From assembly GCA_018883185.1 (NCBI GenBank), contig VEQP01000014.1, positions 1 to 64,000 of the forward strand: a DNA stretch of 64,000 bases. Reading direction: 5' to 3'. This stretch comes from Nevskiaceae bacterium. Its GTDB lineage: Bacteria > Pseudomonadota > Gammaproteobacteria > Steroidobacterales > Steroidobacteraceae. Below, piece after piece: positions 1 through 64,000 of the stretch. Both the position numbers and the translations under genes were made by a program. Positions within the stretch are counted from its first letter, which is position 1. The number at the start of each line of letters is the position of its first letter. Below the pieces are notes generated by a model, which was given only the letters and a program-made list of their open reading frames with translations, did not search any database and had not been told where the DNA came from.

Positions 1-664
1 AGGGTAACGCGTGCGACTGGGTCGGCACCCAATACTGGTAGCGGCGGATGATACCGTCCCGGTCGGCATACAGGTTCGAGGCCCCCATGCGCTGCTGCAA
101 ATTCTCGAACAGCGGCAGTATGGCCGCCACCGGATCCGCGGGTGGTGCAGCCACCGTGGCGCGCGCGCCCGGCAATCGAGCGGCGTCGAGTTGGCTCACG
201 CCGTCATTGGCTGCTGGCAGCCGCACGAACGGGAAGACGATGTTGGGATAGGCGCCTGCGATTTCATTGAGGCTGGCGTCGCCCTCGGGGTCGTTCTTCG
301 AGGGTTCCGACACCAGCTGATTGAGCAGTATCGCCTGCGGTGACTCCTCGGCAATGCTGGCAAGCGCTTCGGCCACCACGCTGTTACTCCACGGCCAGCG
401 ACCATGATCACGGCCTACTTCCTGCAGCGAGCGCTCGTCGATATCGATGATGACGATGCGCGGATCAGGCGCAGGGCTAGAGATGCGCAGCTTGACGAGC
501 CGATCGTAAATCACCTCGCTGCCCCGCCCCATGAATCCCTGCAGCGAATAATCCGCGAGCAGTAACACCGCAATCGCCGCTGCGAGCAGCAGATAAAAGC
601 GAGCCTCCCAGCGTCGGCACCAACTGCCGAAGCCCTGCAGGAGTGACAGCAGTGCGGTTTTCAT
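1..664 (-). CDS. CHASE2-domain sensor protein, N-terminal part (cut by window edge)
   Basis: The reading frame starts at the ATG at 664 and runs off the left edge, so only the first 221 residues are visible. An N-terminal membrane segment (about residues 18-38, rich in Leu/Ala) is followed by an extracytoplasmic sensor domain. The strand IVIIDIDERSLQEVG and the late motif DRDGIIRRYQYW are hallmarks of CHASE2. CHASE2 proteins normally end in two or three further membrane helices and an adenylate/guanylate cyclase, GGDEF or kinase output domain, none of which can be seen here. The start codon overlaps the stop of the upstream SH3/M48-like gene by 4 bases (ATGA), so the two are probably translationally coupled and may share an envelope-sensing role. 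The domain call is firm; the output activity is unknown. Confidence 0.85.
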   Translation of the reverse strand, partial: MKTALLSLLQGFGSWCRRWEARFYLLLAAAIAVLLLADYSLQGFMGRGSEVIYDRLVKLRISSPAPDPRIVIIDIDERSLQEVGRDHGRWPWSNSVVAEALASIAEESPQAILLNQLVSEPSKNDPEGDASLNEIAGAYPNIVFPFVRLPAANDGVSQLDAARLPGARATVAAPPADPVAAILPLFENLQQRMGASNLYADRDGIIRRYQYWVPTQSHALP

Positions 665-1875
665 GGGCTTGAACCTTTGAATGTACGAATGCGTGATGCA
701 GCGGCCGAGGGTATGGCTGCACGCTCTATGTCGGGTGTGATCTGGGTCGCGACCGCCGCGATGCGCTCGGGCAGTGGCGGTGTCGTGGCCAGCAGCAACG
801 ATGCATCGCGCCCTTTGCGTACGGCCTCATCGATGTCCTCGAACACCGTCAGCAAGGCCGAGGTGTCGTAACCGGCTCGGCCCGCCAGTACCAAGCCATC
901 ATGATCCGCCTCAAGCACCGCAGCAGAACCGACGCCTCGCGCCAACCCCGCCACCGACAGAGTGGCGCCGCGCCCCAACCATTGCTGCCGCTGCACCTGC
1001 GCGATCTCACGCGCGAGCACAGCCGCCAAATCATCCTCGCTGTCGAGCAGATCAAATAATCCGCGCGTCACGCCGACCATGCCGTTAGGCAATCCGAAGC
1101 TCACGATGGAGGTGGAATCGAGCAACACGAAGCGCCACGACACCTCACGCCGCTCCGCTCCGGCAGCGACGATGTTGCCCACCTTTGAGACGTACTGCTG
1201 CAAGGCGAAATTACGCACCGGACGAGCGGCACCAAGCAGTTGCGCCGCCATCTCCTGACCCGCCGCCAACTCTTCGGGCGACAGCTGCAGGGGGAGTGCA
1301 TCCGGTAGTGGGGTGAGGTAGCGCAGCGGACGGGTTTGCAATTGGCCCGCCGCGGCAAAGTCGATTGCGGCCTGCGAGTCGGGGAGGCTCTGCAGCAGCC
1401 GACTGAGTTCGCCCTGATTCGGCGTGGCGGCAAGCAGTAATTCACCGGTCAAAGGTTTTTGCCGCTTGATGACCCCGCGAGTGCCGCTCGTCAACACCAC
1501 GTTGCCGCTCGCTTCTCGGCCGGTGGACAAGGCGGCAAGACCCGTGTCGAGCGGGCGGGCTGAGGGTGAGCGCAGGCTCGACAAACGGAGCCAGCCACTC
1601 TGCCCCCGCAAGTCTTCGACACGGCGCCAGAACCCCTTGCGCTCGAAGCCCGTGAGATTGTGCCCGGCGCGCAACGCGGCAATCACCCGGGCCGTCGCGA
1701 CGGGCTCCTGACGGAGGCTGTCCTCGCGCGCGAGAACCAAGCGCTCGCCGCGGACAGAGGCCGGCTCCACGCCAGCCGGTTGCGACTGGCCGAACACCGC
1801 CGACGCCCCCAGTATCAGCACCGTCAGCCAGGCCCGTTTGCACACCCATCCCATCGCATCAATCTTACCGGACAT
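661..1875 (-). CDS. Exported SH3b / M48-metallopeptidase-like protein with degenerate zinc site
   Basis: 404 residues. A better start may be the Met at residue 8 (base 1854), which gives a compact signal peptide ending near AVFGQSQ. Residues about 40-100 look like a bacterial SH3b domain (ERKGFWRRVEDLRGQSGWL). The C-terminal half resembles M48 Zn-peptidase fold proteins (SFGLPNGMVGVTRGLFDLL, then an acidic helix). The zinc-binding HExxH helix reads AREIAQV (R289, E290, Q293), so both histidines are lost although the third-ligand-like LEADHDG stretch remains. I therefore infer a pseudo-peptidase acting as a chaperone or binding protein in the periplasm. It overlaps the CHASE2 gene by 4 bases. 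Confidence 0.7.
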   Translation of the reverse strand: MSGKIDAMGWVCKRAWLTVLILGASAVFGQSQPAGVEPASVRGERLVLAREDSLRQEPVATARVIAALRAGHNLTGFERKGFWRRVEDLRGQSGWLRLSSLRSPSARPLDTGLAALSTGREASGNVVLTSGTRGVIKRQKPLTGELLLAATPNQGELSRLLQSLPDSQAAIDFAAAGQLQTRPLRYLTPLPDALPLQLSPEELAAGQEMAAQLLGAARPVRNFALQQYVSKVGNIVAAGAERREVSWRFVLLDSTSIVSFGLPNGMVGVTRGLFDLLDSEDDLAAVLAREIAQVQRQQWLGRGATLSVAGLARGVGSAAVLEADHDGLVLAGRAGYDTSALLTVFEDIDEAVRKGRDASLLLATTPPLPERIAAVATQITPDIERAAIPSAAASRIRTFKGSSP

Positions 1876-1916
1876 GGCGGTGTGCGGAAGTCCCGGCCGG
1901 TTGATATAACTACGTT

Positions 1917-3215
1917 ATGCATCGCGCCCTAGGTATCGGGATGGCCGCCGCGCTCGGCCTGTCGCTCACCGCCTCACCGGCGGCTGCAGACACGGCTGCG
2001 CAGTTGAGCTTCGCGGAGGCCACCCGCTACACGGTGAAGATCGAGGCGTCCACTGAGTACTCGTTCATCGAGCGCGACTCGGGGGCCTGGAGCGGAGCTG
2101 GGTTCCTCGTCGATCGCGCGCGCCGCTGGGTGCTCACGAATGCGCACGTGGCCGGTTACGTCGACACTACACTGCAGGCGAGCTTCAAAGGCCAACCGAA
2201 TCGCGGTGCCCGCGCGCTGTTCGTCGACAACCTGCTCGATCTGGCCGTGCTCGAGCTCGAACCCGGCGCCGTACCTCAAGAAGCGGCCGAGGCACGGCTC
2301 GCTTGTGCGCGAGTGCCCGCGGTGGGCGCCGATCTCGGCGCATTCGGTCATCCGCTAGGCTACGCGTTTACGGCCACCCGCGGCATCATGGCCGGCCTCA
2401 CGCGCTCCGAAGGCTATCCGATGATCCAGACGGATACGCCGATCAGCCCTGGCAACTCCGGCGGCCCGCTCATCGATCTCGCTTCGGGCGAGGTGGTCGG
2501 CATCAACACGGCATCGCTCGGCGACAAGCGCGCGCAGAATGTGAACTTCGCGGTGATGATCACCGAGGCCTGTCGGGTGCTCGAACTGCTGCGCGAAGGA
2601 CGATCAGCCACCGTACCCAAACTCGTCACCGACTTTGCCATCGACGAAGACGATGTGATGACGCTCACCGTCGCGCGCACACCCTCGCGCAGCGATGGCT
2701 TCGGCCTGCGCGCGGGCGACACCGTGCTCGGGATCGACGGCGATGCTCGCGAGTTCGCGGGCGCAGCAGACTTTCTGCTGGCGCTGCGCGGGCGAAGCGG
2801 TAACGTGCCACTGCGCGTACTGCGCGAGGGGCGCGAGGAAGTGCTGAAAACCGCGTTGGTGCCGAGTCTGCAGCATGTCGGTCGACGCGGTCTCGCCATC
2901 AGCGGCGTGGTCTTCGCCGCGCGCAAACTCGCCGAAATCTCCTCCCCCGACGAGGCGGGCGTTCTGATCGTGCATCAGGTGGAGCCCGGCTCGAGTGGTG
3001 ATCTTCACCAAATCGACTATGGCTTTCAGGTCGTCTCGATCGACGGCCGCGAGATCTCGACGCTGACGCAACTGCAACGACTAGCCGAAGCCGCACAGCG
3101 CGAGGATCGGCCGCTGCGGCTGATTCTGCGCGCGGTCACCGAGGACTCGACGGCCGAAGAAATCTTCCACTTGCGTGAACTGCCGGTCGATTCGGTGAAG
3201 TGGTATCCACGATGA
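1917..3215 (+). CDS. Periplasmic trypsin-like serine protease with PDZ domains (HtrA/DegP-like)
   Basis: 432 residues with an N-terminal signal peptide (hydrophobic core AAALGLSLTASPAAA). The chymotrypsin-fold catalytic triad is complete: H77 in LTNAHVAG, D108 in NLLDLAVLEL and S181 in SPGNSGGPLID. Residues about 215-310 and 315-415 look like two PDZ domains (GFGLRAGDTVLGIDG and YGFQVVSIDGREIS). Such proteins degrade or hold misfolded envelope proteins. The gene is divergent from the SH3/M48-like gene with a 41-base spacer. Its stop overlaps the YdbH start by 4 bases, linking it to the envelope-lipid genes that follow. It is somewhat shorter than DegP and I do not assign a DegP/DegQ/DegS symbol. 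Confidence 0.85.
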   Translation: MHRALGIGMAAALGLSLTASPAAADTAAQLSFAEATRYTVKIEASTEYSFIERDSGAWSGAGFLVDRARRWVLTNAHVAGYVDTTLQASFKGQPNRGARALFVDNLLDLAVLELEPGAVPQEAAEARLACARVPAVGADLGAFGHPLGYAFTATRGIMAGLTRSEGYPMIQTDTPISPGNSGGPLIDLASGEVVGINTASLGDKRAQNVNFAVMITEACRVLELLREGRSATVPKLVTDFAIDEDDVMTLTVARTPSRSDGFGLRAGDTVLGIDGDAREFAGAADFLLALRGRSGNVPLRVLREGREEVLKTALVPSLQHVGRRGLAISGVVFAARKLAEISSPDEAGVLIVHQVEPGSSGDLHQIDYGFQVVSIDGREISTLTQLQRLAEAAQREDRPLRLILRAVTEDSTAEEIFHLRELPVDSVKWYPR

Positions 3216-5230
3216 ACCGCCTGCTGCGTCAGTGGTCACTGACCCCGCCCATGCTGCTGTCGCTGTGCGCGTTCAGCACCCCCGCGACGGCGATCGATAC
3301 CATTCGTTTCGCGGCGCGCGAAATCACCGCGGCGGGCACGCGGTTCGAGAATGTCGAGGTAAAGCTCGCCCTTGATCCGCAAACCGGCTTGCCGCGCGGA
3401 CGGATCTCGGCAGGCAGTACGCTCATCGGCCCGGTCGCCTTCGACGTCGCGCTGAGCGAACGGCCAGAACTCGGCGAGACGATCCTGACCGGTGAGCGCT
3501 TCGCCATCGCCGGCGGCGAGCTCGGCATCGAAGCGGTGTTCACGCCGAGCCGCTGGCGCATAGAGGGGCGCGCGGAGCGCATCAAGAGCGATGGCCTGCT
3601 CGCCTTCACTCGTCGCTACGTCAACATCCCTGCCGACATCACCGCCGCCGGAAGCCTTGATGGCATTGTACGTTTCGACGGCCGCGTGGGTCGTGAACTG
3701 CCCACGAAGGCGTCGGCGGAATTCCGCGGCACCGGTGTCGGCTTCGCCAATGGCGAGGGCACCTTCGCCGCCGAAGGTATCAACCTCAGCCTGCGACTGC
3801 AGGCCGATGCGCTCACTGGCACGGCGTACGCGCTGCAGGGCGATCTGCGCAGCGCGGCGGGAGAAGCCTTGTTCGGCGACACCTACCTGCGCCTCGGTAA
3901 GTACCCGACGTCGATCGATCTGACGGGCCGCTTCGATGGCGACGCGATCGACATCGAACAATTGAACGTGGCGCAGCAAGGGCTGGTCCGAGCGAGTCTC
4001 GCAGCGAACCTCACCCTCGGCGCCGCATTCATCGACACCCCGCTCGACCCCAACTCGGTGAAGGTGAAACGGGCCGATCTAAGCTTGCACGAGCTGCGTT
4101 TCCCCGACGTCTACACGAGCTATTTGCAGACGGCACTCGCCGGCACCGCACTCGACTCACTCGACACCGCGGGCACCATCTCGGGTCAGTTGCACATCAT
4201 CGACAACGCTCCGCAAGCCGCGGAGCTTCGACTCACAGATCTGCGTCTGCGCGACAGCGACGGCATGTTTCATCTGGATGGGCTGAAGGGTGAAATTTAC
4301 TGGACCGCCGAGGGCGGGGAGCCCGCCGCACCATCGTTCATCGCTTGGGATTCGGGCGGCGCCTACGACATCGGCGGCGGTGGCAGTTCGATGCGCCTCA
4401 GCCTGCGCGGGTCGACGGCAGCGTTGCTCGAGCCCGCGCGGCTGCCGATTTTTGACGGCGCACTCAACATCCAGCAGCTGCGTATCGTCGATCCGGGGCA
4501 AGAGTCGATGCAGGTGGAGTTCACCGGCGAACTCGAACCGATCAGCATGGAGCAGCTCACCAAGGCGTTCGGCTGGCCAGCTTTCGGCGGGGTCGTCACC
4601 GGTCGTATCCCTGGCGTGCTCTACCGCGACAACAAGGTAACGGTCGCCGGCGATATTGAAGCCGAAATCTTTGATGGTATCGTGCGTGGCAGCAATATCA
4701 CGCTCAGTGACCCGCTTGGCCGATGGCCACGACTCGAGGCGGACATCCGCGTTGAGAATCTCGACCTCGAAGCGCTCACACGGACTTTCGAGGTGGGCAC
4801 GATCACAGGCCGTCTCGAAGGAGAGCTGACCAATCTGGCGCTGTTCGACTGGTCGCCAACAGCGTTCGACATGTATCTCGGCACTCCTGCCGACGATCGT
4901 AGCCGACGCGAGATCAGTGTCGATGCCATCAACAGCATCGCCAACGTCGGCGGCACAGCCGGCACCGGCGTCGCGGCAGCGATGCGCACCGGCGTGCTGC
5001 GCTTTTTCTCGAAGTATCGCTACAAGCGACTGGCGCTACGCTGCGTACTCGAAGACGACATCTGCAATCTCTCCGGCGCGCCGATCTCGCCGAACCGGTA
5101 CTATCTGCTTGAGGGCGCGGGCGTGCCGCGCGTCGATATCATTGGCAACACGGGCCGCGTGCGGTGGTCGGAGTTGCTCGAGCAGATCGAATGGCAAATC
5201 CGCACCGGCGGCACCTTCGTCGTCGATTAG
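3212..5230 (+). CDS. ydbH: YdbH-family AsmA-like intermembrane lipid-transport protein
   Basis: About 672 residues from the ATG at 3212, which overlaps the previous stop (ATGA) and begins a clear signal peptide (MNRLLRQWSL... ending near TPATA); a GTG at 3200 is a less likely start. The rest is repetitive beta-rich sequence typical of AsmA/TAM-like bridges, with the C-terminal DUF2867/YdbH-type region around ISVDAINSIANVGG. In E. coli YdbH with the lipoprotein YnbE forms one of three redundant bridges carrying phospholipid to the outer membrane, helped by YdbL. Here the next gene encodes both YnbE-like and YdbL-like parts, which supports the call. Family assignment is by motif and context; symbol by homology. 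Confidence 0.8.
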   Translation: MNRLLRQWSLTPPMLLSLCAFSTPATAIDTIRFAAREITAAGTRFENVEVKLALDPQTGLPRGRISAGSTLIGPVAFDVALSERPELGETILTGERFAIAGGELGIEAVFTPSRWRIEGRAERIKSDGLLAFTRRYVNIPADITAAGSLDGIVRFDGRVGRELPTKASAEFRGTGVGFANGEGTFAAEGINLSLRLQADALTGTAYALQGDLRSAAGEALFGDTYLRLGKYPTSIDLTGRFDGDAIDIEQLNVAQQGLVRASLAANLTLGAAFIDTPLDPNSVKVKRADLSLHELRFPDVYTSYLQTALAGTALDSLDTAGTISGQLHIIDNAPQAAELRLTDLRLRDSDGMFHLDGLKGEIYWTAEGGEPAAPSFIAWDSGGAYDIGGGGSSMRLSLRGSTAALLEPARLPIFDGALNIQQLRIVDPGQESMQVEFTGELEPISMEQLTKAFGWPAFGGVVTGRIPGVLYRDNKVTVAGDIEAEIFDGIVRGSNITLSDPLGRWPRLEADIRVENLDLEALTRTFEVGTITGRLEGELTNLALFDWSPTAFDMYLGTPADDRSRREISVDAINSIANVGGTAGTGVAAAMRTGVLRFFSKYRYKRLALRCVLEDDICNLSGAPISPNRYYLLEGAGVPRVDIIGNTGRVRWSELLEQIEWQIRTGGTFVVD

Positions 5231-5258
5231 TCTGTTCCCACTTTTTGAGGTGTCGACC

Positions 5259-5903
5259 ATGAAGACCCTGCTGCGCCTGAACCTCTCGCTCGTCACGCTG
5301 CTGATTTCCGCCTGCGTCACGATCAACGTGTACTTTCCGGCAGGCGCTGCGGAGAAGGCCGCCGACGAGATCATCGACTCGGTCATCAAGGGTGCGGGCA
5401 AAGCGGCGCCACGCAGTTCGACTCCCGCCACGCGCCCCACGCCCCCGCAATCGTCAGTTCGGCCCGCCACCGAAACGCACTGGCTGGTGTGGCTCGCCGG
5501 TCGCACCTTGTATGCACTCGTGCCAGCCGCGCACGCGCAAGGCGTCGATGCCAACATGGATGTGTCCTCGCCGGAAATCCGCGCCATTACAGCCTCGATG
5601 CAGCAACGCTTCGGTCAACTCGAGCGATTCTTCGAGGCAGGCGTAGTCGGTCTCACGACCACAGGTCTCATCGAAATCCGCGACGCCAACGCAGCAGCCC
5701 TGCCCGATCGGGCGCTGGTACGCAGGCTCGTCGCCGATGACAACAACGACCGCAACGCCCTGTACGAAGCTATCGCCCGCGCCAATGACCGACCGGAGTG
5801 GGAGGCAGACATCCGGCGTATCTTTGCCCAGCGCTGGATCGAGCGCGGCGCAAAGCCCGGCTGGTACTTCCAGGACGGCGACGGCAACTGGCAGCAGCGC
5901 TGA
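5259..5903 (+). CDS. YnbE-YdbL fusion lipoprotein (DUF1318)
   Basis: 214 residues. The N-terminus is a lipoprotein signal with lipobox LISAC (Cys19), followed directly by VTINVYFPAG and a short Lys/Asp-rich helix as in the small lipoprotein YnbE. A Pro/Thr-rich linker (about 50-72) follows. Residues 74-94 then look like a second, buried signal peptide (HWLVWLAGRTLYALVPAAHA). The C-terminal 120 residues match YdbL/DUF1318, ending in GAKPGWYFQDGDGNWQQ. In enterobacteria ynbE and ydbL are separate genes after ydbH; here no separate ynbE exists in the 28-base gap after ydbH. I infer a single polypeptide doing both jobs, perhaps cut at the internal AHA site. Start is the ATG at 5259 after a GAGG ribosome site. 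Confidence 0.8.
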   Translation: MKTLLRLNLSLVTLLISACVTINVYFPAGAAEKAADEIIDSVIKGAGKAAPRSSTPATRPTPPQSSVRPATETHWLVWLAGRTLYALVPAAHAQGVDANMDVSSPEIRAITASMQQRFGQLERFFEAGVVGLTTTGLIEIRDANAAALPDRALVRRLVADDNNDRNALYEAIARANDRPEWEADIRRIFAQRWIERGAKPGWYFQDGDGNWQQR

Positions 5904-5915
5904 TCGCGAGCCGCC

Positions 5916-7118
5916 TTGACCCGCCAACGAAAACGCCTACTGCTCATCGTCGGCGGCCTACTGGCGAGCATCGCCCTTGGCGTCGTGCTCGTGGTGGTGT
6001 TTCGCAACCCGCTGCTCAACTCCGCGCTGGTGCGCAAGGAAGTCAGTGCCGTGCTGCGCGAGGAGGTCGGCCGCAAGGTCGACTTGTCGGGTGCGCTGCG
6101 CATCGACGAGTGGCCATGGGTCGAGCTTGACGTCGGCCGTGGTTCGATTGCCAATCCCGCAGGCTTCGAGGGACCGCCGCTCGCACAGTGGGAGCTCATC
6201 GAAATGCGCTTCCACTACAGCACGGCCTATGAAGACGAACCGTTGCTGTATGGCGTCATCATCCACGGCCTTAAAGTCCACCTGCACATCGATGCCGCGG
6301 GCCGCGACAACTTCAGCGACCTTGGCTCCCGCGACCCGACACCACCGAGCGTGCCGCTGAACGTGCCACGAGTCGAAATCCGCGACGCCGAGGTGAGCTT
6401 CACCGATGAGCGCGAATCCACCAAGCCGAAGTTCGTCGCGCGATCCATCACGCTGCGCACGGGCACCGTGGAGCGTGGGGTCGGTGCCGTCGAGGGCAAG
6501 CGCTGGCGCATCGCAGACATCGACTTGAGCGCCCAGCCACTCAATCTCGGTACCGCGGTGCTGCGTGTGCCGGCCTTGTCGGTGGATGCGAGCATCCCGG
6601 CAGCGCGGGTTCCAGCAGCGACGCTCAGCCTCGGCCCCATTCGTCTGCGTCTCAGTGATCTCGCCGTGGCTGCACCCGAGGGCGCGGCAGTGCAGGGGTC
6701 GGGACGTTTCGCCCTCGATCCGGTGCCGATCGCCGCTGCACTCAAAGCCGCAGGACAGAAACCGCCCTTTGCCGCCGACTCACCATGGTTTCGGCTACGG
6801 GGCCTCTCCGGCCGCCTGCAGCAAAGTCCGACCGGGCTGCAGATCGACGATCTGCGCGTCGGCATGGACGATCTGCGCCTGCAGGGCTCGGTATCGATCG
6901 GTCGCACCATTCGGTTTGCGCTCGAGGGCAATCGACTCGATCTCGACCGTTATATCAACGCTCTGGCCGATCAAACGCCCGCGGCGCCGACCGCGGGGTT
7001 TCCGGGCAAGACCTTGTTGGGGTTACCGCTCGAGGGCTCGGTGCGCCTCGACAGTGCCGTCTCCGGCGGGCTACGAATGCAGGATGTGACCTTGGAGGTC
7101 ACCGACCGAGGTCGCTGA
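5916..7118 (+). CDS. AsmA-family envelope protein
   Basis: 400 residues, TTG start 12 bases after the previous stop. One N-terminal membrane helix (LLLIVGGLLASIALGVVLVVVF) is followed by the conserved AsmA N-terminal pattern (EVGRKVDLSGALRID..P.VELDVGRGSIANPAGFEG). The remainder is beta-rich periplasmic sequence with an AsmA-like C-terminal motif (DLRVGMDDLRLQGSVSIG). AsmA proteins are anchored in the inner membrane and affect outer-membrane lipid assembly. At 400 residues it is shorter than E. coli AsmA (about 617) and lacks the long repetitive middle. It closes the envelope operon 1917-7118. Confidence 0.85.
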   Translation: MTRQRKRLLLIVGGLLASIALGVVLVVVFRNPLLNSALVRKEVSAVLREEVGRKVDLSGALRIDEWPWVELDVGRGSIANPAGFEGPPLAQWELIEMRFHYSTAYEDEPLLYGVIIHGLKVHLHIDAAGRDNFSDLGSRDPTPPSVPLNVPRVEIRDAEVSFTDERESTKPKFVARSITLRTGTVERGVGAVEGKRWRIADIDLSAQPLNLGTAVLRVPALSVDASIPAARVPAATLSLGPIRLRLSDLAVAAPEGAAVQGSGRFALDPVPIAAALKAAGQKPPFAADSPWFRLRGLSGRLQQSPTGLQIDDLRVGMDDLRLQGSVSIGRTIRFALEGNRLDLDRYINALADQTPAAPTAGFPGKTLLGLPLEGSVRLDSAVSGGLRMQDVTLEVTDRGR

Positions 7119-7242
7119 CGGCCGGCGCTGACCGGCGATCACGGCGGCCGCTTTTCGGCGCCCGGACGGGGCTGCGGTCGACGGGCTGGCGGTGGGCGGA
7201 TATACTCGCGCCCGGTTTTAACTGAGCCCTCAGGATCGCATC

Positions 7243-7755
7243 GTGAGCACGCAGGATTCCAAGTTTTTCAATATCTTCAGCCTCGTCCTCGGTATTCTGA
7301 TCTTGATCACCATCCTGCTGTTCGCGTTCGCCCGCTCAGTCGGCCGGAATACTCAGCTTGCCCATGTCGAGAGCGACCCTAAGTACGTCGCCGACGTGGA
7401 AAGCAATCTCACCTCGGGCCGTGTCGCCGTGGCCGGACAAGACAACTCCGCACTCGCCATCGCGCCTGCGGCTGGCGCCGTCGTCGCCACGCTCGCCATG
7501 CCGACAAGTGGTGTCGAGGTGTACGAGCAGGTCTGTGGCGCCTGCCACCTGAACGGCATCGGCGGCGCACCGAAATCCGACGATCGCGCCGCATGGGCGC
7601 CGCGTATCGCCCAAGGGACGGCCACCCTCTATAAGCACGCCATCGAAGGCTACACCGGTAAAAGCGGTGTGATGCCCGCCAAGGGCGGTCGAGCGGATCT
7701 CTCGGACGAACTGGTCCAGGCCGCCGTCGACCACATGGTCTCAAAGGCCAAGTAA
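7243..7755 (+). CDS. Membrane-anchored c-type cytochrome (cytochrome c5 family)
   Basis: 170 residues from a GTG start. One N-terminal membrane anchor (about residues 8-28, FNIFSLVLGILILITILLF) precedes a monohaem class I cytochrome domain at residues 85-170. Haem attachment is CGACH, and the axial Met is in GVMPAKGGRADLSDEL, a pattern typical of cytochrome c5. It should shuttle electrons on the periplasmic face of the inner membrane. It stands alone, convergent with comM; a small hairpin (GCCGGC arms around 7774-7787) without a clear T tract lies between the two stops. Confidence 0.85.
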   Translation: MSTQDSKFFNIFSLVLGILILITILLFAFARSVGRNTQLAHVESDPKYVADVESNLTSGRVAVAGQDNSALAIAPAAGAVVATLAMPTSGVEVYEQVCGACHLNGIGGAPKSDDRAAWAPRIAQGTATLYKHAIEGYTGKSGVMPAKGGRADLSDELVQAAVDHMVSKAK

Positions 7756-7781
7756 ACGCTCGAAGCCCAGCGTTCGCCGGC

Positions 7782-9299
7782 TCAGGCCGGCGATAACGCG
7801 CGGCGCAAAGCCAGAGCCTCGGCAAGGTGCGCTTCACCGACCGCAGTCTCGTCGGCTAAATCCGCCAAAGTCCGCGCCACCCGCATCAGACGGTGGCGTG
7901 ACCGCAGACTGAACCCAAGAGCATTGCCGGTTCGCTGCAACAGGGCCTCGGCAGGCTTCGACATCTGGCACGCACCCTCGAGTTCACTCACTCCCAGCGC
8001 GGCGTTGAGTTGGCCTTGCCTCGCCTGCTGTCGGGCGCGCGCGCAGCGGATGCGCGCGTGCACCGCCGAATCATCGGCTCGGCTGCTGCGCTGGTGCAGC
8101 GCGATGTCGGCGTCACTGACCGCGGATAAGGCCACCCGCATGTCGAGTCGATCGAGCAAAGGCCCGGACAGCCGTGCACGATACCGCTCGAGCTGCGCCG
8201 CCGTGCACTGACAACGTCGGGAGCCGTGGCCGTGGTACCCGCAGGGGCACGGATTCATCGCCGCGATCAGCTGAAAGGCCGCGGGATACTCGGCATGGGA
8301 CCCGACGCGGGCCACGGTCACGAGCCCGGTCTCGAGAGGCTCACGCAGGGCCTCGAGCACGCGCCGGTCGAACTCCGGTAACTCATCGAGAAACAGCACA
8401 CCGCGGTGAGCCAGCGTGACTTCGCCCGGACGGGCTGCGGGCCCGCCACCGATGATGGCGCTCGCAGAGGCGGTGTGATGCGGCGCCCGGAAAGGCCGGC
8501 ATGGGGCACGCGGCGTGCGACCGCGCACGATGGAATTGACCATGGCGACCTCGAGCCGCTCCTGATCGAGCAAAGGCGGCATCAGGTGCGGCAATCGCTC
8601 GGCCAACATGCTCTTGCCGCAACCCGGCGGCCCGACGAGCAACACGCTGTGACCGCCCGCTGCCGCCACTTCCAAGGCCAACTTGGCCGAGTGTTGACCG
8701 CACACGTCGGCCAGATGCAGCGCCCGCGGCGCTGCGGCAGACACCTCAGGCGTCGCGACGATCTCGCCCACCGTCGGTAAGGGTTCGCGCTGCTCAAGGT
8801 GCGCACACACCTCGAGCAAGCTGCCCGCAGCATGAGCCGCAAGCGCCGGGATGCAATGCAGGTCGGCCGCATTCTCGCGCGGTAGGACGATGGAGTGTCC
8901 CGCTTGGGCCGCAGCGACCGCTGAGGGCAGCGCGCCCCGGATGGCACGCAACTCGCCGGTCAGACCGAGCTCGCCGAGAAACTCCACCTGCTCGAGCGCA
9001 GTGCCTGCGGCGATTTGGCCTGCGGCCGCAAGGATGCCTATGGCAATAGCGAGATCGAAGCGGCCGCCATCCTTCGGCAGGTCTGCAGGGGCGAGATTGA
9101 TGGTGATGCGCCCCGCGGGTAACTCGAAGCCGGAGTTGACCAATGCCGCTCTGACTCGCTCCTTGCTTTCTTTGACCTCGGTCGCCGGGAGACCCACGAT
9201 GTTGAAGCACGGCAGACCAGCACCGAGATGGACTTCGACTTCCACGACCGGCGCCAACAGGCCGATCTGCGCCCGACAGGCGACCCGGGCGACCGCCAT
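7782..9299 (-). CDS. comM: YifB/ComM-family Mg-chelatase-like AAA+ ATPase
   Basis: 505 residues, normal for the family. The order is an N-terminal LonC-like fold (HLGAGLPCFNIVGLP and the KESKERVRAAL motif), then an AAA+ Mg-chelatase domain with Walker A GPPGCGKS and Walker B GVLFLDELPEF, and a C-terminal Mg_chelatase_C domain (FSLRSRHRLMRVARTLADL). A Cys-rich stretch CPCGYHGHGSRRCQC is typical. ComM is a hexameric branch-migration helicase that extends recombination during natural transformation. Its start lies 3 bases from the stop of ubiK, so both may be co-transcribed. Confidence 0.93.
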   Translation of the reverse strand: MAVARVACRAQIGLLAPVVEVEVHLGAGLPCFNIVGLPATEVKESKERVRAALVNSGFELPAGRITINLAPADLPKDGGRFDLAIAIGILAAAGQIAAGTALEQVEFLGELGLTGELRAIRGALPSAVAAAQAGHSIVLPRENAADLHCIPALAAHAAGSLLEVCAHLEQREPLPTVGEIVATPEVSAAAPRALHLADVCGQHSAKLALEVAAAGGHSVLLVGPPGCGKSMLAERLPHLMPPLLDQERLEVAMVNSIVRGRTPRAPCRPFRAPHHTASASAIIGGGPAARPGEVTLAHRGVLFLDELPEFDRRVLEALREPLETGLVTVARVGSHAEYPAAFQLIAAMNPCPCGYHGHGSRRCQCTAAQLERYRARLSGPLLDRLDMRVALSAVSDADIALHQRSSRADDSAVHARIRCARARQQARQGQLNAALGVSELEGACQMSKPAEALLQRTGNALGFSLRSRHRLMRVARTLADLADETAVGEAHLAEALALRRALSPA

Positions 9300-9302
9300 G
9301 AC

Positions 9303-9560
9303 TCAGCCGCCCTCGCGACCAGCCTTGGCTTCGGCCTCAAGCTCCGCGAGTCGTCGCTCGAGTTGCTCGAGCCGCGCGCGGGTGCGCTCGAGCACCTTGC
9401 TCTGGGCGACGAACTCGTCGCGTGCCACCAGATCGAGCTCGCTGAGGTTCGCCCGCAGCACCGCCTTGAAGTTGCGCTCGAGATCCTCGCGCAAACCCTG
9501 CATGGCGGGCGGCAACACGGCGAACAAACGCCGAGCCAGTTCGTCGATACGAAATTCCAT
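9303..9560 (-). CDS. ubiK: Ubiquinone biosynthesis accessory factor UbiK
   Basis: 85 residues starting at the ATG at 9560. It has the BMFP (membrane fusogenic) domain: an amphipathic N-terminus (IDELARRLFAVLPPAMQGLREDLERNFKAVL), then a C-terminal coiled coil of Glu/Arg/Leu heptads (ARLEQLERRLAELEAEA). UbiK trimers bind UbiJ and membrane lipids to support the Ubi complex in aerobic ubiquinone synthesis. Its partners ubiE, ubiJ and ubiB lie near 38-41 kb. The neighbour comM follows 3 bases downstream. Confidence 0.9.
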   Translation of the reverse strand: MEFRIDELARRLFAVLPPAMQGLREDLERNFKAVLRANLSELDLVARDEFVAQSKVLERTRARLEQLERRLAELEAEAKAGREGG

Positions 9561-9593
9561 GGATCGATACTCCTGTGTCTGCCCCCAATTGAC

Positions 9594-9626
9594 GCATGGG
9601 GCCGGTGCAAAGCGCCAAAACGGTGC
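9594..9626 (+). promoter_or_regulatory. Two candidate NtrC (GlnG) binding sites upstream of glnK
   Basis: Two adjacent dyads match the NtrC half-site pattern GCACC-N5-GGTGC. The site 9612-9626 is GCGCC-AAAAC-GGTGC (one mismatch); the site 9594-9608 is GCATG-GGGCC-GGTGC (weaker left arm). They lie about 65-95 bases upstream of the sigma-54 promoter, the usual enhancer distance. This is a match by eye to the known consensus; binding is inferred. Confidence 0.6.
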
Positions 9627-9688
9627 GCAGCTAACGGGAAAAACCTCAAAAAGCCCGCCCCAACGCGGCTTGGGCCGACCACAACGAG

Positions 9689-9704
9689 TGGCACGGTTTC
9701 TGCA
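9689..9704 (+). promoter_or_regulatory. Sigma-54 (RpoN) promoter for glnK-amtB
   Basis: TGGCACGGTTTCTGCA matches the -24/-12 consensus TGGCACR-N4-TTGCW with one mismatch; the invariant GG and GC pairs are correctly spaced. It lies about 109 bases before the glnK start with NtrC-like sites upstream, the layout expected for nitrogen-limitation induction. Confidence 0.75.
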
Positions 9705-9812
9705 AAACCCCTTACGCCGAGTGAAGCGGGCACAAGGATACCGTGCCCGCGGCGCGCGGCGCAGAGCGGCATATCCCCGCATTTGCATGGAAACCGAACT
9801 TGGAAGGCTGCT

Positions 9813-10157
9813 ATGGCGATGAAACTGATCACCGCGATCATCCGGCCGTACAAGCTCGATGACCTGGAAATGGCCGTGGCGCAACTCGGGGTGCAGGGAA
9901 TGACCGTGTTCGAGGTGCAAGGGTATGGCGCCGAACACGGACACTCCGAGGTCTACCGCGGTGCGCAGTACCGCATCGACTTCGTGCCGCGAACACAGGT
10001 GCAGATCGCGGTCGATGAAAGCATCGTCGAACCGGTCATCGAGGCAATAGCCAACGTGACGCGCACCGGCAAGGTGGGAGACGGCCGAATTTTCGTATCC
10101 GGGTTGGCACAGGCGATTCGCATACGCACCGGCGAGACCGGTGTGGCAGCCGCCTGA
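9813..10157 (+). CDS. glnK: P-II nitrogen regulatory protein
   Basis: 114 residues from the ATG at 9813, which has a GGAAGG ribosome site 5 bases upstream; starting at the second ATG (9819) gives exactly 112 residues and places the uridylylated T-loop Tyr at position 51 (EVYRGAQY). The B-loop TGKVGDGRIF and C-terminal RIRTGE are intact. P-II trimers sense ATP/ADP and 2-oxoglutarate and gate AmtB. Immediate linkage to amtB and the sigma-54 promoter favour glnK over glnB. Confidence 0.93.
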   Translation: MAMKLITAIIRPYKLDDLEMAVAQLGVQGMTVFEVQGYGAEHGHSEVYRGAQYRIDFVPRTQVQIAVDESIVEPVIEAIANVTRTGKVGDGRIFVSGLAQAIRIRTGETGVAAA

Positions 10158-10182
10158 ATCTTTGGTGAGCAGGGAGAGGAAC

Positions 10183-11619
10183 ATGGAAAAGACGACGCGA
10201 TCGACACACGCAATACGCCGCTGGCTGCAGTCCGCTGCCGCCGTGGTCCTCGGCACGATGGCCCCCGCGCTGGCGCTCGCGCAGGATGCGCCGGTGCCCG
10301 ATAAGGGTGATACGGCGTGGATGCTCGTTGCCACGCTGCTCGTGGTACTGATGACCATCCCCGGACTCGCGTTGTTCTACGGCGGCCTCGTGCGCTCGAA
10401 GAATATCCTCTCGGTGCTGATGCAGGTCATGGTCGGTTTCTCGCTGATCGTCGTACTGTGGTGCCTCTACGGGTACTCGCTCGCCTTCACCGAAGGCAGT
10501 GCGTTCCTCGGCGGCACCGGTCGGTTGTTCATGAACGGTTTGTGGGATCCCGCGGCGGGCACGTTCGCCCTCGCCGCAACCTTCAGCAAGGGCGTGTACA
10601 TTCCTGAGATCGTGTTCGCCGCATTCCAGGCGACCTTCGCGGGCATCACCTGCGCACTGATCGTCGGTGCCTTCGCTGAACGCATGAAGTTCTCTGCCGT
10701 GCTCATTTTCATGGTGATCTGGTTCACGATCTCCTACCTGCCGATCGCGCACATGGTGTGGTTCTGGATGGGTCCGGACGCGTACACCGACGCGGGTGTC
10801 GTCGATGCGATGAACGCTAAGGCCGGTCTACTCTGGCAGTGGGGCGCGCTCGACTTCGCGGGTGGCACGGTGGTGCACATCAATGCCGGCGTCGCAGGTC
10901 TCGTCGGCGCCTACATGGTCGGCAAGCGCGTGGGTTATGGCCGCGAGCCGATGCCGCCGCACAACCTCGTGCATACCATGGTCGGTGCCTCGCTGCTGTG
11001 GGTGGGCTGGTTCGGTTTCAACGCCGGCTCTGCGCTCGAAGCCGGCAACTTCGCTGCCCTCGCCTTCATCAACACGCTGCTGGCGACGGCCGGCGCCGTG
11101 GTCGCCTGGTCGCTCGCCGAATGGATCCTCAAGGGCCACGCCTCGATGCTGGGCGCCGCTTCCGGTGCCGTGGCGGGACTCGTCGCCATCACGCCCGCAG
11201 CCGGCAACGTCGGACTGATGGGCGCACTGGCCATCGGCGCCATCGCGGGCGTTGTCTGCCTATGGGGTGTCACCGGCCTCAAGCGACTGCTCAAGGCCGA
11301 CGATTCGCTCGACGTGTTCGGCGTGCACGGCATCGGCGGCATCCTCGGCGCACTGCTGACGGGGGTGTTCAACACCCAAGCACTGGGTGGGCCCGGTCTC
11401 GTCACCGACTGGGTGACCGCCAGCGTCGGCTCCAACCCGATCGCCGTGCAGGTACTCACCCAAGCCAAGGCGGTGGGCGTCACGGTAGTGTGGTCTGCGG
11501 TGGCCGCGTTCATCGCCTTCAAGATCGCCGACCTGATCGTCGGCCTGCGTGTGGCCGAGGAGGCCGAGCGCGAGGGTCTCGATACGAACGAGCACAACGA
11601 GCGCGCGTACACGAACTGA
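10183..11619 (+). CDS. amtB: Ammonium transporter AmtB
   Basis: 478 residues from the ATG at 10183 (preceded by GGGAGAGG), with a cleavable signal peptide ending near ALALAQ followed by eleven membrane segments. Pore twin histidines are in GTVVHINAGVAG and DVFGVHGIGG. The family signature DFAGGTVVHINAGVAGLVGA is present. The trimer conducts ammonia/ammonium across the inner membrane and is blocked by GlnK, encoded 25 bases upstream. Confidence 0.95.
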   Translation: MEKTTRSTHAIRRWLQSAAAVVLGTMAPALALAQDAPVPDKGDTAWMLVATLLVVLMTIPGLALFYGGLVRSKNILSVLMQVMVGFSLIVVLWCLYGYSLAFTEGSAFLGGTGRLFMNGLWDPAAGTFALAATFSKGVYIPEIVFAAFQATFAGITCALIVGAFAERMKFSAVLIFMVIWFTISYLPIAHMVWFWMGPDAYTDAGVVDAMNAKAGLLWQWGALDFAGGTVVHINAGVAGLVGAYMVGKRVGYGREPMPPHNLVHTMVGASLLWVGWFGFNAGSALEAGNFAALAFINTLLATAGAVVAWSLAEWILKGHASMLGAASGAVAGLVAITPAAGNVGLMGALAIGAIAGVVCLWGVTGLKRLLKADDSLDVFGVHGIGGILGALLTGVFNTQALGGPGLVTDWVTASVGSNPIAVQVLTQAKAVGVTVVWSAVAAFIAFKIADLIVGLRVAEEAEREGLDTNEHNERAYTN

Positions 11620-11646
11620 TTACAGTAGTCCCCTGTAAACCCCCTG

Positions 11647-11679
11647 GGGCGGCGGTCTCGCGACTGCCGCCCTTTTTTT
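11647..11679 (+). terminator. Intrinsic terminator after amtB
   Basis: An 11-base-pair GC-rich stem (GGGCGGCGGTC with GACTGCCGCCC, one mismatch, TCGC loop) is followed by seven T residues at 11673-11679. Confidence 0.9.
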
Positions 11680-11702
11680 ATGTCAGCCATTAAGATGGAG
11701 GC

Positions 11703-13001
11703 ATGAACGTAGGCTTTCTCGGTCTTGGCGCCATGGGCATGCCGATGGCGCGCAATCTGCACAAGGCGGGCCTGCTCAAGGCCGTGTGGAATCGCTCAGC
11801 GGATAAATCCGCCACGCTTGCAGCAGAACTCGGCTGCACCGCGGCCACGAACCCTGCGCAGCTCGCAGCACAGTGCGAGGTGATGGTGATCTGCGTGTCG
11901 GCTGATGCCGACGTGCTGGCCGTCGTCGAGGCCCTGCTGCCCGGCATCAAGGCAGGCTCACTCGTCATCGATTGTTCCACCGTCAGCGCCGATGCGGCAC
12001 GCACCGCTGCAGCGCGGCTCAACGCCCGGCAGGCAGGTTTTCTCGACTGCCCGGTGAGTGGTGGCGTGGAGGGTGCGCAAAAAGGCACGCTCGCGATCAT
12101 GTGCGGTGGTTCGTCCGCAGACTTCGCGCGGGCGCAGCCCGTGCTCGCGGCGATGGGTCGCACCATCAGCCTCTTCGGCGCCACCGGGTCCGGCCAAGCG
12201 ACCAAGGCCACCAACCAGATCATGTGTGCCGGCATCATCCGCGCGGTCGGCGAAGCGATGGCGTTCGCTCGCGCGCAGCATCTGCCGCTCGAGCAGGTGG
12301 TCGAGACCTTGGGTCAAGGCGCAGGGTCCTCGTGGTATTTCGTCAACCGTGCACCGAACATGATCCGTGGCAGTTTCCCGGCAGGATTTCGCGTGCGCCT
12401 GCACGAGAAAGATCTCAAGATCTGCCGCGACATGGCGGCGGCGAGCGGCGTGTCGCTGCCCGTCGTCGATGACGTGCTACGCGAATACGCCGAACTCATC
12501 GCCTTGGGCTATGGCGACGAAGACATCTCGGCGATCTACCGTCTCAAGTGGCGGCTGTTCGCCGAAGCGCCCTTCCGCAATCCGCCGAGCGATGAAATCT
12601 TTGCCCTGCTGCGACGTGCGCGCACCATCGCTATCGTGGGCTTGAGCGCCGACCGCAGCCGCCCGAGTTACGGCGTGGCGCGCTCGCTGCAGCAATTCGG
12701 CTATCGCATCATCCCTGTGACGCCCTCGGCAGAGAGCATTCTCGGTGAACGCTGCGTGCCCACGCTCGCCGCGGCCGTCGCTGCGCTGCCTGCGGGCGAG
12801 CGCATCGACATCGTGGATGTATTCCGCAGGCCCGAGCATGTTGCCGCCATCGTCGATGAGTGCATCGCGCTGCAACTTCCCGCCTTGTGGCTGCAGGATG
12901 GCGTCATCGACGAAACGGCGGCGCGCCGTGCTCGAGATGGTGGCGTGTTCACCGTGATGGACCGTTGTCTCTTCCGCGATCGCGCCGCTCTGCCGTCATG
13001 A
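11703..13001 (+). CDS. Beta-hydroxyacid dehydrogenase fused to a YccU-type CoA-binding domain
   Basis: 432 residues. Residues 1-290 are a complete NAD(P)-dependent beta-hydroxyacid dehydrogenase: dinucleotide motif GFLGLGAMGMPMARNL, substrate motif DCPVSGGVEGAQKGTL, and catalytic Lys in GQATKATNQI. Residues about 298-432 are a whole YccU-like CoA-binding Rossmann domain (TIAIVGLSADRSRPSYGVA, ending in FTVMDRCLFRD). These are normally two separate proteins. The frame runs through without a break, so the fusion looks real. The gene follows the amtB terminator and its stop overlaps the dapF start (ATGA). Substrate unknown; the CoA-binding domain hints at acyl-CoA or a CoA-linked control signal, which is inference. 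Confidence 0.85.
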   Translation: MNVGFLGLGAMGMPMARNLHKAGLLKAVWNRSADKSATLAAELGCTAATNPAQLAAQCEVMVICVSADADVLAVVEALLPGIKAGSLVIDCSTVSADAARTAAARLNARQAGFLDCPVSGGVEGAQKGTLAIMCGGSSADFARAQPVLAAMGRTISLFGATGSGQATKATNQIMCAGIIRAVGEAMAFARAQHLPLEQVVETLGQGAGSSWYFVNRAPNMIRGSFPAGFRVRLHEKDLKICRDMAAASGVSLPVVDDVLREYAELIALGYGDEDISAIYRLKWRLFAEAPFRNPPSDEIFALLRRARTIAIVGLSADRSRPSYGVARSLQQFGYRIIPVTPSAESILGERCVPTLAAAVAALPAGERIDIVDVFRRPEHVAAIVDECIALQLPALWLQDGVIDETAARRARDGGVFTVMDRCLFRDRAALPS

Positions 13002-13798
13002 GCCTCGCCTTCACCAAGATGCACGGCCTCGGCAACGACTTCATCGTGTTCGAGGCGCGGCAGGACGCCGTGTTGCCCGATGCTGCGCGTTGGCGTGCGC
13101 TCGCCGATCGGCACACCGGTATTGGCTTCGATCAGGCACTCGTCATCCTGCCGCCGCAAACGTCGGATACCATCGCCTACTACCGCATCTTCAATGCCGA
13201 TGGCGGCGAAGTGGAGCAATGCGGTAACGGTGTGCGCTGCGTCGCCGAGTGGCTGAGGCAGCAGGGCCACGGCGATGGACGCCCGCTGCGTCTGGAGAGT
13301 CGCGGCGGCGTCATCGAGGCGCGATTCACTGCGCCCGGCAGCGTGGCGGTAAATATGGGAGAGCCGCGTTTTGCCACACCTGCGCGCAATACGCTGCGAC
13401 TCGACGGCCTTGAGATCACCTACACCGAAGTCTCGATGGGTAATCCGCATATCGTGCTCGAAGTCGAAGACATCGACACGGCACCTGTTGCCGATCTTGG
13501 GCCGAGACTCGAATCGCATCCGCGTTTTCCGGCACGCACCAACGTCGGCTTTCTGCAGATCGTAGATCGCGGCCATGCTCGCTTGCGCGTTTTCGAGCGC
13601 GGTGTCGGCGAGACTCGGGCCTGCGGCACGGGCGCCTGCGCGGCTATGGCCGCCGGACGCCGGGCCGGCGCCTTCGACGAGCAGGTAGCCATCACGCTGC
13701 CGGGCGGAACCTTATCGTTGAGCTGGCCCGGCGCAGGGGCGCCGCTGTGGATGACTGGTCCTGCGGTCGTGTCCTTCCGCGGCGAAATCGGAGACTGA
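12998..13798 (+). CDS. dapF: Diaminopimelate epimerase
   Basis: 266 residues, start overlapping the previous stop by 4 bases. Both catalytic cysteines are present: C75 in EQCGNGVRC and C209 in ETRACGTGACA. The enzyme converts LL- to meso-diaminopimelate for lysine and peptidoglycan synthesis. The dapF-DUF484-xerC order is widespread in gammaproteobacteria. Confidence 0.96.
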   Translation: MSLAFTKMHGLGNDFIVFEARQDAVLPDAARWRALADRHTGIGFDQALVILPPQTSDTIAYYRIFNADGGEVEQCGNGVRCVAEWLRQQGHGDGRPLRLESRGGVIEARFTAPGSVAVNMGEPRFATPARNTLRLDGLEITYTEVSMGNPHIVLEVEDIDTAPVADLGPRLESHPRFPARTNVGFLQIVDRGHARLRVFERGVGETRACGTGACAAMAAGRRAGAFDEQVAITLPGGTLSLSWPGAGAPLWMTGPAVVSFRGEIGD

Positions 13799-13801
13799 CT
13801 G

Positions 13802-14428
13802 ATGATCGATGCCAAAGCCGTCAAGGAATATCTCGAATCACATCCGCAGTTCTTTGACGATCACCCGCAATTGCTCGAAACACTCACCGTACCCCATGCG
13901 CCTGCGGGCGGCGCGGTATCGCTCGTCGAGCGACAGGTGAAGGTGTTGCGGGAGCGACAGGCCGCCAGTCGCGAGCGGCTCGCGGAACTCGTGCGCGTCG
14001 CCCGTGACAACGAAGCACTCACCGGGCGGGTACACCAACTGGCCTTGCGTCTGCTGCATGCCCGCTCCGTAGCGGAAGTCGAAGCCCAGCTCACAGCCTC
14101 GATGCACGAGGATTTCGCAGTCACACCGGTGCGCCTACTGCGCGAAGTACCGCAGAACGCAGGTCTCGACTCGGTGTGGAGCGCCGGCAGACCCCGCTGC
14201 GGACACTTCGCCGAAGCCCAACGACTGGCATTGTTCGGCACCGACGCGAGCGAACTGCGTTCGATGGCCATCATCCCGCTCGGCGCCGGCGCAACGCGCG
14301 GGGCCTTGGTGCTCGGCAGCCGCGATGCCGATCGCTTCAACCCCGGGATGAGCACGGATTTCCTGGCGCGCATCGGGGAGCTCGTGGCGGCCGCCCTCGC
14401 CCGCTGCGGGGTCGAGCCCGCGGTGTGA
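13802..14428 (+). CDS. DUF484 family GAF-like protein
   Basis: 208 residues. The N-terminus (VKEYLESHPQFFDDHPQLLETLTVPH) is the diagnostic DUF484 opening, followed by a coiled coil (about residues 40-75) and a GAF-like domain (SMAIIPLGAGATRGALVLGSRDADRFNPGM). Function is not established; the gene sits between dapF and xerC as in many gammaproteobacteria. Its stop overlaps the GTG start of xerC. Confidence 0.9.
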   Translation: MIDAKAVKEYLESHPQFFDDHPQLLETLTVPHAPAGGAVSLVERQVKVLRERQAASRERLAELVRVARDNEALTGRVHQLALRLLHARSVAEVEAQLTASMHEDFAVTPVRLLREVPQNAGLDSVWSAGRPRCGHFAEAQRLALFGTDASELRSMAIIPLGAGATRGALVLGSRDADRFNPGMSTDFLARIGELVAAALARCGVEPAV

Positions 14429-15342
14429 GTCCCGAGGCACTCGCTTTGATTGAGCGCTTCGGCGCGCATCTGGCGGGTGAGCGTCGGCTCTCGCCTCATA
14501 CCCATGAAAACTATCTGCGCGAACTTGCCGCATTGGCACGCTGGTGCGACACGCAGGGCATCGGCGAGTGGACGCAGCTCGACAGCCAGCATCTAAGATT
14601 GTTTGCTGCGCGCTCGCATGCCGGAGGGCTTGCGCCGCGCAGCGTGCAGCGACGACTCTCCGCCGTGCGTACCTTCTTGCGGTTCCTGCAACGCGAACGG
14701 GAGTTGAGCGCAAATCCAGCCGCCGAGGTGCGCGCACCCAAAACTCGTCGATCGCTGCCCGGCACGCTCGATGTCGATCAGATGGCCCGACTGCTCGACA
14801 TCCCGACGGACGATGTGCTCGCAGTAAGGGATCGGGCCATCATGGAATTGCTGTACTCCTCGGGCTTGCGTCTCGCTGAACTCATCGCGCTCGATCTCGA
14901 TGCCCTCGACGCCAACGACCAAACGGTGCGCGTCACCGGCAAGGGTCGCAAGGTGCGCATCGTGCCGGTCGGTCGTAAGGCGCTCGAAGCCTTGCGGCAC
15001 TGGCTGCGCGAACGCATCGCCATTGCCGCGGCGGAGGAACCTGCAGTGTTCGTCGGTCGCAACGGCCGTAGGCTAGGTCCGCGCACCATCCAAACGCGCA
15101 TCGCCCGTTGGGCGCGCCTTCAAGGCGTGCCGCTGCACGTGCATCCCCACCTGTTCCGCCATTCATTTGCCTCCCATCTTCTCGAATCGAGCCAGGACCT
15201 TCGTGGCGTGCAGGAACTGCTGGGGCACGCGGATATCGCCACGACCCAGGTGTACACCCACCTTGATTTCCAGCACCTCGCCCGCATCTACGATCAAACC
15301 CACCCCCGGGCGCGCAGGAAACCGCCGAAGGACTCGACATGA
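14425..15342 (+). CDS. xerC: Tyrosine recombinase XerC
   Basis: 305 residues from the GTG at 14425 that overlaps the DUF484 stop (GTGA). An N-terminal SAM-like core-binding domain precedes the catalytic domain with all six residues visible: R149, K173, H242, R245, H268 and the nucleophile Y277 (TTQVYTHL). With XerD it resolves chromosome dimers at dif. Its stop overlaps the hslV start. Confidence 0.95.
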
Positions 15343-15884
15343 GCGACACATTCAATCCACATGGCACGACCATCCTCGGCGTGCGCCGCGACGGCGTCGT
15401 CGCCATCGGAGGTGACGGCCAAGTCACCCTCGGCACCACGGTCATGAAGGGCAACGCGCGCAAAGTGCGCACGCTCGGTCAGGGCAAGGTACTCGGCGGC
15501 TTCGCCGGCGGCACGGCCGATGCCTTCACCTTGTTCGAACGCTTCGAAGGCAAGCTCGACAAGTTCGGCAACTTGACTCGCGCCGCCATCGAACTCGCCA
15601 AAGACTGGCGCGCCGATCGGTACCTGCGCCGTCTCGAGGCGCTGCTGCTGGTCGGTGATCCGCAGAAGCTGTTCGTGATCTCGGGCAATGGCGACGTGAT
15701 CGAACCAGAACACGACTTGGTCGCCATTGGCTCAGGCGGGGCCTTCGCGCAGGCCGCGGCACGAGCGCTGCTGGAGAACACCGATCTGCCCGCACGCGAG
15801 ATTGTCGAGCGCTCACTTAACATCGCCGCCGACATTTGCATCTACACCAACCGCAATCTGGTGATCGAGGAGCTGCGCGCGTGA
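15339..15884 (+). CDS. hslV: HslV protease subunit of the HslVU complex
   Basis: 181 residues. The proteasome-type core begins at [23 protein letters not shown], so the catalytic Thr lies after a nine-residue leader (MSDTFNPHG) that must be removed; comparable leaders occur in some xanthomonad-type HslV proteins. Motifs [17 protein letters not shown] and [19 protein letters not shown] are intact. It forms the peptidase double ring driven by HslU and overlaps both neighbours by 4 bases. Confidence 0.96.
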
Positions 15885-17242
15885 ATACCCCCGTCGCACC
15901 CGATGCCTCCGGCCTGACCCCGCGACAGATCGTCGCCGAACTCGACAAGCACATTGTCGGTCAGGATGCCGCCAAGCGTGCCGTATCGATCGCCTTGCGC
16001 AATCGCTGGCGGCGTATGCAGGTAGATGAAGCCCTGCGCACAGAAATCACGCCGAAAAACATTCTGATGATCGGGCCTACCGGCTGCGGCAAGACCGAAA
16101 TCGCACGGCGACTCGCACGACTCGCCCGCGCACCGTTCGTCAAGGTGGAAGCCACCAAGTTCACCGAGGTCGGCTACGTTGGCCGTGATGTCGACTCCAT
16201 CGTCAAGGAACTCGTCGACGCCTCAGTCAAAATGACCCGCGAAGCCGAGCTCGCCCGCGTGCGCGATCGAGCGGCCGATGCCGTCGAGGAGCGCATCCTC
16301 GATGCGCTGCTGCCCAAGCCGCGCTTGATGGGCTTCTCCACCGACGAGCCGGTCGCTCCGCGCGATGCCGATACGCGGCAAAAATTCCGCAAGATGCTGC
16401 GCGAAGGCTCACTCGCTGAGCGTGAAATCGAGATCGAACTGCGCAATCCGGTGGCCGGCATGGAAATCATGGCGCCACCCGGCATGGAGGAAATGCAGCA
16501 ACAACTGCAGTCCATGTTCCAGAACCTCGGCGCCGGCAAATCGCGTCCGCGCAAGATGAAAGTGCGAGAGGCCACCAAGCTGCTGCTTGATGAGGAAGCC
16601 GGCAAGTTGCTCAACGAAGAGGAATTGCGCGCGGCGGCCGTGCGCAACGCCGAGCAGAACGGCATCGTGTTCATCGACGAGATCGACAAGGTCTGTCGTC
16701 GGCAAGACACCTACGGCGCCGACGTGTCGCGCGAGGGTGTGCAGCGCGATCTGCTGCCGCTCGTCGAGGGCTGCACGGTGACTACCAAGTACGGGCCGAT
16801 CAAGACCGATCATGTGTTGTTCATCGCGTCGGGCGCCTTTCATGTGGCCAAGCCCTCGGACCTGATCCCAGAGTTGCAGGGCCGCTTCCCCATACGCGTC
16901 GAACTCGAACCTCTCGAGGTCGAGGATTTCGTCCGCATCCTCACCGAACCGGACGCCTCGCTTACGACGCAGTACACGGCGCTGCTGCAGACTGAGGGCG
17001 TCAGCGTGCAATTTGCGCCAGAGGGCGTACGCCGCCTCGCTGAGATCGCCTGCCACGTGAACGAGCGCACCGAAAACATCGGCGCCCGACGCCTGCATAC
17101 GGTGATGGAGCGGCTGCTCGAAAACCTCTCCTACGATGCCAGCGAACGCGCAGGTTCCAGCATCACCATCGATGCGGCCTATGTCGACCAGAGTCTCGGC
17201 GAGCTGTCCGACAACGAAGATCTGAGCCGCTACATCCTGTGA
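15881..17242 (+). CDS. hslU: HslU ATPase (unfoldase) subunit of the HslVU protease
   Basis: 453 residues from the GTG at 15881, overlapping the hslV stop. The AAA+ domain shows Walker [10 protein letters not shown] (K71), Walker [11 protein letters not shown] and the pore-loop region [16 protein letters not shown]; the intermediate domain spans roughly 110-240, and the C-terminus LSRYIL is the HslV-docking tail. It unfolds substrates for HslV and is often heat-induced. Confidence 0.96.
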
Positions 17243-17252
17243 CGGCCGCCGC

Positions 17253-17921
17253 GTGAACGATCTGGCGCTAGGCTCGATCGTGCTCGCGGTGGCAGCAGTG
17301 CCAGCAGCGCTGCTCGTCTTGCTACTCGCGGATGTCGTCAAGCTCGATGGCGCCGGTCAACGGCAGCGCTGGATACGCCGCTCAGCCGCCGTGCTCGCCG
17401 TTATCGCACTGCCCTCGATCGGCACCGAGGTGTGGGGCTGGGCCGGGGCTGCACACCTCGAACCTCTCTGTCAGGCCTACGCCGCGCCCGAGTTCCATGC
17501 TCGTCGTCCGATCGGTTCCGCCACCGTGCGAGTGACGACCGCCGGGCTCACCGCAGATGGGTCTGCGCCTGCGTGGCTGGATAGTCTTCGCGACCCCTCG
17601 CTCGGCTTGGCCGCGCTGCACCGCGCCGGCGATCCGCTGGCCGAATCGGCGACACTCGATCTCGATGTGCGCCGTATCGTGCATCACCGAAATCTTTGGT
17701 TCACCGTCTCCATGGATCGATTTCGGCTGCTGGATCGCGACTCCGGCTTGACGCTCGCAGCCGGTGATGAACTCTGGGTCGATGCGGGAGACACCCGCTA
17801 CCACTGTGGCATTGGCAGCGGGCCAATACCGACTCGCCACACGACGTATCCCGCCGGCGAGGGCGTCGCAGGCTTCCTGCGGCGAGCGCTGGCCGGCCCC
17901 GGGCCAGACACCGCCCGCTAA
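17253..17921 (+). CDS. Unknown membrane protein
   Basis: 222 residues, GTG start 10 bases after hslU. Two N-terminal membrane segments (about 7-27 and 44-62) are followed by a soluble, probably periplasmic, region of 150 residues containing two Cys (CQAYAAPEF and YHCGIGSG) that could form a disulfide. I recognise no family. It is last in the dapF-hslU operon and its stop overlaps the convergent DUF1501 gene by 4 bases. Confidence 0.6.
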   Translation: MNDLALGSIVLAVAAVPAALLVLLLADVVKLDGAGQRQRWIRRSAAVLAVIALPSIGTEVWGWAGAAHLEPLCQAYAAPEFHARRPIGSATVRVTTAGLTADGSAPAWLDSLRDPSLGLAALHRAGDPLAESATLDLDVRRIVHHRNLWFTVSMDRFRLLDRDSGLTLAAGDELWVDAGDTRYHCGIGSGPIPTRHTTYPAGEGVAGFLRRALAGPGPDTAR

Positions 17922-19324
17922 ATCAAAAATCCGAGATTGCGCGCGGCGAAATTATTGATGCTCGGCGCCACCTTGGGCAGATCACTCTCGCCCACTCCAA
18001 ACCAGCTGGCGAGCGTTGCCGCGTACTGATCCGCCGAGACCGTCGGAATGATCCGGCCGCCGCCCACATCCAGCGGACCGTTGATTTCGAGCAGCGGGTA
18101 GTCGCCGTAGAAGCGACCGCCACGCACGGCGCCACCGGCTACCAGTTGTATACCGCCCCAGGCATGGTCGGAGCCATCGCCGTTGGAGGTCAGCGTACGG
18201 CCGAAGTCAGAATGCGTGAACAGCGTGACGTTGTTCTCCATGCCGATCTCAGTCAAAGCGTCGTAGAACGACTTGATCGAGGCGCTGACGTTGGCCAACA
18301 GGCCCGGCTGGTCGGCGACGAGATCGTCGTGCTGATCGAAGCCTCCCGTCGAAACGAAGAAAATCTGTCGCGACATCGAAAGGCTGCTGCGAGCAGCGAC
18401 GAGTTTCGCCACGGTACGCAGCTGCGTCTGCAGCGCCGAGAGCGTCGTGCCCGTGTTGGGCAACGCGGCAAAATTGTACGCACTGCCCAAGGCCCCATTG
18501 ACCTGATCGGCAAACTGCACCGCGCGCTGCTGGATGCGCGCGAAACTGCGCTCGTAGGCAGTGTTGGCGGTCGCACTTGCCGAGGCGCTGTTGATGTTCT
18601 GCAGCGCCGTGCGCCGTCCGAGACCGACGCCACTGGCGGCAAAACCCGTGAACGTTGCGGCGCCAGTCGCACCCATGACATAGGGTCGCGCCACTTCCCC
18701 TGCCTGGAAATACGTCTGCCCGGCAAGCGAAACGTTCAAAGACAAGCCTTGGCTTGAGGTCTGCGCATTGAGCACGTCTGCTACACGGCCGGCCCAGCCG
18801 GACTTCAGCACGGTCTTGCCGCGCAAGCTGTGCCACTGATCCTGCTGGTCGTTATGCGAAAAGAGCTGCGGCGGCAGTGCATGGCCCGTGGTCGTGGCAC
18901 TCTGGTACTGCGCCTTCGTCGTCGGACGCAGCAGCGGCCCGATATTCGGCAGCACGGCGAGCTTGCCCGCGTTGAAGAGATCCCGCGCGCCCGTCATGCT
19001 CGGATGAAAACCAAAGGTTGGATCGCCGGCGAGCTGACCTAGTCGCGTTACGGGCAGCAACGCGGTCCGGTCGATGGCGAGACTCGAGCTCGTACCACCG
19101 CCTCGCGCACGGGAGTAAGCGTTGTACTCAGCGGTGCTGGTCGGCACCACCATGTTCCACGAATCGTTGCCGCCGAATAGAAAGAGACAAACAAGCGCCT
19201 TGTAATCGCCGAAGCCCCCGACGCCGCTCATCTGCGCGTACACGGTATCGGGTGTACGACCGAAGGCATAGGCGACTCCGCCCGCAGCGGCGGCCTTGAG
19301 GAATTTACGACGTTGCCGGTTCAA
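17918..19324 (-). CDS. DUF1501 family Tat-exported protein
   Basis: About 468 residues. I prefer the TTG at 19324, with GAGGGG nine bases upstream, because it starts just before the twin-arginine signal NRQRRKFLKAAAAGGVAYA; a TTG at 19354 would add ten residues and overlap the upstream gene. The body matches DUF1501 (LFLFGGNDSWNMVVPT near the N-terminus, FVSTGGFDQHDDL, FTHSDFGRTLTSNGDGSDHAWGG), a sulfatase/alkaline-phosphatase-like fold. DUF1501 and DUF1800 genes almost always travel together; their function is not known. Confidence 0.9.
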   Translation of the reverse strand: MNRQRRKFLKAAAAGGVAYAFGRTPDTVYAQMSGVGGFGDYKALVCLFLFGGNDSWNMVVPTSTAEYNAYSRARGGGTSSSLAIDRTALLPVTRLGQLAGDPTFGFHPSMTGARDLFNAGKLAVLPNIGPLLRPTTKAQYQSATTTGHALPPQLFSHNDQQDQWHSLRGKTVLKSGWAGRVADVLNAQTSSQGLSLNVSLAGQTYFQAGEVARPYVMGATGAATFTGFAASGVGLGRRTALQNINSASASATANTAYERSFARIQQRAVQFADQVNGALGSAYNFAALPNTGTTLSALQTQLRTVAKLVAARSSLSMSRQIFFVSTGGFDQHDDLVADQPGLLANVSASIKSFYDALTEIGMENNVTLFTHSDFGRTLTSNGDGSDHAWGGIQLVAGGAVRGGRFYGDYPLLEINGPLDVGGGRIIPTVSADQYAATLASWFGVGESDLPKVAPSINNFAARNLGFLI

Positions 19325-19337
19325 GGCAGGGCACCCC

Positions 19338-21149
19338 TCAGCGTTGTAATGCAAACTCAGGCGAAGTGACGATCAAATAAATCGCATCAGCCGTTCGTGT
19401 AGCGAGGGCCGTCGTCGGATTGGTCGCGGGGACTGCCGTACGTTCGATCTGCGTCTTGGCCTCAGCCTTCAAGACGGACGACATCTGCGCGCTACCGCCC
19501 AACAGCTTCTCGGCCACCCGGTTGACGAGTGCCTCGGAGTCCGCGGCGATGGCGAGCTCATCGGTGGTATTGATGAACATGTCATCGGCGTTCAAGGTGG
19601 TCGAGAGCTGCGTGCGCGTGAGGGCCTGCACATAAAAGAAATTTGCGATCTGGGTGTTCGCGTACTCGGTGGCAATCTGCATCTCGGGGGCTACCCGACC
19701 GGCATCGGCGATTTCCCCCGATGGCGCGTAGAAGGGACTGAAAAAATTGAACACCGATGGCGAAGACCCTTGCGCCTGCCCAAACACCGCCGAAGCACCG
19801 CCCGCGAAATTGCGGGCCGCGCCGATCTTGCCGCTCGCCGAGCGGGCGTTGTAGACCCGCCATAGTTGCGTCAGTCGCAGCAGCGGCTCCTTCAGCTTGC
19901 CGGCGTAAGCGGCCTGCGCACCGCTCGCCGCGCCCCGCGCTTCGCTATCGAGCAGGATCGCGCGCACGACGGCCTCAAGATTGCCGCGACGCCCACTGCC
20001 ATCGTTGTTGAACTTCTCGGCCACCCGTTGAATGTAAGCGGGCGAGGGGTTACTGGTGACGAGCTTCTGGATCAGTTGCCGCGAGATGAAGGGACCGACG
20101 TTGGGATGATTGAAAACGTTATCAAGAGCGTCCTTTAAATCCTGCGCGCCCGGCTGATTCGCCGGAATCGTCGCATTCGCCAGCGTCGAGCCACTGTAAG
20201 CCAACACGCGCTTCGTGCCGCTCTCGTGCTGGTCGGCATACAACTGCATCGGCTTGATCTGGTTGTAGCCCGCCGTGGGCGCCAGCTGCGGGCGCGTATT
20301 GGCAAACGTGCAGGCCGGCGCCGTAGACGGGCACGCCCACTTCCAGCCCGTGAAGACTCGTGCGTAGCCCTCGATGATGTCCTGGTTGTAGGTCGGGATC
20401 GGTTGGCCACTCGCATCGAGCCGGTCGCTGCCGTCGATGTTCAGTTCGACGAGCCCGATGCTGAAGAGCTGCATCATCTCGCGGGCGTAGTTCTCGTCGG
20501 GCCGCAGATTCGTACCGGCGACAGACTTCTGGTTGCCGAGCATCGACAAGTACACGCCCATCGCCGGATGCAACGTCACCTCCTCGAGCAAGGTTCGATA
20601 GTTGCCGAAGGCGTTGCGGGCGAGCATGTCGTGAAAGTCAGCTGTGGCGTTCGGCAAATTGAGCAGCGCGCCCACCTGCGAGACCACCATGATTTCAGAC
20701 AACGCGAACGCCACGCGCTGGCGCAGCTGGTCTTCGCCGTAGACGGCGTTGTTGAACCAGCCCTCGAGACGCACCGCGTTAAGGCTGCCGATATTGAAGC
20801 CCTGCGGCACCGGGTTCGGATAGGCCGTCTCGACCGCAGGCAGCAGCAGTGATGCAGGCTTGGCGATCTGCGCATCGATCCAGCGCGTGTATGCGGTGTT
20901 CGAATCACCGAGCGCAATGAGGCGTGAGGCCTCTGCCTCGGTAGCGCCGAAGGTGCTCTGATTGAGGAACCGGAACGCCTCGACCTTACTAATTGGCGGC
21001 GCGGACACGCTTGCGCTCGACGAGCCGCCCGATGAGGACCCACCGCCACCACCGCAGGACGCGAGTGCCGCCGCCACGACCGCGATGAACCCTCGCTGCA
21101 GGAACCATCTGATTGGGCGAAGGCTATGCCTGGCGCGGAGGCTACTCAT
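19338..21149 (-). CDS. DUF1800 family lipoprotein
   Basis: 603 residues. The signal peptide ends in a lipobox (AALASCGGGGG) followed by a Gly/Ser linker, so it is probably lipid-anchored. The body carries DUF1800 hallmarks: RFLNQSTFGATEAEASRL, the NYAREMMQLFSIG motif and VGPFISRQLIQKLVTSNPSPAYI. It precedes the DUF1501 gene by 13 bases (by the start chosen there), so they form one operon. Only outer-surface or periplasmic location can be argued. Confidence 0.9.
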   Translation of the reverse strand: MSSLRARHSLRPIRWFLQRGFIAVVAAALASCGGGGGSSSGGSSSASVSAPPISKVEAFRFLNQSTFGATEAEASRLIALGDSNTAYTRWIDAQIAKPASLLLPAVETAYPNPVPQGFNIGSLNAVRLEGWFNNAVYGEDQLRQRVAFALSEIMVVSQVGALLNLPNATADFHDMLARNAFGNYRTLLEEVTLHPAMGVYLSMLGNQKSVAGTNLRPDENYAREMMQLFSIGLVELNIDGSDRLDASGQPIPTYNQDIIEGYARVFTGWKWACPSTAPACTFANTRPQLAPTAGYNQIKPMQLYADQHESGTKRVLAYSGSTLANATIPANQPGAQDLKDALDNVFNHPNVGPFISRQLIQKLVTSNPSPAYIQRVAEKFNNDGSGRRGNLEAVVRAILLDSEARGAASGAQAAYAGKLKEPLLRLTQLWRVYNARSASGKIGAARNFAGGASAVFGQAQGSSPSVFNFFSPFYAPSGEIADAGRVAPEMQIATEYANTQIANFFYVQALTRTQLSTTLNADDMFINTTDELAIAADSEALVNRVAEKLLGGSAQMSSVLKAEAKTQIERTAVPATNPTTALATRTADAIYLIVTSPEFALQR

Positions 21150-21236
21150 GGCGAAGAGCCTACGCCGGCCGACCGCTCGTCGCTACCGTTCGCAGACCGC
21201 CGCGCGGCGCGCAGCGTCAAGAATGGTCAAGACTCG

Positions 21237-22178
21237 TCAGGAATAGAACTGCGCCGCGAGCAAATCGAGGCGTTGCTCGAAGTCGCCACCCGTGGGCAGC
21301 AACACGCAGCCGGCGGGCAATTCTTCGGCGCTCAACATGCGAGCAGCGAAACCGCCCACCCACACTTCGCAGCGTCCTTTCAATTCATCGGCGAGCTGCG
21401 ATAACTGCAACAAGGCCGGCACTTCGTTCTCGGGCATGACGAGCGACACAAGTACGGCTCGCGCATCGACCTCGAGCGCAAAGCGCGCGATCTCAAGCGG
21501 CGGACAATCGACGCCGAGATAGTGCGTTCGGAACCGCCGCGTTGCAGCCAACCAACTGCACATCAAAATGCCAAGTTCGTGACGCTCGCCCGACAGCGTA
21601 GCGAGCACGAGGCAGGGACCGGTGTCCGAGCGAAGATAGCCGCGAGAGACCGAGATGATCAGCCGACGCACGATGTCGGTGACCATGTGCTCCTGTGCTA
21701 TCGAAACTTCTCCGCGGTGCCAACGCTCACCCACTTCGCGCACGAGCGGCACGAGGATGGTGTTGACGACTTCGTTCGGCGGCAACAAAGCCACCGCCGA
21801 GGTCAACACTTCTTCCACCCCGGACGGGTCGGAGTGCTCAGCGGCATCGATGGCCCGCTCGACATAGGACTGGCCTCGAGTCGGCCCGGGACGGGCCTGG
21901 CCGCCCGAGTCGGCCACCAACTTGGCGAGATCGTCTTCGCCTAGATGCGCGAGGCGGCTGATGGTGTGGCCGAGTTCCGTGGCGGTGCGCAGCAAACGCA
22001 GGCGGGCGACGTCAGCGGCTGAATAGGTGCGCCGGCCTGAACCGTCGCGCGAGGGGGTAACCACCTCGTACCGCCGCTCCCAGGCCCGCAGGGTCTCGAC
22101 CGTCAAGCCGGTGGCTTGGGCGACGGCTTTAATCGTGAATTGGCCGACTGAACGCGGCGATGAGGCGGGTTTGTTCAT
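21237..22178 (-). CDS. CarH/LitR-type MerR regulator with B12-binding light-sensor domain
   Basis: 313 residues. A MerR winged helix (residues 14-80, FTIKAVAQATGLTVETLRAWERRY) is joined to a cobalamin-binding module. Key residues of the light-sensing CarH are all at matching spacing: W153 and H154 in ERWHRGEVSIAQEH, E163 and H164, and the lower-ligand His H200 in GERHELG. In CarH proteins adenosylcobalamin makes a DNA-binding tetramer in the dark, and light breaks it apart to release target genes. The gene is divergent from the fasciclin gene across a repeat-rich spacer. Light sensing is inferred from residue conservation. Confidence 0.88.
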   Translation of the reverse strand: MNKPASSPRSVGQFTIKAVAQATGLTVETLRAWERRYEVVTPSRDGSGRRTYSAADVARLRLLRTATELGHTISRLAHLGEDDLAKLVADSGGQARPGPTRGQSYVERAIDAAEHSDPSGVEEVLTSAVALLPPNEVVNTILVPLVREVGERWHRGEVSIAQEHMVTDIVRRLIISVSRGYLRSDTGPCLVLATLSGERHELGILMCSWLAATRRFRTHYLGVDCPPLEIARFALEVDARAVLVSLVMPENEVPALLQLSQLADELKGRCEVWVGGFAARMLSAEELPAGCVLLPTGGDFEQRLDLLAAQFYS

Positions 22179-22225
22179 GCCTTGTTCAACTCTTGTACAG
22201 CCTTACCATGTACAACATCTTGACA
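22171..22225. promoter_or_regulatory. Repeat-rich operator/promoter between carH-like and fasciclin genes
   Basis: Three direct copies of TTGTnCA occur at an 11-base pitch (TTGTTCA at 22171, TTGTTCA at 22182, TTGTACA at 22193) with an inverted copy TGTACAA at 22209-22215. A TTGACA box at 22220-22225 followed 17 bases later by CATCCT is a plausible -35/-10 for the fasciclin gene, so a bound repressor would cover it. The first copy overlaps the regulator start codon, suggesting autoregulation. Confidence 0.6.
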
Positions 22226-22328
22226 GGTTCCCTTCCGTCTGTCATCCTTCGCTCCGTTGATGTCAGCGTACGCAGGATCGCGGTACGCCTTTAGACGCCC
22301 ATCCGGCCGACCCATTAGGAGTACTGCA

Positions 22329-22814
22329 ATGACCCGTTTTAACGCCAAGATCGCTCTCGCTACCGCCCTGCTCGCCGCAGGTTCGGTGGTTGCTTCCGCC
22401 TCAGGCTCGTCTGTCCTCGATGTCGCCAAGGAGAAGGGTAACTTCACCACCCTCGCCAAGGCCATCGAAGTGGCCGGCCTCCAGGACGCCCTCACCGCTC
22501 AAGGGCCCGTCACCATCTTCGCGCCGACCGACGAGGCCTTCGCGAAACTGCCGCCCGCCCAGCTCGAGGCGCTGCTGCGTCCCGAGAACAAGGACCAGCT
22601 GGTCAAGATCCTCACCAACCACGTGGTTCCGGGCAAGGCGCTCGAAGCCGACGACATGAAGCGCACGCGTAGTGCCAAGACCGTGGCCGGCGAAGAAGTG
22701 AAGTTCGAGCTCGTCCGTGGCCGCCTGCGCGTCGATGGCGCCCGCGTCACGGGTGACTACAACGCCGACAACGGCGTGGTCGTGGCCGTCGACAGCGTGC
22801 TGCTGCCGAACTGA
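22329..22814 (+). CDS. Secreted fasciclin (FAS1) domain protein
   Basis: 161 residues from the ATG at 22329, with AGGAG seven bases upstream. A signal peptide ends near VVASASG, followed by one complete FAS1 domain: H1 motif GPVTIFAPTDEAFAKLP and H2-like LTNHVVPGKALEADDM, ending NGVVVAVDSVLLPN. FAS1 proteins mediate adhesion or bind small hydrophobic molecules outside the cell. The divergent CarH-like gene suggests light control. Confidence 0.93.
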   Translation: MTRFNAKIALATALLAAGSVVASASGSSVLDVAKEKGNFTTLAKAIEVAGLQDALTAQGPVTIFAPTDEAFAKLPPAQLEALLRPENKDQLVKILTNHVVPGKALEADDMKRTRSAKTVAGEEVKFELVRGRLRVDGARVTGDYNADNGVVVAVDSVLLPN

Positions 22815-22914
22815 AGCGCTGACACCACCTTGGAATCGGGCATCGCTTCGCCGTGATGCCCACCCCTCCCAAGGACGGGAGGGTGGCAAGGATGCCAAAC
22901 GTCCATGGACGATC

Positions 22915-22948
22915 CGGGCGAGGCGGGCTGAAAAGTCCGTCTCGCCCG
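22915..22948. repeat. GC-rich inverted repeat in the fasciclin-metE-like spacer
   Basis: CGGGCGAGGCGG and CCGTCTCGCCCG pair in a long stem around a short loop. An upstream hairpin (CCACCCCTCCC with GGGAGGGTGG, about 22859-22886) also occurs. Neither is followed by a convincing T tract, though a run of A residues follows at about 22967. They may end fasciclin transcription or fold in the leader of the next operon. Confidence 0.45.
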
Positions 22949-23070
22949 GGGCCGTTTAGGGTCCCCAAAAAACCGTCTCCGTAACGAACACGCCACTCAC
23001 CAATCCACTAGGTGAGCACGAACCGCCGCATCGGGCGGCCATCATCGGCGCGTTGCTACGATGCCGCGCG

Positions 23071-24087
23071 ATGTTTCCCACCACGACCGTCGGCAGTCTG
23101 CCGAAACCCGACTGGCTCGCCGAGCCCGAGAAACTCTGGGCCGCTTGGCGTTTGTCGGGCGAGGCCCTGCAACAAGCCAAAGAGCGCGCCGCACTCGAGT
23201 GGCTGCGCGAGCAGGAGGCCGCCGGCATCGATATCGTGGGCGATGGCGAGCAGTTTCGCATGCACTTCGTCCACGGCTTTCTCGAGGGCCTCGAAGGCAT
23301 CGACTGGACGCGCAAGACGCGCATGGGCATCCGCAACAATCGCTACGAGGCGGACGTACCGACCGTCACCGGGCCACTGCACCGTCCACGACCGGTGCAT
23401 GTGCCGGACGCCGCGTTCATGCGCCGTCACACTACGCAGAAACTGAAAATCACTCTGCCTGGGCCGATGACCATCTGCGACACACTCGCCGATGGCTACT
23501 ATGGCCGGCGAGCCGACATGGCGATGCGATTCGCCGAGCTGCTCAACGCCGAGGCTCGCGAAATCGAAGCCGCTGGCGCCGAAGTGATACAGTTTGATGA
23601 ACCCGCATTCAATGTATTTCTCGATGAAGTACGCGAGTGGGGTTTGCCGGCGCTCGAGCGCGCGATGCAGGGCCTGCGAGCGACTACGGTCGTGCACATC
23701 TGCTATGGCTACGGGATCGAAGCCAACATCCAATGGAAAGCCTCCCTCGGCGACCAATGGCGGCAGTACGAGCAGATTTTTCCGTGGATCAACGCGAGCA
23801 GCGTGCAGCAGGTATCGCTGGAATTTGCCGGCTCGCGCGTGCCACATGAAGTCTTGCGCCTGCTGCCCGACAAGACGCTGCTGGTCGGCGCGATAGAAGT
23901 GCTGCCCGGCAAACTTGAGAGCCCCGAAGAGGTGGCCCACAACATCCTTGAAGCCACGCGGCATGTGGACTCCGCACGCCTCGTACCCTGCACCAACTGC
24001 GGCATGGCGCCTTTGTCTGCGGCGCTCGCGCGCAGCAAATTACAGGCGCTCGGTGCCGGTGCCGCTTTGGCCCGCCGCCAGCGCTGA
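23071..24087 (+). CDS. Core MetE-like zinc methyltransferase (cobalamin-independent methionine synthase family)
   Basis: 338 residues, corresponding only to the C-terminal catalytic barrel of MetE. The zinc ligands are all recognisable: His and Cys in VVHICYGYG, Glu in SLEFAGS, Cys in VPCTNCGM. The opening TTVGSLPKPDWL is typical. Stand-alone core-MetE proteins include short methionine synthases (MesD, which works with MesX) and relatives that transfer or cleave alkyl groups on other thiols, such as epoxyalkane:coenzyme M transferase. No mesX-like gene is next to it. It heads a run with an SDR, a racemase-fold protein and a flavin hydroxylase, so a catabolic transfer is as likely as methionine synthesis. 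Confidence 0.8.
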   Translation: MFPTTTVGSLPKPDWLAEPEKLWAAWRLSGEALQQAKERAALEWLREQEAAGIDIVGDGEQFRMHFVHGFLEGLEGIDWTRKTRMGIRNNRYEADVPTVTGPLHRPRPVHVPDAAFMRRHTTQKLKITLPGPMTICDTLADGYYGRRADMAMRFAELLNAEAREIEAAGAEVIQFDEPAFNVFLDEVREWGLPALERAMQGLRATTVVHICYGYGIEANIQWKASLGDQWRQYEQIFPWINASSVQQVSLEFAGSRVPHEVLRLLPDKTLLVGAIEVLPGKLESPEEVAHNILEATRHVDSARLVPCTNCGMAPLSAALARSKLQALGAGAALARRQR

Positions 24088-24106
24088 GACGGAGCGACAC
24101 GCACGC

Positions 24107-24883
24107 ATGGATCTGCAACTCACTGGCAAACGCGTGGTGCTCTGCGGTGCAAGCGGCGTTCTTGGCCGAGCGATCGCACGAACGCTCGCCGCCGAGGGCG
24201 CACAGGTCGCCTTGCTCGGTCGCGATCTCGGTCGGCTGCAGGTCGAAGCGATGCAGCGACCCGCGAATTTCTGCGCCATCGGCTGCGACCTTGGCTCCGC
24301 AGCCGGCACAGCACACGCCATCGAAGAAGCGATCACCGCGCTAGGCGGCCTCGACGTGTTCGTCTCGGCGGCGGGCGCTGCGCAAGGCGGCGTGTTCTGG
24401 GAAATCGACGATGCCGCTTGGCAGCGCAACCTCGACATCAAGTTATTCGGCACCATACGCGCACTGCGCGAGGTCGCGCCGCGCATGATCGAGCAACGCG
24501 GCGGACGTATTGTTCTCGTGGTCGGCAACTCCGCACGTCAACCGGAACCGCGCATGTTGCCGGGTGCCGCAGCCAACGCGGCGCTGCTGGCCATCGTGCG
24601 CGGCCTTGCCGAAGAGCTCGGTCCGCACGGCGTCGCGATCAATGCGGTCAACCCAGGTCCGGTGCGCTCGAGTCGCTGGGACACGCTGATGCAGGCGGCA
24701 GCGAAACGCGAGGGCTGCACGCCCGCGGAGGCCGAAGCCAAGTTTCTCGAAAAGACGGCGCTGCGGCGCCTTGCAACGCCCGAAGAGGTCGCCGCCCACG
24801 TAGCCTTCCTCGCCTCGCCCATGGCCGCACACCTTACGGGCACCTCACTCACCATCGATGGCGGCAGTACCAAGTCACCATGA
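24107..24883 (+). CDS. SDR-fold protein lacking the YxxxK catalytic pair
   Basis: 258 residues. The nucleotide-binding motif GASGVLGRAIA, the SDR C-terminal FLASPMAAHLTGTSLTIDGG and VNPGPVRSS are clear. At the active site the usual YxxxK is replaced: after GNSARQPEPRMLP the equivalent positions read GAAAN, so Tyr is Gly and Lys is Asn. It may bind NAD(P) without classical oxidoreduction or use other residues. It starts 19 bases after the MetE-like gene and overlaps the next gene by 4 bases. Confidence 0.85.
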   Translation: MDLQLTGKRVVLCGASGVLGRAIARTLAAEGAQVALLGRDLGRLQVEAMQRPANFCAIGCDLGSAAGTAHAIEEAITALGGLDVFVSAAGAAQGGVFWEIDDAAWQRNLDIKLFGTIRALREVAPRMIEQRGGRIVLVVGNSARQPEPRMLPGAAANAALLAIVRGLAEELGPHGVAINAVNPGPVRSSRWDTLMQAAAKREGCTPAEAEAKFLEKTALRRLATPEEVAAHVAFLASPMAAHLTGTSLTIDGGSTKSP

Positions 24884-25623
24884 CCGACCAACTCGGCTAT
24901 CGCGGCCGCATCGCGATCGTCATTCCCTCGACCAACACAAGCTGTCAGCCCGAGTCCGAGCGCTTGCGCCCACCGGGAGTCACGAACCATGTTGCCCGCA
25001 TCAGCATCCGTGAACGACCGCTCACCAGTGAGCAGGCCTTTCTCGAGCACGTGCAAGCGATGCGCGATGGCATGCGCAGCGCAATCGACCAGGTGATGAC
25101 CTGCCAGCCGACGCACGTGATCATGGGCGTTGCGCTCGAAGCGTTCTGGGGCGGCATCGCAGCAGCCGACGAACTACAGCGCGAACTCGCCGAACGCGCA
25201 GGCGTCGGCGTCTCCATGGGCTCGACCGCGACCGTCGCGGCCCTGCGCAAGCTCGGAGCACGCTCCATTGCCGTGCTCACGCCGCACCAACCACGCGGGG
25301 ATGAACAGGTACGCCGCTATTTCGAGGAGGCAGGATTTGCACTGCCACGACTCATCGGCCTCAAGTGCCCATCGCCCGTGCAGATTGCCCATACCACGGA
25401 GCGGCAAGTCATCGATGCCTTGCGCGCACTCGATGGCGACGACGTCGATGCAATCGTGCAGGTCGGTACCAATCTTGCCGCCATCGACATCTGCGCTGAG
25501 GCCGAGCGCTGGCTCGGCAAGCCGGTGCTAGCGATCAATGCCATCACTTACTGGGACGCGCTGCGACGCTCCGGTATCGACGATCGGGTGCAGGGCTGCG
25601 GCTCGGTACTGGAGCGCTTTTAA
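24880..25623 (+). CDS. Asp/Glu-racemase superfamily protein (maleate isomerase/arylmalonate decarboxylase-like) without catalytic cysteines
   Basis: 247 residues, ATGA overlap with the SDR gene. The N-terminal pattern PSTNTSCQPESERLRPPGV and the C-terminal LGKPVLAINAITYWDALR are those of maleate cis-trans isomerase and arylmalonate decarboxylase. The two cysteine loops are altered: VIMGVALEAFWGG where YACTS is usual, and VQVGTNLAAIDI where a Cys precedes TNL. So neither proton-transfer Cys is present, and the reaction must differ or be lost. Confidence 0.8.
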   Translation: MTDQLGYRGRIAIVIPSTNTSCQPESERLRPPGVTNHVARISIRERPLTSEQAFLEHVQAMRDGMRSAIDQVMTCQPTHVIMGVALEAFWGGIAAADELQRELAERAGVGVSMGSTATVAALRKLGARSIAVLTPHQPRGDEQVRRYFEEAGFALPRLIGLKCPSPVQIAHTTERQVIDALRALDGDDVDAIVQVGTNLAAIDICAEAERWLGKPVLAINAITYWDALRRSGIDDRVQGCGSVLERF

Positions 25624-25643
25624 ATCGTGATGATGGAGAGACC

Positions 25644-26858
25644 GTGACGGACAGCGCGCACCGCGTGCTCATCGCCGGCGGTGGTCCTGCCGGGATGTCC
25701 GCCGCCTTGTTTCTGCTCGCCGAAGGCGTACCCGTGACCGTGCTGGAGCGCAGTGTCACGCCGCACGCGGACCCTCGCGCCGCCACCTACCATCCGCCCA
25801 CCCTCGAGATGCTCGAAGCGTCGGGCGTCACGGCCGAGTTGCATGAGCGCGGCATCGTCGCGCGCCACTGGCAGTATCGCGACCGACACAGCGGACTCGT
25901 TGCGCAGTTCGATCTCGGCGTGCTTGCTGCAGATACCCGCTACCCGTATCGCCTGCAATGCGAGCAGCACAAGCTCGTCGCCATGATGGAACGACGCGTG
26001 GCCGAACACCCGCTCGCGCGCGTCGTGCACGGTGCCGAACTCATCGGCGTCACGCAGACCGACGGTCAGGTGCAGATCGAGGTGCGCCACGCGCATGGCG
26101 GCAGCGAGCAACTGCAAGGTCAGTGGCTGATCGGTGCCGACGGGGGACGCAGCCTGGTGCGTAAATCGCAGGACATCGGCTTCGAGGGCTTCACCTGGCC
26201 CGAGCGCTTTCTCGTCATCACCACCACGTTCGACTTCGCCACGCTTGGCTACGCGTTCAGCTCCTACACCATGGACCCGATCGAGTGGGCCGCAACCTTC
26301 AAGGTGCCGGGAGAAGACGAGCAGGGTATCTGGCGCTGCGTGTTCCCGACGCGACCCGAAGACGCCGAAGACGTATTGCTCGACTTCGGGCGCGCGGCGG
26401 AGCGACTCGCCGCCTTTGCCCCCGAGAGCAAACAAGGCCGCATCCTGCACACCAATCTTTACGCCGTACACCAACGCGTCGCGCAAACCTATCGCAAGGG
26501 CCGCGTGCTGCTCGCCGGCGATGCGGCGCACGTCAACAATCCACTCGGCGGTATGGGTCTCAACTTCGGCGTGCACGACGCACATAACCTCGCGCATCGA
26601 CTCGGTCGCATCTGGCGCGGCGAGGCGGGCAGCGAACTGCTTGATCAATACGATCGGCAACGACGAGCTGTGGCCGAGCGCTATTTGCAAGCGCAGACGA
26701 TCGCCAACAAACAAACGCTCGAAGAAACGGACGAGCAGGCGCGCCGGGCCCGGCAAGCCGCGATGCGTGCGACCGCAGCCGACCCACAGCAGGCGCGCCA
26801 GTACCTGCTGCGGACCGCCATGATCGAGGGCTTGCGCGCAGCGGCGTCGATCGACTGA
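25644..26858 (+). CDS. FAD-dependent aromatic hydroxylase (PheA/TfdB-like)
   Basis: 404 residues, GTG start after GGAGAG. FAD-binding GGGPAGMSAALFL at the N-terminus, the DG motif IGADGGRSLVRK (about 165) and the GD motif GRVLLAGDAAHVNNPLGGMGLN (about 290) define a group A flavoprotein monooxygenase. It lacks the C-terminal thioredoxin-like domain of phenol hydroxylase. It probably hydroxylates an aromatic or heteroaromatic ring using NAD(P)H and oxygen. It follows the racemase-like gene by 20 bases and is the last of the closely spaced set. Confidence 0.88.
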   Translation: MTDSAHRVLIAGGGPAGMSAALFLLAEGVPVTVLERSVTPHADPRAATYHPPTLEMLEASGVTAELHERGIVARHWQYRDRHSGLVAQFDLGVLAADTRYPYRLQCEQHKLVAMMERRVAEHPLARVVHGAELIGVTQTDGQVQIEVRHAHGGSEQLQGQWLIGADGGRSLVRKSQDIGFEGFTWPERFLVITTTFDFATLGYAFSSYTMDPIEWAATFKVPGEDEQGIWRCVFPTRPEDAEDVLLDFGRAAERLAAFAPESKQGRILHTNLYAVHQRVAQTYRKGRVLLAGDAAHVNNPLGGMGLNFGVHDAHNLAHRLGRIWRGEAGSELLDQYDRQRRAVAERYLQAQTIANKQTLEETDEQARRARQAAMRATAADPQQARQYLLRTAMIEGLRAAASID

Positions 26859-26934
26859 CTACGCCGTCGGCCAAGCGCGCTAGAATGCGCTTCGGGGGTT
26901 GTCGCGCTAGGCGCGACGTGTACAGGGCAGGAGT

Positions 26935-28002
26935 GTGCGCACGGTGATCTGGGTCAAGCGTATCGGCTGGGTTCTGGCGTCGCTGATTCTGGTGCTGCTG
27001 CTGTTCACGCTCGAATTCATGCACTTCGGCGGTCAGTTCACGGCTTTACCCACCGCCGTACCCGGTCCCTGCTCGCGCATCGCGCTCAACGCCAGCGCCG
27101 AGGACATCCAGATCGATCGCAGTCGTGGCATTGCGTATCTGTCGGCACTGGACCGGCGTGGTCTCGTAGAGGGTCGAAACGTGCAGGGTGATGTGCTGCA
27201 ACTCGATCTGAACGGCGAGGCAGCCGCTCCCGTATCCGCGCTTGCGGCGCGACCTGCGGACTTCCGTCCGCACGGCATGTCGCTGTATCGCATGGGAGAT
27301 GGGATGCAGCGGCTGTTCGTGATCTCGCACCCCGCAGGCGGCGGTCACAGCATCGAAATCTTCGAGCAAGTGGGCGGTGGATCGTTCCGCCCCGTCGCGA
27401 GCATCCGACATCCGCTGCTGCTGTCACCGAACGCCATCGTCGCAGTGGGCCCGGAACAGTTCTACGTCGCCAACGACAAGGGCGCCACCAACAGTCTGCA
27501 ACGTGCCAGCGAGTTCGGGCTGCGCCGCGGCATGTCGAAGCTCGTGTACTTCGACGGCCAGGACATGCGCGTCGTTGCCGAGGGCTTGAAGAGTGCGGTG
27601 GGTCTTGGCATCAGCCCCGACGGCCTGCGCCTGTATGCGGCCGAAACCCTCGGCAAGCGCTTGGCGATCTACCGGCGCAATGCCGGCACGGGCGACCTCG
27701 TGTTCGACAAGCACGTACCGCTCGCCGGCTCGCCCGACAATATCAACGTCGACGCCGAGGGCGAGGTCTGGGTCGCCGTTCATGCGCGGCTGCTTGATCT
27801 CGTGCGCAACTTCGGCGATGCCGGGCATGCCTCGCCGACGCAGATCGTGCGTTACGTCGACACCGCCAAGCCGTCGCTGCGAACGGTATATGCGCAGGAT
27901 GGTCGCGAGATCTCGGCGGGTAGCGTTGGATCGGTCTTCAATGGCACGCTGCTCATCGGATCGATCACGGATCGCAACGTGCTGCGCTGCCGGCTGCCCT
28001 GA
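26935..28002 (+). CDS. Paraoxonase (PON)/arylesterase-family lactonase, membrane-anchored
   Basis: 355 residues, one N-terminal membrane helix (about 12-30) and then a six-bladed propeller that matches animal PON1 almost end to end: SAEDIQID (catalytic-calcium Glu), RPHGMS (His115-like), ISHPAGGGHSIEIFE (His134-like), SPNAIVAVGPEQFYVAND, SPDNINVD (Asp/Asn ligands) and C-terminal LLIGSITDRNVLRC. The equivalent of the Asn224 ligand (ANGIN in PON1) reads AVGLG, so one calcium ligand is missing. PONs hydrolyse lactones and aryl esters. A 76-base gap separates it from the hydroxylase gene. Confidence 0.85.
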   Translation: MRTVIWVKRIGWVLASLILVLLLFTLEFMHFGGQFTALPTAVPGPCSRIALNASAEDIQIDRSRGIAYLSALDRRGLVEGRNVQGDVLQLDLNGEAAAPVSALAARPADFRPHGMSLYRMGDGMQRLFVISHPAGGGHSIEIFEQVGGGSFRPVASIRHPLLLSPNAIVAVGPEQFYVANDKGATNSLQRASEFGLRRGMSKLVYFDGQDMRVVAEGLKSAVGLGISPDGLRLYAAETLGKRLAIYRRNAGTGDLVFDKHVPLAGSPDNINVDAEGEVWVAVHARLLDLVRNFGDAGHASPTQIVRYVDTAKPSLRTVYAQDGREISAGSVGSVFNGTLLIGSITDRNVLRCRLP

Positions 28003-28062
28003 CAGGCCACCGACTTCGCAGCGGGCGCAGCCGCACAGCAGAACACACGGGGGATCACGCAC

Positions 28063-29631
28063 ATGTCACTGAACCGACGCCAATTCGTCGCCAGCACCGC
28101 AGCCACAGCGGCCGTCGCGAGCCTATCCAACACCGCCTGGACGGCGAGCAGCGGCGATCCCGACGTCATCGTCATCGGTGCCGGGCTCTCCGGGCTTGAG
28201 GCCGCCGTCACACTCGAAGAAAACGGTCTGAAGGTTCGTGTCCTCGAGGGTCGGCAACGCGTCGGTGGCCGCGTTTACACCTTGTTCGATCTGCCGGGTC
28301 ACCCGGAAGTGGGCGGCAACAGTATCGCCAACGCCTACGGGCGCTGCCTCGCTGCCGCCGAGAAATACGGCATCGAGGTCGTCAACGTCATGCCGCGTCT
28401 GATGGCCAATCGGGCAGGTCAGGAGTTGTTCCTCGGTGGCGAACATATTGCGCTCAAAGACTGGCCGACCCACCGCCGCAACCCGTTCGCAGCCGACATG
28501 AAAAAGCTCCCACCCTGGGCCTGGGCGGATGCCATGTTCAAGCAGCACATGCCCTTCCGCGACCTGCAGAACTGGTATGACGAAGCGCATGCGCAATACG
28601 ACGTCTCGATCCATGAGTTCCTCTCGTCGAAAGGCGCCACCGACGCCATGATCCGCCTCGGCTACGACACCAACATCGCCTACGGCACCACGGCGTACGA
28701 CGTGTCACTGCTGCAGCAGGCATTCTCCGATCACTGGCAGAACGTCAATCGCGGCGCAATCATGGCCTTCTCGCGCACGGGCGCGGTGAATGCGCCGACG
28801 CCCGGCGCTGCACCGGCTGCGCCTCCCGCAGCGGCTGCGCCTCCCGCAGCGGCTGCGCCCGCCTCGCCGCCCGGCATGACCGGCGGCAACATCCTCATCG
28901 GCGTTTTCAAGGGCGGTAATCAACGTCTGCCGATGGCCATGGCGCAGCGCCTGAAAGGCGATCTGCTGCAAGGCAAGCGCGTCGTGGCGATCGAGACCTC
29001 GGCCACCGGTGCCAAAGTGACCTGCAGTGACGGCTCGGTGCATCGCGCCAAGGCCGTCATCTGCTCGATGCCGTTCTCCACGCTGCGCAACGTAGCCCTC
29101 GATCCGTTGCCACCGCCCGTGCAGAACAAGGCCATTCATACGCTCGGTTACATCCCGATCACGCAGTTCCACGTGCTGTCAAAGAAACCGTTCTGGGAAA
29201 CCGACGGTCTGTCACCCTCGATGTGGACCGATGGTCCGCTTGGCCTCGTGCTCGCCCAGAAGTTCGGCAAGACCGACACCGAGGTGACGAGTCTCACCGT
29301 CTGGTGCCGCGGCCTCAATGGCCTTTACATCGATCGCTTCAACGTCGAGGACGCCAAGCGGATGATCATCGCCGAGTTCGAGCGACTGCGGCCAGCCTCC
29401 AAGGGACTGCTGAAAGTCGGCGCGGTGCACTCATGGACCACTGATCCGTTCTCAGCAGGCGACTGGGCGATTTTCCACCCCGGCCAGGTGCGCGAGCTGC
29501 GCGCGGCCATAGCCCAGCCGCATCAGCGGCTGTTCTTTTGCGGCGAACACACCTCGATCGGCAGCCGCGGCATGGAAGGCGCGTTCGAGTCGGCGGAGCG
29601 TGTCTCGCTCGAGGTGCTCGGGGCGATCTGA
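28063..29631 (+). CDS. Tat-exported FAD-dependent amine oxidase family protein
   Basis: 522 residues. The N-terminus has a twin-arginine signal (NRRQFVASTAATAAVAS). FAD binding is shown by VIVIGAGLSGLEAA (about 32) and GRQRVGGRVYT, with the C-terminal FCGEHTSIGSRGMEGAFESAERV completing the flavin site of the monoamine oxidase/polyamine oxidase fold. A Pro/Ala-rich insert near residues 243-268 is encoded by a tandem repeat. Substrate unknown: an amine or a desaturation substrate. It follows the PON gene by 60 bases. Confidence 0.88.
   Translation: MSLNRRQFVASTAATAAVASLSNTAWTASSGDPDVIVIGAGLSGLEAAVTLEENGLKVRVLEGRQRVGGRVYTLFDLPGHPEVGGNSIANAYGRCLAAAEKYGIEVVNVMPRLMANRAGQELFLGGEHIALKDWPTHRRNPFAADMKKLPPWAWADAMFKQHMPFRDLQNWYDEAHAQYDVSIHEFLSSKGATDAMIRLGYDTNIAYGTTAYDVSLLQQAFSDHWQNVNRGAIMAFSRTGAVNAPTPGAAPAAPPAAAAPPAAAAPASPPGMTGGNILIGVFKGGNQRLPMAMAQRLKGDLLQGKRVVAIETSATGAKVTCSDGSVHRAKAVICSMPFSTLRNVALDPLPPPVQNKAIHTLGYIPITQFHVLSKKPFWETDGLSPSMWTDGPLGLVLAQKFGKTDTEVTSLTVWCRGLNGLYIDRFNVEDAKRMIIAEFERLRPASKGLLKVGAVHSWTTDPFSAGDWAIFHPGQVRELRAAIAQPHQRLFFCGEHTSIGSRGMEGAFESAERVSLEVLGAI
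28819..28854 (+). repeat. 18-base tandem repeat inside the amine oxidase gene
   Basis: Two perfect copies of GCGCCTCCCGCAGCGGCT (28819-28836 and 28837-28854), with degenerate partial copies on both sides, encode a Pro/Ala-rich loop. Copy number could vary by slippage without breaking the frame. Confidence 0.9.
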
Positions 29632-29653
29632 CGGCCTGCCGCTCGGTGCGGCG

Positions 29654-30193
29654 CTATAAGTCCCCGCCGGCGCCGCGCCAACGCGGCTTCGGGTACGGAT
29701 CTTCTTTGGCAGGCTTCGGCCGCACGGTCGACTTGCTGCGCCAAAGAATCAACCACCAGAAGCCGAAGAACGACAAGGTCATCCAGCAGAACTCGTGCAT
29801 CCCCCAGCGCTCGACGCCCAAGCGCGCGAGATTTTCGAACAAGATGAAGACGACGGTGAATGCGACAGCGCTCGCCAGTGCGCCGAGCTTCCAAGCCCCT
29901 GAACGATTGCGCCCACGGATGCCGATGATCCACCACGCTGTCAGGTAGAACACGGTATAGAGGTTGATCAGCACCAGCCAAGTAGGCTTCGGTGCGTTCA
30001 GCCAGTAGTGGTTGACCCAGAACGCGCCGGCACCGAAGAACGTCAGCAGCACATAACGCCACTCATCCAGCGGTTCTTTCAGTAGCCGCTGCCAGAGCCA
30101 CACCAGAAATACATACACCGTCCAGGTGCCGAAGATCAGTTCATAGAACTGCACCTTGCCCTGCCAGGCATCTTCAAGCGGCGGCATCCACAT
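29654..30193 (-). CDS. Unknown multi-pass membrane protein
   Basis: 179 residues from the ATG at 30193. Longer in-frame starts would run into the opposite-strand KAS III gene and seem unlikely. About five Trp/Phe-rich membrane helices are visible (near 18-35, 46-64, 70-90, 104-122, 136-152), ending in a basic, Pro-rich cytoplasmic tail (KPAKEDPYPKPRWRG). I do not recognise a family. It is convergent with the amine oxidase gene and divergent from the KAS III gene. Confidence 0.65.
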   Translation of the reverse strand: MWMPPLEDAWQGKVQFYELIFGTWTVYVFLVWLWQRLLKEPLDEWRYVLLTFFGAGAFWVNHYWLNAPKPTWLVLINLYTVFYLTAWWIIGIRGRNRSGAWKLGALASAVAFTVVFILFENLARLGVERWGMHEFCWMTLSFFGFWWLILWRSKSTVRPKPAKEDPYPKPRWRGAGGDL

Positions 30194-30344
30194 TGGCGTT
30201 GTCCCCCAGAACACTGCAACGTCAGACCGTACCCGTCGACCATAACGACTCAGCGACCGCGGTGTGACCGTGACGCACTCCCGTGGCCAACCAATGGAAC
30301 AGCTGCCACGGCGCGAGTATCCTCGGCAAAGCAAAGGGGGTCGC

Positions 30345-31424
30345 ATGCCAAATGCCGGAATCACGGGCTGGGGAAAGTGCCTGCCACCGTGCACGCTGTC
30401 GAATGCCGACATCGCCACATTCCTCGAAACCTCGGACGAGTGGATCACGAGCCGCACAGGCATCCGCGAGCGGCGTGTGTCGCACACCTCCCTCGGCGAG
30501 ATGGCCTACGTGGCAGCAATGCGGGCACTCGCCTGTGCAGGACTCCAGGGTAAAGACATCGAGCTCATCGTGTTTGGCACCACCACTCACGACGACCAGT
30601 GCCCGAATATGGCTTCCGGGTTGCAGCAGCGCATCGGCGCCGATGGCTGCGCGGCCATGGATCTCAACACTGCTTGCACGAGCTTCCTGTACGGGCTGTC
30701 GACCGCCACGGCGATGATCCGCAGTGGTGTCGTGCGCACCGCGCTCGTGGTCGGTGGCGAACTGATCTCGCCCTACCTCGATTGGAACGATCGCAACGTT
30801 GCAGTGCTCTTCGGCGATGGTGCAGCGGCTGTGGTACTGCAGGCCACCGAGGACAATGAGGGTCTGCTGCTCGAGAAACTCGGCTGCTACGGCGAATCAC
30901 GTGAAATTCTCCGCATCCACGGCATCGGCAGCGCTTACGTACACCAAGGGCGTCTACTTGGGCGGACCGAGTGGCAGTTCGAAGGTCAGGAGATCTTCAA
31001 AAAGGCCGTCAACGGTATGGGCCTCGCCTGCGAAGACGTATTGCGCCGCGCCGGCAAGAGTGCCGACGACGTCGATCTCGTCGTCCCGCATCAGGCGAAC
31101 CTGCGCATTATCGAATCGGTCGCCAAGCGCGCGGGTGTCCCCATGGAACGCGTACACGTCAACGTGCAGCGCTACGGCAACATGTCGGCGGCAACGGTGC
31201 CCACCGCGCTCTGCGAGGCGCTCGAAGAAGGGCGCGTCCAGCCAGGCGCGCTGCTGCTGATGCCGGGCTTCGGCGGCGGCCTGACGTTCTGCGCGCATCT
31301 CGTGCGCTGGGGCGGGCGCACCACGCCACTCGGCACCACCGAGATCGATCTGCCGGCGCCCACACGCAGCGCCCTCGACATCGTCCAACGCTATCGCAGC
31401 GCACGCGGCGGCGCCCTGGTCTGA
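30345..31424 (+). CDS. Stand-alone beta-ketoacyl-ACP synthase III family enzyme
   Basis: 359 residues from the ATG at 30345, preceded by AAAGGGGG. The KAS III catalytic triad is complete: C111 (NTACTSFLYGL), H249 (VVPHQANLRI) and N279 (YGNMSAATVP). It is about 40 residues longer than E. coli FabH because of a C-terminal tail. It is not in a fab cluster (no acpP, fabD or plsX nearby), so it may start a specialised fatty or polyketide chain or make a beta-keto product rather than serve as the housekeeping FabH. Confidence 0.85.
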   Translation: MPNAGITGWGKCLPPCTLSNADIATFLETSDEWITSRTGIRERRVSHTSLGEMAYVAAMRALACAGLQGKDIELIVFGTTTHDDQCPNMASGLQQRIGADGCAAMDLNTACTSFLYGLSTATAMIRSGVVRTALVVGGELISPYLDWNDRNVAVLFGDGAAAVVLQATEDNEGLLLEKLGCYGESREILRIHGIGSAYVHQGRLLGRTEWQFEGQEIFKKAVNGMGLACEDVLRRAGKSADDVDLVVPHQANLRIIESVAKRAGVPMERVHVNVQRYGNMSAATVPTALCEALEEGRVQPGALLLMPGFGGGLTFCAHLVRWGGRTTPLGTTEIDLPAPTRSALDIVQRYRSARGGALV

Positions 31425-31467
31425 ACCCCCGCCTGCCTTGGCCTGACACCCGCCGCGAGGATCCCCC

Positions 31468-32700
31468 ATGACCGCCACAGACCCCCGTCGTCGCATGCTG
31501 CCCGTGGTGGCGATGGCCCTGTTCATCGACTCGCTCGGCATCGGCATTATCATCCCGGTAGCGCCGCAGCTCGTGATGGAGCTGGCTGGGCTCGGTCTTG
31601 CCGACGCAGCGCCGATCGCCGGCTGGCTGACCCTCGCCTACGCCTCGATGCAGTTCGTGTTCTCGCCGATCCTCGGCAATCTCAGTGACCGCTACGGACG
31701 CAAGCCGATTTTGCTCGCGTCACTCGCGGCACTCGCCGTGGATTACGTACTGATGGGGTTTGCGCCCACCCTCGCCTGGCTCTTCGTCGGGCGCATCATT
31801 GCAGGGATCGCCGGGGCGACGTTCGCAACCGCCAACGCCGTAGTAGCTGACGTTATTCCACCTGAACAACGCGCCAAATATTTCGGCATGAACGGGGCTG
31901 CGTGGGGCATGGGATTCATCGTCGGTCCTGCGGTCGGCGGGCTGCTCGGCGACTTCGGCTCACGCGTGCCCTTCTTTGCCGCCGCCGCCTTCACGGCGCT
32001 GAATTTCCTGATCGCACTCGCCGTACTGCGCGAGACACTGCCCGAGGCCAACCGCCGCGAATTTTCGGCGCGCCGGGCCACTGTACTCGGTGCGCTTCGC
32101 TCGATGAGTCGCGTCCCCGGCGCCTTGATCCTGCTATTTGTGATCTTCATGTACCAGATTGGCCACGACACCCTGCCCTCCACCTGGGCGTGGATGACGA
32201 TGGCGAAGTTCGACTGGGACGAGCGGGGCGTTGGCATCTCGCTCGCGGTGCTCGGACTCGGCACGGCGGTAGTGCAAGGGGGGCTCGTGGGACTCTTCAC
32301 GCGCAAGCTCGGGGAGTATCGCGCTGCGCTGCTCGGACTTGTGCTGGGTTCCATCGGGTTCTGCGGCTATGCGCTCGCGGACACGCCGACCATGCTCTTT
32401 GCCAGCGTGCCTCTGGCCTGCCTGATCGGCCTCGCTATGCCATCCATGCGTGCACTGCTTTCGCAGCGCGTGCCGGCCAATGCCCAAGGCGAGTTACAAG
32501 GCGCGATCAGCGGTATCGTCGGTTTTACGGCCATCGTCACGCCCTTCAGCATGACCCACGTGTTCAGCCTCGCCACCTCAGGGCCGATGCACTTTCCGGG
32601 CGCCCCGTTCGCTTTGGCCGCCGTCTCCCTGCTGCTCGGCGCAGCGGTGCTGGCCACGGCGGCGCGCCGCAGTGCGACGACCACGACGCCGAACCGCTGA
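31468..32700 (+). CDS. MFS transporter, TetA-like drug:proton antiporter family
   Basis: 410 residues with twelve predicted membrane helices. The N-terminus LPVVAMALFIDSLGIGIIIPVAPQL and the loop 2-3 motif GNLSDRYGRKPILLAS are those of TetA-type exporters; the motif C-like GAAWGMGFIVGPAVGGLLGD is in helix 5. Probable small-molecule exporter. It follows the KAS III gene by 43 bases and ends at a strong bidirectional terminator. Confidence 0.85.
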   Translation: MTATDPRRRMLPVVAMALFIDSLGIGIIIPVAPQLVMELAGLGLADAAPIAGWLTLAYASMQFVFSPILGNLSDRYGRKPILLASLAALAVDYVLMGFAPTLAWLFVGRIIAGIAGATFATANAVVADVIPPEQRAKYFGMNGAAWGMGFIVGPAVGGLLGDFGSRVPFFAAAAFTALNFLIALAVLRETLPEANRREFSARRATVLGALRSMSRVPGALILLFVIFMYQIGHDTLPSTWAWMTMAKFDWDERGVGISLAVLGLGTAVVQGGLVGLFTRKLGEYRAALLGLVLGSIGFCGYALADTPTMLFASVPLACLIGLAMPSMRALLSQRVPANAQGELQGAISGIVGFTAIVTPFSMTHVFSLATSGPMHFPGAPFALAAVSLLLGAAVLATAARRSATTTTPNR

Positions 32701-32736
32701 GCCCGAAAACCCGCTCGCCCCTATTTACTCGCCAAT

Positions 32737-32773
32737 AAAAAAGCCTGCAGGATCACTCCTGCAGGCCTTTTTC
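32737..32773. terminator. Bidirectional intrinsic terminator
   Basis: A perfect 10-base-pair stem (GCCTGCAGGA at 32743-32752, TCCTGCAGGC at 32757-32766, TCAC loop) is flanked by A6 on the left and T5 on the right. It can end the MFS transcript and the leftward rpsTHX transcript. Confidence 0.93.
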
Positions 32774-32813
32774 GCCACGCGCTGCGGGCGCCGCACACTG
32801 CGGCGAGCGCGGC

Positions 32814-32942
32814 TTACTTCTTGGCGGTGCCCGCCTTCTTCGCCGCGCGCTTCTTCGCGCGAACCGGGTCCTTCGGACGCGTTTTGCCGAACGAACCCTG
32901 ATAGATCTTGCCGCGACGGCTTCTGGAATCTCCCTTGCCCAT
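32814..32942 (-). CDS. 30S ribosomal protein THX
   Basis: A 42-residue, very basic protein starting at the ATG at 32942: MGKGDSRSRRGKIYQGSFG followed by a Lys/Arg/Ala tail ending AKK. This matches the bTHX family (MGKGD..(S/T)RRGKI..G(S/T)(F/Y)G), a small subunit protein filling a cavity in the 30S head. It is easily missed because of its size. It lies 57 bases after korB and ends at the bidirectional terminator. Confidence 0.9.
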   Translation of the reverse strand: MGKGDSRSRRGKIYQGSFGKTRPKDPVRAKKRAAKKAGTAKK

Positions 32943-32999
32943 CTCATCCACTCCACTGTTTGCCCGTCACGCTGACGGCCGGGCGCAAGTGTAGGACAG

Positions 33000-34058
33000 T
33001 CAGCGGTAGCGCGCCATCAGCTTCTCGAGCTGCCGGGAGCCCGGGTTCAAGGCCGAGAAAGGCAGCTGATTCAGCGGCTGTTCGGGGGTCCGGTTCAGCG
33101 CATGGAACTCCGTGGCGACCGTCGGCCGACAGTGCAGCAAGCCCGTCAGGTACTCCCCCTGAGCGATGTGCTGCTGGACGTAGTCGTAGGAGGCATGGGC
33201 ATCCGTGGGGTCGTAGTCCGCCGCCAACTTGCGCAGCAGCACTCGGCTGCCATCGTGCAGCATCACGCTCATCGCCTCACCCTCGGCGTAATCCGCCGTG
33301 ATCTCCCGCTGTTTCGGGACGAAATCCGCCTCGACGACCGGCTCGTAATTTTCGCGCGTGAAGGCGTAACTCTTGGTCGAACCCTCGTGGTCGTTGAAGG
33401 TCACGCAGGGCGAGAGCACGTCGATCAGCGCGAAGCCCGGATACTTCAGTCCCGCTTGGATCAGCGGCACAAGCTGGGCCTTGTCGCCCGAGAAACTGCG
33501 CGCCACAAAACCCGCACCAAGGTTCATAGCCAGCAACACAGGATCGATGGGCGGCTGTTGGTTCACTTCGCCCTTCTTGGCCTTGCTGCCGATATCCGCA
33601 GAGGCCGAGAACTGGCCCTTGGTAAGGCCATACACACCGTTGTTCTCGATGATGTACAGCATGTTCACGTTGCGCCGAATGGCATGGCAGAACTGCCCGA
33701 GACCAATCGACAACGAATCGCCATCGCCCGAGATGCCGATGTAGTAGAGATCGCGGTTAGCGGCATTGGCACCCATGGCAATCGAGGGCATGCGACCGTG
33801 CACGGAGTTGAAGCCGTGTCCGCCACTGACGAAATATGCGGTGGTCTTCGAGGAGCAGCCGATGCCCGAGAGTTTGACGAGATTCTCCGGACGCACCGAG
33901 ATTCCCCAGCAAGCTTCTATGATGCCCGCGGTGATCGAGTCGTGGCCGCAACCCGCGCACAGCGTGGAAAGCGCACCCTCGTAGTCTCGTCGGGTGAGGC
34001 CAAGCTCGTTGCGCGGCAGCGAGGGGTGCGAAATTTTTGGCTTCGGAATGAAAGTCAT
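33000..34058 (-). CDS. korB: 2-oxoacid:ferredoxin/NADP oxidoreductase, beta subunit (TPP-binding)
   Basis: 352 residues. The TPP/Mg motif is GDGDSLSIGLGQFCHAIRRN with the later NNGVYGLTKGQ; cluster-related cysteines occur in STLCAGCGHDS and GIGCSS. It catalyses reductive/oxidative (de)carboxylation of a 2-oxoacid, most likely 2-oxoglutarate by similarity to KorB. Its start overlaps the korA stop by 4 bases. Confidence 0.9.
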   Translation of the reverse strand: MTFIPKPKISHPSLPRNELGLTRRDYEGALSTLCAGCGHDSITAGIIEACWGISVRPENLVKLSGIGCSSKTTAYFVSGGHGFNSVHGRMPSIAMGANAANRDLYYIGISGDGDSLSIGLGQFCHAIRRNVNMLYIIENNGVYGLTKGQFSASADIGSKAKKGEVNQQPPIDPVLLAMNLGAGFVARSFSGDKAQLVPLIQAGLKYPGFALIDVLSPCVTFNDHEGSTKSYAFTRENYEPVVEADFVPKQREITADYAEGEAMSVMLHDGSRVLLRKLAADYDPTDAHASYDYVQQHIAQGEYLTGLLHCRPTVATEFHALNRTPEQPLNQLPFSALNPGSRQLEKLMARYR

Positions 34059-35884
34059 GATACGACTCCCGCAACGGCACGACGACCCTCACCGAGATCG
34101 GCGAGCACGCCATCAACGATGAACTTGGACGACACCGGCAAGCCGCTGTAGTGAAGCAGCGAGCGCAGCTTGGACTTCTCAACCCGCGACTCGAGCGTCA
34201 GCAACGAGCGCAACTGCGCGTCGCGGTTCTGCTCGACCACGTACAACACCTCGTGATCCGCAAGGAACTTCTCGACTTCCTCGCTGAACGGAAATGCGCG
34301 GATTCGCAGGTAATCGAGCTGCACGCCGCGCGCCTTGAGCACGTCCAAGGCCTCGTGCACTGCGCCATCACAACTGCCGATCGAAACGATCGCCGCTTTG
34401 GCAGCACCCGTACCCTCGATGACGGGCTTTGGCACATAGCGCTTGGCAGTGGTGAACTTGCGCAGCAGGCGATCGAGCACGAGCTGGTACTCGGCCGAAT
34501 CCTCGGTATAGGTGCCGAGCTGCGTATGACCCGAACCGCGTGTGAAATAGGCACCCTTGGGATGCACGCCGGGGAAGGTGCGATAGGTGATGCCGTCCTC
34601 GTCTTTGTCGAGGTAACGGTAGAACTTGTCGATCTTCTCGAGATCTTCCTTGCCGAGCACCTTGCCGCGATCAGGCTGATAGTTGTCGTCCCACTGCAGA
34701 TCGCGGCACATCCAGTCGTTCATGCCAATGTCGAGATCGAGCAGCACGAGCACCGGAGTCTGCAAACGCTCGGCCAGATCGAAAGCCTGCACGGCCATGT
34801 AGAAGCACTCTTCCGGATTCGCCGGGTACAGGCAGACATGCTTGGTATCGCCGTGCGAAGCATAGGCTGCCGCGAGTACATCGCACTGCTGGGTGCGCGT
34901 CGGCATGCCGGTGGAGGGCCCGACACGCTGCACATCGAACAACACGGCAGGAATCTCGGCGTAGTACGCGAGGCCCAGGAACTCGCCCATCAGCGACACG
35001 CCAGGTCCCGAGGTTGCCGTAAAGGAACGTGCACCGTTCCAGTTGGCGCCAAGCACCATGCCGATGGCAGCCAACTCGTCTTCCGCCTGAATAAAGGCGA
35101 AGTTCGCCTTGCCGGTTTGCGGATCGATGCGCAACTTATCGGCGAAGGACTTGAAGGCGTCCATCAGCGAGGTGGAGGGAGTGATCGGATACCAGGCCGC
35201 CACGGTCGCGCCGGCATACACGCAGCCGAGTGCGGCGGCGGTGTTGCCGTCGATCATGATGTTGCCGCGAGTCTTGTCCATGCGCGCCACACGCAGCGGC
35301 AGCGGGCAGCTGAAGTGTGCACGCGCGTAGTCGTAGCCGAGTTGGATGGCCTGCATGTTGGACTCAACCAGCGCGGGCTTCTTGGCGTAAGTCTCGGCGA
35401 GCAACTCGCGGATGCGCTCGAGATCAAGGTCCAGCAGTGCCGCCAGCACACCTGCGTAGCAGATGTTTTTCATCAGGATGCGCGTACGCACCCCCTTGAA
35501 GTGCTCGTTGCACATCCGTGCGAGCGGCACGCCGATCACCGTTACGTCATCACGCTTCAAGAGCGCAGGACGCGGCCAAGTCGAGTCGTAGATCAGATAG
35601 CCGCCGGCCGCCACATCGCGCACGTCGCGGGCGTAGGTCTCGGCGTTCATACACACCATGATGTCGACCTTGCCCGAACGCGCCACGTAGCCGTCCTTGG
35701 ACACGCGGATCTCGTACCACGTGGGCAAGCCCTGAATGTTCGAGGGGAAGTAGTTCTTGCCCATGACCGGGATGCCGCTGCGGAAGATCGACTTCATCAA
35801 CAGCGTGTTGGCGCTCGCCGATCCGGTACCGTTGACCGTGGCAATCTTGATGACGAAATCATTGATTCTATCGTCGCTGCCCAT
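34055..35884 (-). CDS. korA: 2-oxoacid:ferredoxin/NADP oxidoreductase, alpha subunit (gamma-alpha fusion)
   Basis: 609 residues from the ATG at 35884. The N-terminal 190 residues are the gamma domain (VNGTGSASANTLLMKSIFRSGIP) and the rest the pyrimidine-binding alpha domain (GCVYAGATVAAWYPITPSTSL, TATSGPGVSLMGEF). This gamma-alpha arrangement is the KorA type. Lies 14 bases after the flavoprotein gene and overlaps korB. Confidence 0.92.
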   Translation of the reverse strand: MGSDDRINDFVIKIATVNGTGSASANTLLMKSIFRSGIPVMGKNYFPSNIQGLPTWYEIRVSKDGYVARSGKVDIMVCMNAETYARDVRDVAAGGYLIYDSTWPRPALLKRDDVTVIGVPLARMCNEHFKGVRTRILMKNICYAGVLAALLDLDLERIRELLAETYAKKPALVESNMQAIQLGYDYARAHFSCPLPLRVARMDKTRGNIMIDGNTAAALGCVYAGATVAAWYPITPSTSLMDAFKSFADKLRIDPQTGKANFAFIQAEDELAAIGMVLGANWNGARSFTATSGPGVSLMGEFLGLAYYAEIPAVLFDVQRVGPSTGMPTRTQQCDVLAAAYASHGDTKHVCLYPANPEECFYMAVQAFDLAERLQTPVLVLLDLDIGMNDWMCRDLQWDDNYQPDRGKVLGKEDLEKIDKFYRYLDKDEDGITYRTFPGVHPKGAYFTRGSGHTQLGTYTEDSAEYQLVLDRLLRKFTTAKRYVPKPVIEGTGAAKAAIVSIGSCDGAVHEALDVLKARGVQLDYLRIRAFPFSEEVEKFLADHEVLYVVEQNRDAQLRSLLTLESRVEKSKLRSLLHYSGLPVSSKFIVDGVLADLGEGRRAVAGVVS

Positions 35885-35898
35885 GCGCGCCTCCCGCC

Positions 35899-37683
35899 TC
35901 AAACCACGTGGTCGGCCGCGTGCGGCCACTTGACCCAGGATTTCTGCATGTCCCACGCCGCGGTGGGGCAACGCTCGGCGCAGAGCCCGCAATGCACGCA
36001 GACATCCTCGTCCTTGACCATGACCCGCTGCGTGAACTTCAGCGCATCACTCACATAGAGCGCCTGCGTCACGTTGGTGGCCGGCGCCTTGAGGCGGGTA
36101 CGCAACTCTTCCTCAGGCCCTGCCGCCGTCATCGTCAGGCAATCGACCGGACAGATGTCGATGCAGGCGTCGCACTCGATGCATAGCTTGGCATCGAAAA
36201 CCGTTTGTACGTCGCAGTTGAGACAGCGCTGCACCTCGGCAGCCGCCTGCTCGGCGGTAAACCCGAGCTCCACCTCGATGTTGATTTTTTTGAATCGCTC
36301 CTTGAGTGACACGTGTGGTACGAGCTTGCGCTCGGTCATGCTGTAGTCGTTGGCGTAAGACCACTCGTGCATGCCCATCTTGCGGCTTTGCAGATTCATG
36401 CCGCGCGGCGGGCGCTCGCTCACCGGCTTGCCGAGACAGCGAAGATGGATGGAGATCGCCGCCTGATGCCCATGCTCGACGGACCAGATGATGTTCTTTG
36501 GTCCAAAAGCGGCATCCCCGCCAAAGAACACGCCGGGCCGGGTGCTCTCGAAGGTCACGGGGTCGACTTTCGGTACATCCCACTTGTCGAACTCGATGCC
36601 AAGATTGCGCTCGATCCACGGAAACGCATTTTCCTGACCGATCGCGAGGATCACATCGTCGGCGGGGTAAAACTCCTCGCCGGCCACGCGCTCGGCGACG
36701 ATGCGCCCACGCGCATCGAGCTCGTACTCCATCACCTCAAACAGCATCCCGGTCAGCCGTCCGTTATCGAGCACGAAACTCTTGGGCGAACGGTTGATGA
36801 CGATCTCCACGCTCTCGGCCTCAGCGTCCTCCAGCTCCCACTCGGAGGCCTTGAAGAATTGCCGCGGCTTGCGCGCCATCACCTTCACACTCTGTGCGCC
36901 TAGGCGCAGCGCGCTGCGGCAGCAGTCCATCGCCGTATTACCGACACCGATGATCAATACGTTCTTGCCGACACTCTGCACATGCTCGAAGGCGATCGAC
37001 TCGAGCCACGCAATGCCGATGTGCACGTTGGCAGCAGCCTCGTTGCGCCCGGGGATGTTGAGCTCCTTGCCTTTCGGTGCCCCCGAACCCACGAATACGG
37101 CGTCGAAGCCGCCCTCGTCTAGGAGCGCACGGAGCGAGTCGATGCGCTGCCCGAGACGCAAGTCGACGCCCATGTCGACGATGGTGCCGATCTCTTCGTC
37201 GAGCACCGCAGCAGGCAAACGGAACGAGGGAATGTTGGTGCGCATCAGCCCGCCTGCCGTGGCGAACTGCTCGAAGATAGTGACCTCGTAACCCAGCGGC
37301 ATCAGATCGTTGGCGACGGTCAGTGAGGCACAGCCCGCGCCGATGCAGGCGATCTTTTTGCCGTTCTTCTGCGTCGGAATCGCCGGCAGTCGATCGCGAT
37401 ACTCGTCTTTGTGGTCAGCGGCCACGCGCTTGAGGCGACAGATCGCGACCGGCTTCTCTTCCACCCGCCCGCGCCGACAGGCCGGTTCACAGGGCCGGTC
37501 ACACACCCGGCCGAGAATGCCCGGAAATACGTTGGAGTGACGGTTGACGAGATAGGCGTCGGTGAAGCGACCTTGGGCAATCAGCCGGATGTATTCCGGC
37601 ACGTCCGTGTGGGCCGGGCAGGCCCACTGGCAATCCACGACCTTATGAAAATAGTCAGGATGAGAGGTGTCCGTCGACGTCAT
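35899..37683 (-). CDS. korC: GltD-like NAD(P)H flavoprotein with 2[4Fe-4S] ferredoxin tail (KorC-like)
   Basis: 594 residues. An N-terminal Cys cluster (CQWACPAHTDVPEY, then GRVCDRPCEPACRRG) as in glutamate synthase small subunits is followed by FAD (CIGAGCASLTVANDL) and NAD(P) (IIGVGNTAMDCCRSA) Rossmann motifs and a second GGDAAFG flavin motif. The last 100 residues hold two ferredoxin clusters (CIECDACIDICPVDC and CVHCGLCAERCPTAAW). As first gene of the korC-korA-korB operon it probably couples 2-oxoacid oxidation to NADP, as described for the Azoarcus/Thauera 2-oxoglutarate:NADP oxidoreductase. Confidence 0.85.
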   Translation of the reverse strand: MTSTDTSHPDYFHKVVDCQWACPAHTDVPEYIRLIAQGRFTDAYLVNRHSNVFPGILGRVCDRPCEPACRRGRVEEKPVAICRLKRVAADHKDEYRDRLPAIPTQKNGKKIACIGAGCASLTVANDLMPLGYEVTIFEQFATAGGLMRTNIPSFRLPAAVLDEEIGTIVDMGVDLRLGQRIDSLRALLDEGGFDAVFVGSGAPKGKELNIPGRNEAAANVHIGIAWLESIAFEHVQSVGKNVLIIGVGNTAMDCCRSALRLGAQSVKVMARKPRQFFKASEWELEDAEAESVEIVINRSPKSFVLDNGRLTGMLFEVMEYELDARGRIVAERVAGEEFYPADDVILAIGQENAFPWIERNLGIEFDKWDVPKVDPVTFESTRPGVFFGGDAAFGPKNIIWSVEHGHQAAISIHLRCLGKPVSERPPRGMNLQSRKMGMHEWSYANDYSMTERKLVPHVSLKERFKKINIEVELGFTAEQAAAEVQRCLNCDVQTVFDAKLCIECDACIDICPVDCLTMTAAGPEEELRTRLKAPATNVTQALYVSDALKFTQRVMVKDEDVCVHCGLCAERCPTAAWDMQKSWVKWPHAADHVV

Positions 37684-37789
37684 GCAACCCCCGAATCGGT
37701 CGAACCATCACTCTTATGACCCGAGTATCGGAGAGGCCGCGGCAAAAGTCACCGTGGACAAGACCTCTACGAACCGTAGGATGCACACC

Positions 37790-38146
37790 ATGAACGAAGC
37801 CCCTGTCGAAATCCGCCTGCGACGCCAGTCCCGTGTGCTCGAAATCGCCTTCGAGGCGGGCGAGCGATACGCGCTGCCCTTCGAGTTCTTGCGGGTGAAT
37901 TCGCCCTCAGCAGAGGTCAAGGGGCATGGACCGGGACAGGAAACCCTAGTGCTCGGCAAACAGTCGGTGATGGTCACGGCCGTCGAGCCGGTCGGGCAGT
38001 ATGCGGTGCGACTCATCTTCGACGACGGGCACGACAGCGGGCTCTACAGCTGGAAATACCTGCGCGAACTCGGCAAGGACCAAGAGGCGTTGTGGAAGCA
38101 GTATCTCGCTCGGGTGGGGGCGGCTGCAGCAAACGGCCAGGGCTAA
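37790..38146 (+). CDS. DUF971 (gamma-butyrobetaine-hydroxylase-like N-terminal domain) protein
   Basis: 118 residues, ATG at 37790 (an ATG at 37781 is in the ribosome site). The DUF971 pattern is clear: [29 protein letters not shown] and [21 protein letters not shown]. Function unknown. In pseudomonads the gene lies between hslVU and ubiE; here it is next to ubiE but far from hslVU. Confidence 0.88.
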
Positions 38147-38173
38147 AAAAAAGGCCGGGCAGCCCGCCCGGCC
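38145..38173 (-). terminator. Strong hairpin with T tract on the minus strand
   Basis: GGCCGGGC (38153-38160) pairs with GCCCGGCC (38166-38173). The stem is preceded on the plus strand by eight A residues, so as an intrinsic terminator it works leftward, opposite to both flanking genes. It may block antisense transcription or, weakly, end the DUF971 transcript. Confidence 0.6.
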
Positions 38174-38337
38174 ATCAGTCCCTTCTAAATAGTTCTTATA
38201 CCCCCCGTTTCGTCCGAGCCGCGTGCGGCCCGGCGATAACTGGATCAAGGTTGTACGCCTTCCGCAGAACAAAATCCAGCAGTCGGCCACGAATGCGCGG
38301 CGGAGGCTACAATGTCGGGCCTTTGGGAGCACCGCTC

Positions 38338-39096
38338 ATGTCCGCCGATCCCTCATCTAAAACCACTCATTTCGGCTTCGAAGAAGTCGCCTGGTCCGAC
38401 AAGGCAAGACGGGTGCGCGGCGTTTTCGACTCGGTCGCGCCCAAATACGACTTGATGAACGATCTGATGTCGGCAGGCCTACACCGGCTTTGGAAGCAGT
38501 TCACGCTGTCGCAAACCCACCTGCGCCCCGGTCAGCGTGCACTCGATGTGGCTGGCGGCACGGGCGATCTGTCGCGAGGTCTCGCAACGCAAGTGGGTCC
38601 GCAAGGCCTCGTCGTGCTCTCGGATATCAACGGCGCCATGCTCAGTCACGGCCGCGATCGCATGATCGATGCGGGTCGGCTGCAGGGCGTGGGTTACGTG
38701 CAAGCCAATGCCGAATGCCTGCCCTTCGCCGACTCGAGTTTCGACTGCGTCACCATTGGTTTCGGTCTACGCAACGTCACCGACAAGGCGGCCGCGCTCG
38801 CCTCGATGCAGCGCGTGCTCAAGCCGGGCGGACAATTGCTAGTGCTCGAGTTCTCGCACCCCACGGCCCCGGGTCTCGCCCCACTCTACGACACCTATTC
38901 ATTTCGCGTGCTGCCGGCACTCGGCCGCTTGATCGCCAACGACGAGAGTAGCTATCGCTATCTGGCCGAGTCGATCCGCAAACATCCGGACCAAGAGACC
39001 TTGCTGCGCATGCTGCGTGAGGCGGGGCTAGAGGATTGCCGCTACCACAACCTGAGCGGCGGCATCGTGGCGCTGCATCGCGGCTACAAATACTGA
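38338..39096 (+). CDS. ubiE: Ubiquinone/menaquinone C-methyltransferase UbiE
   Basis: 252 residues, start at the ATG at 38338. The SAM-binding motif [15 protein letters not shown] and the family signatures [25 protein letters not shown] and [13 protein letters not shown] are present. It methylates the C2 position of the quinone ring. First of ubiE-ubiJ-ubiB. Confidence 0.96.
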
Positions 39097-39106
39097 CACT
39101 GCACCC

Positions 39107-39748
39107 GTGCTGACCGAACTCGTCGAAAACATGCTGAATCGCAACCTCGGCGACTCGCCCGCGGCGCGAAACCTCTGCGCGGCCCTGCGAGGTCAACGGC
39201 TGTTCGTCATCGTCAGTGGTCTCGACCTGCGACTTGGCATCGAATCGCTCGGCTCGACGCTGCGAGTCCAACGTAATCCTGAAGGCGACAGCCACGCCAC
39301 TCTCGAGGGCAGCCCCCTCAGTCTGGTGGCCCTCGCCGGTCCTCAGCCCGAGCGTCAACTGCAAAGCGGCGCCGTTCAGGTTCGCGGCGATGCAGACGTA
39401 CTGCAGCGCTACCGTGAACTCGCCCTGCTACTGCGCCCCGATCTCGAGGAAGAACTCGCGCGGCTGATCGGCGATGCCCCGGCCCACAGCCTAGGCCGCA
39501 TCGCCCGCTCCATGCTTGATCTCGGGCGGCGCGGCTCACGCACGGCGGTGCGTAACACGGCGGAATACTTTGCCCATGAAAGCGGCGACCTCGTGCCGCG
39601 TGCGGAGGCCGAAGCGTTCTTCGCCGATGTCGATCGGCTACGCGAAGATGTCGATCGCGCTGCCGCGCGGCTCGATGCACTCCTTGAGCTTCGGCAACAC
39701 CCCGCAGCTCCTGCCGCCACAGCCCCTGCCGACAGGCCCGCACCGTGA
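39107..39748 (+). CDS. ubiJ: Ubiquinone biosynthesis accessory factor UbiJ (SCP2 domain)
   Basis: 213 residues from a GTG. An SCP2 lipid-binding domain (residues 15-110) is followed by a helical/coiled C-terminus (EAFFADVDRLREDVDRAAARLDALLEL) and a Pro/Ala tail. UbiJ binds ubiquinone intermediates in the cytosolic Ubi complex with UbiK. Overlaps ubiB by 4 bases. Confidence 0.93.
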   Translation: MLTELVENMLNRNLGDSPAARNLCAALRGQRLFVIVSGLDLRLGIESLGSTLRVQRNPEGDSHATLEGSPLSLVALAGPQPERQLQSGAVQVRGDADVLQRYRELALLLRPDLEEELARLIGDAPAHSLGRIARSMLDLGRRGSRTAVRNTAEYFAHESGDLVPRAEAEAFFADVDRLREDVDRAAARLDALLELRQHPAAPAATAPADRPAP

Positions 39749-41388
39749 AGTTGCGTGTACTGGCGAGGTTGGTGCAGATCCAGCGCGTGCTCGTTCGGCA
39801 CGGACTCGACGAATTCGTCCGCGAAACGCATCTGTATCGACCGTTGCGCTTCGTCTTCCTGCTCTCGCCCTGGACCTGGTTCGAGCGCCGTAAGGGCAAT
39901 TCCCGCGCCGAACGCTTGCGCCTCGCGCTCGAAGAGCTAGGCCCCATTTTCATCAAGTTTGGTCAGGCACTGTCGACCCGTCGCGATCTGCTACCACCCG
40001 ATATCGCCGTGGAGCTCGCCAAACTGCAAGACCGCGTGCCGCCCTTCGACGGCACGGTGGCGCGCGAGCTCGTCGAGCAGGCGTACGGCAAGCCGCTTTC
40101 GAGCGTATTTGCGGAGTTCTCGACAACACCGCTCGCCGCAGCGTCCATCGCGCAGGTGCACCTCGCCACGCTGCACTCGGGCGCCGAGGTCATCGTCAAG
40201 GTGCTGCGCCCCGGCATGCGCGAGATCATCCAGCGTGACCTCGCCGTCATGCATGAACTCGCACGGCTTGCCCGCAACAACTCCGCCGAAGCGCGACGCC
40301 TGCGCATCGACGAAATCGTCGACGAATACGAGAAGACCATCCTCGATGAACTCGATCTGATGCGCGAAGCCGCCAATGCCTCGCAGTTGCGGCGTAATTT
40401 TGCGGGCTCGGATCTTTTACACGTGCCCGAGGTGTACTGGGATTACTGTCGAGTGAATGTGATGGTGATGGAACGCATTCGTGGCGTGACCATCAGCGAC
40501 ATGGACACGCTGCGTGCGGTCGGCGCCAATATTCCGCTGCTGGCAGCGAACGGCGTGAAAATCTTTTTCACGCAGGTTTTCCGTCATAATTTCTTTCACG
40601 CCGACATGCATCCCGGCAATATCTTCGTGCTGATCGACGATCCGGCGCGGCCACGATATGCGGCTGTCGACTTCGGCATCGTCGGCACGTTGGATCTGCG
40701 CGACCAGCAGTATCTCGCCGAGAATTTTCTCGCCGTGTTTGACCGCAACTACCGGCGCGTCGCCGAACTGCACGTCGAGTCGGGCTGGGTGCCGCCCGAC
40801 ACTCGAGTCGACGAGATGGAGTCTGCGATCCGCACCGTGCTAGAGCCTATCTTCGACAAGCCTCTCAAGGACATCTCGTTCGGCACGATCCTGCTACGCC
40901 TCTTCGATATTTCCCGCCGCTTTGACATGCGTATCCAGCCGCAGTTGATCCTGTTGCAGAAGACGCTACTCAACATCGAGGGGCTGGGCCGCGATTTGCA
41001 TCCGGAGCTCGATATCTGGCAAACGGCGGCACCGATTCTGCGCGAGTGGATGCGCGATCGACTGAGCCCGCGCGCGCAGTTGCGCCAGTTCCGCGGCCAT
41101 CTGCCTGCCCTCGTCGAGGTCGCGCAGGCTTTGCCGCCTTTGATGAAGGTCGCGGTGCAGAAGCTGCAGGATGGCAAGTTGCACATCGGCGCGCAGCCCG
41201 AGGACATCGAGCGGCTACGCGAAGAAATCCGCGCGAGCGAACGGCGGCGCAGCAAGACCTCTGCAGCCTCGACTCTGGGACTCGCCGGTTTGCTGTGGCT
41301 GGGTCTTGGGCTCGATCCGCCGTGGCTTACAAGTTTGCTGCTGCTCGCAGCCTTACTGATCTTCTGGTCGACGAGACGCTCCGGGTGA
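39745..41388 (+). CDS. ubiB: Ubiquinone biosynthesis regulatory kinase-like protein UbiB
   Basis: 547 residues, GTG start. ABC1/ADCK-family features: KFGQ motif in FIKFGQALSTRRDLLP, the Ala-rich loop PLAAASIAQVHLA, HADMHPGNIFV and the VDFGIVG (DFG) motif. Two C-terminal membrane helices (about 510-545) anchor it. UbiB-type ATPases help extract hydrophobic precursors for the Ubi complex. The stop is 3 bases from that of the convergent aldehyde dehydrogenase gene. Confidence 0.95.
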   Translation: MKLRVLARLVQIQRVLVRHGLDEFVRETHLYRPLRFVFLLSPWTWFERRKGNSRAERLRLALEELGPIFIKFGQALSTRRDLLPPDIAVELAKLQDRVPPFDGTVARELVEQAYGKPLSSVFAEFSTTPLAAASIAQVHLATLHSGAEVIVKVLRPGMREIIQRDLAVMHELARLARNNSAEARRLRIDEIVDEYEKTILDELDLMREAANASQLRRNFAGSDLLHVPEVYWDYCRVNVMVMERIRGVTISDMDTLRAVGANIPLLAANGVKIFFTQVFRHNFFHADMHPGNIFVLIDDPARPRYAAVDFGIVGTLDLRDQQYLAENFLAVFDRNYRRVAELHVESGWVPPDTRVDEMESAIRTVLEPIFDKPLKDISFGTILLRLFDISRRFDMRIQPQLILLQKTLLNIEGLGRDLHPELDIWQTAAPILREWMRDRLSPRAQLRQFRGHLPALVEVAQALPPLMKVAVQKLQDGKLHIGAQPEDIERLREEIRASERRRSKTSAASTLGLAGLLWLGLGLDPPWLTSLLLLAALLIFWSTRRSG

Positions 41389-41391
41389 CGG

Positions 41392-42825
41392 TCAACGAGT
41401 GGGGCGCAACTGCAGGCTGATCCACTTCCATTCCGTCATCGCCTCCATGTCGTACTCGGGTCCCTCTCGCCCAAACCCGCTATCCCCGTTGCCGCCGAAC
41501 GGCACGTGCGGCTCCGCCTGCGATGTCGAGCCGTTGACGTGGACCATCCCGGAACCGATTCGCATCGCGTAAGTCATAGCGTGGTCGAGGTTGGCGGTGA
41601 AGATCGCAGCAGACAACCCATAGCGAGTGTCGTTGGCCAATATCAGCGCCTCCTCGAACGTGTCGACGGTGTGGACCGCCGTCACGGGACCGAAGGTCTC
41701 CTCCGAGAAACAAGCCATCTCTCGGGTTACCCCGGTGAGCACCGTCGGTTCACAGCGGTGTCCCACCCAACGGGCGCCGCATTCGGCCCGCGCACCCTTG
41801 GCCAAAGCGTCATCGATGTGAGCCGCAATTCGCTCACGCTGCCGTGCGTTGATTATGGGACCGATCATCGTAGCCGGATCCCGCAAATCCCCCATGCGCA
41901 GTTCACGAGTTGCCGCAACAAACCGCTCGATGAATGACGCAGCAATGCCCCGCTGAACATAGACTCGACTCGATGCCATACAGATCTGGCCTTGATTCCC
42001 GAAAGAGCCCTGCACTGCCGCGGCCACGGCCCGCGGCAAATCGGCGTCATCGAGCACCACCAGGGGACTCTTACCCCCGAGTTCGAGAGTAAGTTTCTTT
42101 CCACTGCGCGCAGCGATTTCGCGGATGTGCGCACCGACACGAGTAGATCCGGTGAAGGTGATACTGCGCACGTGGGGATGCCCCGTCAGCGAATCGCCGA
42201 CCTCGTGACCAAACCCCGTCACTATGTTCAGACAACCTGGCGGCAAACCCGCCTCAGCGTAAAGACGTGCAAGCCGTAAGGCCATCAGCGGAGATTCCTC
42301 CGACGGCAGCATCACGACCGTGTTGCCGAAAGCCAATGGCACCGCACTCAGCCTGACTCCCTTGCCCAATGGGACGTTGAACGGCGTGATGCTGGCGATC
42401 ACACCGACCGGAACACGCAGCGTCAGGTTCATCTTGTCGGGTGTATCGCTTGGCAAGGTCTTCCCGGCGAGATAGCGCGTGGATCCCGCGGCTGCGCGAA
42501 ACATCTCGATAGAGCGCTGAATCTCGTTGCGTGCCTTGCCGACCGGTGACCCGACCTCCTGGATCATCAGCGCTGCGAACTCATCGGCGTCCCGCTCAAG
42601 CAGTGCCGCGGCACGGCTTAGGATCGCCTCCCGCACCCCGACAGGCATGCGGCTGTAGACAGCGAACGCTACCTGAGCGGCATTGACCGCCGCATCAACA
42701 TCGGCTGCAGAACCGCGGGCGGCAAGCGCGAATGGCCGATCATTATCTGGGTCCCGTACCTCGAAAAACTGCCCAGCCAGAGGTGCGCGATCGCCACCGT
42801 CGATCCAGTGCAAATGGCGATCCAC
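41392..42825 (-). CDS. Aromatic-type NAD(P)-dependent aldehyde dehydrogenase
   Basis: 477 residues. Catalytic E248 (TLELGGKSP) and C282 (GNQGQICMASSR) and the oxyanion Asn in ASITPFNVP are present. The cofactor Lys of the usual LKP motif is Leu (L173 in VVMLPSEES), which is unusual. Similarity in layout to salicylaldehyde/benzaldehyde dehydrogenases and its place as last gene of the gentisate operon suggest oxidation of a hydroxybenzaldehyde to the acid. Confidence 0.87.
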   Translation of the reverse strand: MDRHLHWIDGGDRAPLAGQFFEVRDPDNDRPFALAARGSAADVDAAVNAAQVAFAVYSRMPVGVREAILSRAAALLERDADEFAALMIQEVGSPVGKARNEIQRSIEMFRAAAGSTRYLAGKTLPSDTPDKMNLTLRVPVGVIASITPFNVPLGKGVRLSAVPLAFGNTVVMLPSEESPLMALRLARLYAEAGLPPGCLNIVTGFGHEVGDSLTGHPHVRSITFTGSTRVGAHIREIAARSGKKLTLELGGKSPLVVLDDADLPRAVAAAVQGSFGNQGQICMASSRVYVQRGIAASFIERFVAATRELRMGDLRDPATMIGPIINARQRERIAAHIDDALAKGARAECGARWVGHRCEPTVLTGVTREMACFSEETFGPVTAVHTVDTFEEALILANDTRYGLSAAIFTANLDHAMTYAMRIGSGMVHVNGSTSQAEPHVPFGGNGDSGFGREGPEYDMEAMTEWKWISLQLRPTR

Positions 42826-42839
42826 CGCCGTATCCCGCG

Positions 42840-43547
42840 TCAGGTCGTCCGGTGCGCCGCAGGCCCGATGCGAATATTCACGGTACCCACACCCTCGATT
42901 CCGCCTGAGACCACATCATCAGGCACGAGCGGCCCGACACCGGCGGGGGTCCCGGTGAAAATCAGATCGCCCGCTTCGAGCGCCATAGAGTTGGAGATGA
43001 ATGCGATCACCTCAGGTACCGACCAAATCAACTGGCTGATGTCGGCGTCCTGACGAATGGTGTCGTTGACTGCAAGCCAGATCCGACCTTGAGCAGGATG
43101 CCCGAGCGCCTGGGCCAGAACGATGGCCGAACAGGGGGCCGATCGATCAAAGGCCTTGCCCCACTCCCACGGCCGGCCGGCGTCGCGTGCCGCCAGTTGC
43201 TGGTCGCGGCGCGTCAGATCGATGCCTACTGCGTAACCGAGCACGTGCGAATTGGCCTCGGTGACACTGATGTCGGAGCCGCCGCGTCCGATGGCAACGA
43301 CCAACTCGATTTCGTGGTGGAAGTTGTTGGTCTGCGGTGGGTAAGCGATCAACCCACCATCGGCGACCACGGCGTCGGACGGCTTCTGGAAAAGAAACGG
43401 CGGATCGCGCGAGGGATCCTTGCCCATCTCGCGCGCATGGGCCTCGTAATTGCGGCCGACGCAGTAGACACGACGTACCGGGAAACGACTGTCCCGATCG
43501 CGGATGGCAACCGACACCTGCGACGGCGGACTGATGATGTAATTCAC
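42840..43547 (-). CDS. Fumarylacetoacetate-hydrolase family protein, probable fumarylpyruvate/maleylpyruvate hydrolase
   Basis: 235 residues. FAH core motifs [27 protein letters not shown], the metal-binding [12 protein letters not shown] and [15 protein letters not shown] are present, the spacing being that of NagK-type fumarylpyruvate hydrolases. Product would be pyruvate plus fumarate or maleate. Overlaps the gentisate dioxygenase gene by 4 bases. Confidence 0.87.
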
Positions 43548-44590
43548 TGAATCCTCTCTTCACGAAACAATCCGGTCGCCAGTTGCACTGGTCGATCCGA
43601 AAACGAGAACAGTACGGCATCGCTCGAGGCCAGATGCCTCACCGTCGCCCAGCTCGGCACGACGAACACGTCGCGTGCGGACCACTCGAGGATCTGCTCG
43701 CCGATCTGACTGCGTCCCTCGCCCTCAACCGGTGTGAACACCGTGGCATCGGTGCTGCGATAAGGACCCGAGGCAAAGCCACGAGGCAATAACTGCATGA
43801 AGGTTCCGATCGTCGGCATCGCGAATCCACCGGTGACCGGGTTGACGAAGCGCATCTTGTATCCGTGGCAGGCATCCGGCTCACCGTTGCGCCGCAGCGT
43901 ATCGAGCGCCTCGCGCGTCCGCGCATAGGGATAGCTGAACACGGGCGAGGTCAGGCCGGTCGGGCGGTGGTCGACGGGAAGCAGGTTCGCGCCAAAGCGC
44001 GCCAGACTATCGCCTGCCGGGCGCAAGACCGGCTGCTCGATCTGGCCGAGTTGCTCCATGAACGACGTATCCAGCGCCTGCACCAAGGGAATGTCCAGCC
44101 CGTCGAGCCAAATCACCGGATCCGGCGTGTCGTTGCCATGATCGTGCCACTCCCACGACGGCGTGATGATGAAATCACCGGGGTACATCGGCGTTCGCTC
44201 GCCGCCCACCGCCGTATAGGCCCCTGTTCCCTCGAGCACGAAGCGCAGGGCGCTCTGCGAGTGCCGATGGCTGCGTGCGCGCTCACCCGGCAATACGAGT
44301 TGCAGCCCTGCGTACAGCGAGGTGGTGATTCTCGACTGTCCCGGAAAGGCGGAATTCTCGAGAACCAGAACACGACGTTCCGCCTCTTCGACCGAGACAA
44401 GACCGCCCGCCTCCATCAACAACGCACGGCAGTCTGCATAACTCCACATCGCTGCCTTCAGCCCGCTACTGGGCTGTCTCGTCACCAGAGCAGCGAGCGA
44501 CAACCACAGCGGCGAGAGCGCACTTCTCGCCAAGCGCTCGTAGAACTCCTTGCGCTTGGCATCATCCTCGGGCGAGATACTGGACATCAT
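43544..44590 (-). CDS. Gentisate 1,2-dioxygenase
   Basis: 348 residues, bicupin. N-terminal cupin iron ligands are in [16 protein letters not shown] and the supporting motif is [13 protein letters not shown]; the second cupin (about 265-340) is degenerate as usual. It cleaves gentisate to maleylpyruvate. Neighbouring hydrolase and hydroxylase genes fit this role. Close relatives act on 1-hydroxy-2-naphthoate or 5-substituted salicylates, which cannot be excluded. Confidence 0.9.
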
Positions 44591-44605
44591 GTATCTCCGT
44601 GCGAC

Positions 44606-45784
44606 TCAGACGAGCTCGACCGCAAGCGGATCGTAGCAATACAACCACTCGCGACGTGAACGAGCGATGTCTTTTCGAGCAAAGGCGTCGCGCATTTCAG
44701 CCGCATCGGTGATGTGGAACAGCTCGCCGTGCTCGGTCGACTCGCGCACGATGCGAGCCGTCCGCGAGGCGCGGTTGCGTTGATAACGATCGAGCGCCGC
44801 AGCGATCGGTTCCGCTCCGCTCAGGCAGCGCGAGAGCACAGCGGCGTCCTCGATCGCCATCACGGCGCCCTGCGCCATGTAAGGCAACGTCGGGTGGATT
44901 GCATCACCCAGCAGCGTGGCCCGCGAGGTGCTCCAGTTGTCATGCGGCAGACGACTGTTCAGCGCCCAGCGGAAGCACTGATCGTGATCCATCGCTTCGA
45001 TTATGGTTTGTACGTCCGGATGCCAGCCGGCGTAGTCCTGCTGCAATTCCGACCAAGGGCGACGCGCCGTCCACGACTCCTCCTCCCACTCGCGTTCATG
45101 GCAACCCACGAAGTTGAGCAAGGAGCCACCGCGCACGTAATAAACGACGGCATGATTCCTCGGGCCGCACCACACGGTAACAACATGAGGCATGATGCCT
45201 GGCGGCAAACGCTCGGTCGGCACGACCACTCGCCATGCCGCTTGGCCGGTATAGACCGGGTTGTCCGCACCGACGATACGCGGACGAATGACGGACTTAA
45301 TGCCATCGGCACCGACCAGTACGTCGCCCGCATATTCGCGGCCATCGTCGAGCTGGATTCGAACTCCGTCATCGCTTTGCACAAAGCCGATGGTCTTCGC
45401 CGATAGGAGAATGCACTCCGGATCGAGTTCCCGAACCCGTGTCGCGAGCATACGGTGCAGGTCGCCTCGATGTACGTGGAAGTACGGTGTGCCGTGTACG
45501 CGCTCGTGCGTGTCATTTTCGTTGAGTGGAACGCGATGCAGAATCTCGCCGGTATCGAAGCGACGAAACTCGTAGGCCAAGGGGCGGACGGCCGACTGCT
45601 CTAGTTGGTTTCTCAGCCCGATCGAGTCCATCACCTTCACGGCATTGGCGCTCAGTTGGATGCCGGCACCCACTTCGCCGAGCTCGGGGGCTTGCTCGAA
45701 AATCCGCACCGTGTGGCCGCGCTGCATCAGACAGGCAGCCGCAGTCAAACCTCCAAGCCCGGCACCGGCGATGAGAACCTTCAT
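44606..45784 (-). CDS. FAD-dependent 3-hydroxybenzoate 6-hydroxylase/salicylate hydroxylase-type monooxygenase
   Basis: 392 residues. FAD motif VLIAGAGLGGLTAAACL, DG motif VGADGIKSVIRP and GD motif LLGDAIHPTLPYMAQGAVMAIEDA are all present; the C-terminus (GELFHITDAAEMRDAF, WLYCYDPLA) resembles 3-hydroxybenzoate 6-hydroxylases. It would feed gentisate to the dioxygenase encoded 15 bases downstream. Exact substrate is inferred. Confidence 0.85.
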   Translation of the reverse strand: MKVLIAGAGLGGLTAAACLMQRGHTVRIFEQAPELGEVGAGIQLSANAVKVMDSIGLRNQLEQSAVRPLAYEFRRFDTGEILHRVPLNENDTHERVHGTPYFHVHRGDLHRMLATRVRELDPECILLSAKTIGFVQSDDGVRIQLDDGREYAGDVLVGADGIKSVIRPRIVGADNPVYTGQAAWRVVVPTERLPPGIMPHVVTVWCGPRNHAVVYYVRGGSLLNFVGCHEREWEEESWTARRPWSELQQDYAGWHPDVQTIIEAMDHDQCFRWALNSRLPHDNWSTSRATLLGDAIHPTLPYMAQGAVMAIEDAAVLSRCLSGAEPIAAALDRYQRNRASRTARIVRESTEHGELFHITDAAEMRDAFARKDIARSRREWLYCYDPLAVELV

Positions 45785-45826
45785 GTCAGCACGCCCTGCG
45801 CGATCGTTTCAGCCATACCGTCGAGT

Positions 45827-46882
45827 TCAGCTCGAAATTAAAGTTTCTTTCCGACGAAGCGCACCGCTGCGCTGCTCGAGCTGCAACATCCGGATTGCGT
45901 TTCCGCTGTAGATCTTTTGCCGACTGGTGCTATCGATCTCCAGCGAATCAAGGATTCGAATAGTGTCTCGGATATACATCGGCCCTTGCTCCGGATCGAA
46001 CGGCGCATCCGATGCAAACAGAAACCGGTCGTCCCCAAAGAATTCGAGCGCGAGCCGCGTCGCACCGGCAGATGTGAACAAGGCGCTGTCGGCGTAAAAC
46101 ATCCGAAAATAGTCGATCGGTCGGTGTTTCAAGCGCTTGAGCAGTGCAAAGTAGTCCTCGTCCGATGTTCTCGTGCCCATCTGATCCCAGCCCGGACCGA
46201 GACGACCTTCGAGCATCGGCGCCAAACCGCCCCCGTGGTGAGTAATAAACTGCAAGGATGGATAGCGGTCCAAAACGCCTGAGAAAGCGAGTCGCGCCAT
46301 AGCGGCGGTGGTCTCGTATGGCCAACCGAGGGTCCACCAGATTTCGTAACGGGACCGCGGCTCGCTCGGATAGTCGCTCACCGCCGCAGTCCGAGTCGGA
46401 TGGATCCAGATCGGTAGCCCGTAGCGCGCCATACGCGCGTACAACGGCTCAAACTCGGGGCCGTCGATGGGTCGACCAGCCGCGTTGGTGTAGATCAAAA
46501 CGCCAACCGCACCCAACGTGTCGATGGCCCTTTCGGCCTCACTGACCATCGTCTCCGCATCGGTGAGGGCCAGAGTGGCGATGAAACCGGGGAAACGCGT
46601 GGGATGCCGATCGCAGATCTCAGCTACGGTGTCGTTGGCGATCCGGGCAAGAGTCGCAGCATCGGCAGGCGTCGCGGCAAGGACCTCGACGGGGGGCGAA
46701 GACAAGGACAGCACCTGATAGTAGTCGTCGAAGGCGTCCATGACCCGCAAGCGGATATCGAGATCCATCAACATCGGCACACCCGTGACCCGCTTCCCCA
46801 TGTCGAGAAATCTCGGCACGTAGCGCTGTACAGCCTCGAAGTAAGGCTTTGGCCAGATATGGTTGAAGATGTCGACTTTCAT
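45827..46882 (-). CDS. Amidohydrolase-family (ACMSD-like) decarboxylase or hydrolase
   Basis: 351 residues from the ATG at 46882. Metal-dependent hydrolase barrel with WIHPTR, FITHHGGGLAP and FASDAPFD matching later metal ligands. The first HxH motif reads DIFNHIWP, so the first His is Phe (F6) and only H8 is kept. ACMSD/gamma-resorcylate decarboxylases share this fold. As first gene of the operon it may make or remove a carboxyl group on the aromatic substrate; this is inference. Confidence 0.8.
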   Translation of the reverse strand: MKVDIFNHIWPKPYFEAVQRYVPRFLDMGKRVTGVPMLMDLDIRLRVMDAFDDYYQVLSLSSPPVEVLAATPADAATLARIANDTVAEICDRHPTRFPGFIATLALTDAETMVSEAERAIDTLGAVGVLIYTNAAGRPIDGPEFEPLYARMARYGLPIWIHPTRTAAVSDYPSEPRSRYEIWWTLGWPYETTAAMARLAFSGVLDRYPSLQFITHHGGGLAPMLEGRLGPGWDQMGTRTSDEDYFALLKRLKHRPIDYFRMFYADSALFTSAGATRLALEFFGDDRFLFASDAPFDPEQGPMYIRDTIRILDSLEIDSTSRQKIYSGNAIRMLQLEQRSGALRRKETLISS

Positions 46883-47092
46883 GCTCGCTACGCCCTGAGT
46901 GAGCCCGTGATGGATCAATGGTTCATCATCACCCAAAGGCGTTGTACCCAGTCGCCGAGGAGACGGCTGACACCCGGTTTCGCAAATCAATCGCCCGATT
47001 CTGTAAATCGCCGTTTAGCGGCAGAACCCGTCGTCAGGCCATCGGTCAGTCGGTGATTGAAATACGGTAGGTAGCACTGCATTCTGCGCGGC

Positions 47093-48205
47093 ATGACCCG
47101 AGCCAGCGCCGCGCGACCCACTGCACCGATCGACAACCACGCCGACGGATTCATTCGTACGTTGCTTGCCGGATCCGATGGCCGACTGTCACAAGCATTC
47201 GAAAACGCCTGGACGTCCCCGTACACCTCAAGGGTTGAAGCCAATGCTGAGCGCGGCGTGACGCGCTTTCTGGTCGACCGGAATCTTCCCAATTCAACGG
47301 GACGCTACGAACTATTCACGATCCGCGATCAGATTCGGGTCGTGATTGAGGATCTGCAAAATGCAGGGCCGCGTGCCGAGCGGGCGCCGGGCGAAAATCT
47401 CATCTCTTTCCGAATACAGTTGGCAGGGGAATTTGTTGCGGGAATCGGTGGCAGCGATCCCGTGCATTTTCACTGCCCACACCTCGGTGCGAGGTTCCAG
47501 CCGCGAGGAACATCGCTGCGCTTGTTCTTTCCCGCCGCGCCCCTCGCACGCTCCGTCACGCTGTTCTGCTCGCCGCAGTTCCTGCTTGGCAACCTGGTCA
47601 CCGAACGCGACACCCTCCCGTTGCAGGCCATGCGCTTGCTGACCGCCTCGGCACCCGACTTCAGTTTCTGTCGGCTCACGGTCACCGCCGAAATCATCGA
47701 GTGTGCGCAGGCATTGCTGCATAACCCGATCAGCGGTCTGCTTCGCCTGCCGTATGCCGAGGCCAAGACGCTCGAACTGCTGACGCTATGTGTGGCTGCT
47801 TTCAGCCGGCTCGAGGAGTCTGCGGTGCAGCAGTTTTCCGAAACGGACGTCGGCCGCTTCCATCGGGCACGGGAAATTTTGGCGACCAAGTTCAGTCCGC
47901 CACCGACGATCGCTTCGCTGGCGCGAGAACTCGCCATCAACGAAACCAAGCTGAAGAGCGGCTTCAAAGCGCTATTCGGACACACCGTCTTTGAGTACGG
48001 TCACGAGTGCCGCATGCAGCATGCTCTGCACCTGCTTCGAGACAAACGCATTCGCATAAGCAAGGTCGCTGAGGCCGTCGGTTACCAACATCAAGGCACG
48101 TTTGCCTCCGCTTTTAAGGCGCACTTCGGTATCCGCCCGAAAGACGTCCGTCACCCGCCGGAACCCGAAGTCGCGCGCTCGATCAGGCAAGCAGAGCGCG
48201 GGTGA
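47093..48205 (+). CDS. AraC-family transcriptional regulator
   Basis: 370 residues. The C-terminal 100 residues contain both AraC helix-turn-helix motifs (IASLARELAINETKLKSGFKALFG and ISKVAEAVGYQHQGTFASAFKAHFGIRPKDVR), of the PchR-like flavour. The N-terminal 260 residues are a ligand domain of unknown kind. It is divergent from the gentisate operon (210-base spacer) and convergent with the TonB receptor gene; either could be its target. Confidence 0.9.
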   Translation: MTRASAARPTAPIDNHADGFIRTLLAGSDGRLSQAFENAWTSPYTSRVEANAERGVTRFLVDRNLPNSTGRYELFTIRDQIRVVIEDLQNAGPRAERAPGENLISFRIQLAGEFVAGIGGSDPVHFHCPHLGARFQPRGTSLRLFFPAAPLARSVTLFCSPQFLLGNLVTERDTLPLQAMRLLTASAPDFSFCRLTVTAEIIECAQALLHNPISGLLRLPYAEAKTLELLTLCVAAFSRLEESAVQQFSETDVGRFHRAREILATKFSPPPTIASLARELAINETKLKSGFKALFGHTVFEYGHECRMQHALHLLRDKRIRISKVAEAVGYQHQGTFASAFKAHFGIRPKDVRHPPEPEVARSIRQAERG

Positions 48206-48206
48206 C

Positions 48207-48234
48207 AAAAAACGACCCCGCATACGCGGGGTCG
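48207..48234 (-). terminator. Intrinsic terminator of the TonB receptor gene
   Basis: A perfect 9-base-pair stem (CGACCCCGC at 48213-48221, GCGGGGTCG at 48226-48234, ATAC loop) is followed in the leftward direction by six T residues (A6 at 48207-48212 on the plus strand). It starts 17 bases past the receptor stop. Confidence 0.9.
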
Positions 48235-48251
48235 CCGGTCTGAAATCGAGT

Positions 48252-50558
48252 TCAGAAGCCGATGCGGAACTGCAAAGTTATCTCGCGAGGTCTGTCGGTC
48301 TGGGCAAACTTGGATTGACCAGCCGACGGGGCATTCGCAATCCAATGCGAGGTCAACTCATTCGACAAGTTACGCCCGGACAGCCCGACATCCCAAGAGC
48401 CGTCCTCAGCAGCGAAACCCAAGCGCGCGTCGTATTTTTCGTAACCGGCCTGCGCGGTGAACGGATCGGCGTCAAAGTTGGTGTTGAACTTGTCGGTGTA
48501 GAAAACCGAGGCCATCGCCCGCAGTTGCACCGCGTCACCGAACCAAGTCATACCGGTCGGGTAGCGGAAGTCGACTGCGAAGGTTCCCGATAAATCGGGT
48601 GCAAACGAGGTGGATTTGCCCGATAGATCCTGACCGAATACGGGGGCGCCACCGACAGTGCCGATTTGCACGCAACCTTGAGCGACGGTCTGTGCGGGAT
48701 TTTGCCAGCACTGCGCTTTCTCGAATGACAAATATGAAGAATCGAGCTTGGTCAGTGCCAAAGACAAAGTGACGTAATCGTTGGCCTGGAGCGCCGCGTC
48801 GATTTCGATACCTTGCGAGCGAGCCTTACCGGCGTTAAGCACGCGGAAGTTAGCAGTCAGGGTGTCGAGCTGCGTAACCTGCAGATTGTTGTAATCGCCT
48901 CGGAACGCAGCGAAGTTGATCCGGGCCCGATCATCAAGCAGGGACAGCTTGCCGCCCACTTCAGCGTACTCGACTGTCTCCGGACGGAACTGCAGGTCCG
49001 CCAAAACGGACGTATTGACGTCGAGATCGATACCGCCGGCCTTGAACCCTTCACGGTAAGAGGCGTACCACAGCATGCCCGCAGACGGTCGCCATTCAAG
49101 CGTAAGCGCCGGATCCGTGCTCGAATCCTTGCGCGACAGTGTCAGCGGAAGGAATGGCAGTGCGGGACCGATGCGAGTTTTGACCGTGGGCGTCACCTGC
49201 CAGAGATCGACACTCATGTTGCCGGTCTTCTCGACCTTCGAGTAACGGACGCCTAGCCGCGCCGTCAGCGCATCGGTGAATTCGTAAGCTAGTTCGGCGA
49301 ACGCAGACTCCGTCGTGGCCGTCTGCGATTGGCGGCTGTCCGTAGCCATAGCCATCGGTGCCGTCAGTATCTGACGGCTGGCGCCGGAATTTCGTTGCTC
49401 GTCACGATACACGCCGGCGAGCCAAGACAGGGCGCCGTCACCCTTGGAGACGGCGCGCAACTCCTGGCTGTCGAGCTTGACGTTCTGCGTACCCTCGAGA
49501 ACGTTACGCTGCAACACGTTGTGATCAGGTTTGAGCGCGGTGAAATTGTCCTGCTCATAGTGGCCCATGATCAGCGAAACATCGGCAGGCTCCGTCGCCC
49601 AATCGAGACGCACCAGCGCATTGTCGAGGGTCAATTCCTGGTTCTCCGGACCACCGTTGCGGCCTGACAGGAACGGATCCGCAGCCGGCTGGAATGACGC
49701 CGGGTTGTAGCGGACGGCACGTTTGAGATCGAACACGCAATCCTCGACGGTGGGATCGCGCGGTGCGGTCGGCAGGCAGTTCATAAGCTGCGTGAAACGA
49801 CCGTTCTGCTCGTAGCGTAGCGATTCGTATTTCGCGAACACGGTCAACGAGTCGGACAAGTCTGCTTCGATACTCAGTCGCCCGGCCATATCTTTGATGG
49901 CCGGGTTCTTTTTGCCGGTTCCAAGGTTGTCCATGTAGCCGGTCATCTCGGTATTCTTCACCGCGAGCCGTGCACGAACCCTATCGCTCAGCGGCCCGGA
50001 AATGCTCGCGGCAAGGGCTCGCTCCTCGGCCTCGAATTCATAGCTGGCATTGAGATTGGCTGAAAACTCTTTGGTCGGTCGCGCGCCGACGATGGCGATT
50101 GCGCCGGCAATCGCATTCTTGCCGAGGTAGGTGGGCTGTGGCCCCTTGAGGATTTCGATCTGCGCCACATCGAGAAAGGCGAGGCGCTGGGACTGGGCAT
50201 TGCCGAACCAGACGCCATCAATGTAGATCGGAGCCGACTGATCAAACCCGCTGGCGAAGCCCGAACCGATGCCCCGGATGAACAAGGCGTCGTTTGCGCC
50301 GCCCTGACCGATATGGACCGCCGGCATTTCGACGTCATCGAAACGCTTGATCGCCATGTTTTCCAGCTGCTCAGCGGTCACCGCGGCGACAGCCAGCGAC
50401 ACATCCTGCAGGTTGGCGTCGCGCTTGGTAGCCGTAATGATGATTTCCTCGAGCCCTTGTTGTTGCGCCGAAGCGACGCCGCTCGACAACAAGGTGAGGC
50501 CGACCGCCAGCGCAAGCGCCCTCGCGGAACAAATTGGTTTTTCGGACGACGTCAGCAT
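48252..50558 (-). CDS. TonB-dependent outer-membrane receptor
   Basis: 768 residues from the ATG at 50558 (purine run GGGGGGGAA upstream). Signal peptide ends near GVASAQ; the TonB-box-like segment LEEIIITATKR leads into a plug domain (VHIGQGGANDALFIRGIGSG, IEILKGPQPTYLGKNAIAGAI) and a 22-strand barrel closing in aromatic QTDRPREITLQFRIGF. Type as in caulobacters/sphingomonads; the substrate may be an aromatic or ester compound of the neighbouring catabolic genes rather than a siderophore. Confidence 0.92.
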   Translation of the reverse strand: MLTSSEKPICSARALALAVGLTLLSSGVASAQQQGLEEIIITATKRDANLQDVSLAVAAVTAEQLENMAIKRFDDVEMPAVHIGQGGANDALFIRGIGSGFASGFDQSAPIYIDGVWFGNAQSQRLAFLDVAQIEILKGPQPTYLGKNAIAGAIAIVGARPTKEFSANLNASYEFEAEERALAASISGPLSDRVRARLAVKNTEMTGYMDNLGTGKKNPAIKDMAGRLSIEADLSDSLTVFAKYESLRYEQNGRFTQLMNCLPTAPRDPTVEDCVFDLKRAVRYNPASFQPAADPFLSGRNGGPENQELTLDNALVRLDWATEPADVSLIMGHYEQDNFTALKPDHNVLQRNVLEGTQNVKLDSQELRAVSKGDGALSWLAGVYRDEQRNSGASRQILTAPMAMATDSRQSQTATTESAFAELAYEFTDALTARLGVRYSKVEKTGNMSVDLWQVTPTVKTRIGPALPFLPLTLSRKDSSTDPALTLEWRPSAGMLWYASYREGFKAGGIDLDVNTSVLADLQFRPETVEYAEVGGKLSLLDDRARINFAAFRGDYNNLQVTQLDTLTANFRVLNAGKARSQGIEIDAALQANDYVTLSLALTKLDSSYLSFEKAQCWQNPAQTVAQGCVQIGTVGGAPVFGQDLSGKSTSFAPDLSGTFAVDFRYPTGMTWFGDAVQLRAMASVFYTDKFNTNFDADPFTAQAGYEKYDARLGFAAEDGSWDVGLSGRNLSNELTSHWIANAPSAGQSKFAQTDRPREITLQFRIGF

Positions 50559-50738
50559 GGCAGTTCCCCCCCAACAATCGGGACGTGTAGACGGTATCAA
50601 GCATTTGTACACAGGCCGACGCCCTGCCGGTTTCATGGAATTGGCCAGATTCTTTCGCCTTCCGACGGAAATGCTGCCGAAGGAAAGCCTAAACCGCGGC
50701 TCTGACCTCGAAATCTGTAGGGCGCCTCAACAATCAAC

Positions 50739-51611
50739 TTACGACACCACCTGGGTAGCAGGAATTGCCTCCAACTCTGCGAGGCTGGGAACGAACAAGT
50801 CCGGGGTGAGTTCGTGATCGTCTACTCCAGACGGAGCGTATTTTGATAAATCCTCGATTCCATGCGCTCGGAGCACTTCATCGTCGATCAGAAACCTGCC
50901 GTTTACCGAGGCCGGATCGCTACTGAGAATCCACCATGCTGCATCGGCCATGATCTCGGGCGAGCGAAGATTACCGACGTCCATGCGGCGACGTATCTCC
51001 CGCATCGCTGCGGTATCGATGGCAGTTCGCGGCCACAAGGCATTAACGGCTATGCGGCCATTAAACTCAGCCGCCGCCCCGAGAACCAGCAAACTCATCC
51101 CATACTTGGTGATGCTGTACGGAGCATGCGGCGCGAACCACCGCGTCTCAACACTCAGCGGCGGAGAAATGGACAGTACGTGGGCGTGATCGGATCGGAG
51201 CAAATGAGGCAGAGCGTGCTGCAGGGTTATGAGACTGCCTCGAACATTCACGGCGTGCATCAAATCGAATCGATCAAGCGGAGTTCCGGCGATATTTGCG
51301 AGTCTCACAGCACTGGCATTGTTGACAAGTATGTCTATGCCGCCGAATTCGTTGACAGTCTTACCAATGGCTTTTGCGACCTGATCTTCGTCTCGAACAT
51401 CGCATACCAATGGCAGCGCACGACCCCCCTGCGCGACGATCTCCGCAGCCGCCGTATGGATCGTCCCCGGCAAGGCGCGGTGCGGTGTATCCGTCTTTGC
51501 GGCGATCGCTATGTTCGCACCATCCTTTGCCGCGCGACGCGCGATAGCAAGGCCGATACCCCGCGAAGCTCCAGTGATGAATAATGTTCGGCCTTGCAGC
51601 GTCCGTCTCAT
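50739..51611 (-). CDS. Short-chain dehydrogenase/reductase (HSDL2-like)
   Basis: 290 residues from the ATG at 51611, overlapping the upstream hydrolase stop. Cofactor motif ITGASRGIGLAIARR, NNASA and active-site YSITK (after SISPPLSVETRWFAPHAP) are intact. The sequence resembles the SDR half of HSDL2 proteins without their SCP2 domain. Probably acts on a hydrophobic alcohol or ketone; substrate unknown. Confidence 0.87.
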   Translation of the reverse strand: MRRTLQGRTLFITGASRGIGLAIARRAAKDGANIAIAAKTDTPHRALPGTIHTAAAEIVAQGGRALPLVCDVRDEDQVAKAIGKTVNEFGGIDILVNNASAVRLANIAGTPLDRFDLMHAVNVRGSLITLQHALPHLLRSDHAHVLSISPPLSVETRWFAPHAPYSITKYGMSLLVLGAAAEFNGRIAVNALWPRTAIDTAAMREIRRRMDVGNLRSPEIMADAAWWILSSDPASVNGRFLIDDEVLRAHGIEDLSKYAPSGVDDHELTPDLFVPSLAELEAIPATQVVS

Positions 51612-53131
51612 CGCCGTGGCTTCCCTGCTGCATCGATCGCCCAATCGGTCTTTGGCAAGCTCTCTACGCACCGGGTATCGAGGGGCGCTTTGGTATCGGT
51701 GTAAAAACTGCGCATCAACTCCGCGGCGCAGTCCAGTTGACGAAGCAGAACGAAATGCGTGGTCTTCGGGAACACGACGGTCCGGACGTCATGCATCGAC
51801 TGAGCCACCTGATCGCTCCAGGTCTTGGGAGTAGTCAGGTCGAGCTGTCCGACGAGCATCAACGCCGGAACAGTCGACTTTGGTACGACCAACGTTTCGG
51901 CAGCGCTTCGCTCGAAGCCCATGCGCGTACAAAAAATGGACCAATCCCAGGACTCACCGTCGACCATGCGAACACCTCGACGCACGGCATCCGGGACAAC
52001 GCGTCGCGCGGGAGTTTGTCGATCGGGATCTTTGGCTCGCGGATGTTCGTCACGGCATACGGAACTTGGCCACGTGAATGCCGGATCCTTGCCACCGCTA
52101 CCTTGAGGCTCATCCGCGAGACGAAGGCTCGCCCAGACACGATGATCGCCGCTGGCGCTGCGCGCAACCGCGAGCGGGATGCGTCCGCGTCGGTCCGGGT
52201 CTGTCATCGCATAGCGGATCAGCGCCAGATACTCCGCATTAGAGACGATTTCCTTACCGATACGGCGGGGTCGTTGCTCCAGTTCTGTGGCGACGCTACC
52301 CAACTGCTGCTCGAACGACGGAAACGCGCTGTGACAAATTACAGATGCCGCGCATTCATCGATGAGGTCCAGCAAGGGATCAAGCAGGAATGAATCGGCG
52401 AACGCGTTCGATTCAATTCCCGACATACCGTCGAGTACGATGCCACCGATTCCGGCCGAATCGATCCCCAGCAGACGCTGCGCGATGGTCGTGCCGTAGG
52501 ACACCCCGTAGACGTTCCAGCGCGATATGCCGAGCGCGACCCGCAAATCACTCAGGTCCTCGGCAGCCTCGTAAGGGCCGTAAAGGTTGACGTTCAGCCG
52601 CTCCTCGAGATGCTTGCGGCAAGCGGCAACCTTAACGGGGTCAGCACCGGGCACAGCGGCGTCCAACCCCTCGGCGTACTCGGGGCAGGACATATCCGGT
52701 CGCCCCCACGGTGTCGAACCACGATGATCTACAAAGATGACCGTATCGTGTTGCGAAAGATGAGTTGCCAGACGCGACTGGCGCCGCAGCATCTTCAAGC
52801 TGGAACCGTTACCACCCATAACGAACAACAGCGGCTCACGCCCCGTATCTGCTTTTTCGGCTTGTACCACCACGAAATCGATAGCGACGGTGCGCCCGCC
52901 GGGTAGACGCCTGTCTTCGGGTACGATGAGGCGTCCACAACTTGTGCGCTCGGCGATGGCCGGGGCGATCACGATGGGGCAAGTAGACGGCTCAACTGCG
53001 CGACGCGGGATCTCAGGCGCGATCGCGCCGAGCACAGTTGTCGTGAAACACAATATCAAAGCCACGGCAGCGAACGCGGCCACAGCGACGCGAACGCCGG
53101 CAGGGCGTGCGCTGTCTAATTTGCGCATCAT
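51608..53131 (-). CDS. Secreted alpha/beta hydrolase, TAP/proline-iminopeptidase-like
   Basis: 507 residues with an N-terminal signal/anchor (VAVAAFAAVALILCFTTTV). Catalytic triad: Ser in VYGVSYGTTIA, Asp in LVGQLDLTTP and His in KTTHFVLL; the oxyanion strand is LLFVMGGNG. Paired Cys residues (TCPIV..TSCGRL, SCPEY, VICH) suggest disulfides and a periplasmic location. It belongs to the tripeptidyl-aminopeptidase/esterase family; it could release an aromatic acid from an ester or peptide. Coupled to the SDR gene. Confidence 0.85.
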   Translation of the reverse strand: MMRKLDSARPAGVRVAVAAFAAVALILCFTTTVLGAIAPEIPRRAVEPSTCPIVIAPAIAERTSCGRLIVPEDRRLPGGRTVAIDFVVVQAEKADTGREPLLFVMGGNGSSLKMLRRQSRLATHLSQHDTVIFVDHRGSTPWGRPDMSCPEYAEGLDAAVPGADPVKVAACRKHLEERLNVNLYGPYEAAEDLSDLRVALGISRWNVYGVSYGTTIAQRLLGIDSAGIGGIVLDGMSGIESNAFADSFLLDPLLDLIDECAASVICHSAFPSFEQQLGSVATELEQRPRRIGKEIVSNAEYLALIRYAMTDPDRRGRIPLAVARSASGDHRVWASLRLADEPQGSGGKDPAFTWPSSVCRDEHPRAKDPDRQTPARRVVPDAVRRGVRMVDGESWDWSIFCTRMGFERSAAETLVVPKSTVPALMLVGQLDLTTPKTWSDQVAQSMHDVRTVVFPKTTHFVLLRQLDCAAELMRSFYTDTKAPLDTRCVESLPKTDWAIDAAGKPRR

Positions 53132-53290
53132 AAGATCCTCATACTCGCTAGATATCCCCAGTCCCGAATGACCTTGCCATCGGGGAGCAGCCCGCGAAAG
53201 GGACGCCGATCAAAAGACGTCGGATCGCTGCCAACTTCGGTCGTGCTGCACCAGTCGCTCGACGGGCTTCGCTAATCCCGCTTGGGCTTG

Positions 53291-53707
53291 TCAGCCGAGA
53301 GGCGGATTGCGCGGCACCTTCGGAATCTCATCGTCCATGCGCACCCACCGCTGCGCGGACTCGCACCAGATGTTGATCTGCGGCTGCACCCACGCGGTGT
53401 CATCGAGCGAGCCCGCTTTGAGCCAGTCCAATTGCGGCGTCGCGGCAGCCTGCGAGAATATGGGGGATCCGCAGGTTGCACAAAAGCGGCGATTGACCGC
53501 CAAGCCGCTATCGCCTGTGTCGCCATACGACTCCGGCTCGCGCCCCTCAAATCTCAGCGATCCCTTGGGGATCGCAATGACCACCGAGAACGCGGTACCC
53601 GACTGACGCTGACAGCTTTTGCAGTGACACACCGCCGTCATCAACGGCTCGGCGTCGGTGTGGTAGCGAACTGCACCGCATAGACATCCACCTTTTATCT
53701 TGCTCAT
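53291..53707 (-). CDS. GFA (glutathione-dependent formaldehyde-activating-like) zinc protein
   Basis: 138 residues from the ATG at 53707. Zinc cysteines of the Mss4-like fold are present: GGCLCGAVRY, VCHCKSCQRQSG and RFCATCGSPIF. Members bind glutathione conjugates or act on S-hydroxymethyl-glutathione; real activity is usually unknown. It lies 24 bases after the Lrp gene and may share its transcript. Confidence 0.88.
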   Translation of the reverse strand: MSKIKGGCLCGAVRYHTDAEPLMTAVCHCKSCQRQSGTAFSVVIAIPKGSLRFEGREPESYGDTGDSGLAVNRRFCATCGSPIFSQAAATPQLDWLKAGSLDDTAWVQPQINIWCESAQRWVRMDDEIPKVPRNPPLG

Positions 53708-53731
53708 AAACTCTCCTGCCTTTTCCACCAC

Positions 53732-54163
53732 CTAAAATTTATGGGTCGACAACAACAGATTGGTTTCCGTGTTGGCAATACCCTCGAGAAGCCGCACACG
53801 CGCCAGCACTCGATCAAACTCCTCGAGGCTGTCGGCCCGGACTTCGGCCACAAGGTCCCATCGTCCGTTCGTGGTGTGTAACTGCGTGATGGCAGGATCA
53901 CCGAGCAGCGCGCGCTGCACTGGTCCTGCTCGGTTGCCTTCGACCTCGATCATCATCAAGCCCCTGACGCGACGCTCCGCATCGACCTGCGGCTTGAGAC
54001 GGACGGAGTAGCCGACGATGATTCCCGCCGCTTCGAGGCGTGCCATCCGATTTTGTATCGTCCCACGAGCAACGCCCAACTGCTTGGCTAGCGCAGCAAT
54101 CGACTCGCGTCCATCTGCCCGCAAAGCAAAGATCAATTTTTTGTCTAGATCATCCATTGGCAT
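53732..54163 (-). CDS. Lrp/AsnC-family transcriptional regulator
   Basis: 143 residues from the ATG at 54163. N-terminal winged helix-turn-helix (DLDKKLIFALRADGRESIAALAKQLGVARGTIQNRMARLEAAGII) and C-terminal RAM ligand-binding domain (VRGLMMIEVEGN, HTTNGRWDLVAEVRADSL). It is divergent from ornithine cyclodeaminase-arginase, a common arrangement for amino-acid-responsive control, so arginine or ornithine is a likely effector. Confidence 0.92.
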   Translation of the reverse strand: MPMDDLDKKLIFALRADGRESIAALAKQLGVARGTIQNRMARLEAAGIIVGYSVRLKPQVDAERRVRGLMMIEVEGNRAGPVQRALLGDPAITQLHTTNGRWDLVAEVRADSLEEFDRVLARVRLLEGIANTETNLLLSTHKF

Positions 54164-54271
54164 GACCTGCAAGGTCGTTGCTCACTATGCACAGGTGTAT
54201 TGGCAATTCTGTTCAAAAAAACTGGAAATCCGTTCAATTGTTGGTCTGTCCGCTGGTCTCCTTTCAAACGC

Positions 54272-54305
54272 ATACTTGTTCATTAGTAGAGGAGAACACA
54301 AGTAT
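54272..54305 (+). promoter_or_regulatory. Hairpin enclosing the ribosome-binding site of ornithine cyclodeaminase
   Basis: ATACTTGT (54272-54279) is a perfect complement of ACAAGTAT (54298-54305). The second arm includes the first two bases of the ATG start at 54304, and the 18-base loop holds AGAGGAG. The structure could limit translation, or the dyad could be an Lrp operator at DNA level. Confidence 0.55.
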
Positions 54306-55353
54306 GGACTACATTGGAACAGCGCGGATACGTGAACTCGTTGCGCGCACCGGCGAAAAGGAATTTCTCCAAGGACTGGTCACCGAGCTGGAGAAAGACT
54401 TCCTGCGCTGGCATGAATTCGATAAATCCCCTCGGTATGCCTGTTACTCACGCGTTGGTGTCATTGAGCTGATGCCGGCAAGCGACGGCGAGCAATTCAG
54501 TTTCAAGTATGTGAACGGGCACCCTGGCAATACAAATAAGGGACTATTGACAGTGGCCGCCTTCGGGGTGCTGGCCGATGTTGCTTCAGGTTATCCCGTA
54601 TTGCTGTCCGAGTTGACGGTAGCCACTGCTTTGCGGACTGCAGCCACGTCTGTGCTGGCCGCACGCGTTTGCGCTCGAGCCGACAGTCGCTGCATGGCGC
54701 TGATCGGCAACGGCGCGCAGAGTGAATTTCAAGCCATCGCCTTCCATGCGCTCGGCGGAATCCGTGAACTTCGGTTGTTCGATACCGATCCGCGGGCAAC
54801 CAACAAGTTGGAAGCAAATCTGGCTGCACTTGCGCTTCCAGGATTGAGAGTGATCCGCTGCGCCAACGCGGCCGAGGCAGTGCGCGGTGCCGACATCGTC
54901 ACGACGGCGACCGCGGACAAGCGCAAAGCCATCATTCTTACGCCCGAAATGGTGGTACCGGGCATGCACTTGAACGCCTTGGGCGGTGACTGCCCGGGAA
55001 AAACCGAACTGGATGTACGCATTCTATTGCGCGACGACGTCAGAGTGATCGTCGAGTATGAGCCTCAGTCGCGAATCGAAGGCGAAATCCAACAGGTGCC
55101 TCAAGACTTCAAGGTCACCGAACTCAGCGATGTGCTCAGCCGCCGCGTGCGCGCGCGTACAACGGATACGGAGGTCACAGTCTTCGATTCCGTCGGTTTC
55201 GCGCTTGAGGATTTTTCGGCGCTTCGCTACCTGCATCGACTCCACCGAAGGTATGGGGCCAGCGACGGCATCGATTTGATTCCTACGCTGCAGGATCCGA
55301 AAGATCTGCATGCCGTACTCCGCAACCCACAGACTAGTCGCAGCGCAGCATGA
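54304..55353 (+). CDS. Ornithine cyclodeaminase
   Basis: 349 residues. It matches proteobacterial ornithine cyclodeaminases along its length: FKYVNGHPGNT, GYPVLLSELTVATALRTAATS, NAD motif ALIGNGAQSEFQA, MHLNALGGDCPGKTEL and VTVFDSVGFALEDF. It converts L-ornithine to L-proline and ammonia using bound NAD. Overlaps the arginase start by 4 bases, together forming an arginine-to-proline route. Confidence 0.94.
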   Translation: MDYIGTARIRELVARTGEKEFLQGLVTELEKDFLRWHEFDKSPRYACYSRVGVIELMPASDGEQFSFKYVNGHPGNTNKGLLTVAAFGVLADVASGYPVLLSELTVATALRTAATSVLAARVCARADSRCMALIGNGAQSEFQAIAFHALGGIRELRLFDTDPRATNKLEANLAALALPGLRVIRCANAAEAVRGADIVTTATADKRKAIILTPEMVVPGMHLNALGGDCPGKTELDVRILLRDDVRVIVEYEPQSRIEGEIQQVPQDFKVTELSDVLSRRVRARTTDTEVTVFDSVGFALEDFSALRYLHRLHRRYGASDGIDLIPTLQDPKDLHAVLRNPQTSRSAA

Positions 55354-56294
55354 GGGCGGCGCTTATAGGCGCGCCGACGGATGTCGGCGGCGGAGCACGT
55401 GGTGCGTCGATGGGGCCGGACGCATTGCGAGTCGCGGGACTCGAGCGGGCCCTGCGAACGCTCGGGGTCGATGTCCAAGATCGCGGTAACTTGAGCGGCC
55501 CCAATAATCCGGAACAAGAGTCGATCGCTGGACACCGGCACCTTGCCGAGGTGGCTGCCTGGGTTGGTCAGGTACGCTTGAGCACGAGTCTGGCGTTGAA
55601 CGACGGCCGGATTCCCATTCTGCTCGGGGGCGATCACTCTTTGGCCATCGGCTCCATCAGCGCCGTAGCAGAGCACTGTCGCCGCAACGATCGACGCCTG
55701 CGCGTGCTGTGGTTCGATGCGCATCCGGACTTCAACACATCGGAGTTTTCACCGAGCGGCAATCTGCATGGCATGCCAGTGGCGTGCTTGTGCGGTCTCG
55801 GACCGCAGCAAATCGTCGATACGGTCGGAGGCGGTGCGACGATATCGCCGTCGCAGTTCCGCCAGATCGGCATTCGCAGCGTCGACCGCGGCGAGCGGGC
55901 GCTGCTGCAGCAATACGGCGTGATGGTTTTCGATATGCGCACGATCGATGAAATAGGCATGCGCGCAGTTATGGAGCGCTCTCTAGCGGACATCGACGAG
56001 GACACCCATCTGCATATCAGTCTCGACGTCGACTTCCTTGACGGTGAACTGGCACCTGGGGTTGCCACCGCCGTACCAGGCGGTCCTACCTACCGGGAGG
56101 CGCAATTGTGCATGGAAATGATTGCCGATACCGGATGCTTGGGTTCACTTGATGTAGTGGAGTTGAACCCCGCTTTCGACCAATGCAACCGCACCGGTCG
56201 GCTCGCCGTGGAGCTCATTGGATCCTTGTTCGGAAAAAGCACCCTGCTTCCCGGACGCCGCATTTCTTACGCTGGACTTGTTCCCATTAATTGA
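55350..56294 (+). CDS. rocF: Arginase
   Basis: 314 residues. Manganese ligands are visible: H96 in LLGGDHSLAIG, D123/H125/D127 in WFDAHPDFNT and D226/D228 in SLDVDFLD; the C-terminal SLDVVELNPAFDQCNRT fits arginases better than agmatinases. Hydrolyses arginine to ornithine and urea, supplying ornithine cyclodeaminase encoded just upstream. Confidence 0.93.
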   Translation: MRAALIGAPTDVGGGARGASMGPDALRVAGLERALRTLGVDVQDRGNLSGPNNPEQESIAGHRHLAEVAAWVGQVRLSTSLALNDGRIPILLGGDHSLAIGSISAVAEHCRRNDRRLRVLWFDAHPDFNTSEFSPSGNLHGMPVACLCGLGPQQIVDTVGGGATISPSQFRQIGIRSVDRGERALLQQYGVMVFDMRTIDEIGMRAVMERSLADIDEDTHLHISLDVDFLDGELAPGVATAVPGGPTYREAQLCMEMIADTGCLGSLDVVELNPAFDQCNRTGRLAVELIGSLFGKSTLLPGRRISYAGLVPIN

Positions 56295-56329
56295 GGGAGA
56301 CTCAACAACAGAATTTTTTGGAGGGATTG

Positions 56330-57871
56330 GTGGTGCAAACTGAATCCATAGCGGACATCATCCGTGAGCAAGGCGCGAACACACCCTCTCGACGGGCATT
56401 CATAGAGCCCGATAGGGAATGGACCTTTATACAACTCGATGAAACCACCAATCGCATCGCCACCGGGTTAATTGCTGCGGGTGTTGCAGCAGGCGATACA
56501 GTCGCCTGCCTGACCCGCAGCCTCGGCGCCTGTTTGCTGCTATCGGTCGCCGCCGCCAAATGCGGCGCTGTGTCCGTTCCGCTCAATTGGCGGCTCAAGC
56601 CTGGTGAAATCGATTACGCGATTCGACTCATCGAACCGAAGGTTCTGATCATGGATGGCGGGGTCGCCGAAGGACTCGCCGAACTCGCCCTCGCCTCGCG
56701 CATGACTGTTCTGATCGTCGATGGGACGGATCCGGCAACGGAATTCGGCACCTGGGCGGCGCGCCATCCCCCACAGGACCCGAACGTGCGCGTGAGCGAG
56801 GGCTCTGTGGCATTCCTGATGTTCTCCTCGGGGACTACCGGCCGACCGAAAGCCGTCTGCATCACTCACGAAGGGGTACTTGCTCACATCCGCTGTTGGA
56901 CTGGACCGTTTGGCTTCAAAGGCGAGGACACCGTACACCTCAATGTCCTGCCGACCTTCCATGTTTCAGGATTGGTCAATGCCCTATGGGTGCTCGGCCT
57001 TGGGGGCACGGTAATCACCCGCGCGACATTCGATCCGGCGGACTTTCTAGCCGCTATTGCCCGCTACTCGGTGACCGATACATTCATGGTCCCCACCATG
57101 CTCGGCGCCATTCTGGCGTCACCAAAATTTGCGGTCACCGATCTGAGCACTCTGCAATGCATCGCCTACGGTGGATCGCCGATATCTCTGGAATTGCTCA
57201 CACGATGCGTCCGCACCTTGCGCTGCGGCTTGCGGCAAGTCTACGGGATGACCGAGTCCTCAGGTTGCATCGCGCTGCTCCAGCCCGAAGATCATCGTCG
57301 CGGATTGGAGCATCCGGAGATTCTCAAGGCCGCGGGCCATCCCGGCGCACATTTTGACATCCGTATCGTCGACCCGCGCACCGGTGCGATCTGTGGCGAA
57401 GACCAAGTGGGCGAGATCTGGGTGAACTCGTGCCAAAACTTCGATGGCTACTTCAAGGATTCCGAGGCAACCAGACAGGCTTTCCCGGAGGGCCGACCGG
57501 GTTGGTACAGGACGGGCGATGCGGGATACCTGTCTGGGGGACTGCTTTACGTCAGCGACCGCATCAAGGACATGATTATCACAGGGGGAGAAAATGTGTA
57601 TCCGGTCGAGGTCGAGCAGGTGCTCGCGACGCATACTGCCGTGCGCGATGTCGCAGTGATCGGCGTTCGTGACGACACCTGGGGCGAGAGTGTCCGCGCC
57701 TGCGTGGTGCTGCGAACCGGTACAACATCTAGTGAAGACGAACTGATCGCTTACAGTCGGCAAAGAATCGCCCACTATAAGTGTCCGAAGTCGGTGGTGT
57801 TCGTCGAGGAAATTCCGCGTAACCCGAGCGGCAAAATCCTCAAGACCGTGCTGCGCGAGAAATACGCCTGA
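56330..57871 (+). CDS. AMP-forming acyl/aryl-CoA ligase
   Basis: About 513 residues from the GTG at 56330 (or the GTG at 56333), each just after GGAGGG; a TTG at 56291 that overlaps the arginase stop is possible but lacks a good site. Adenylation motifs: MFSSGTTGRPKAV, YGMTESSG, GWYRTGDAGYLS, DRIKDMIITGGENVYP and the C-terminal Lys in PRNPSGKILK. Substrate unknown: a fatty, aryl or amino-acid-derived acid. Co-transcription with arginase is unusual. Its 3-prime end overlaps the convergent TetR gene by 32 bases. Confidence 0.88.
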   Translation: MVQTESIADIIREQGANTPSRRAFIEPDREWTFIQLDETTNRIATGLIAAGVAAGDTVACLTRSLGACLLLSVAAAKCGAVSVPLNWRLKPGEIDYAIRLIEPKVLIMDGGVAEGLAELALASRMTVLIVDGTDPATEFGTWAARHPPQDPNVRVSEGSVAFLMFSSGTTGRPKAVCITHEGVLAHIRCWTGPFGFKGEDTVHLNVLPTFHVSGLVNALWVLGLGGTVITRATFDPADFLAAIARYSVTDTFMVPTMLGAILASPKFAVTDLSTLQCIAYGGSPISLELLTRCVRTLRCGLRQVYGMTESSGCIALLQPEDHRRGLEHPEILKAAGHPGAHFDIRIVDPRTGAICGEDQVGEIWVNSCQNFDGYFKDSEATRQAFPEGRPGWYRTGDAGYLSGGLLYVSDRIKDMIITGGENVYPVEVEQVLATHTAVRDVAVIGVRDDTWGESVRACVVLRTGTTSSEDELIAYSRQRIAHYKCPKSVVFVEEIPRNPSGKILKTVLREKYA

Positions 57872-58589
57872 CGAGCGTCTTGCGACCGGCGTTGACCGAA
57901 ACACTGGAGGGCGCCACCACCGGCACGCCCTCCGCTGCCACATGCCGACCCAAGAGCAGACGAGTTTCATTGCGCATGCGTCGGCCCTCGGCATCCGGTA
58001 AAAACTCAAGGTTATCGATGAGCACCGCCATGACCACACCGATCATCTGGCCGAGCTCGTTGGCGCGCGCCGCACTGAGACCGGGAGCTAACTGCCGCAG
58101 TTTCGCGCCCACGAGCGCGGCAGTGCGATCGCGCTGCTGACGCGTAATCTTCCAGATTAGCGGGTGCCGCTGATACGCGAAGAACACACTCATCAAGGAG
58201 CCGTGGCGACGCCATACCAGCGTCATCCGCCGTTCGAGGGTGTCGATGTAATCGGCAAAGTTTAGGCTCTCGTCCTCCGGAAGAGCTTCAAAGGCAGCCG
58301 CTTCGTCCGCCAACGCGCGCTCAAGCACGGTCAGGATCACCGAGGTCATGTCTGGAAAGAAGTGATAGAGACTGCCGATCTGGATACCGGCTGTGCGCGA
58401 CAAGTCGTCCATGGTGATCTGCTCACAACGCTTTTTTCGAAGCAGTCGCTCGAAAGCGTCGAGTACGTCTCGCACGCGGTCCGAGCCGCGCTGCTGACTG
58501 GGCCGCCGCCGCAAGCTGGCAAGGGTCAGCCTATCAACTTCTGTATAGTGAGTCGGCGGTTGACGCTGGGTTGTTTTCTTCTTGGGCAT
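57840..58589 (-). CDS. TetR/AcrR-family transcriptional regulator
   Basis: 249 residues with a basic N-terminal extension (MPKKKTTQRQ). Helix-turn-helix at about 55-80 (CEQITMDDLSRTAGIQIGSLYHFFPD). The C-terminal ligand domain is helical. It lies between the CoA ligase and the MttB-like gene and may control either; it reads in the same direction as the MttB-like gene with 72 bases between. Confidence 0.9.
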   Translation of the reverse strand: MPKKKTTQRQPPTHYTEVDRLTLASLRRRPSQQRGSDRVRDVLDAFERLLRKKRCEQITMDDLSRTAGIQIGSLYHFFPDMTSVILTVLERALADEAAAFEALPEDESLNFADYIDTLERRMTLVWRRHGSLMSVFFAYQRHPLIWKITRQQRDRTAALVGAKLRQLAPGLSAARANELGQMIGVVMAVLIDNLEFLPDAEGRRMRNETRLLLGRHVAAEGVPVVAPSSVSVNAGRKTLVRRISRAARS

Positions 58590-58661
58590 CGCTGCGTAAC
58601 CGGGCTGAAGGGCCTCTTTTATGCGTGCCGGGAAGTATAACCGTAGTTCACGCCCCCACCG

Positions 58662-60203
58662 TCACTCCTCAATAACCTCGTCTGTTAAGCCCGCTTTGCG
58701 CCGATCGCAAAAATCCCTCAATGCCTCGTCGGTTGCGGGATCGATGCCCGGATCGTTGTACTCGGCAAGCATCTGCTTCCAAACGTGATTGGCCCGTTGC
58801 TCGGCGGTCAGCCGTCCCTCGGCGGACCACTGCTCATAAGAGGCGTAGTCCGCAATGTTGGAGTGATGAAATGCTCCCTCGAAATTGGCTTGGGTATGCG
58901 CGCAGCCAAAAAAATGATTGCCTGGGCCCACTTCGCGGATAGCATCGAGCGCCAGCCCGCGAGGGCTGACATCGATGCCTGCAGCCACGGCGTGCAACAT
59001 GGCCAACTGGTCGATATCCATGACAAATTTCTCGTAGGAAACGACCAACCCCGACTCGAGCCAGCCCGCGGCGTGGGTAACCAGATGCGCACCAGCAAGG
59101 AGAGTCGGCAGCAGTGTGTTTGCGGTCTCGTATCCAGCCTGCGCGTCGGCGACCTTCGATGAACAAAGAGCGCCTCCCGTTCGGCATGGAACGCCGAGAC
59201 GCCGCGCCAACTGCGCGGTGGCAAAGATCATCTGGGTCGCCTCGGCGGTGCCGAACATCGGCGAACCACTGCGCATCGACACGGCGCCGCAGAAGGATCC
59301 CATGATCACCGGTGAGCCGGGTCGCACCAATTGCGTCAGCGCCATACCCGCCATAGTCTCAGCGAGTATCTCCGCAATACATCCGGCCACCGTTACCGGA
59401 CCCATGGCACCCGCAAGCACAGCAGGCACGATGATGCAGCCTTGATTGCGCGAGGCAAACGCCCGTAAGGAACCAAGCATTCGGCCATCGAAAGTCAGCG
59501 GCGAATTCGAATTGATGTTGCCGAGCAATACGGGTTTCGTCTCGAGCGTGCCTTCGCCGAACACGATATCGGCCATCGCGATCGCATCAGCAGCGTGCCC
59601 CGGAGTCTCGGGTGTGCCTTCGCAGGCCTGATCGCTCCAACGAAAAGCCGCGTACTGCACATCGAGGTGCCGTTTGTTGGGAGGTAAGTCCATCGGCTCG
59701 CAGGCGCTGATACCCGTGAAGTGCAACGCGGGCGCCATGTGCGTCAACTTGACGAGGTTGACTACGTCCGCGATGGTGCCGTATCGGCGACCCCCGTCGA
59801 GGTCGGACACGAAAGGGGGGCCGGCCACCGGACCGAATGTCGTCGCGTCGCCACCGATGAGCAGATCACGGCGTGAGTCACGTGCGTGAAGCGTGAACTC
59901 GGTCGGGGCGCTCCGCAGCAAGGCCCGGCACATGCCTTTCGGTATGCGTACCCGTTCGCCGTTCACATCGGCGCCGGCGGCGCGCCACAAGCTCAGCGAC
60001 GGCAGATCCCGGCGAAACTCAATGCCAATCTCCTGCAAGATGTCTTCGGCGGCTTTCTCTATGAGTTCTACTGCCTCCTGGCTGAGCAAATCCATGGGCG
60101 GCAAGCGTCGGCGAATCTGCCCAAGTTTCGTTGTTCCAATCTTCGATCTTGCCACCCGGCGAGCCGCTCTCGTACGGCGCAACACTTCTACACCCTCCGC
60201 CAT
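58662..60203 (-). CDS. MttB-family (trimethylamine methyltransferase-like) protein without pyrrolysine
   Basis: 513 residues from the ATG at 60203, preceded by GGAGG with six-base spacing. It matches the MttB superfamily: EDILQEIGIEFRRD near the N-terminus, FGPVAGPPFVSDLDGG, PVLLGNINSNSPLTFDG and the C-terminal barrel region ANTLLPTLLAGAHLVTHAAGWLESG. No in-frame amber codon interrupts it, so it is not a Pyl enzyme; such relatives (for example MtgB) demethylate glycine betaine or other quaternary amines onto a corrinoid protein. No corrinoid partner gene is visible nearby. Confidence 0.85.
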   Translation of the reverse strand: MAEGVEVLRRTRAARRVARSKIGTTKLGQIRRRLPPMDLLSQEAVELIEKAAEDILQEIGIEFRRDLPSLSLWRAAGADVNGERVRIPKGMCRALLRSAPTEFTLHARDSRRDLLIGGDATTFGPVAGPPFVSDLDGGRRYGTIADVVNLVKLTHMAPALHFTGISACEPMDLPPNKRHLDVQYAAFRWSDQACEGTPETPGHAADAIAMADIVFGEGTLETKPVLLGNINSNSPLTFDGRMLGSLRAFASRNQGCIIVPAVLAGAMGPVTVAGCIAEILAETMAGMALTQLVRPGSPVIMGSFCGAVSMRSGSPMFGTAEATQMIFATAQLARRLGVPCRTGGALCSSKVADAQAGYETANTLLPTLLAGAHLVTHAAGWLESGLVVSYEKFVMDIDQLAMLHAVAAGIDVSPRGLALDAIREVGPGNHFFGCAHTQANFEGAFHHSNIADYASYEQWSAEGRLTAEQRANHVWKQMLAEYNDPGIDPATDEALRDFCDRRKAGLTDEVIEE

Positions 60204-60447
60204 GATCAACCTCCGGACGATTAACGCTCACTGTAAAACTTGAGTTTAGATCAAGTTTTAACGTATTGAGGGATATTGGATAAGCGACCGGTAAATTCCC
60301 ATGGCGGGTTGATACTTGACGTCACCTCAACTGCGCTGGCAGTGTCACGGGCATCGTGCGCAGTGGAATCTCCGCCATCAATATGTTGCGTCCGCAGCCG
60401 ACAGCCTTTGATCCGCAGTCTGTGCGCGAGCCATTGGCAGGCTGCCA

Positions 60448-61602
60448 ATGACTTCCGGTAACGGCTCGACGGGGATCGCGATACTGTGGCCGGCGGGAAT
60501 GGTGTTCCTGTGCGCCGAGGCGGGTGGATATTTGATGCCGTTGCTGCTTGGACCGGTGGCGGCTACGTATGGCATCGGTGAGGCAGCCGCGGGTCTTGTC
60601 ATGGCGATGCAGCTCGGCGCGTTCGCCATCGCCGCCATCAGTTTTTCACCGTGGCTCGCAACGCTCAGCCCGCGGCGGGGTGCAGGGCTTGGGCTGGCCG
60701 GCATTGTTGTCGGGGATCTGCTCAGTGCCATGCAACCCGCCGTCTGGTCGCTCGTCGTCGGAAGGCTTTTTGCTGGCCTGGGAGAAGGCATCGCTGCGGC
60801 GGTCGCTACCGCCGTGATCGCCCGCACTGCCGATCCGGATCGCGCCTTTGCGCGCGTCTTCATCGCCGTGGTTCTAATGAGTCTCGCATTTTTCCTGCTT
60901 TTGCCCGGCGTGATGACAGGCCAGGATGCGCGATTGCTCTTCCTAGGCATGGCGGCGCTACCGCTGCTGGCACTGCTGGCGATCGCTTCATTGGCTGATA
61001 ACGTGGAGGACGCCCGCTCTGAGCTCTCGTCGGCGCGCGGCGGAAGCTTGTCATTGCGTGCGGCGTCGCTTTGCGCAGCGATCGCCCTATTTTCTGTATC
61101 CGCCAACTCTTACTGGGTCTATCTCGAACGCATCGCCACCAATATCGGCATGACACCCGCTGCTTATGGCCGTGCTTTCGCCATCGCTTCGATCTGCGCG
61201 TTGACTGGACCGCTGGCGGCGGAGCGACTCGGCACGCGCGCCGGTCGTCTGCCACCGCTGGCTCTCGCCTGCGTGTTGTTGGCGGGTGGCGGGTGGATTG
61301 CGACGCACGCGGCAACGCACTTGGCTTTGGTGTTCGGCATTACCATCTCAAGTGCGGCACTGTTGTTTGGCATGCCTTACCTGCTCGGCTTGGCGGCAGA
61401 AGTCGACCCAACCGGGCGCGTCGCCGGTGCCAGTCGCGGCTTTAACAATATCGGATCGGCGCTTGCACCCGCATTGGCAGGCGTAGTGCTGGGCCTGACT
61501 GGCGCGTACACCAGCATCGGCTGGAGTGCAGTCGTCGCAGCCACCGCGTCTCTGGCGCTCATCCTGGGGTGTGCGCGCACTGCCCAGCGGAACACGGGTT
61601 GA
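60448..61602 (+). CDS. MFS transporter
   Basis: 384 residues, about twelve membrane helices, small loops. Motifs GRLFAGLGEGIAAAVATAVIARTADPDRAFA in the middle and ASRGFNNIGSALAPALAGVVLGL near the end are MFS-like, with the usual loop 2-3 motif reduced (SPWLATLSPRRGAGLG). It lies 15 bases before soxB and is likely co-transcribed, so it may import a sarcosine precursor. Confidence 0.82.
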   Translation: MTSGNGSTGIAILWPAGMVFLCAEAGGYLMPLLLGPVAATYGIGEAAAGLVMAMQLGAFAIAAISFSPWLATLSPRRGAGLGLAGIVVGDLLSAMQPAVWSLVVGRLFAGLGEGIAAAVATAVIARTADPDRAFARVFIAVVLMSLAFFLLLPGVMTGQDARLLFLGMAALPLLALLAIASLADNVEDARSELSSARGGSLSLRAASLCAAIALFSVSANSYWVYLERIATNIGMTPAAYGRAFAIASICALTGPLAAERLGTRAGRLPPLALACVLLAGGGWIATHAATHLALVFGITISSAALLFGMPYLLGLAAEVDPTGRVAGASRGFNNIGSALAPALAGVVLGLTGAYTSIGWSAVVAATASLALILGCARTAQRNTG

Positions 61603-61616
61603 GCTGCAGGGCCCGG

Positions 61617-62882
61617 ATGTCGATGCGGTTCCGTCATACACCCTACTCCGGCTGGCGACTGCTGCGCGAAGCGCTAGCTGACCAACAAGGTTGGACGCCT
61701 GCTTGGGAGGATCGTGACCCTTCGAACAAATACGACATCGTCATCATCGGCGGCGGTGGTCACGGGCTCGCCACCGCTTACTATTTGGCGCGTAGTCACG
61801 GCATCGAAAACGTCGCGGTCTTGGAGAAAGGCTGGATAGGCGGTGGCAACACGGGACGAAATACCACCATCATCCGTTCTAATTATTTTCATCCTCAAAG
61901 TGCGGCACTGTACGACCTGTCCGTATCGCTGTACGAATCGCTGTCCAAGGAGCTCAATTACAACATCATGTTCTCGCAGCGGGGCATGATGGAAATTGCC
62001 CACGACCAACCGGAACTCGAAGCGATGGCGCGCGCAGCCAACGCGATGCGCATCAACGGCGTCGACATCGAGGTTATCGACCGCGAGGAAGCCCTGCGTC
62101 GGGAGCCGCTGCTCGACCCATCACCACGTTCCCGTTGGCCGATCTGCGGCGCGTTGCTGCAGCGGCGCGCGGGCACTGCGCGTCACGATGCGGTCGCGTG
62201 GGGTTACGCGCGTGCGGCTGCATCGCGCGGCGTTCATATCATTCAAGGCTGTGAAGTGCTCGGCTTTCGTCAGGATCACAGGCGCGTCATCGCAGTGCAA
62301 ACCAACAGGGGCGAGGTTCGTGCAGAGCGGTTCGGGCTTGCTGTTGCGGGCAACTCCTCGGTGCTCGCTGGTCTGGCAGGATTCGAGTTGCCGCTGCAGA
62401 GCTACACTTTGCAGGCAATGGTGAGCGAGCCGGTAAAGCCGTGCCTGAATATGGTTTCTTTGTCGACGTCGACAGGTTCTTACATCAGCCAGTCTGATAA
62501 AGGCGAGTTGGTGATGGGTGGCAACCTGGATCGTTCTCCTTCTTACGCGCAGCGCGGCGGATTTCGCATCACACAGTCGGTGATCGCGCCTTTGCTCGAG
62601 ATGTTTCCCTGCTTTTCGACGCTGAAACTGATGCGTCAATGGGGCGGTACGATTGATGCATCGCCCGACAATTCACCGATCATCGGGCCAGCACCGCTCG
62701 ACGGGTTGTATCTCAACTGCGGTTGGGGCACGGGCGGATTCAAAGCCATTCCTGCCGGCGGCACGATGTTGGCGCATCTGCTGGCGACAGGGCGTCACCA
62801 CCCGCTGTCCGAACCGTTCGACTATCGCCGCTTTGCGCGCGGCGAGCTGGTCGACGAAGGCCACGCCGGCGTGGCGCACTGA
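61617..62882 (+). CDS. soxB: Sarcosine oxidase, beta subunit (heterotetrameric)
   Basis: 421 residues from the ATG at 61617. FAD motif IVIIGGGGHGLATAYYLARSHG (about 41-62), GNTGRNTTIIRSNYF, the FMN-attachment His (H190 in ARHDAVAWGYARA) and the C-terminal flavin-site GTIDASPDNSPIIGP with GWGTGGFKAIPAGG are as in SoxB. With SoxA, SoxD and SoxG it oxidises sarcosine to glycine, giving methylene-tetrahydrofolate and hydrogen peroxide. Confidence 0.94.
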   Translation: MSMRFRHTPYSGWRLLREALADQQGWTPAWEDRDPSNKYDIVIIGGGGHGLATAYYLARSHGIENVAVLEKGWIGGGNTGRNTTIIRSNYFHPQSAALYDLSVSLYESLSKELNYNIMFSQRGMMEIAHDQPELEAMARAANAMRINGVDIEVIDREEALRREPLLDPSPRSRWPICGALLQRRAGTARHDAVAWGYARAAASRGVHIIQGCEVLGFRQDHRRVIAVQTNRGEVRAERFGLAVAGNSSVLAGLAGFELPLQSYTLQAMVSEPVKPCLNMVSLSTSTGSYISQSDKGELVMGGNLDRSPSYAQRGGFRITQSVIAPLLEMFPCFSTLKLMRQWGGTIDASPDNSPIIGPAPLDGLYLNCGWGTGGFKAIPAGGTMLAHLLATGRHHPLSEPFDYRRFARGELVDEGHAGVAH

Positions 62883-62891
62883 GAGCAGGTC

Positions 62892-63146
62892 ATGCAGATC
62901 CTTCCCTGTCCCTATTGCGGGCCGCGATCCGATGCCGAATTCCACTACGTCGGGGACGCGGACAAACCGCGACCGTCGCGCGACTGCAGCGACGAGCAGT
63001 GGGTGCAATACCTACTGATGCGCCGCAATGCTCGCGGTGCCGCGCGTGAACTCTGGGTTCATCGCAGCGGCTGCGGACGATGGCTAGTCTTGGTTCGCGA
63101 TACGGTGAACCACGAGGTACAAGCTGCGGAACCCATGAACCGATGA
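62892..63146 (+). CDS. soxD: Sarcosine oxidase, delta subunit
   Basis: 84 residues. It has the zinc-binding CPYCGPR near the N-terminus and the later HRSGCGRWL that supplies His and Cys, plus SDEQWVQYLLMRRNARG, all SoxD hallmarks. It binds zinc and holds the alpha-beta contact. Placed between soxB and soxA. Confidence 0.95.
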   Translation: MQILPCPYCGPRSDAEFHYVGDADKPRPSRDCSDEQWVQYLLMRRNARGAARELWVHRSGCGRWLVLVRDTVNHEVQAAEPMNR

Positions 63147-63153
63147 GCGAAGG

Positions 63154-64000
63154 ATGAACAGCAGCCTACGACGTTTGGTTGAAGGTGGCGAGATAGATCG
63201 CAGTCGCAAGCTCGAATTCAGCTTCGACGGCCTCTCCCTTTTCGGTTATGAAGGCGACACCATTGCATCCGCCTTGCTCGCGGCGGACATTCCGGTGCTG
63301 GCTCGAAGCTTCAAGTATCACCGCCCGCGCGGCCTACTCGGCGCACACCACGAGGAGCCGAATGTCATCCTAGATCTTCAGCTTGGGACTCGACACGATC
63401 CGAATGCGCGAGCAACCGTGGAGCCGCTGCGCGATGGCATGCGGTTGGCATCGATTCACGCCAAAGGCACAGCGCGGCGCGACAAGTTGGCGATCGTCGA
63501 TTACTTCGAACGTTTTATTCCCGCAGGTTTTTACTACAAGACTTTCATGTGGCCGAACTGGCACCTATACGAACCAGCCATCCGCAGGATGACAGGTCTC
63601 GGCCGCGTGGATGCCACCCGTCACATGCAGTCTGCGCCGCACCATCATCTCAGTGTGGATCTTTGTATCGTCGGCGCAGGCGCGGCGGGTCTGGCAGCCG
63701 CGCAAGCCGGGGTGCGCAGCGGACGAAGCGTGCTGCTCGTCGAACAGCGCACTCGTCTCGGCGGCGCGCTGCTCTGGCACGAAGCGACCATTGCTGACAG
63801 CCATGGTGCCCGATGGGCCGAAAGCGTTGCCGAATCGATCAGTGCCGCGGGCGCAAAACTGCTGATGCGGACCACTGCGGTAGGCCTTTATGACCATAAC
63901 GCCGTGGTACTGCACGAACGCGATGGGGATGCCGGTCGCATCTGGCAAATTCGCGCTCGGCAAATCGTACTGGCCACCGGAGTCATCGAGCGGCCACTGC
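63154..64000 (+). CDS. soxA: Sarcosine oxidase, alpha subunit (cut by window edge)
   Basis: First 282 residues only; the frame is open at the right edge. The N-terminal ferredoxin-like domain (LEFSFDGLSLFGYEGDTIASALLAADI, FKYHRPRGLLG) and the start of the NAD-binding flavoprotein domain (LCIVGAGAAGLAAAQAG) are those of SoxA (about 960 residues in full). GGAT ribosome site directly before the ATG at 63154; 7 bases after soxD. soxG is expected beyond the window. Confidence 0.94.
   Translation, partial: MNSSLRRLVEGGEIDRSRKLEFSFDGLSLFGYEGDTIASALLAADIPVLARSFKYHRPRGLLGAHHEEPNVILDLQLGTRHDPNARATVEPLRDGMRLASIHAKGTARRDKLAIVDYFERFIPAGFYYKTFMWPNWHLYEPAIRRMTGLGRVDATRHMQSAPHHHLSVDLCIVGAGAAGLAAAQAGVRSGRSVLLVEQRTRLGGALLWHEATIADSHGARWAESVAESISAAGAKLLMRTTAVGLYDHNAVVLHERDGDAGRIWQIRARQIVLATGVIERPL

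Follow-up and report, generated by a model that had tools for sequence, protein, structure and literature searches.

Unrelated flavin monooxygenases are often encoded upstream of MesD homologues that have no MesX, at the usual MesX position. The presence of a different oxygen-using enzyme at that position suggests that the helper protein MesX, which synthases of this type are known to require, may be interchangeable. The window (the whole stretch of 64,000 nucleotides analysed here) holds a related case, in which a MetE-like protein, by its sequence a core methionine synthase of the MesD family but with no MesX accompanying it, shares an operon with a flavin hydroxylase, a short-chain dehydrogenase/reductase (SDR), and a racemase-fold protein. 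The explanation favored here, although held tentatively, is that this synthase works without MesX, with homocysteine as its acceptor and with a methyl donor supplied by the co-encoded flavin-oxygenase pathway in MesX's place. The observations in its support are the family of the protein, its zinc and homocysteine residues, the failure to find MesX, the retention of the locus within one genus, and the frequency of upstream flavin monooxygenases.

In known systems, MesX sits upstream of MesD. According to Price et al. (2021; PMC7857596), MesX is predicted to give MesD methyl groups via a redox reaction and the MesD/MesX system is functional only aerobically, with both the source of the methyl group and the reaction of MesX in this folate- and B12-free methionine synthesis left open. 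In the mechanism proposed for the operon, zinc would activate the thiol of homocysteine as the thiolate, which would then take the methyl group to give methionine. The donor would probably be made in an O2-dependent manner by, or from, a flavin-oxygenase pathway replacing MesX, composed here of the PnpA/HspB-type hydroxylase (putatively linked in function to the synthase), the SDR, and the racemase-fold protein.

Table 1. Predicted genes of the operon and its surroundings (positions in the window)
Feature	Position	Strand	Remarks
MesD-family core methionine synthase (predicted), 338 aa	23071..24087	+	PF01717 only
Short-chain dehydrogenase/reductase (SDR), 258 aa	24107..24883	+	adh_short_C2
Racemase-fold protein, Amdase/maleate isomerase/EutA superfamily, 247 aa	24880..25623	+	
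FAD-dependent monooxygenase, 404 aa	25644..26858	+	GTG start; FAD_binding_3
Arylesterase/SMP-30-like (lactonase-like) protein	26935..28002	+	possible fifth gene
Flavin amine oxidase	28063..29631	+	possible sixth gene; Tat-like N-terminus by eye
MerR-type regulator with B12-binding domains	21237..22178	-	syntenic neighbor

The open reading frames (Table 1) bear out the sequence-only reading of four genes, with 19 bases between the first and second, 4 shared bases (ATGA) between the second and third, and 20 bases before the fourth, and of oxidative companion genes lying in one operon with the MetE-like gene. Gene calls in the window (55 proteins) come from a simple codon score. The unit may reach into the lactonase-like gene (76-base gap) and the amine oxidase gene (60-base gap). 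Of the 24 genus genomes, 16 contain the former, and all 16 carry the whole or a partial operon; the amine oxidase gene comes after it in those loci of the genus that were read completely. A consensus scan of positions 22780–30300, which does not fix the ends of the operon, gave no promoter-like site and five terminator-like sites (4.8 in shuffled sequence), and no Rfam family was found in the window at gathering scores. The operon region is syntenic, including the unrelated genes hslV, DUF1800, and fasciclin.

The sole Pfam match of the MetE-like protein is PF01717 (Meth_synt_2; 98.8 bits, residues 2–326), it scores 489.5 bits against the NCBIfam model NF006589 “methionine synthase” (cut-off 392), and its best solved relative is the MesD structure 3rpd (404.6 bits). 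The sequence-only reading had the zinc site intact, and the ligands His209, Cys211, Glu251, and Cys310 are indeed all present; at these four positions and at the homocysteine contacts Ser9, Glu60, and Asp176, all 88 family proteins compared have the same residues (residue roles from PMC7857596, positions carried over by alignment). Homocysteine is thus, from these residues, the likely methyl acceptor. MesD itself, as represented by 3rpd and in PMC7857596, shares the family (above the NF006589 cut-off), the restriction to a core domain, and the same zinc and homocysteine residues; the protein here differs in lying in an operon with an SDR, a racemase-fold protein, and an FAD hydroxylase, and its genus in having no MesX found. 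Full-length MetE has the catalytic domain and zinc site in common with the window's protein, but its N-terminal folate domain (PF08267) is absent from the latter and was found in none of the 24 genus genomes.

In a tree of the MetE-like proteins, the nine MesX-linked rows form two groups, with the genus of the window in neither, and the genus branch is long (0.38). The genus has Phe252 beside the zinc ligand Glu251, whereas 70 of 73 other proteins have cysteine there. The proposal that MesX-linked MesD proteins form a single clade was dropped, as the OS-4 plasmid member is MesX-linked and the tree gives two groups. MesX-linked homologues from Photobacterium score 388–390 bits and from Microbacterium 368 bits, against a reference other than Acinetobacter baylyi MesD; the criterion for MesD in Price et al. 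(PMC7857596) is 390 bits or more against A. baylyi MesD.

By analogy with epoxyalkane:coenzyme M transferase (EaCoMT; EtnE/XecA), the sequence-only reading had suggested, as a possibility, a zinc-thiolate alkyl transfer within a degradative pathway. In such a reaction, the hydroxylase would produce an epoxide or another electrophile, which coenzyme M or a different thiol would then open. A probable EaCoMT on Nocardioides pNOCA01, a distant homologue, is 26% identical to the MetE-like protein over 328 columns, with zinc ligands His, Cys, Glu, and Cys aligned, and the two also have an oxygenase context in common. However, of the three amino-acid contacts kept here, Ser9, Glu60, and Asp176, only the last is conserved in this EaCoMT-type protein, which has Asn, Lys, and Asp at the equivalent positions, while Ser9 and Glu60 are retained in 88 of 88 family members. 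This distinction is a rule drawn from one protein, itself putatively identified from neighboring monooxygenase and phosphosulfolactate synthase genes. No coenzyme M gene was seen among the window proteins scanned either. The residues speak against EaCoMT-like transfer; the proposal is unsupported, and such a reaction is very unlikely in this operon.

The absence of MesX from the neighborhood had also been claimed from the sequence. A search for MesX (DUF1852, PF08908) across 24 genomes of the genus, the window's own (89.6% complete) among them, found none; in validation, the same search matched in 4 of 34 other genomes, 3 of them with MesX already seen adjoining, and gave no match in built-in control genomes. 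Likewise, no methionine genes were seen around the operon among the 33 window proteins scanned of the 55 called, in agreement with the earlier claim. Elsewhere in these genomes, full-length MetH lies above its cut-off in 21 of 24, so that another methionine synthase is usually present. This counts against the oxygenase-partner reading, and the idea that the MetE-like protein is the sole methionine synthase is in general unsupported. A MetH match of some kind was obtained in 33 of the 34 other genomes, 27 of them above the cut-off.

A corrinoid module was also considered as the missing methyl donor. Two genus genomes, G003 and G023, have no full-length MetH match yet contain MetH-like pieces. 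At least two of three such pieces (S-methyl_trans, pterin, and B12) occur in 6 of the 15 MetE-like carriers (G000, G003, G006, G009, G017, and G023), although one piece was unseen in each of G006, G009, and G023. Where a MetE-like match is lacking, 5 of 9 genomes likewise have two or more pieces (G001, G007, G011, G020, and G021). As these pieces do not track the MetE-like gene, a corrinoid module is unlikely to be the donor.

Distribution of the four-gene set bears on whether the MesD-like gene and its companions work together at all. It is plausible, if somewhat doubtful, that the gene encodes a methionine synthase (or homocysteine methylase) of an ordinary, accessory kind and that the SDR, racemase-fold, and hydroxylase genes are merely co-transcribed with it locally. 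The complete set was found only in the window's genus (11 of 24 genomes) and in none of 69 non-genus loci, where SDR or FMO matches are just 24–35% identical; within the genus, one genome (G023) has the MetE-like gene alone and another (G013) the SDR and racemase-fold genes without it. These facts favor local co-transcription, as does synteny that takes in unrelated genes. The linkage is weaker than the sequence-only reading suggested, having been found in a single genus in which the MetE-like gene and the SDR-racemase pair each occur apart as well. Against mere co-transcription are the tight spacing with its 4-base overlap, the long genus branch and Phe252, and the presence of SDR and racemase-fold genes in 14 of 15 MetE-like carriers; the three genes occur together in 14 of 24 genomes, in one of them across a contig break. 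Four of the 15 carriers (G003, G004, G005, and G023) lack the hydroxylase, so that its link to the synthase is weak in the window's genus, a further point against an oxygenase partner. Inside the genus, the SDR is the most divergent of the four proteins (59–95% identity).

The reading in which a flavin oxygenase stands in for MesX draws on loci of MesD homologues outside the genus. In one other family, a same-strand FAD monooxygenase lies upstream in 30 of 50 sampled loci, but in just 3 of 20 lower-ranked ones; for a second family, the same-strand upstream gene is luciferase-like in 14, MesX in 13, and neither in 23 of 50 sampled loci. “Upstream” here denotes the same strand inside 1.5–1.7 kb, with adjacency seen in most loci but not checked one by one, and the second batches (20 loci per family) were hand-picked down the ranks among the matches listed. 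Several facts speak against an oxygenase partner: the low count among the lower-ranked loci of the first family, the 43 of 100 sampled loci that have no oxygenase match upstream (3 of these with less than 650 bases of upstream sequence), and the gene order, since in the window's operon the hydroxylase lies three genes downstream of the MetE-like gene rather than upstream.

Outside the genus, 65 loci of MetE-like genes, one of them MesX-linked, were surveyed for close neighbors. An upstream gene on the same strand, at a gap below 120 bases, is present in 26, and in 9 of those it encodes a flavin monooxygenase, as compared with 3 of 353 genes more than 2.5 kb away. The Fisher value for this enrichment, 1.5e-9, ignores the relatedness of the loci, which makes the upstream counts non-independent; 55 of the 65 have more than 1.2 kb of upstream sequence, and many have short flanks. 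Some of the neighbors counted had also served to build the LLM and FMO profiles, so that those subfamilies are favored. An independent Pfam scan of 48 close neighbors gave Bac_luciferase in 6 and FAD_binding_3 in 3; neither is among the 25 families (2 or 3 members each) listed for 125 distant genes, so that each has at most 2 members there. The F420-type LLM that lies two genes upstream in loci L029 and L043 was left out of the monooxygenase count.

A broader generalization, rather unlikely on present evidence, is that MesD-type synthases have various oxygen-activating partners unrelated to one another, with MesX as just one example. Luciferase-like, 3-hydroxybenzoate-6-hydroxylase-like, and here PnpA/HspB-type flavin monooxygenases would then fill the same role, each passing a one-carbon unit to zinc-bound homocysteine. 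No description of non-MesX oxygenase partners of MesD, or of the four-gene set (which the sequence-only reading had called uncharacterized), was found in the open-access literature. If ordinary flavin monooxygenases replace MesX, the oxygenase step would be readable from their chemistry and testable by gene swaps. For annotation, the consequence is more immediate: MesX-free and MesX-linked members pass the same “methionine synthase” model and one record names a member xecA1, so that predictions of B12-free growth from the name alone are unsafe.

The nearest solved relatives of the hydroxylase are PnpA (227.6 bits) and HspB (168.4 bits; 6-hydroxy-3-succinoylpyridine 3-monooxygenase), although no ring-cleavage gene was seen adjoining the hydroxylase of the window. 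An improbable alternative is a demethylation route, in which the methyl group of a compound processed by the SDR, racemase-fold protein, and hydroxylase would pass to homocysteine and its carbon be salvaged as methionine. Relatives of the racemase-fold protein do adjoin FAD monooxygenases in isochorismatase, PEP-mutase, or SDR clusters, but just 3 of the 23 non-orthologous loci inspected show such a neighbor. Two non-genus MetE-like genes with no MesX in their flanks (L027 and L093) directly adjoin alcohol dehydrogenases, one of them with apparent formaldehyde-oxidation genes (by eye). Such a route, however, has no known substrate, and G013 keeps the SDR and racemase-fold genes without a MetE-like gene. 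The racemase-fold protein itself belongs to the superfamily of maleate isomerase, arylmalonate decarboxylase, and EutA but falls below the NCBIfam cut-offs for EutA (73.3 versus 318 bits) and arylmalonate decarboxylase (69.1 versus 225 bits). Aligned with 2xed/2xec, it holds Val and Gly in two columns that we take to be those of the catalytic cysteine pair of this superfamily. The loop of the second cysteine is replaced by QVGTNL, at least 95% conserved in 79 subfamily rows, among which the same genomes often recur.

The four genes of the operon lie in the arrangement that the sequence-only reading had described, all on the forward strand, with 19 bases between the first two, a 4-base overlap of the second and third, and 20 bases before the fourth; their products belong to the Pfam families Meth_synt_2, SDR, Amdase and FAD_binding_3. 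The first gene encodes a MesD-family enzyme without MesX that keeps the residues for homocysteine and zinc; together with genes for oxidative enzymes it forms an operon specific to the genus. Its product passes the NCBIfam model NF006589 (489.5 bits, cut-off 392), and its best solved relative is 3rpd, described in PMC7857596 as the MesD protein with selenomethionine. At seven functional positions the 88 proteins compared show no variation. Residue 252, which adjoins the zinc ligand E251, is F in all 15 proteins of the genus and C in 70 of the 73 others.

The window's protein has family and homocysteine/zinc residues in common with the MesD/MesX system, but MesX (PF08908) was found in none of the 24 genomes of the genus. 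The search is effective because it recovered known adjacent MesX among 34 other homologue-bearing genomes (MesX in four, in three of which it was known next door). Phylogeny places the protein outside the MesX-linked MesD members: nine of the 88 proteins in the tree are MesX-linked and fall into two groups, neither of which includes the window's genus. The genus branch is long (0.38) and adjoins Hyphomicrobiaceae proteins with no MesX in their fetched flanks. Full-length MetH was not found in G003 and G023, two genomes of the genus where MetH-like pieces are present.

The alkyl transfer resembling that of epoxyalkane:coenzyme M transferase, which had been suggested for this protein, is disfavored by comparison with a putative enzyme of that type from Nocardioides plasmid pNOCA01, whose gene adjoins monooxygenase genes and phosphosulfolactate synthase. 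The four zinc ligands are common to both, whereas N and K replace the S and E of MesD proteins. As the putative transferase lacks this pair, homocysteine is the likely thiol of the MetE-like protein. A MesX-linked MesD-family gene in AP026971.1 is labeled xecA1, 2-hydroxypropyl-CoM lyase; this is a probable misannotation, as its product scores 582 bits against the methionine synthase model.

Location of features in the window and in loci with homologues
Feature	Location	Strand
Four-gene operon	window 23071-26858	+
Racemase-fold gene	window 24880-25623	+
Arylesterase/SMP-30-like gene	76 bases after the fourth gene	+
Amine oxidase gene	60 bases after the arylesterase/SMP-30-like gene	+
MTTB-family methyltransferase and apparent sarcosine-oxidase genes	window 58662-60104	-
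The same	window 61617-62882	+
Further locus for these genes and the G000:C48 gene row	L307	
Racemase-fold relatives beside methyltransferase-domain protein	L145:5065-6252; L149:6159-7367	
MesD-like gene 3' of zinc alcohol dehydrogenase	L027:6869-15460; L093:6844-7977	
MesD-family gene labeled xecA1	L182:5001-6026	

Linkage of the four genes is real, seen in one genus only, and breakable, as the distribution counts within and outside the genus indicate. Among the 24 genomes sampled (2 of the 11 close relatives bearing names carry the Steroidobacteraceae label), the MetE-like gene occurs in 15 and the complete set in 11 (G000, G006, G009, G010, G012, G014, G015, G016, G017, G019 and G022), counting G006, where the SDR is matched in two frames and the hydroxylase is truncated at the contig end. 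Three genomes (G003, with a contig break inside the set, G004 and G005) keep all but the hydroxylase. Single genomes have the MetE-like gene alone (G023, 97% complete), the SDR and racemase-fold genes alone (G013, 93% complete), or all but the MetE-like gene (G007, whose contig terminates within the SDR). Seven have no MetE-like and no close (at least 80%) racemase-fold match; some carry weaker racemase-fold paralogues. Outside the genus, nothing of the set turned up at the 69 nearest-homologue loci (L027-L095), where SDR or flavin monooxygenase matches reach only 24-35% identity. The arylesterase is matched in 16 of the 24 genomes, every one with a whole or partial operon; it sits on a different contig in G019 and is without a match in G006, where the operon's contig stops within the hydroxylase gene. 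A consensus scan of window 22780-30300 gave no promoter-like sites and 5 terminator-like ones, against 4.8 in shuffled sequence, and the transcript may extend into the arylesterase and amine oxidase genes.

Genes upstream of MesD homologues were surveyed at 65 loci from other genera, of which 63 belong to the 69 above and two lie on plasmids, one of these being MesX-linked. A same-strand gene less than 120 bases upstream was found at 26, including six luciferase-like (PF00296) genes and three FAD_binding_3 monooxygenases; profiles built from such upstream proteins match 3 of 353 genes more than 2.5 kb away. Two luciferase-like proteins tested (L061, L066) fall in the MsnO8 family of NCBIfam, and two FAD proteins (L065, L091) resemble 3-hydroxybenzoate 6-monooxygenase below its cut-off.

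Two families were sampled further, with the best-ranked loci, being closest to the query, biased toward its own arrangement, and with less than 650 bases of upstream sequence at three of the no-match loci. In the alphaproteobacterial family of a Pseudorhodoplanes genome (MesD-like gene in 193 of 296 genomes searched), a same-strand FAD monooxygenase lies upstream at 27 of the 30 best loci (L206-L235 minus L227, L230 and L234), mostly overlapping or at most 50 bases away, and at 3 of 20 lower-ranked ones. The second family, that of a Comamonadaceae genome, has the MesD-like gene in 89 of 299 genomes searched; there the upstream gene is MesX at 11 of 30 best and 2 of 20 lower-ranked loci, luciferase-like at 6 and 8, and neither at 13 and 10. 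As a pattern, a flavin monooxygenase often occupies the MesX position in MesX-less MesD relatives. An Acinetobacter plasmid record labels MesX "putative oxygenase" and has a flavin reductase gene after MesD; on the OS-4 plasmid FMN reductase, MesX and a MesD-like gene are consecutive. Acidovorax NO-1 has one MesX-linked member and a second locus without MesX in its flanks. A frequent neighbor at loci without the FAD monooxygenase (L230, L267, L269, L270, L272, L274, L276, L277, L280, L282) is a divergent protein beginning MI(D/E)LxYAPTPNGWKISIMLEE, by eye a putative glutathione S-transferase.

Price et al. (PMC7857596) predict a redox role for MesX, supplying methyl groups. An oxygenase other than MesX might supply the methyl group to the MetE-like protein, and in the window's operon this could be the fourth protein, which among solved structures is best matched by PnpA and HspB. 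Against this reading stand the four MetE-like carriers without the hydroxylase, its position downstream of the MetE-like gene, and the many MesD homologues without an adjoining oxygenase. Open-access papers yielded nothing on oxygenase partners of MesD other than MesX; one paper (PMC13059711, mBio 2026) describes two strains that appear to escape N2O toxicity via MesD homologues.

The companion genes point to oxidative catabolism of some compound, since relatives of the racemase-fold protein (42-50% identity) adjoin FAD monooxygenases at 3 of 23 other loci (L145, Thioclava and Novosphingobium), close to isochorismatase, PEP-mutase or SDR genes. The protein itself scores under the cut-offs of both named NCBIfam racemase-fold models. 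At the position of the second, catalytic cysteine of maleate isomerase, alignment places a retained QVGTNL in this subfamily. Both aligned catalytic cysteines are missing from the window's protein and its relatives, and TNT-x2-QP is conserved along with QVGTNL; plasmid records often label the subfamily arylmalonate decarboxylase. Relatives from the same bacterial family at L145 and L149 lie beside a methyltransferase-domain protein of about 400 residues.

In two Hyphomicrobiales genomes (L027, L093) a MesD-like gene lies directly 3' of a zinc alcohol dehydrogenase (ADH domains). At L027 the next genes, judged by eye, are an apparent S-formylglutathione hydrolase gene and gcvTHP-like ones. These settings hint at one-carbon metabolism. 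Elsewhere in the window's own genome, contig C48 (G000) carries consecutive genes for a corrinoid protein, an apparent methylene-THF reductase, a pterin methyltransferase and an activator-like protein (names partly by eye), which together with the MTTB region near the window end appear to make up a corrinoid route for demethylating a quaternary amine.
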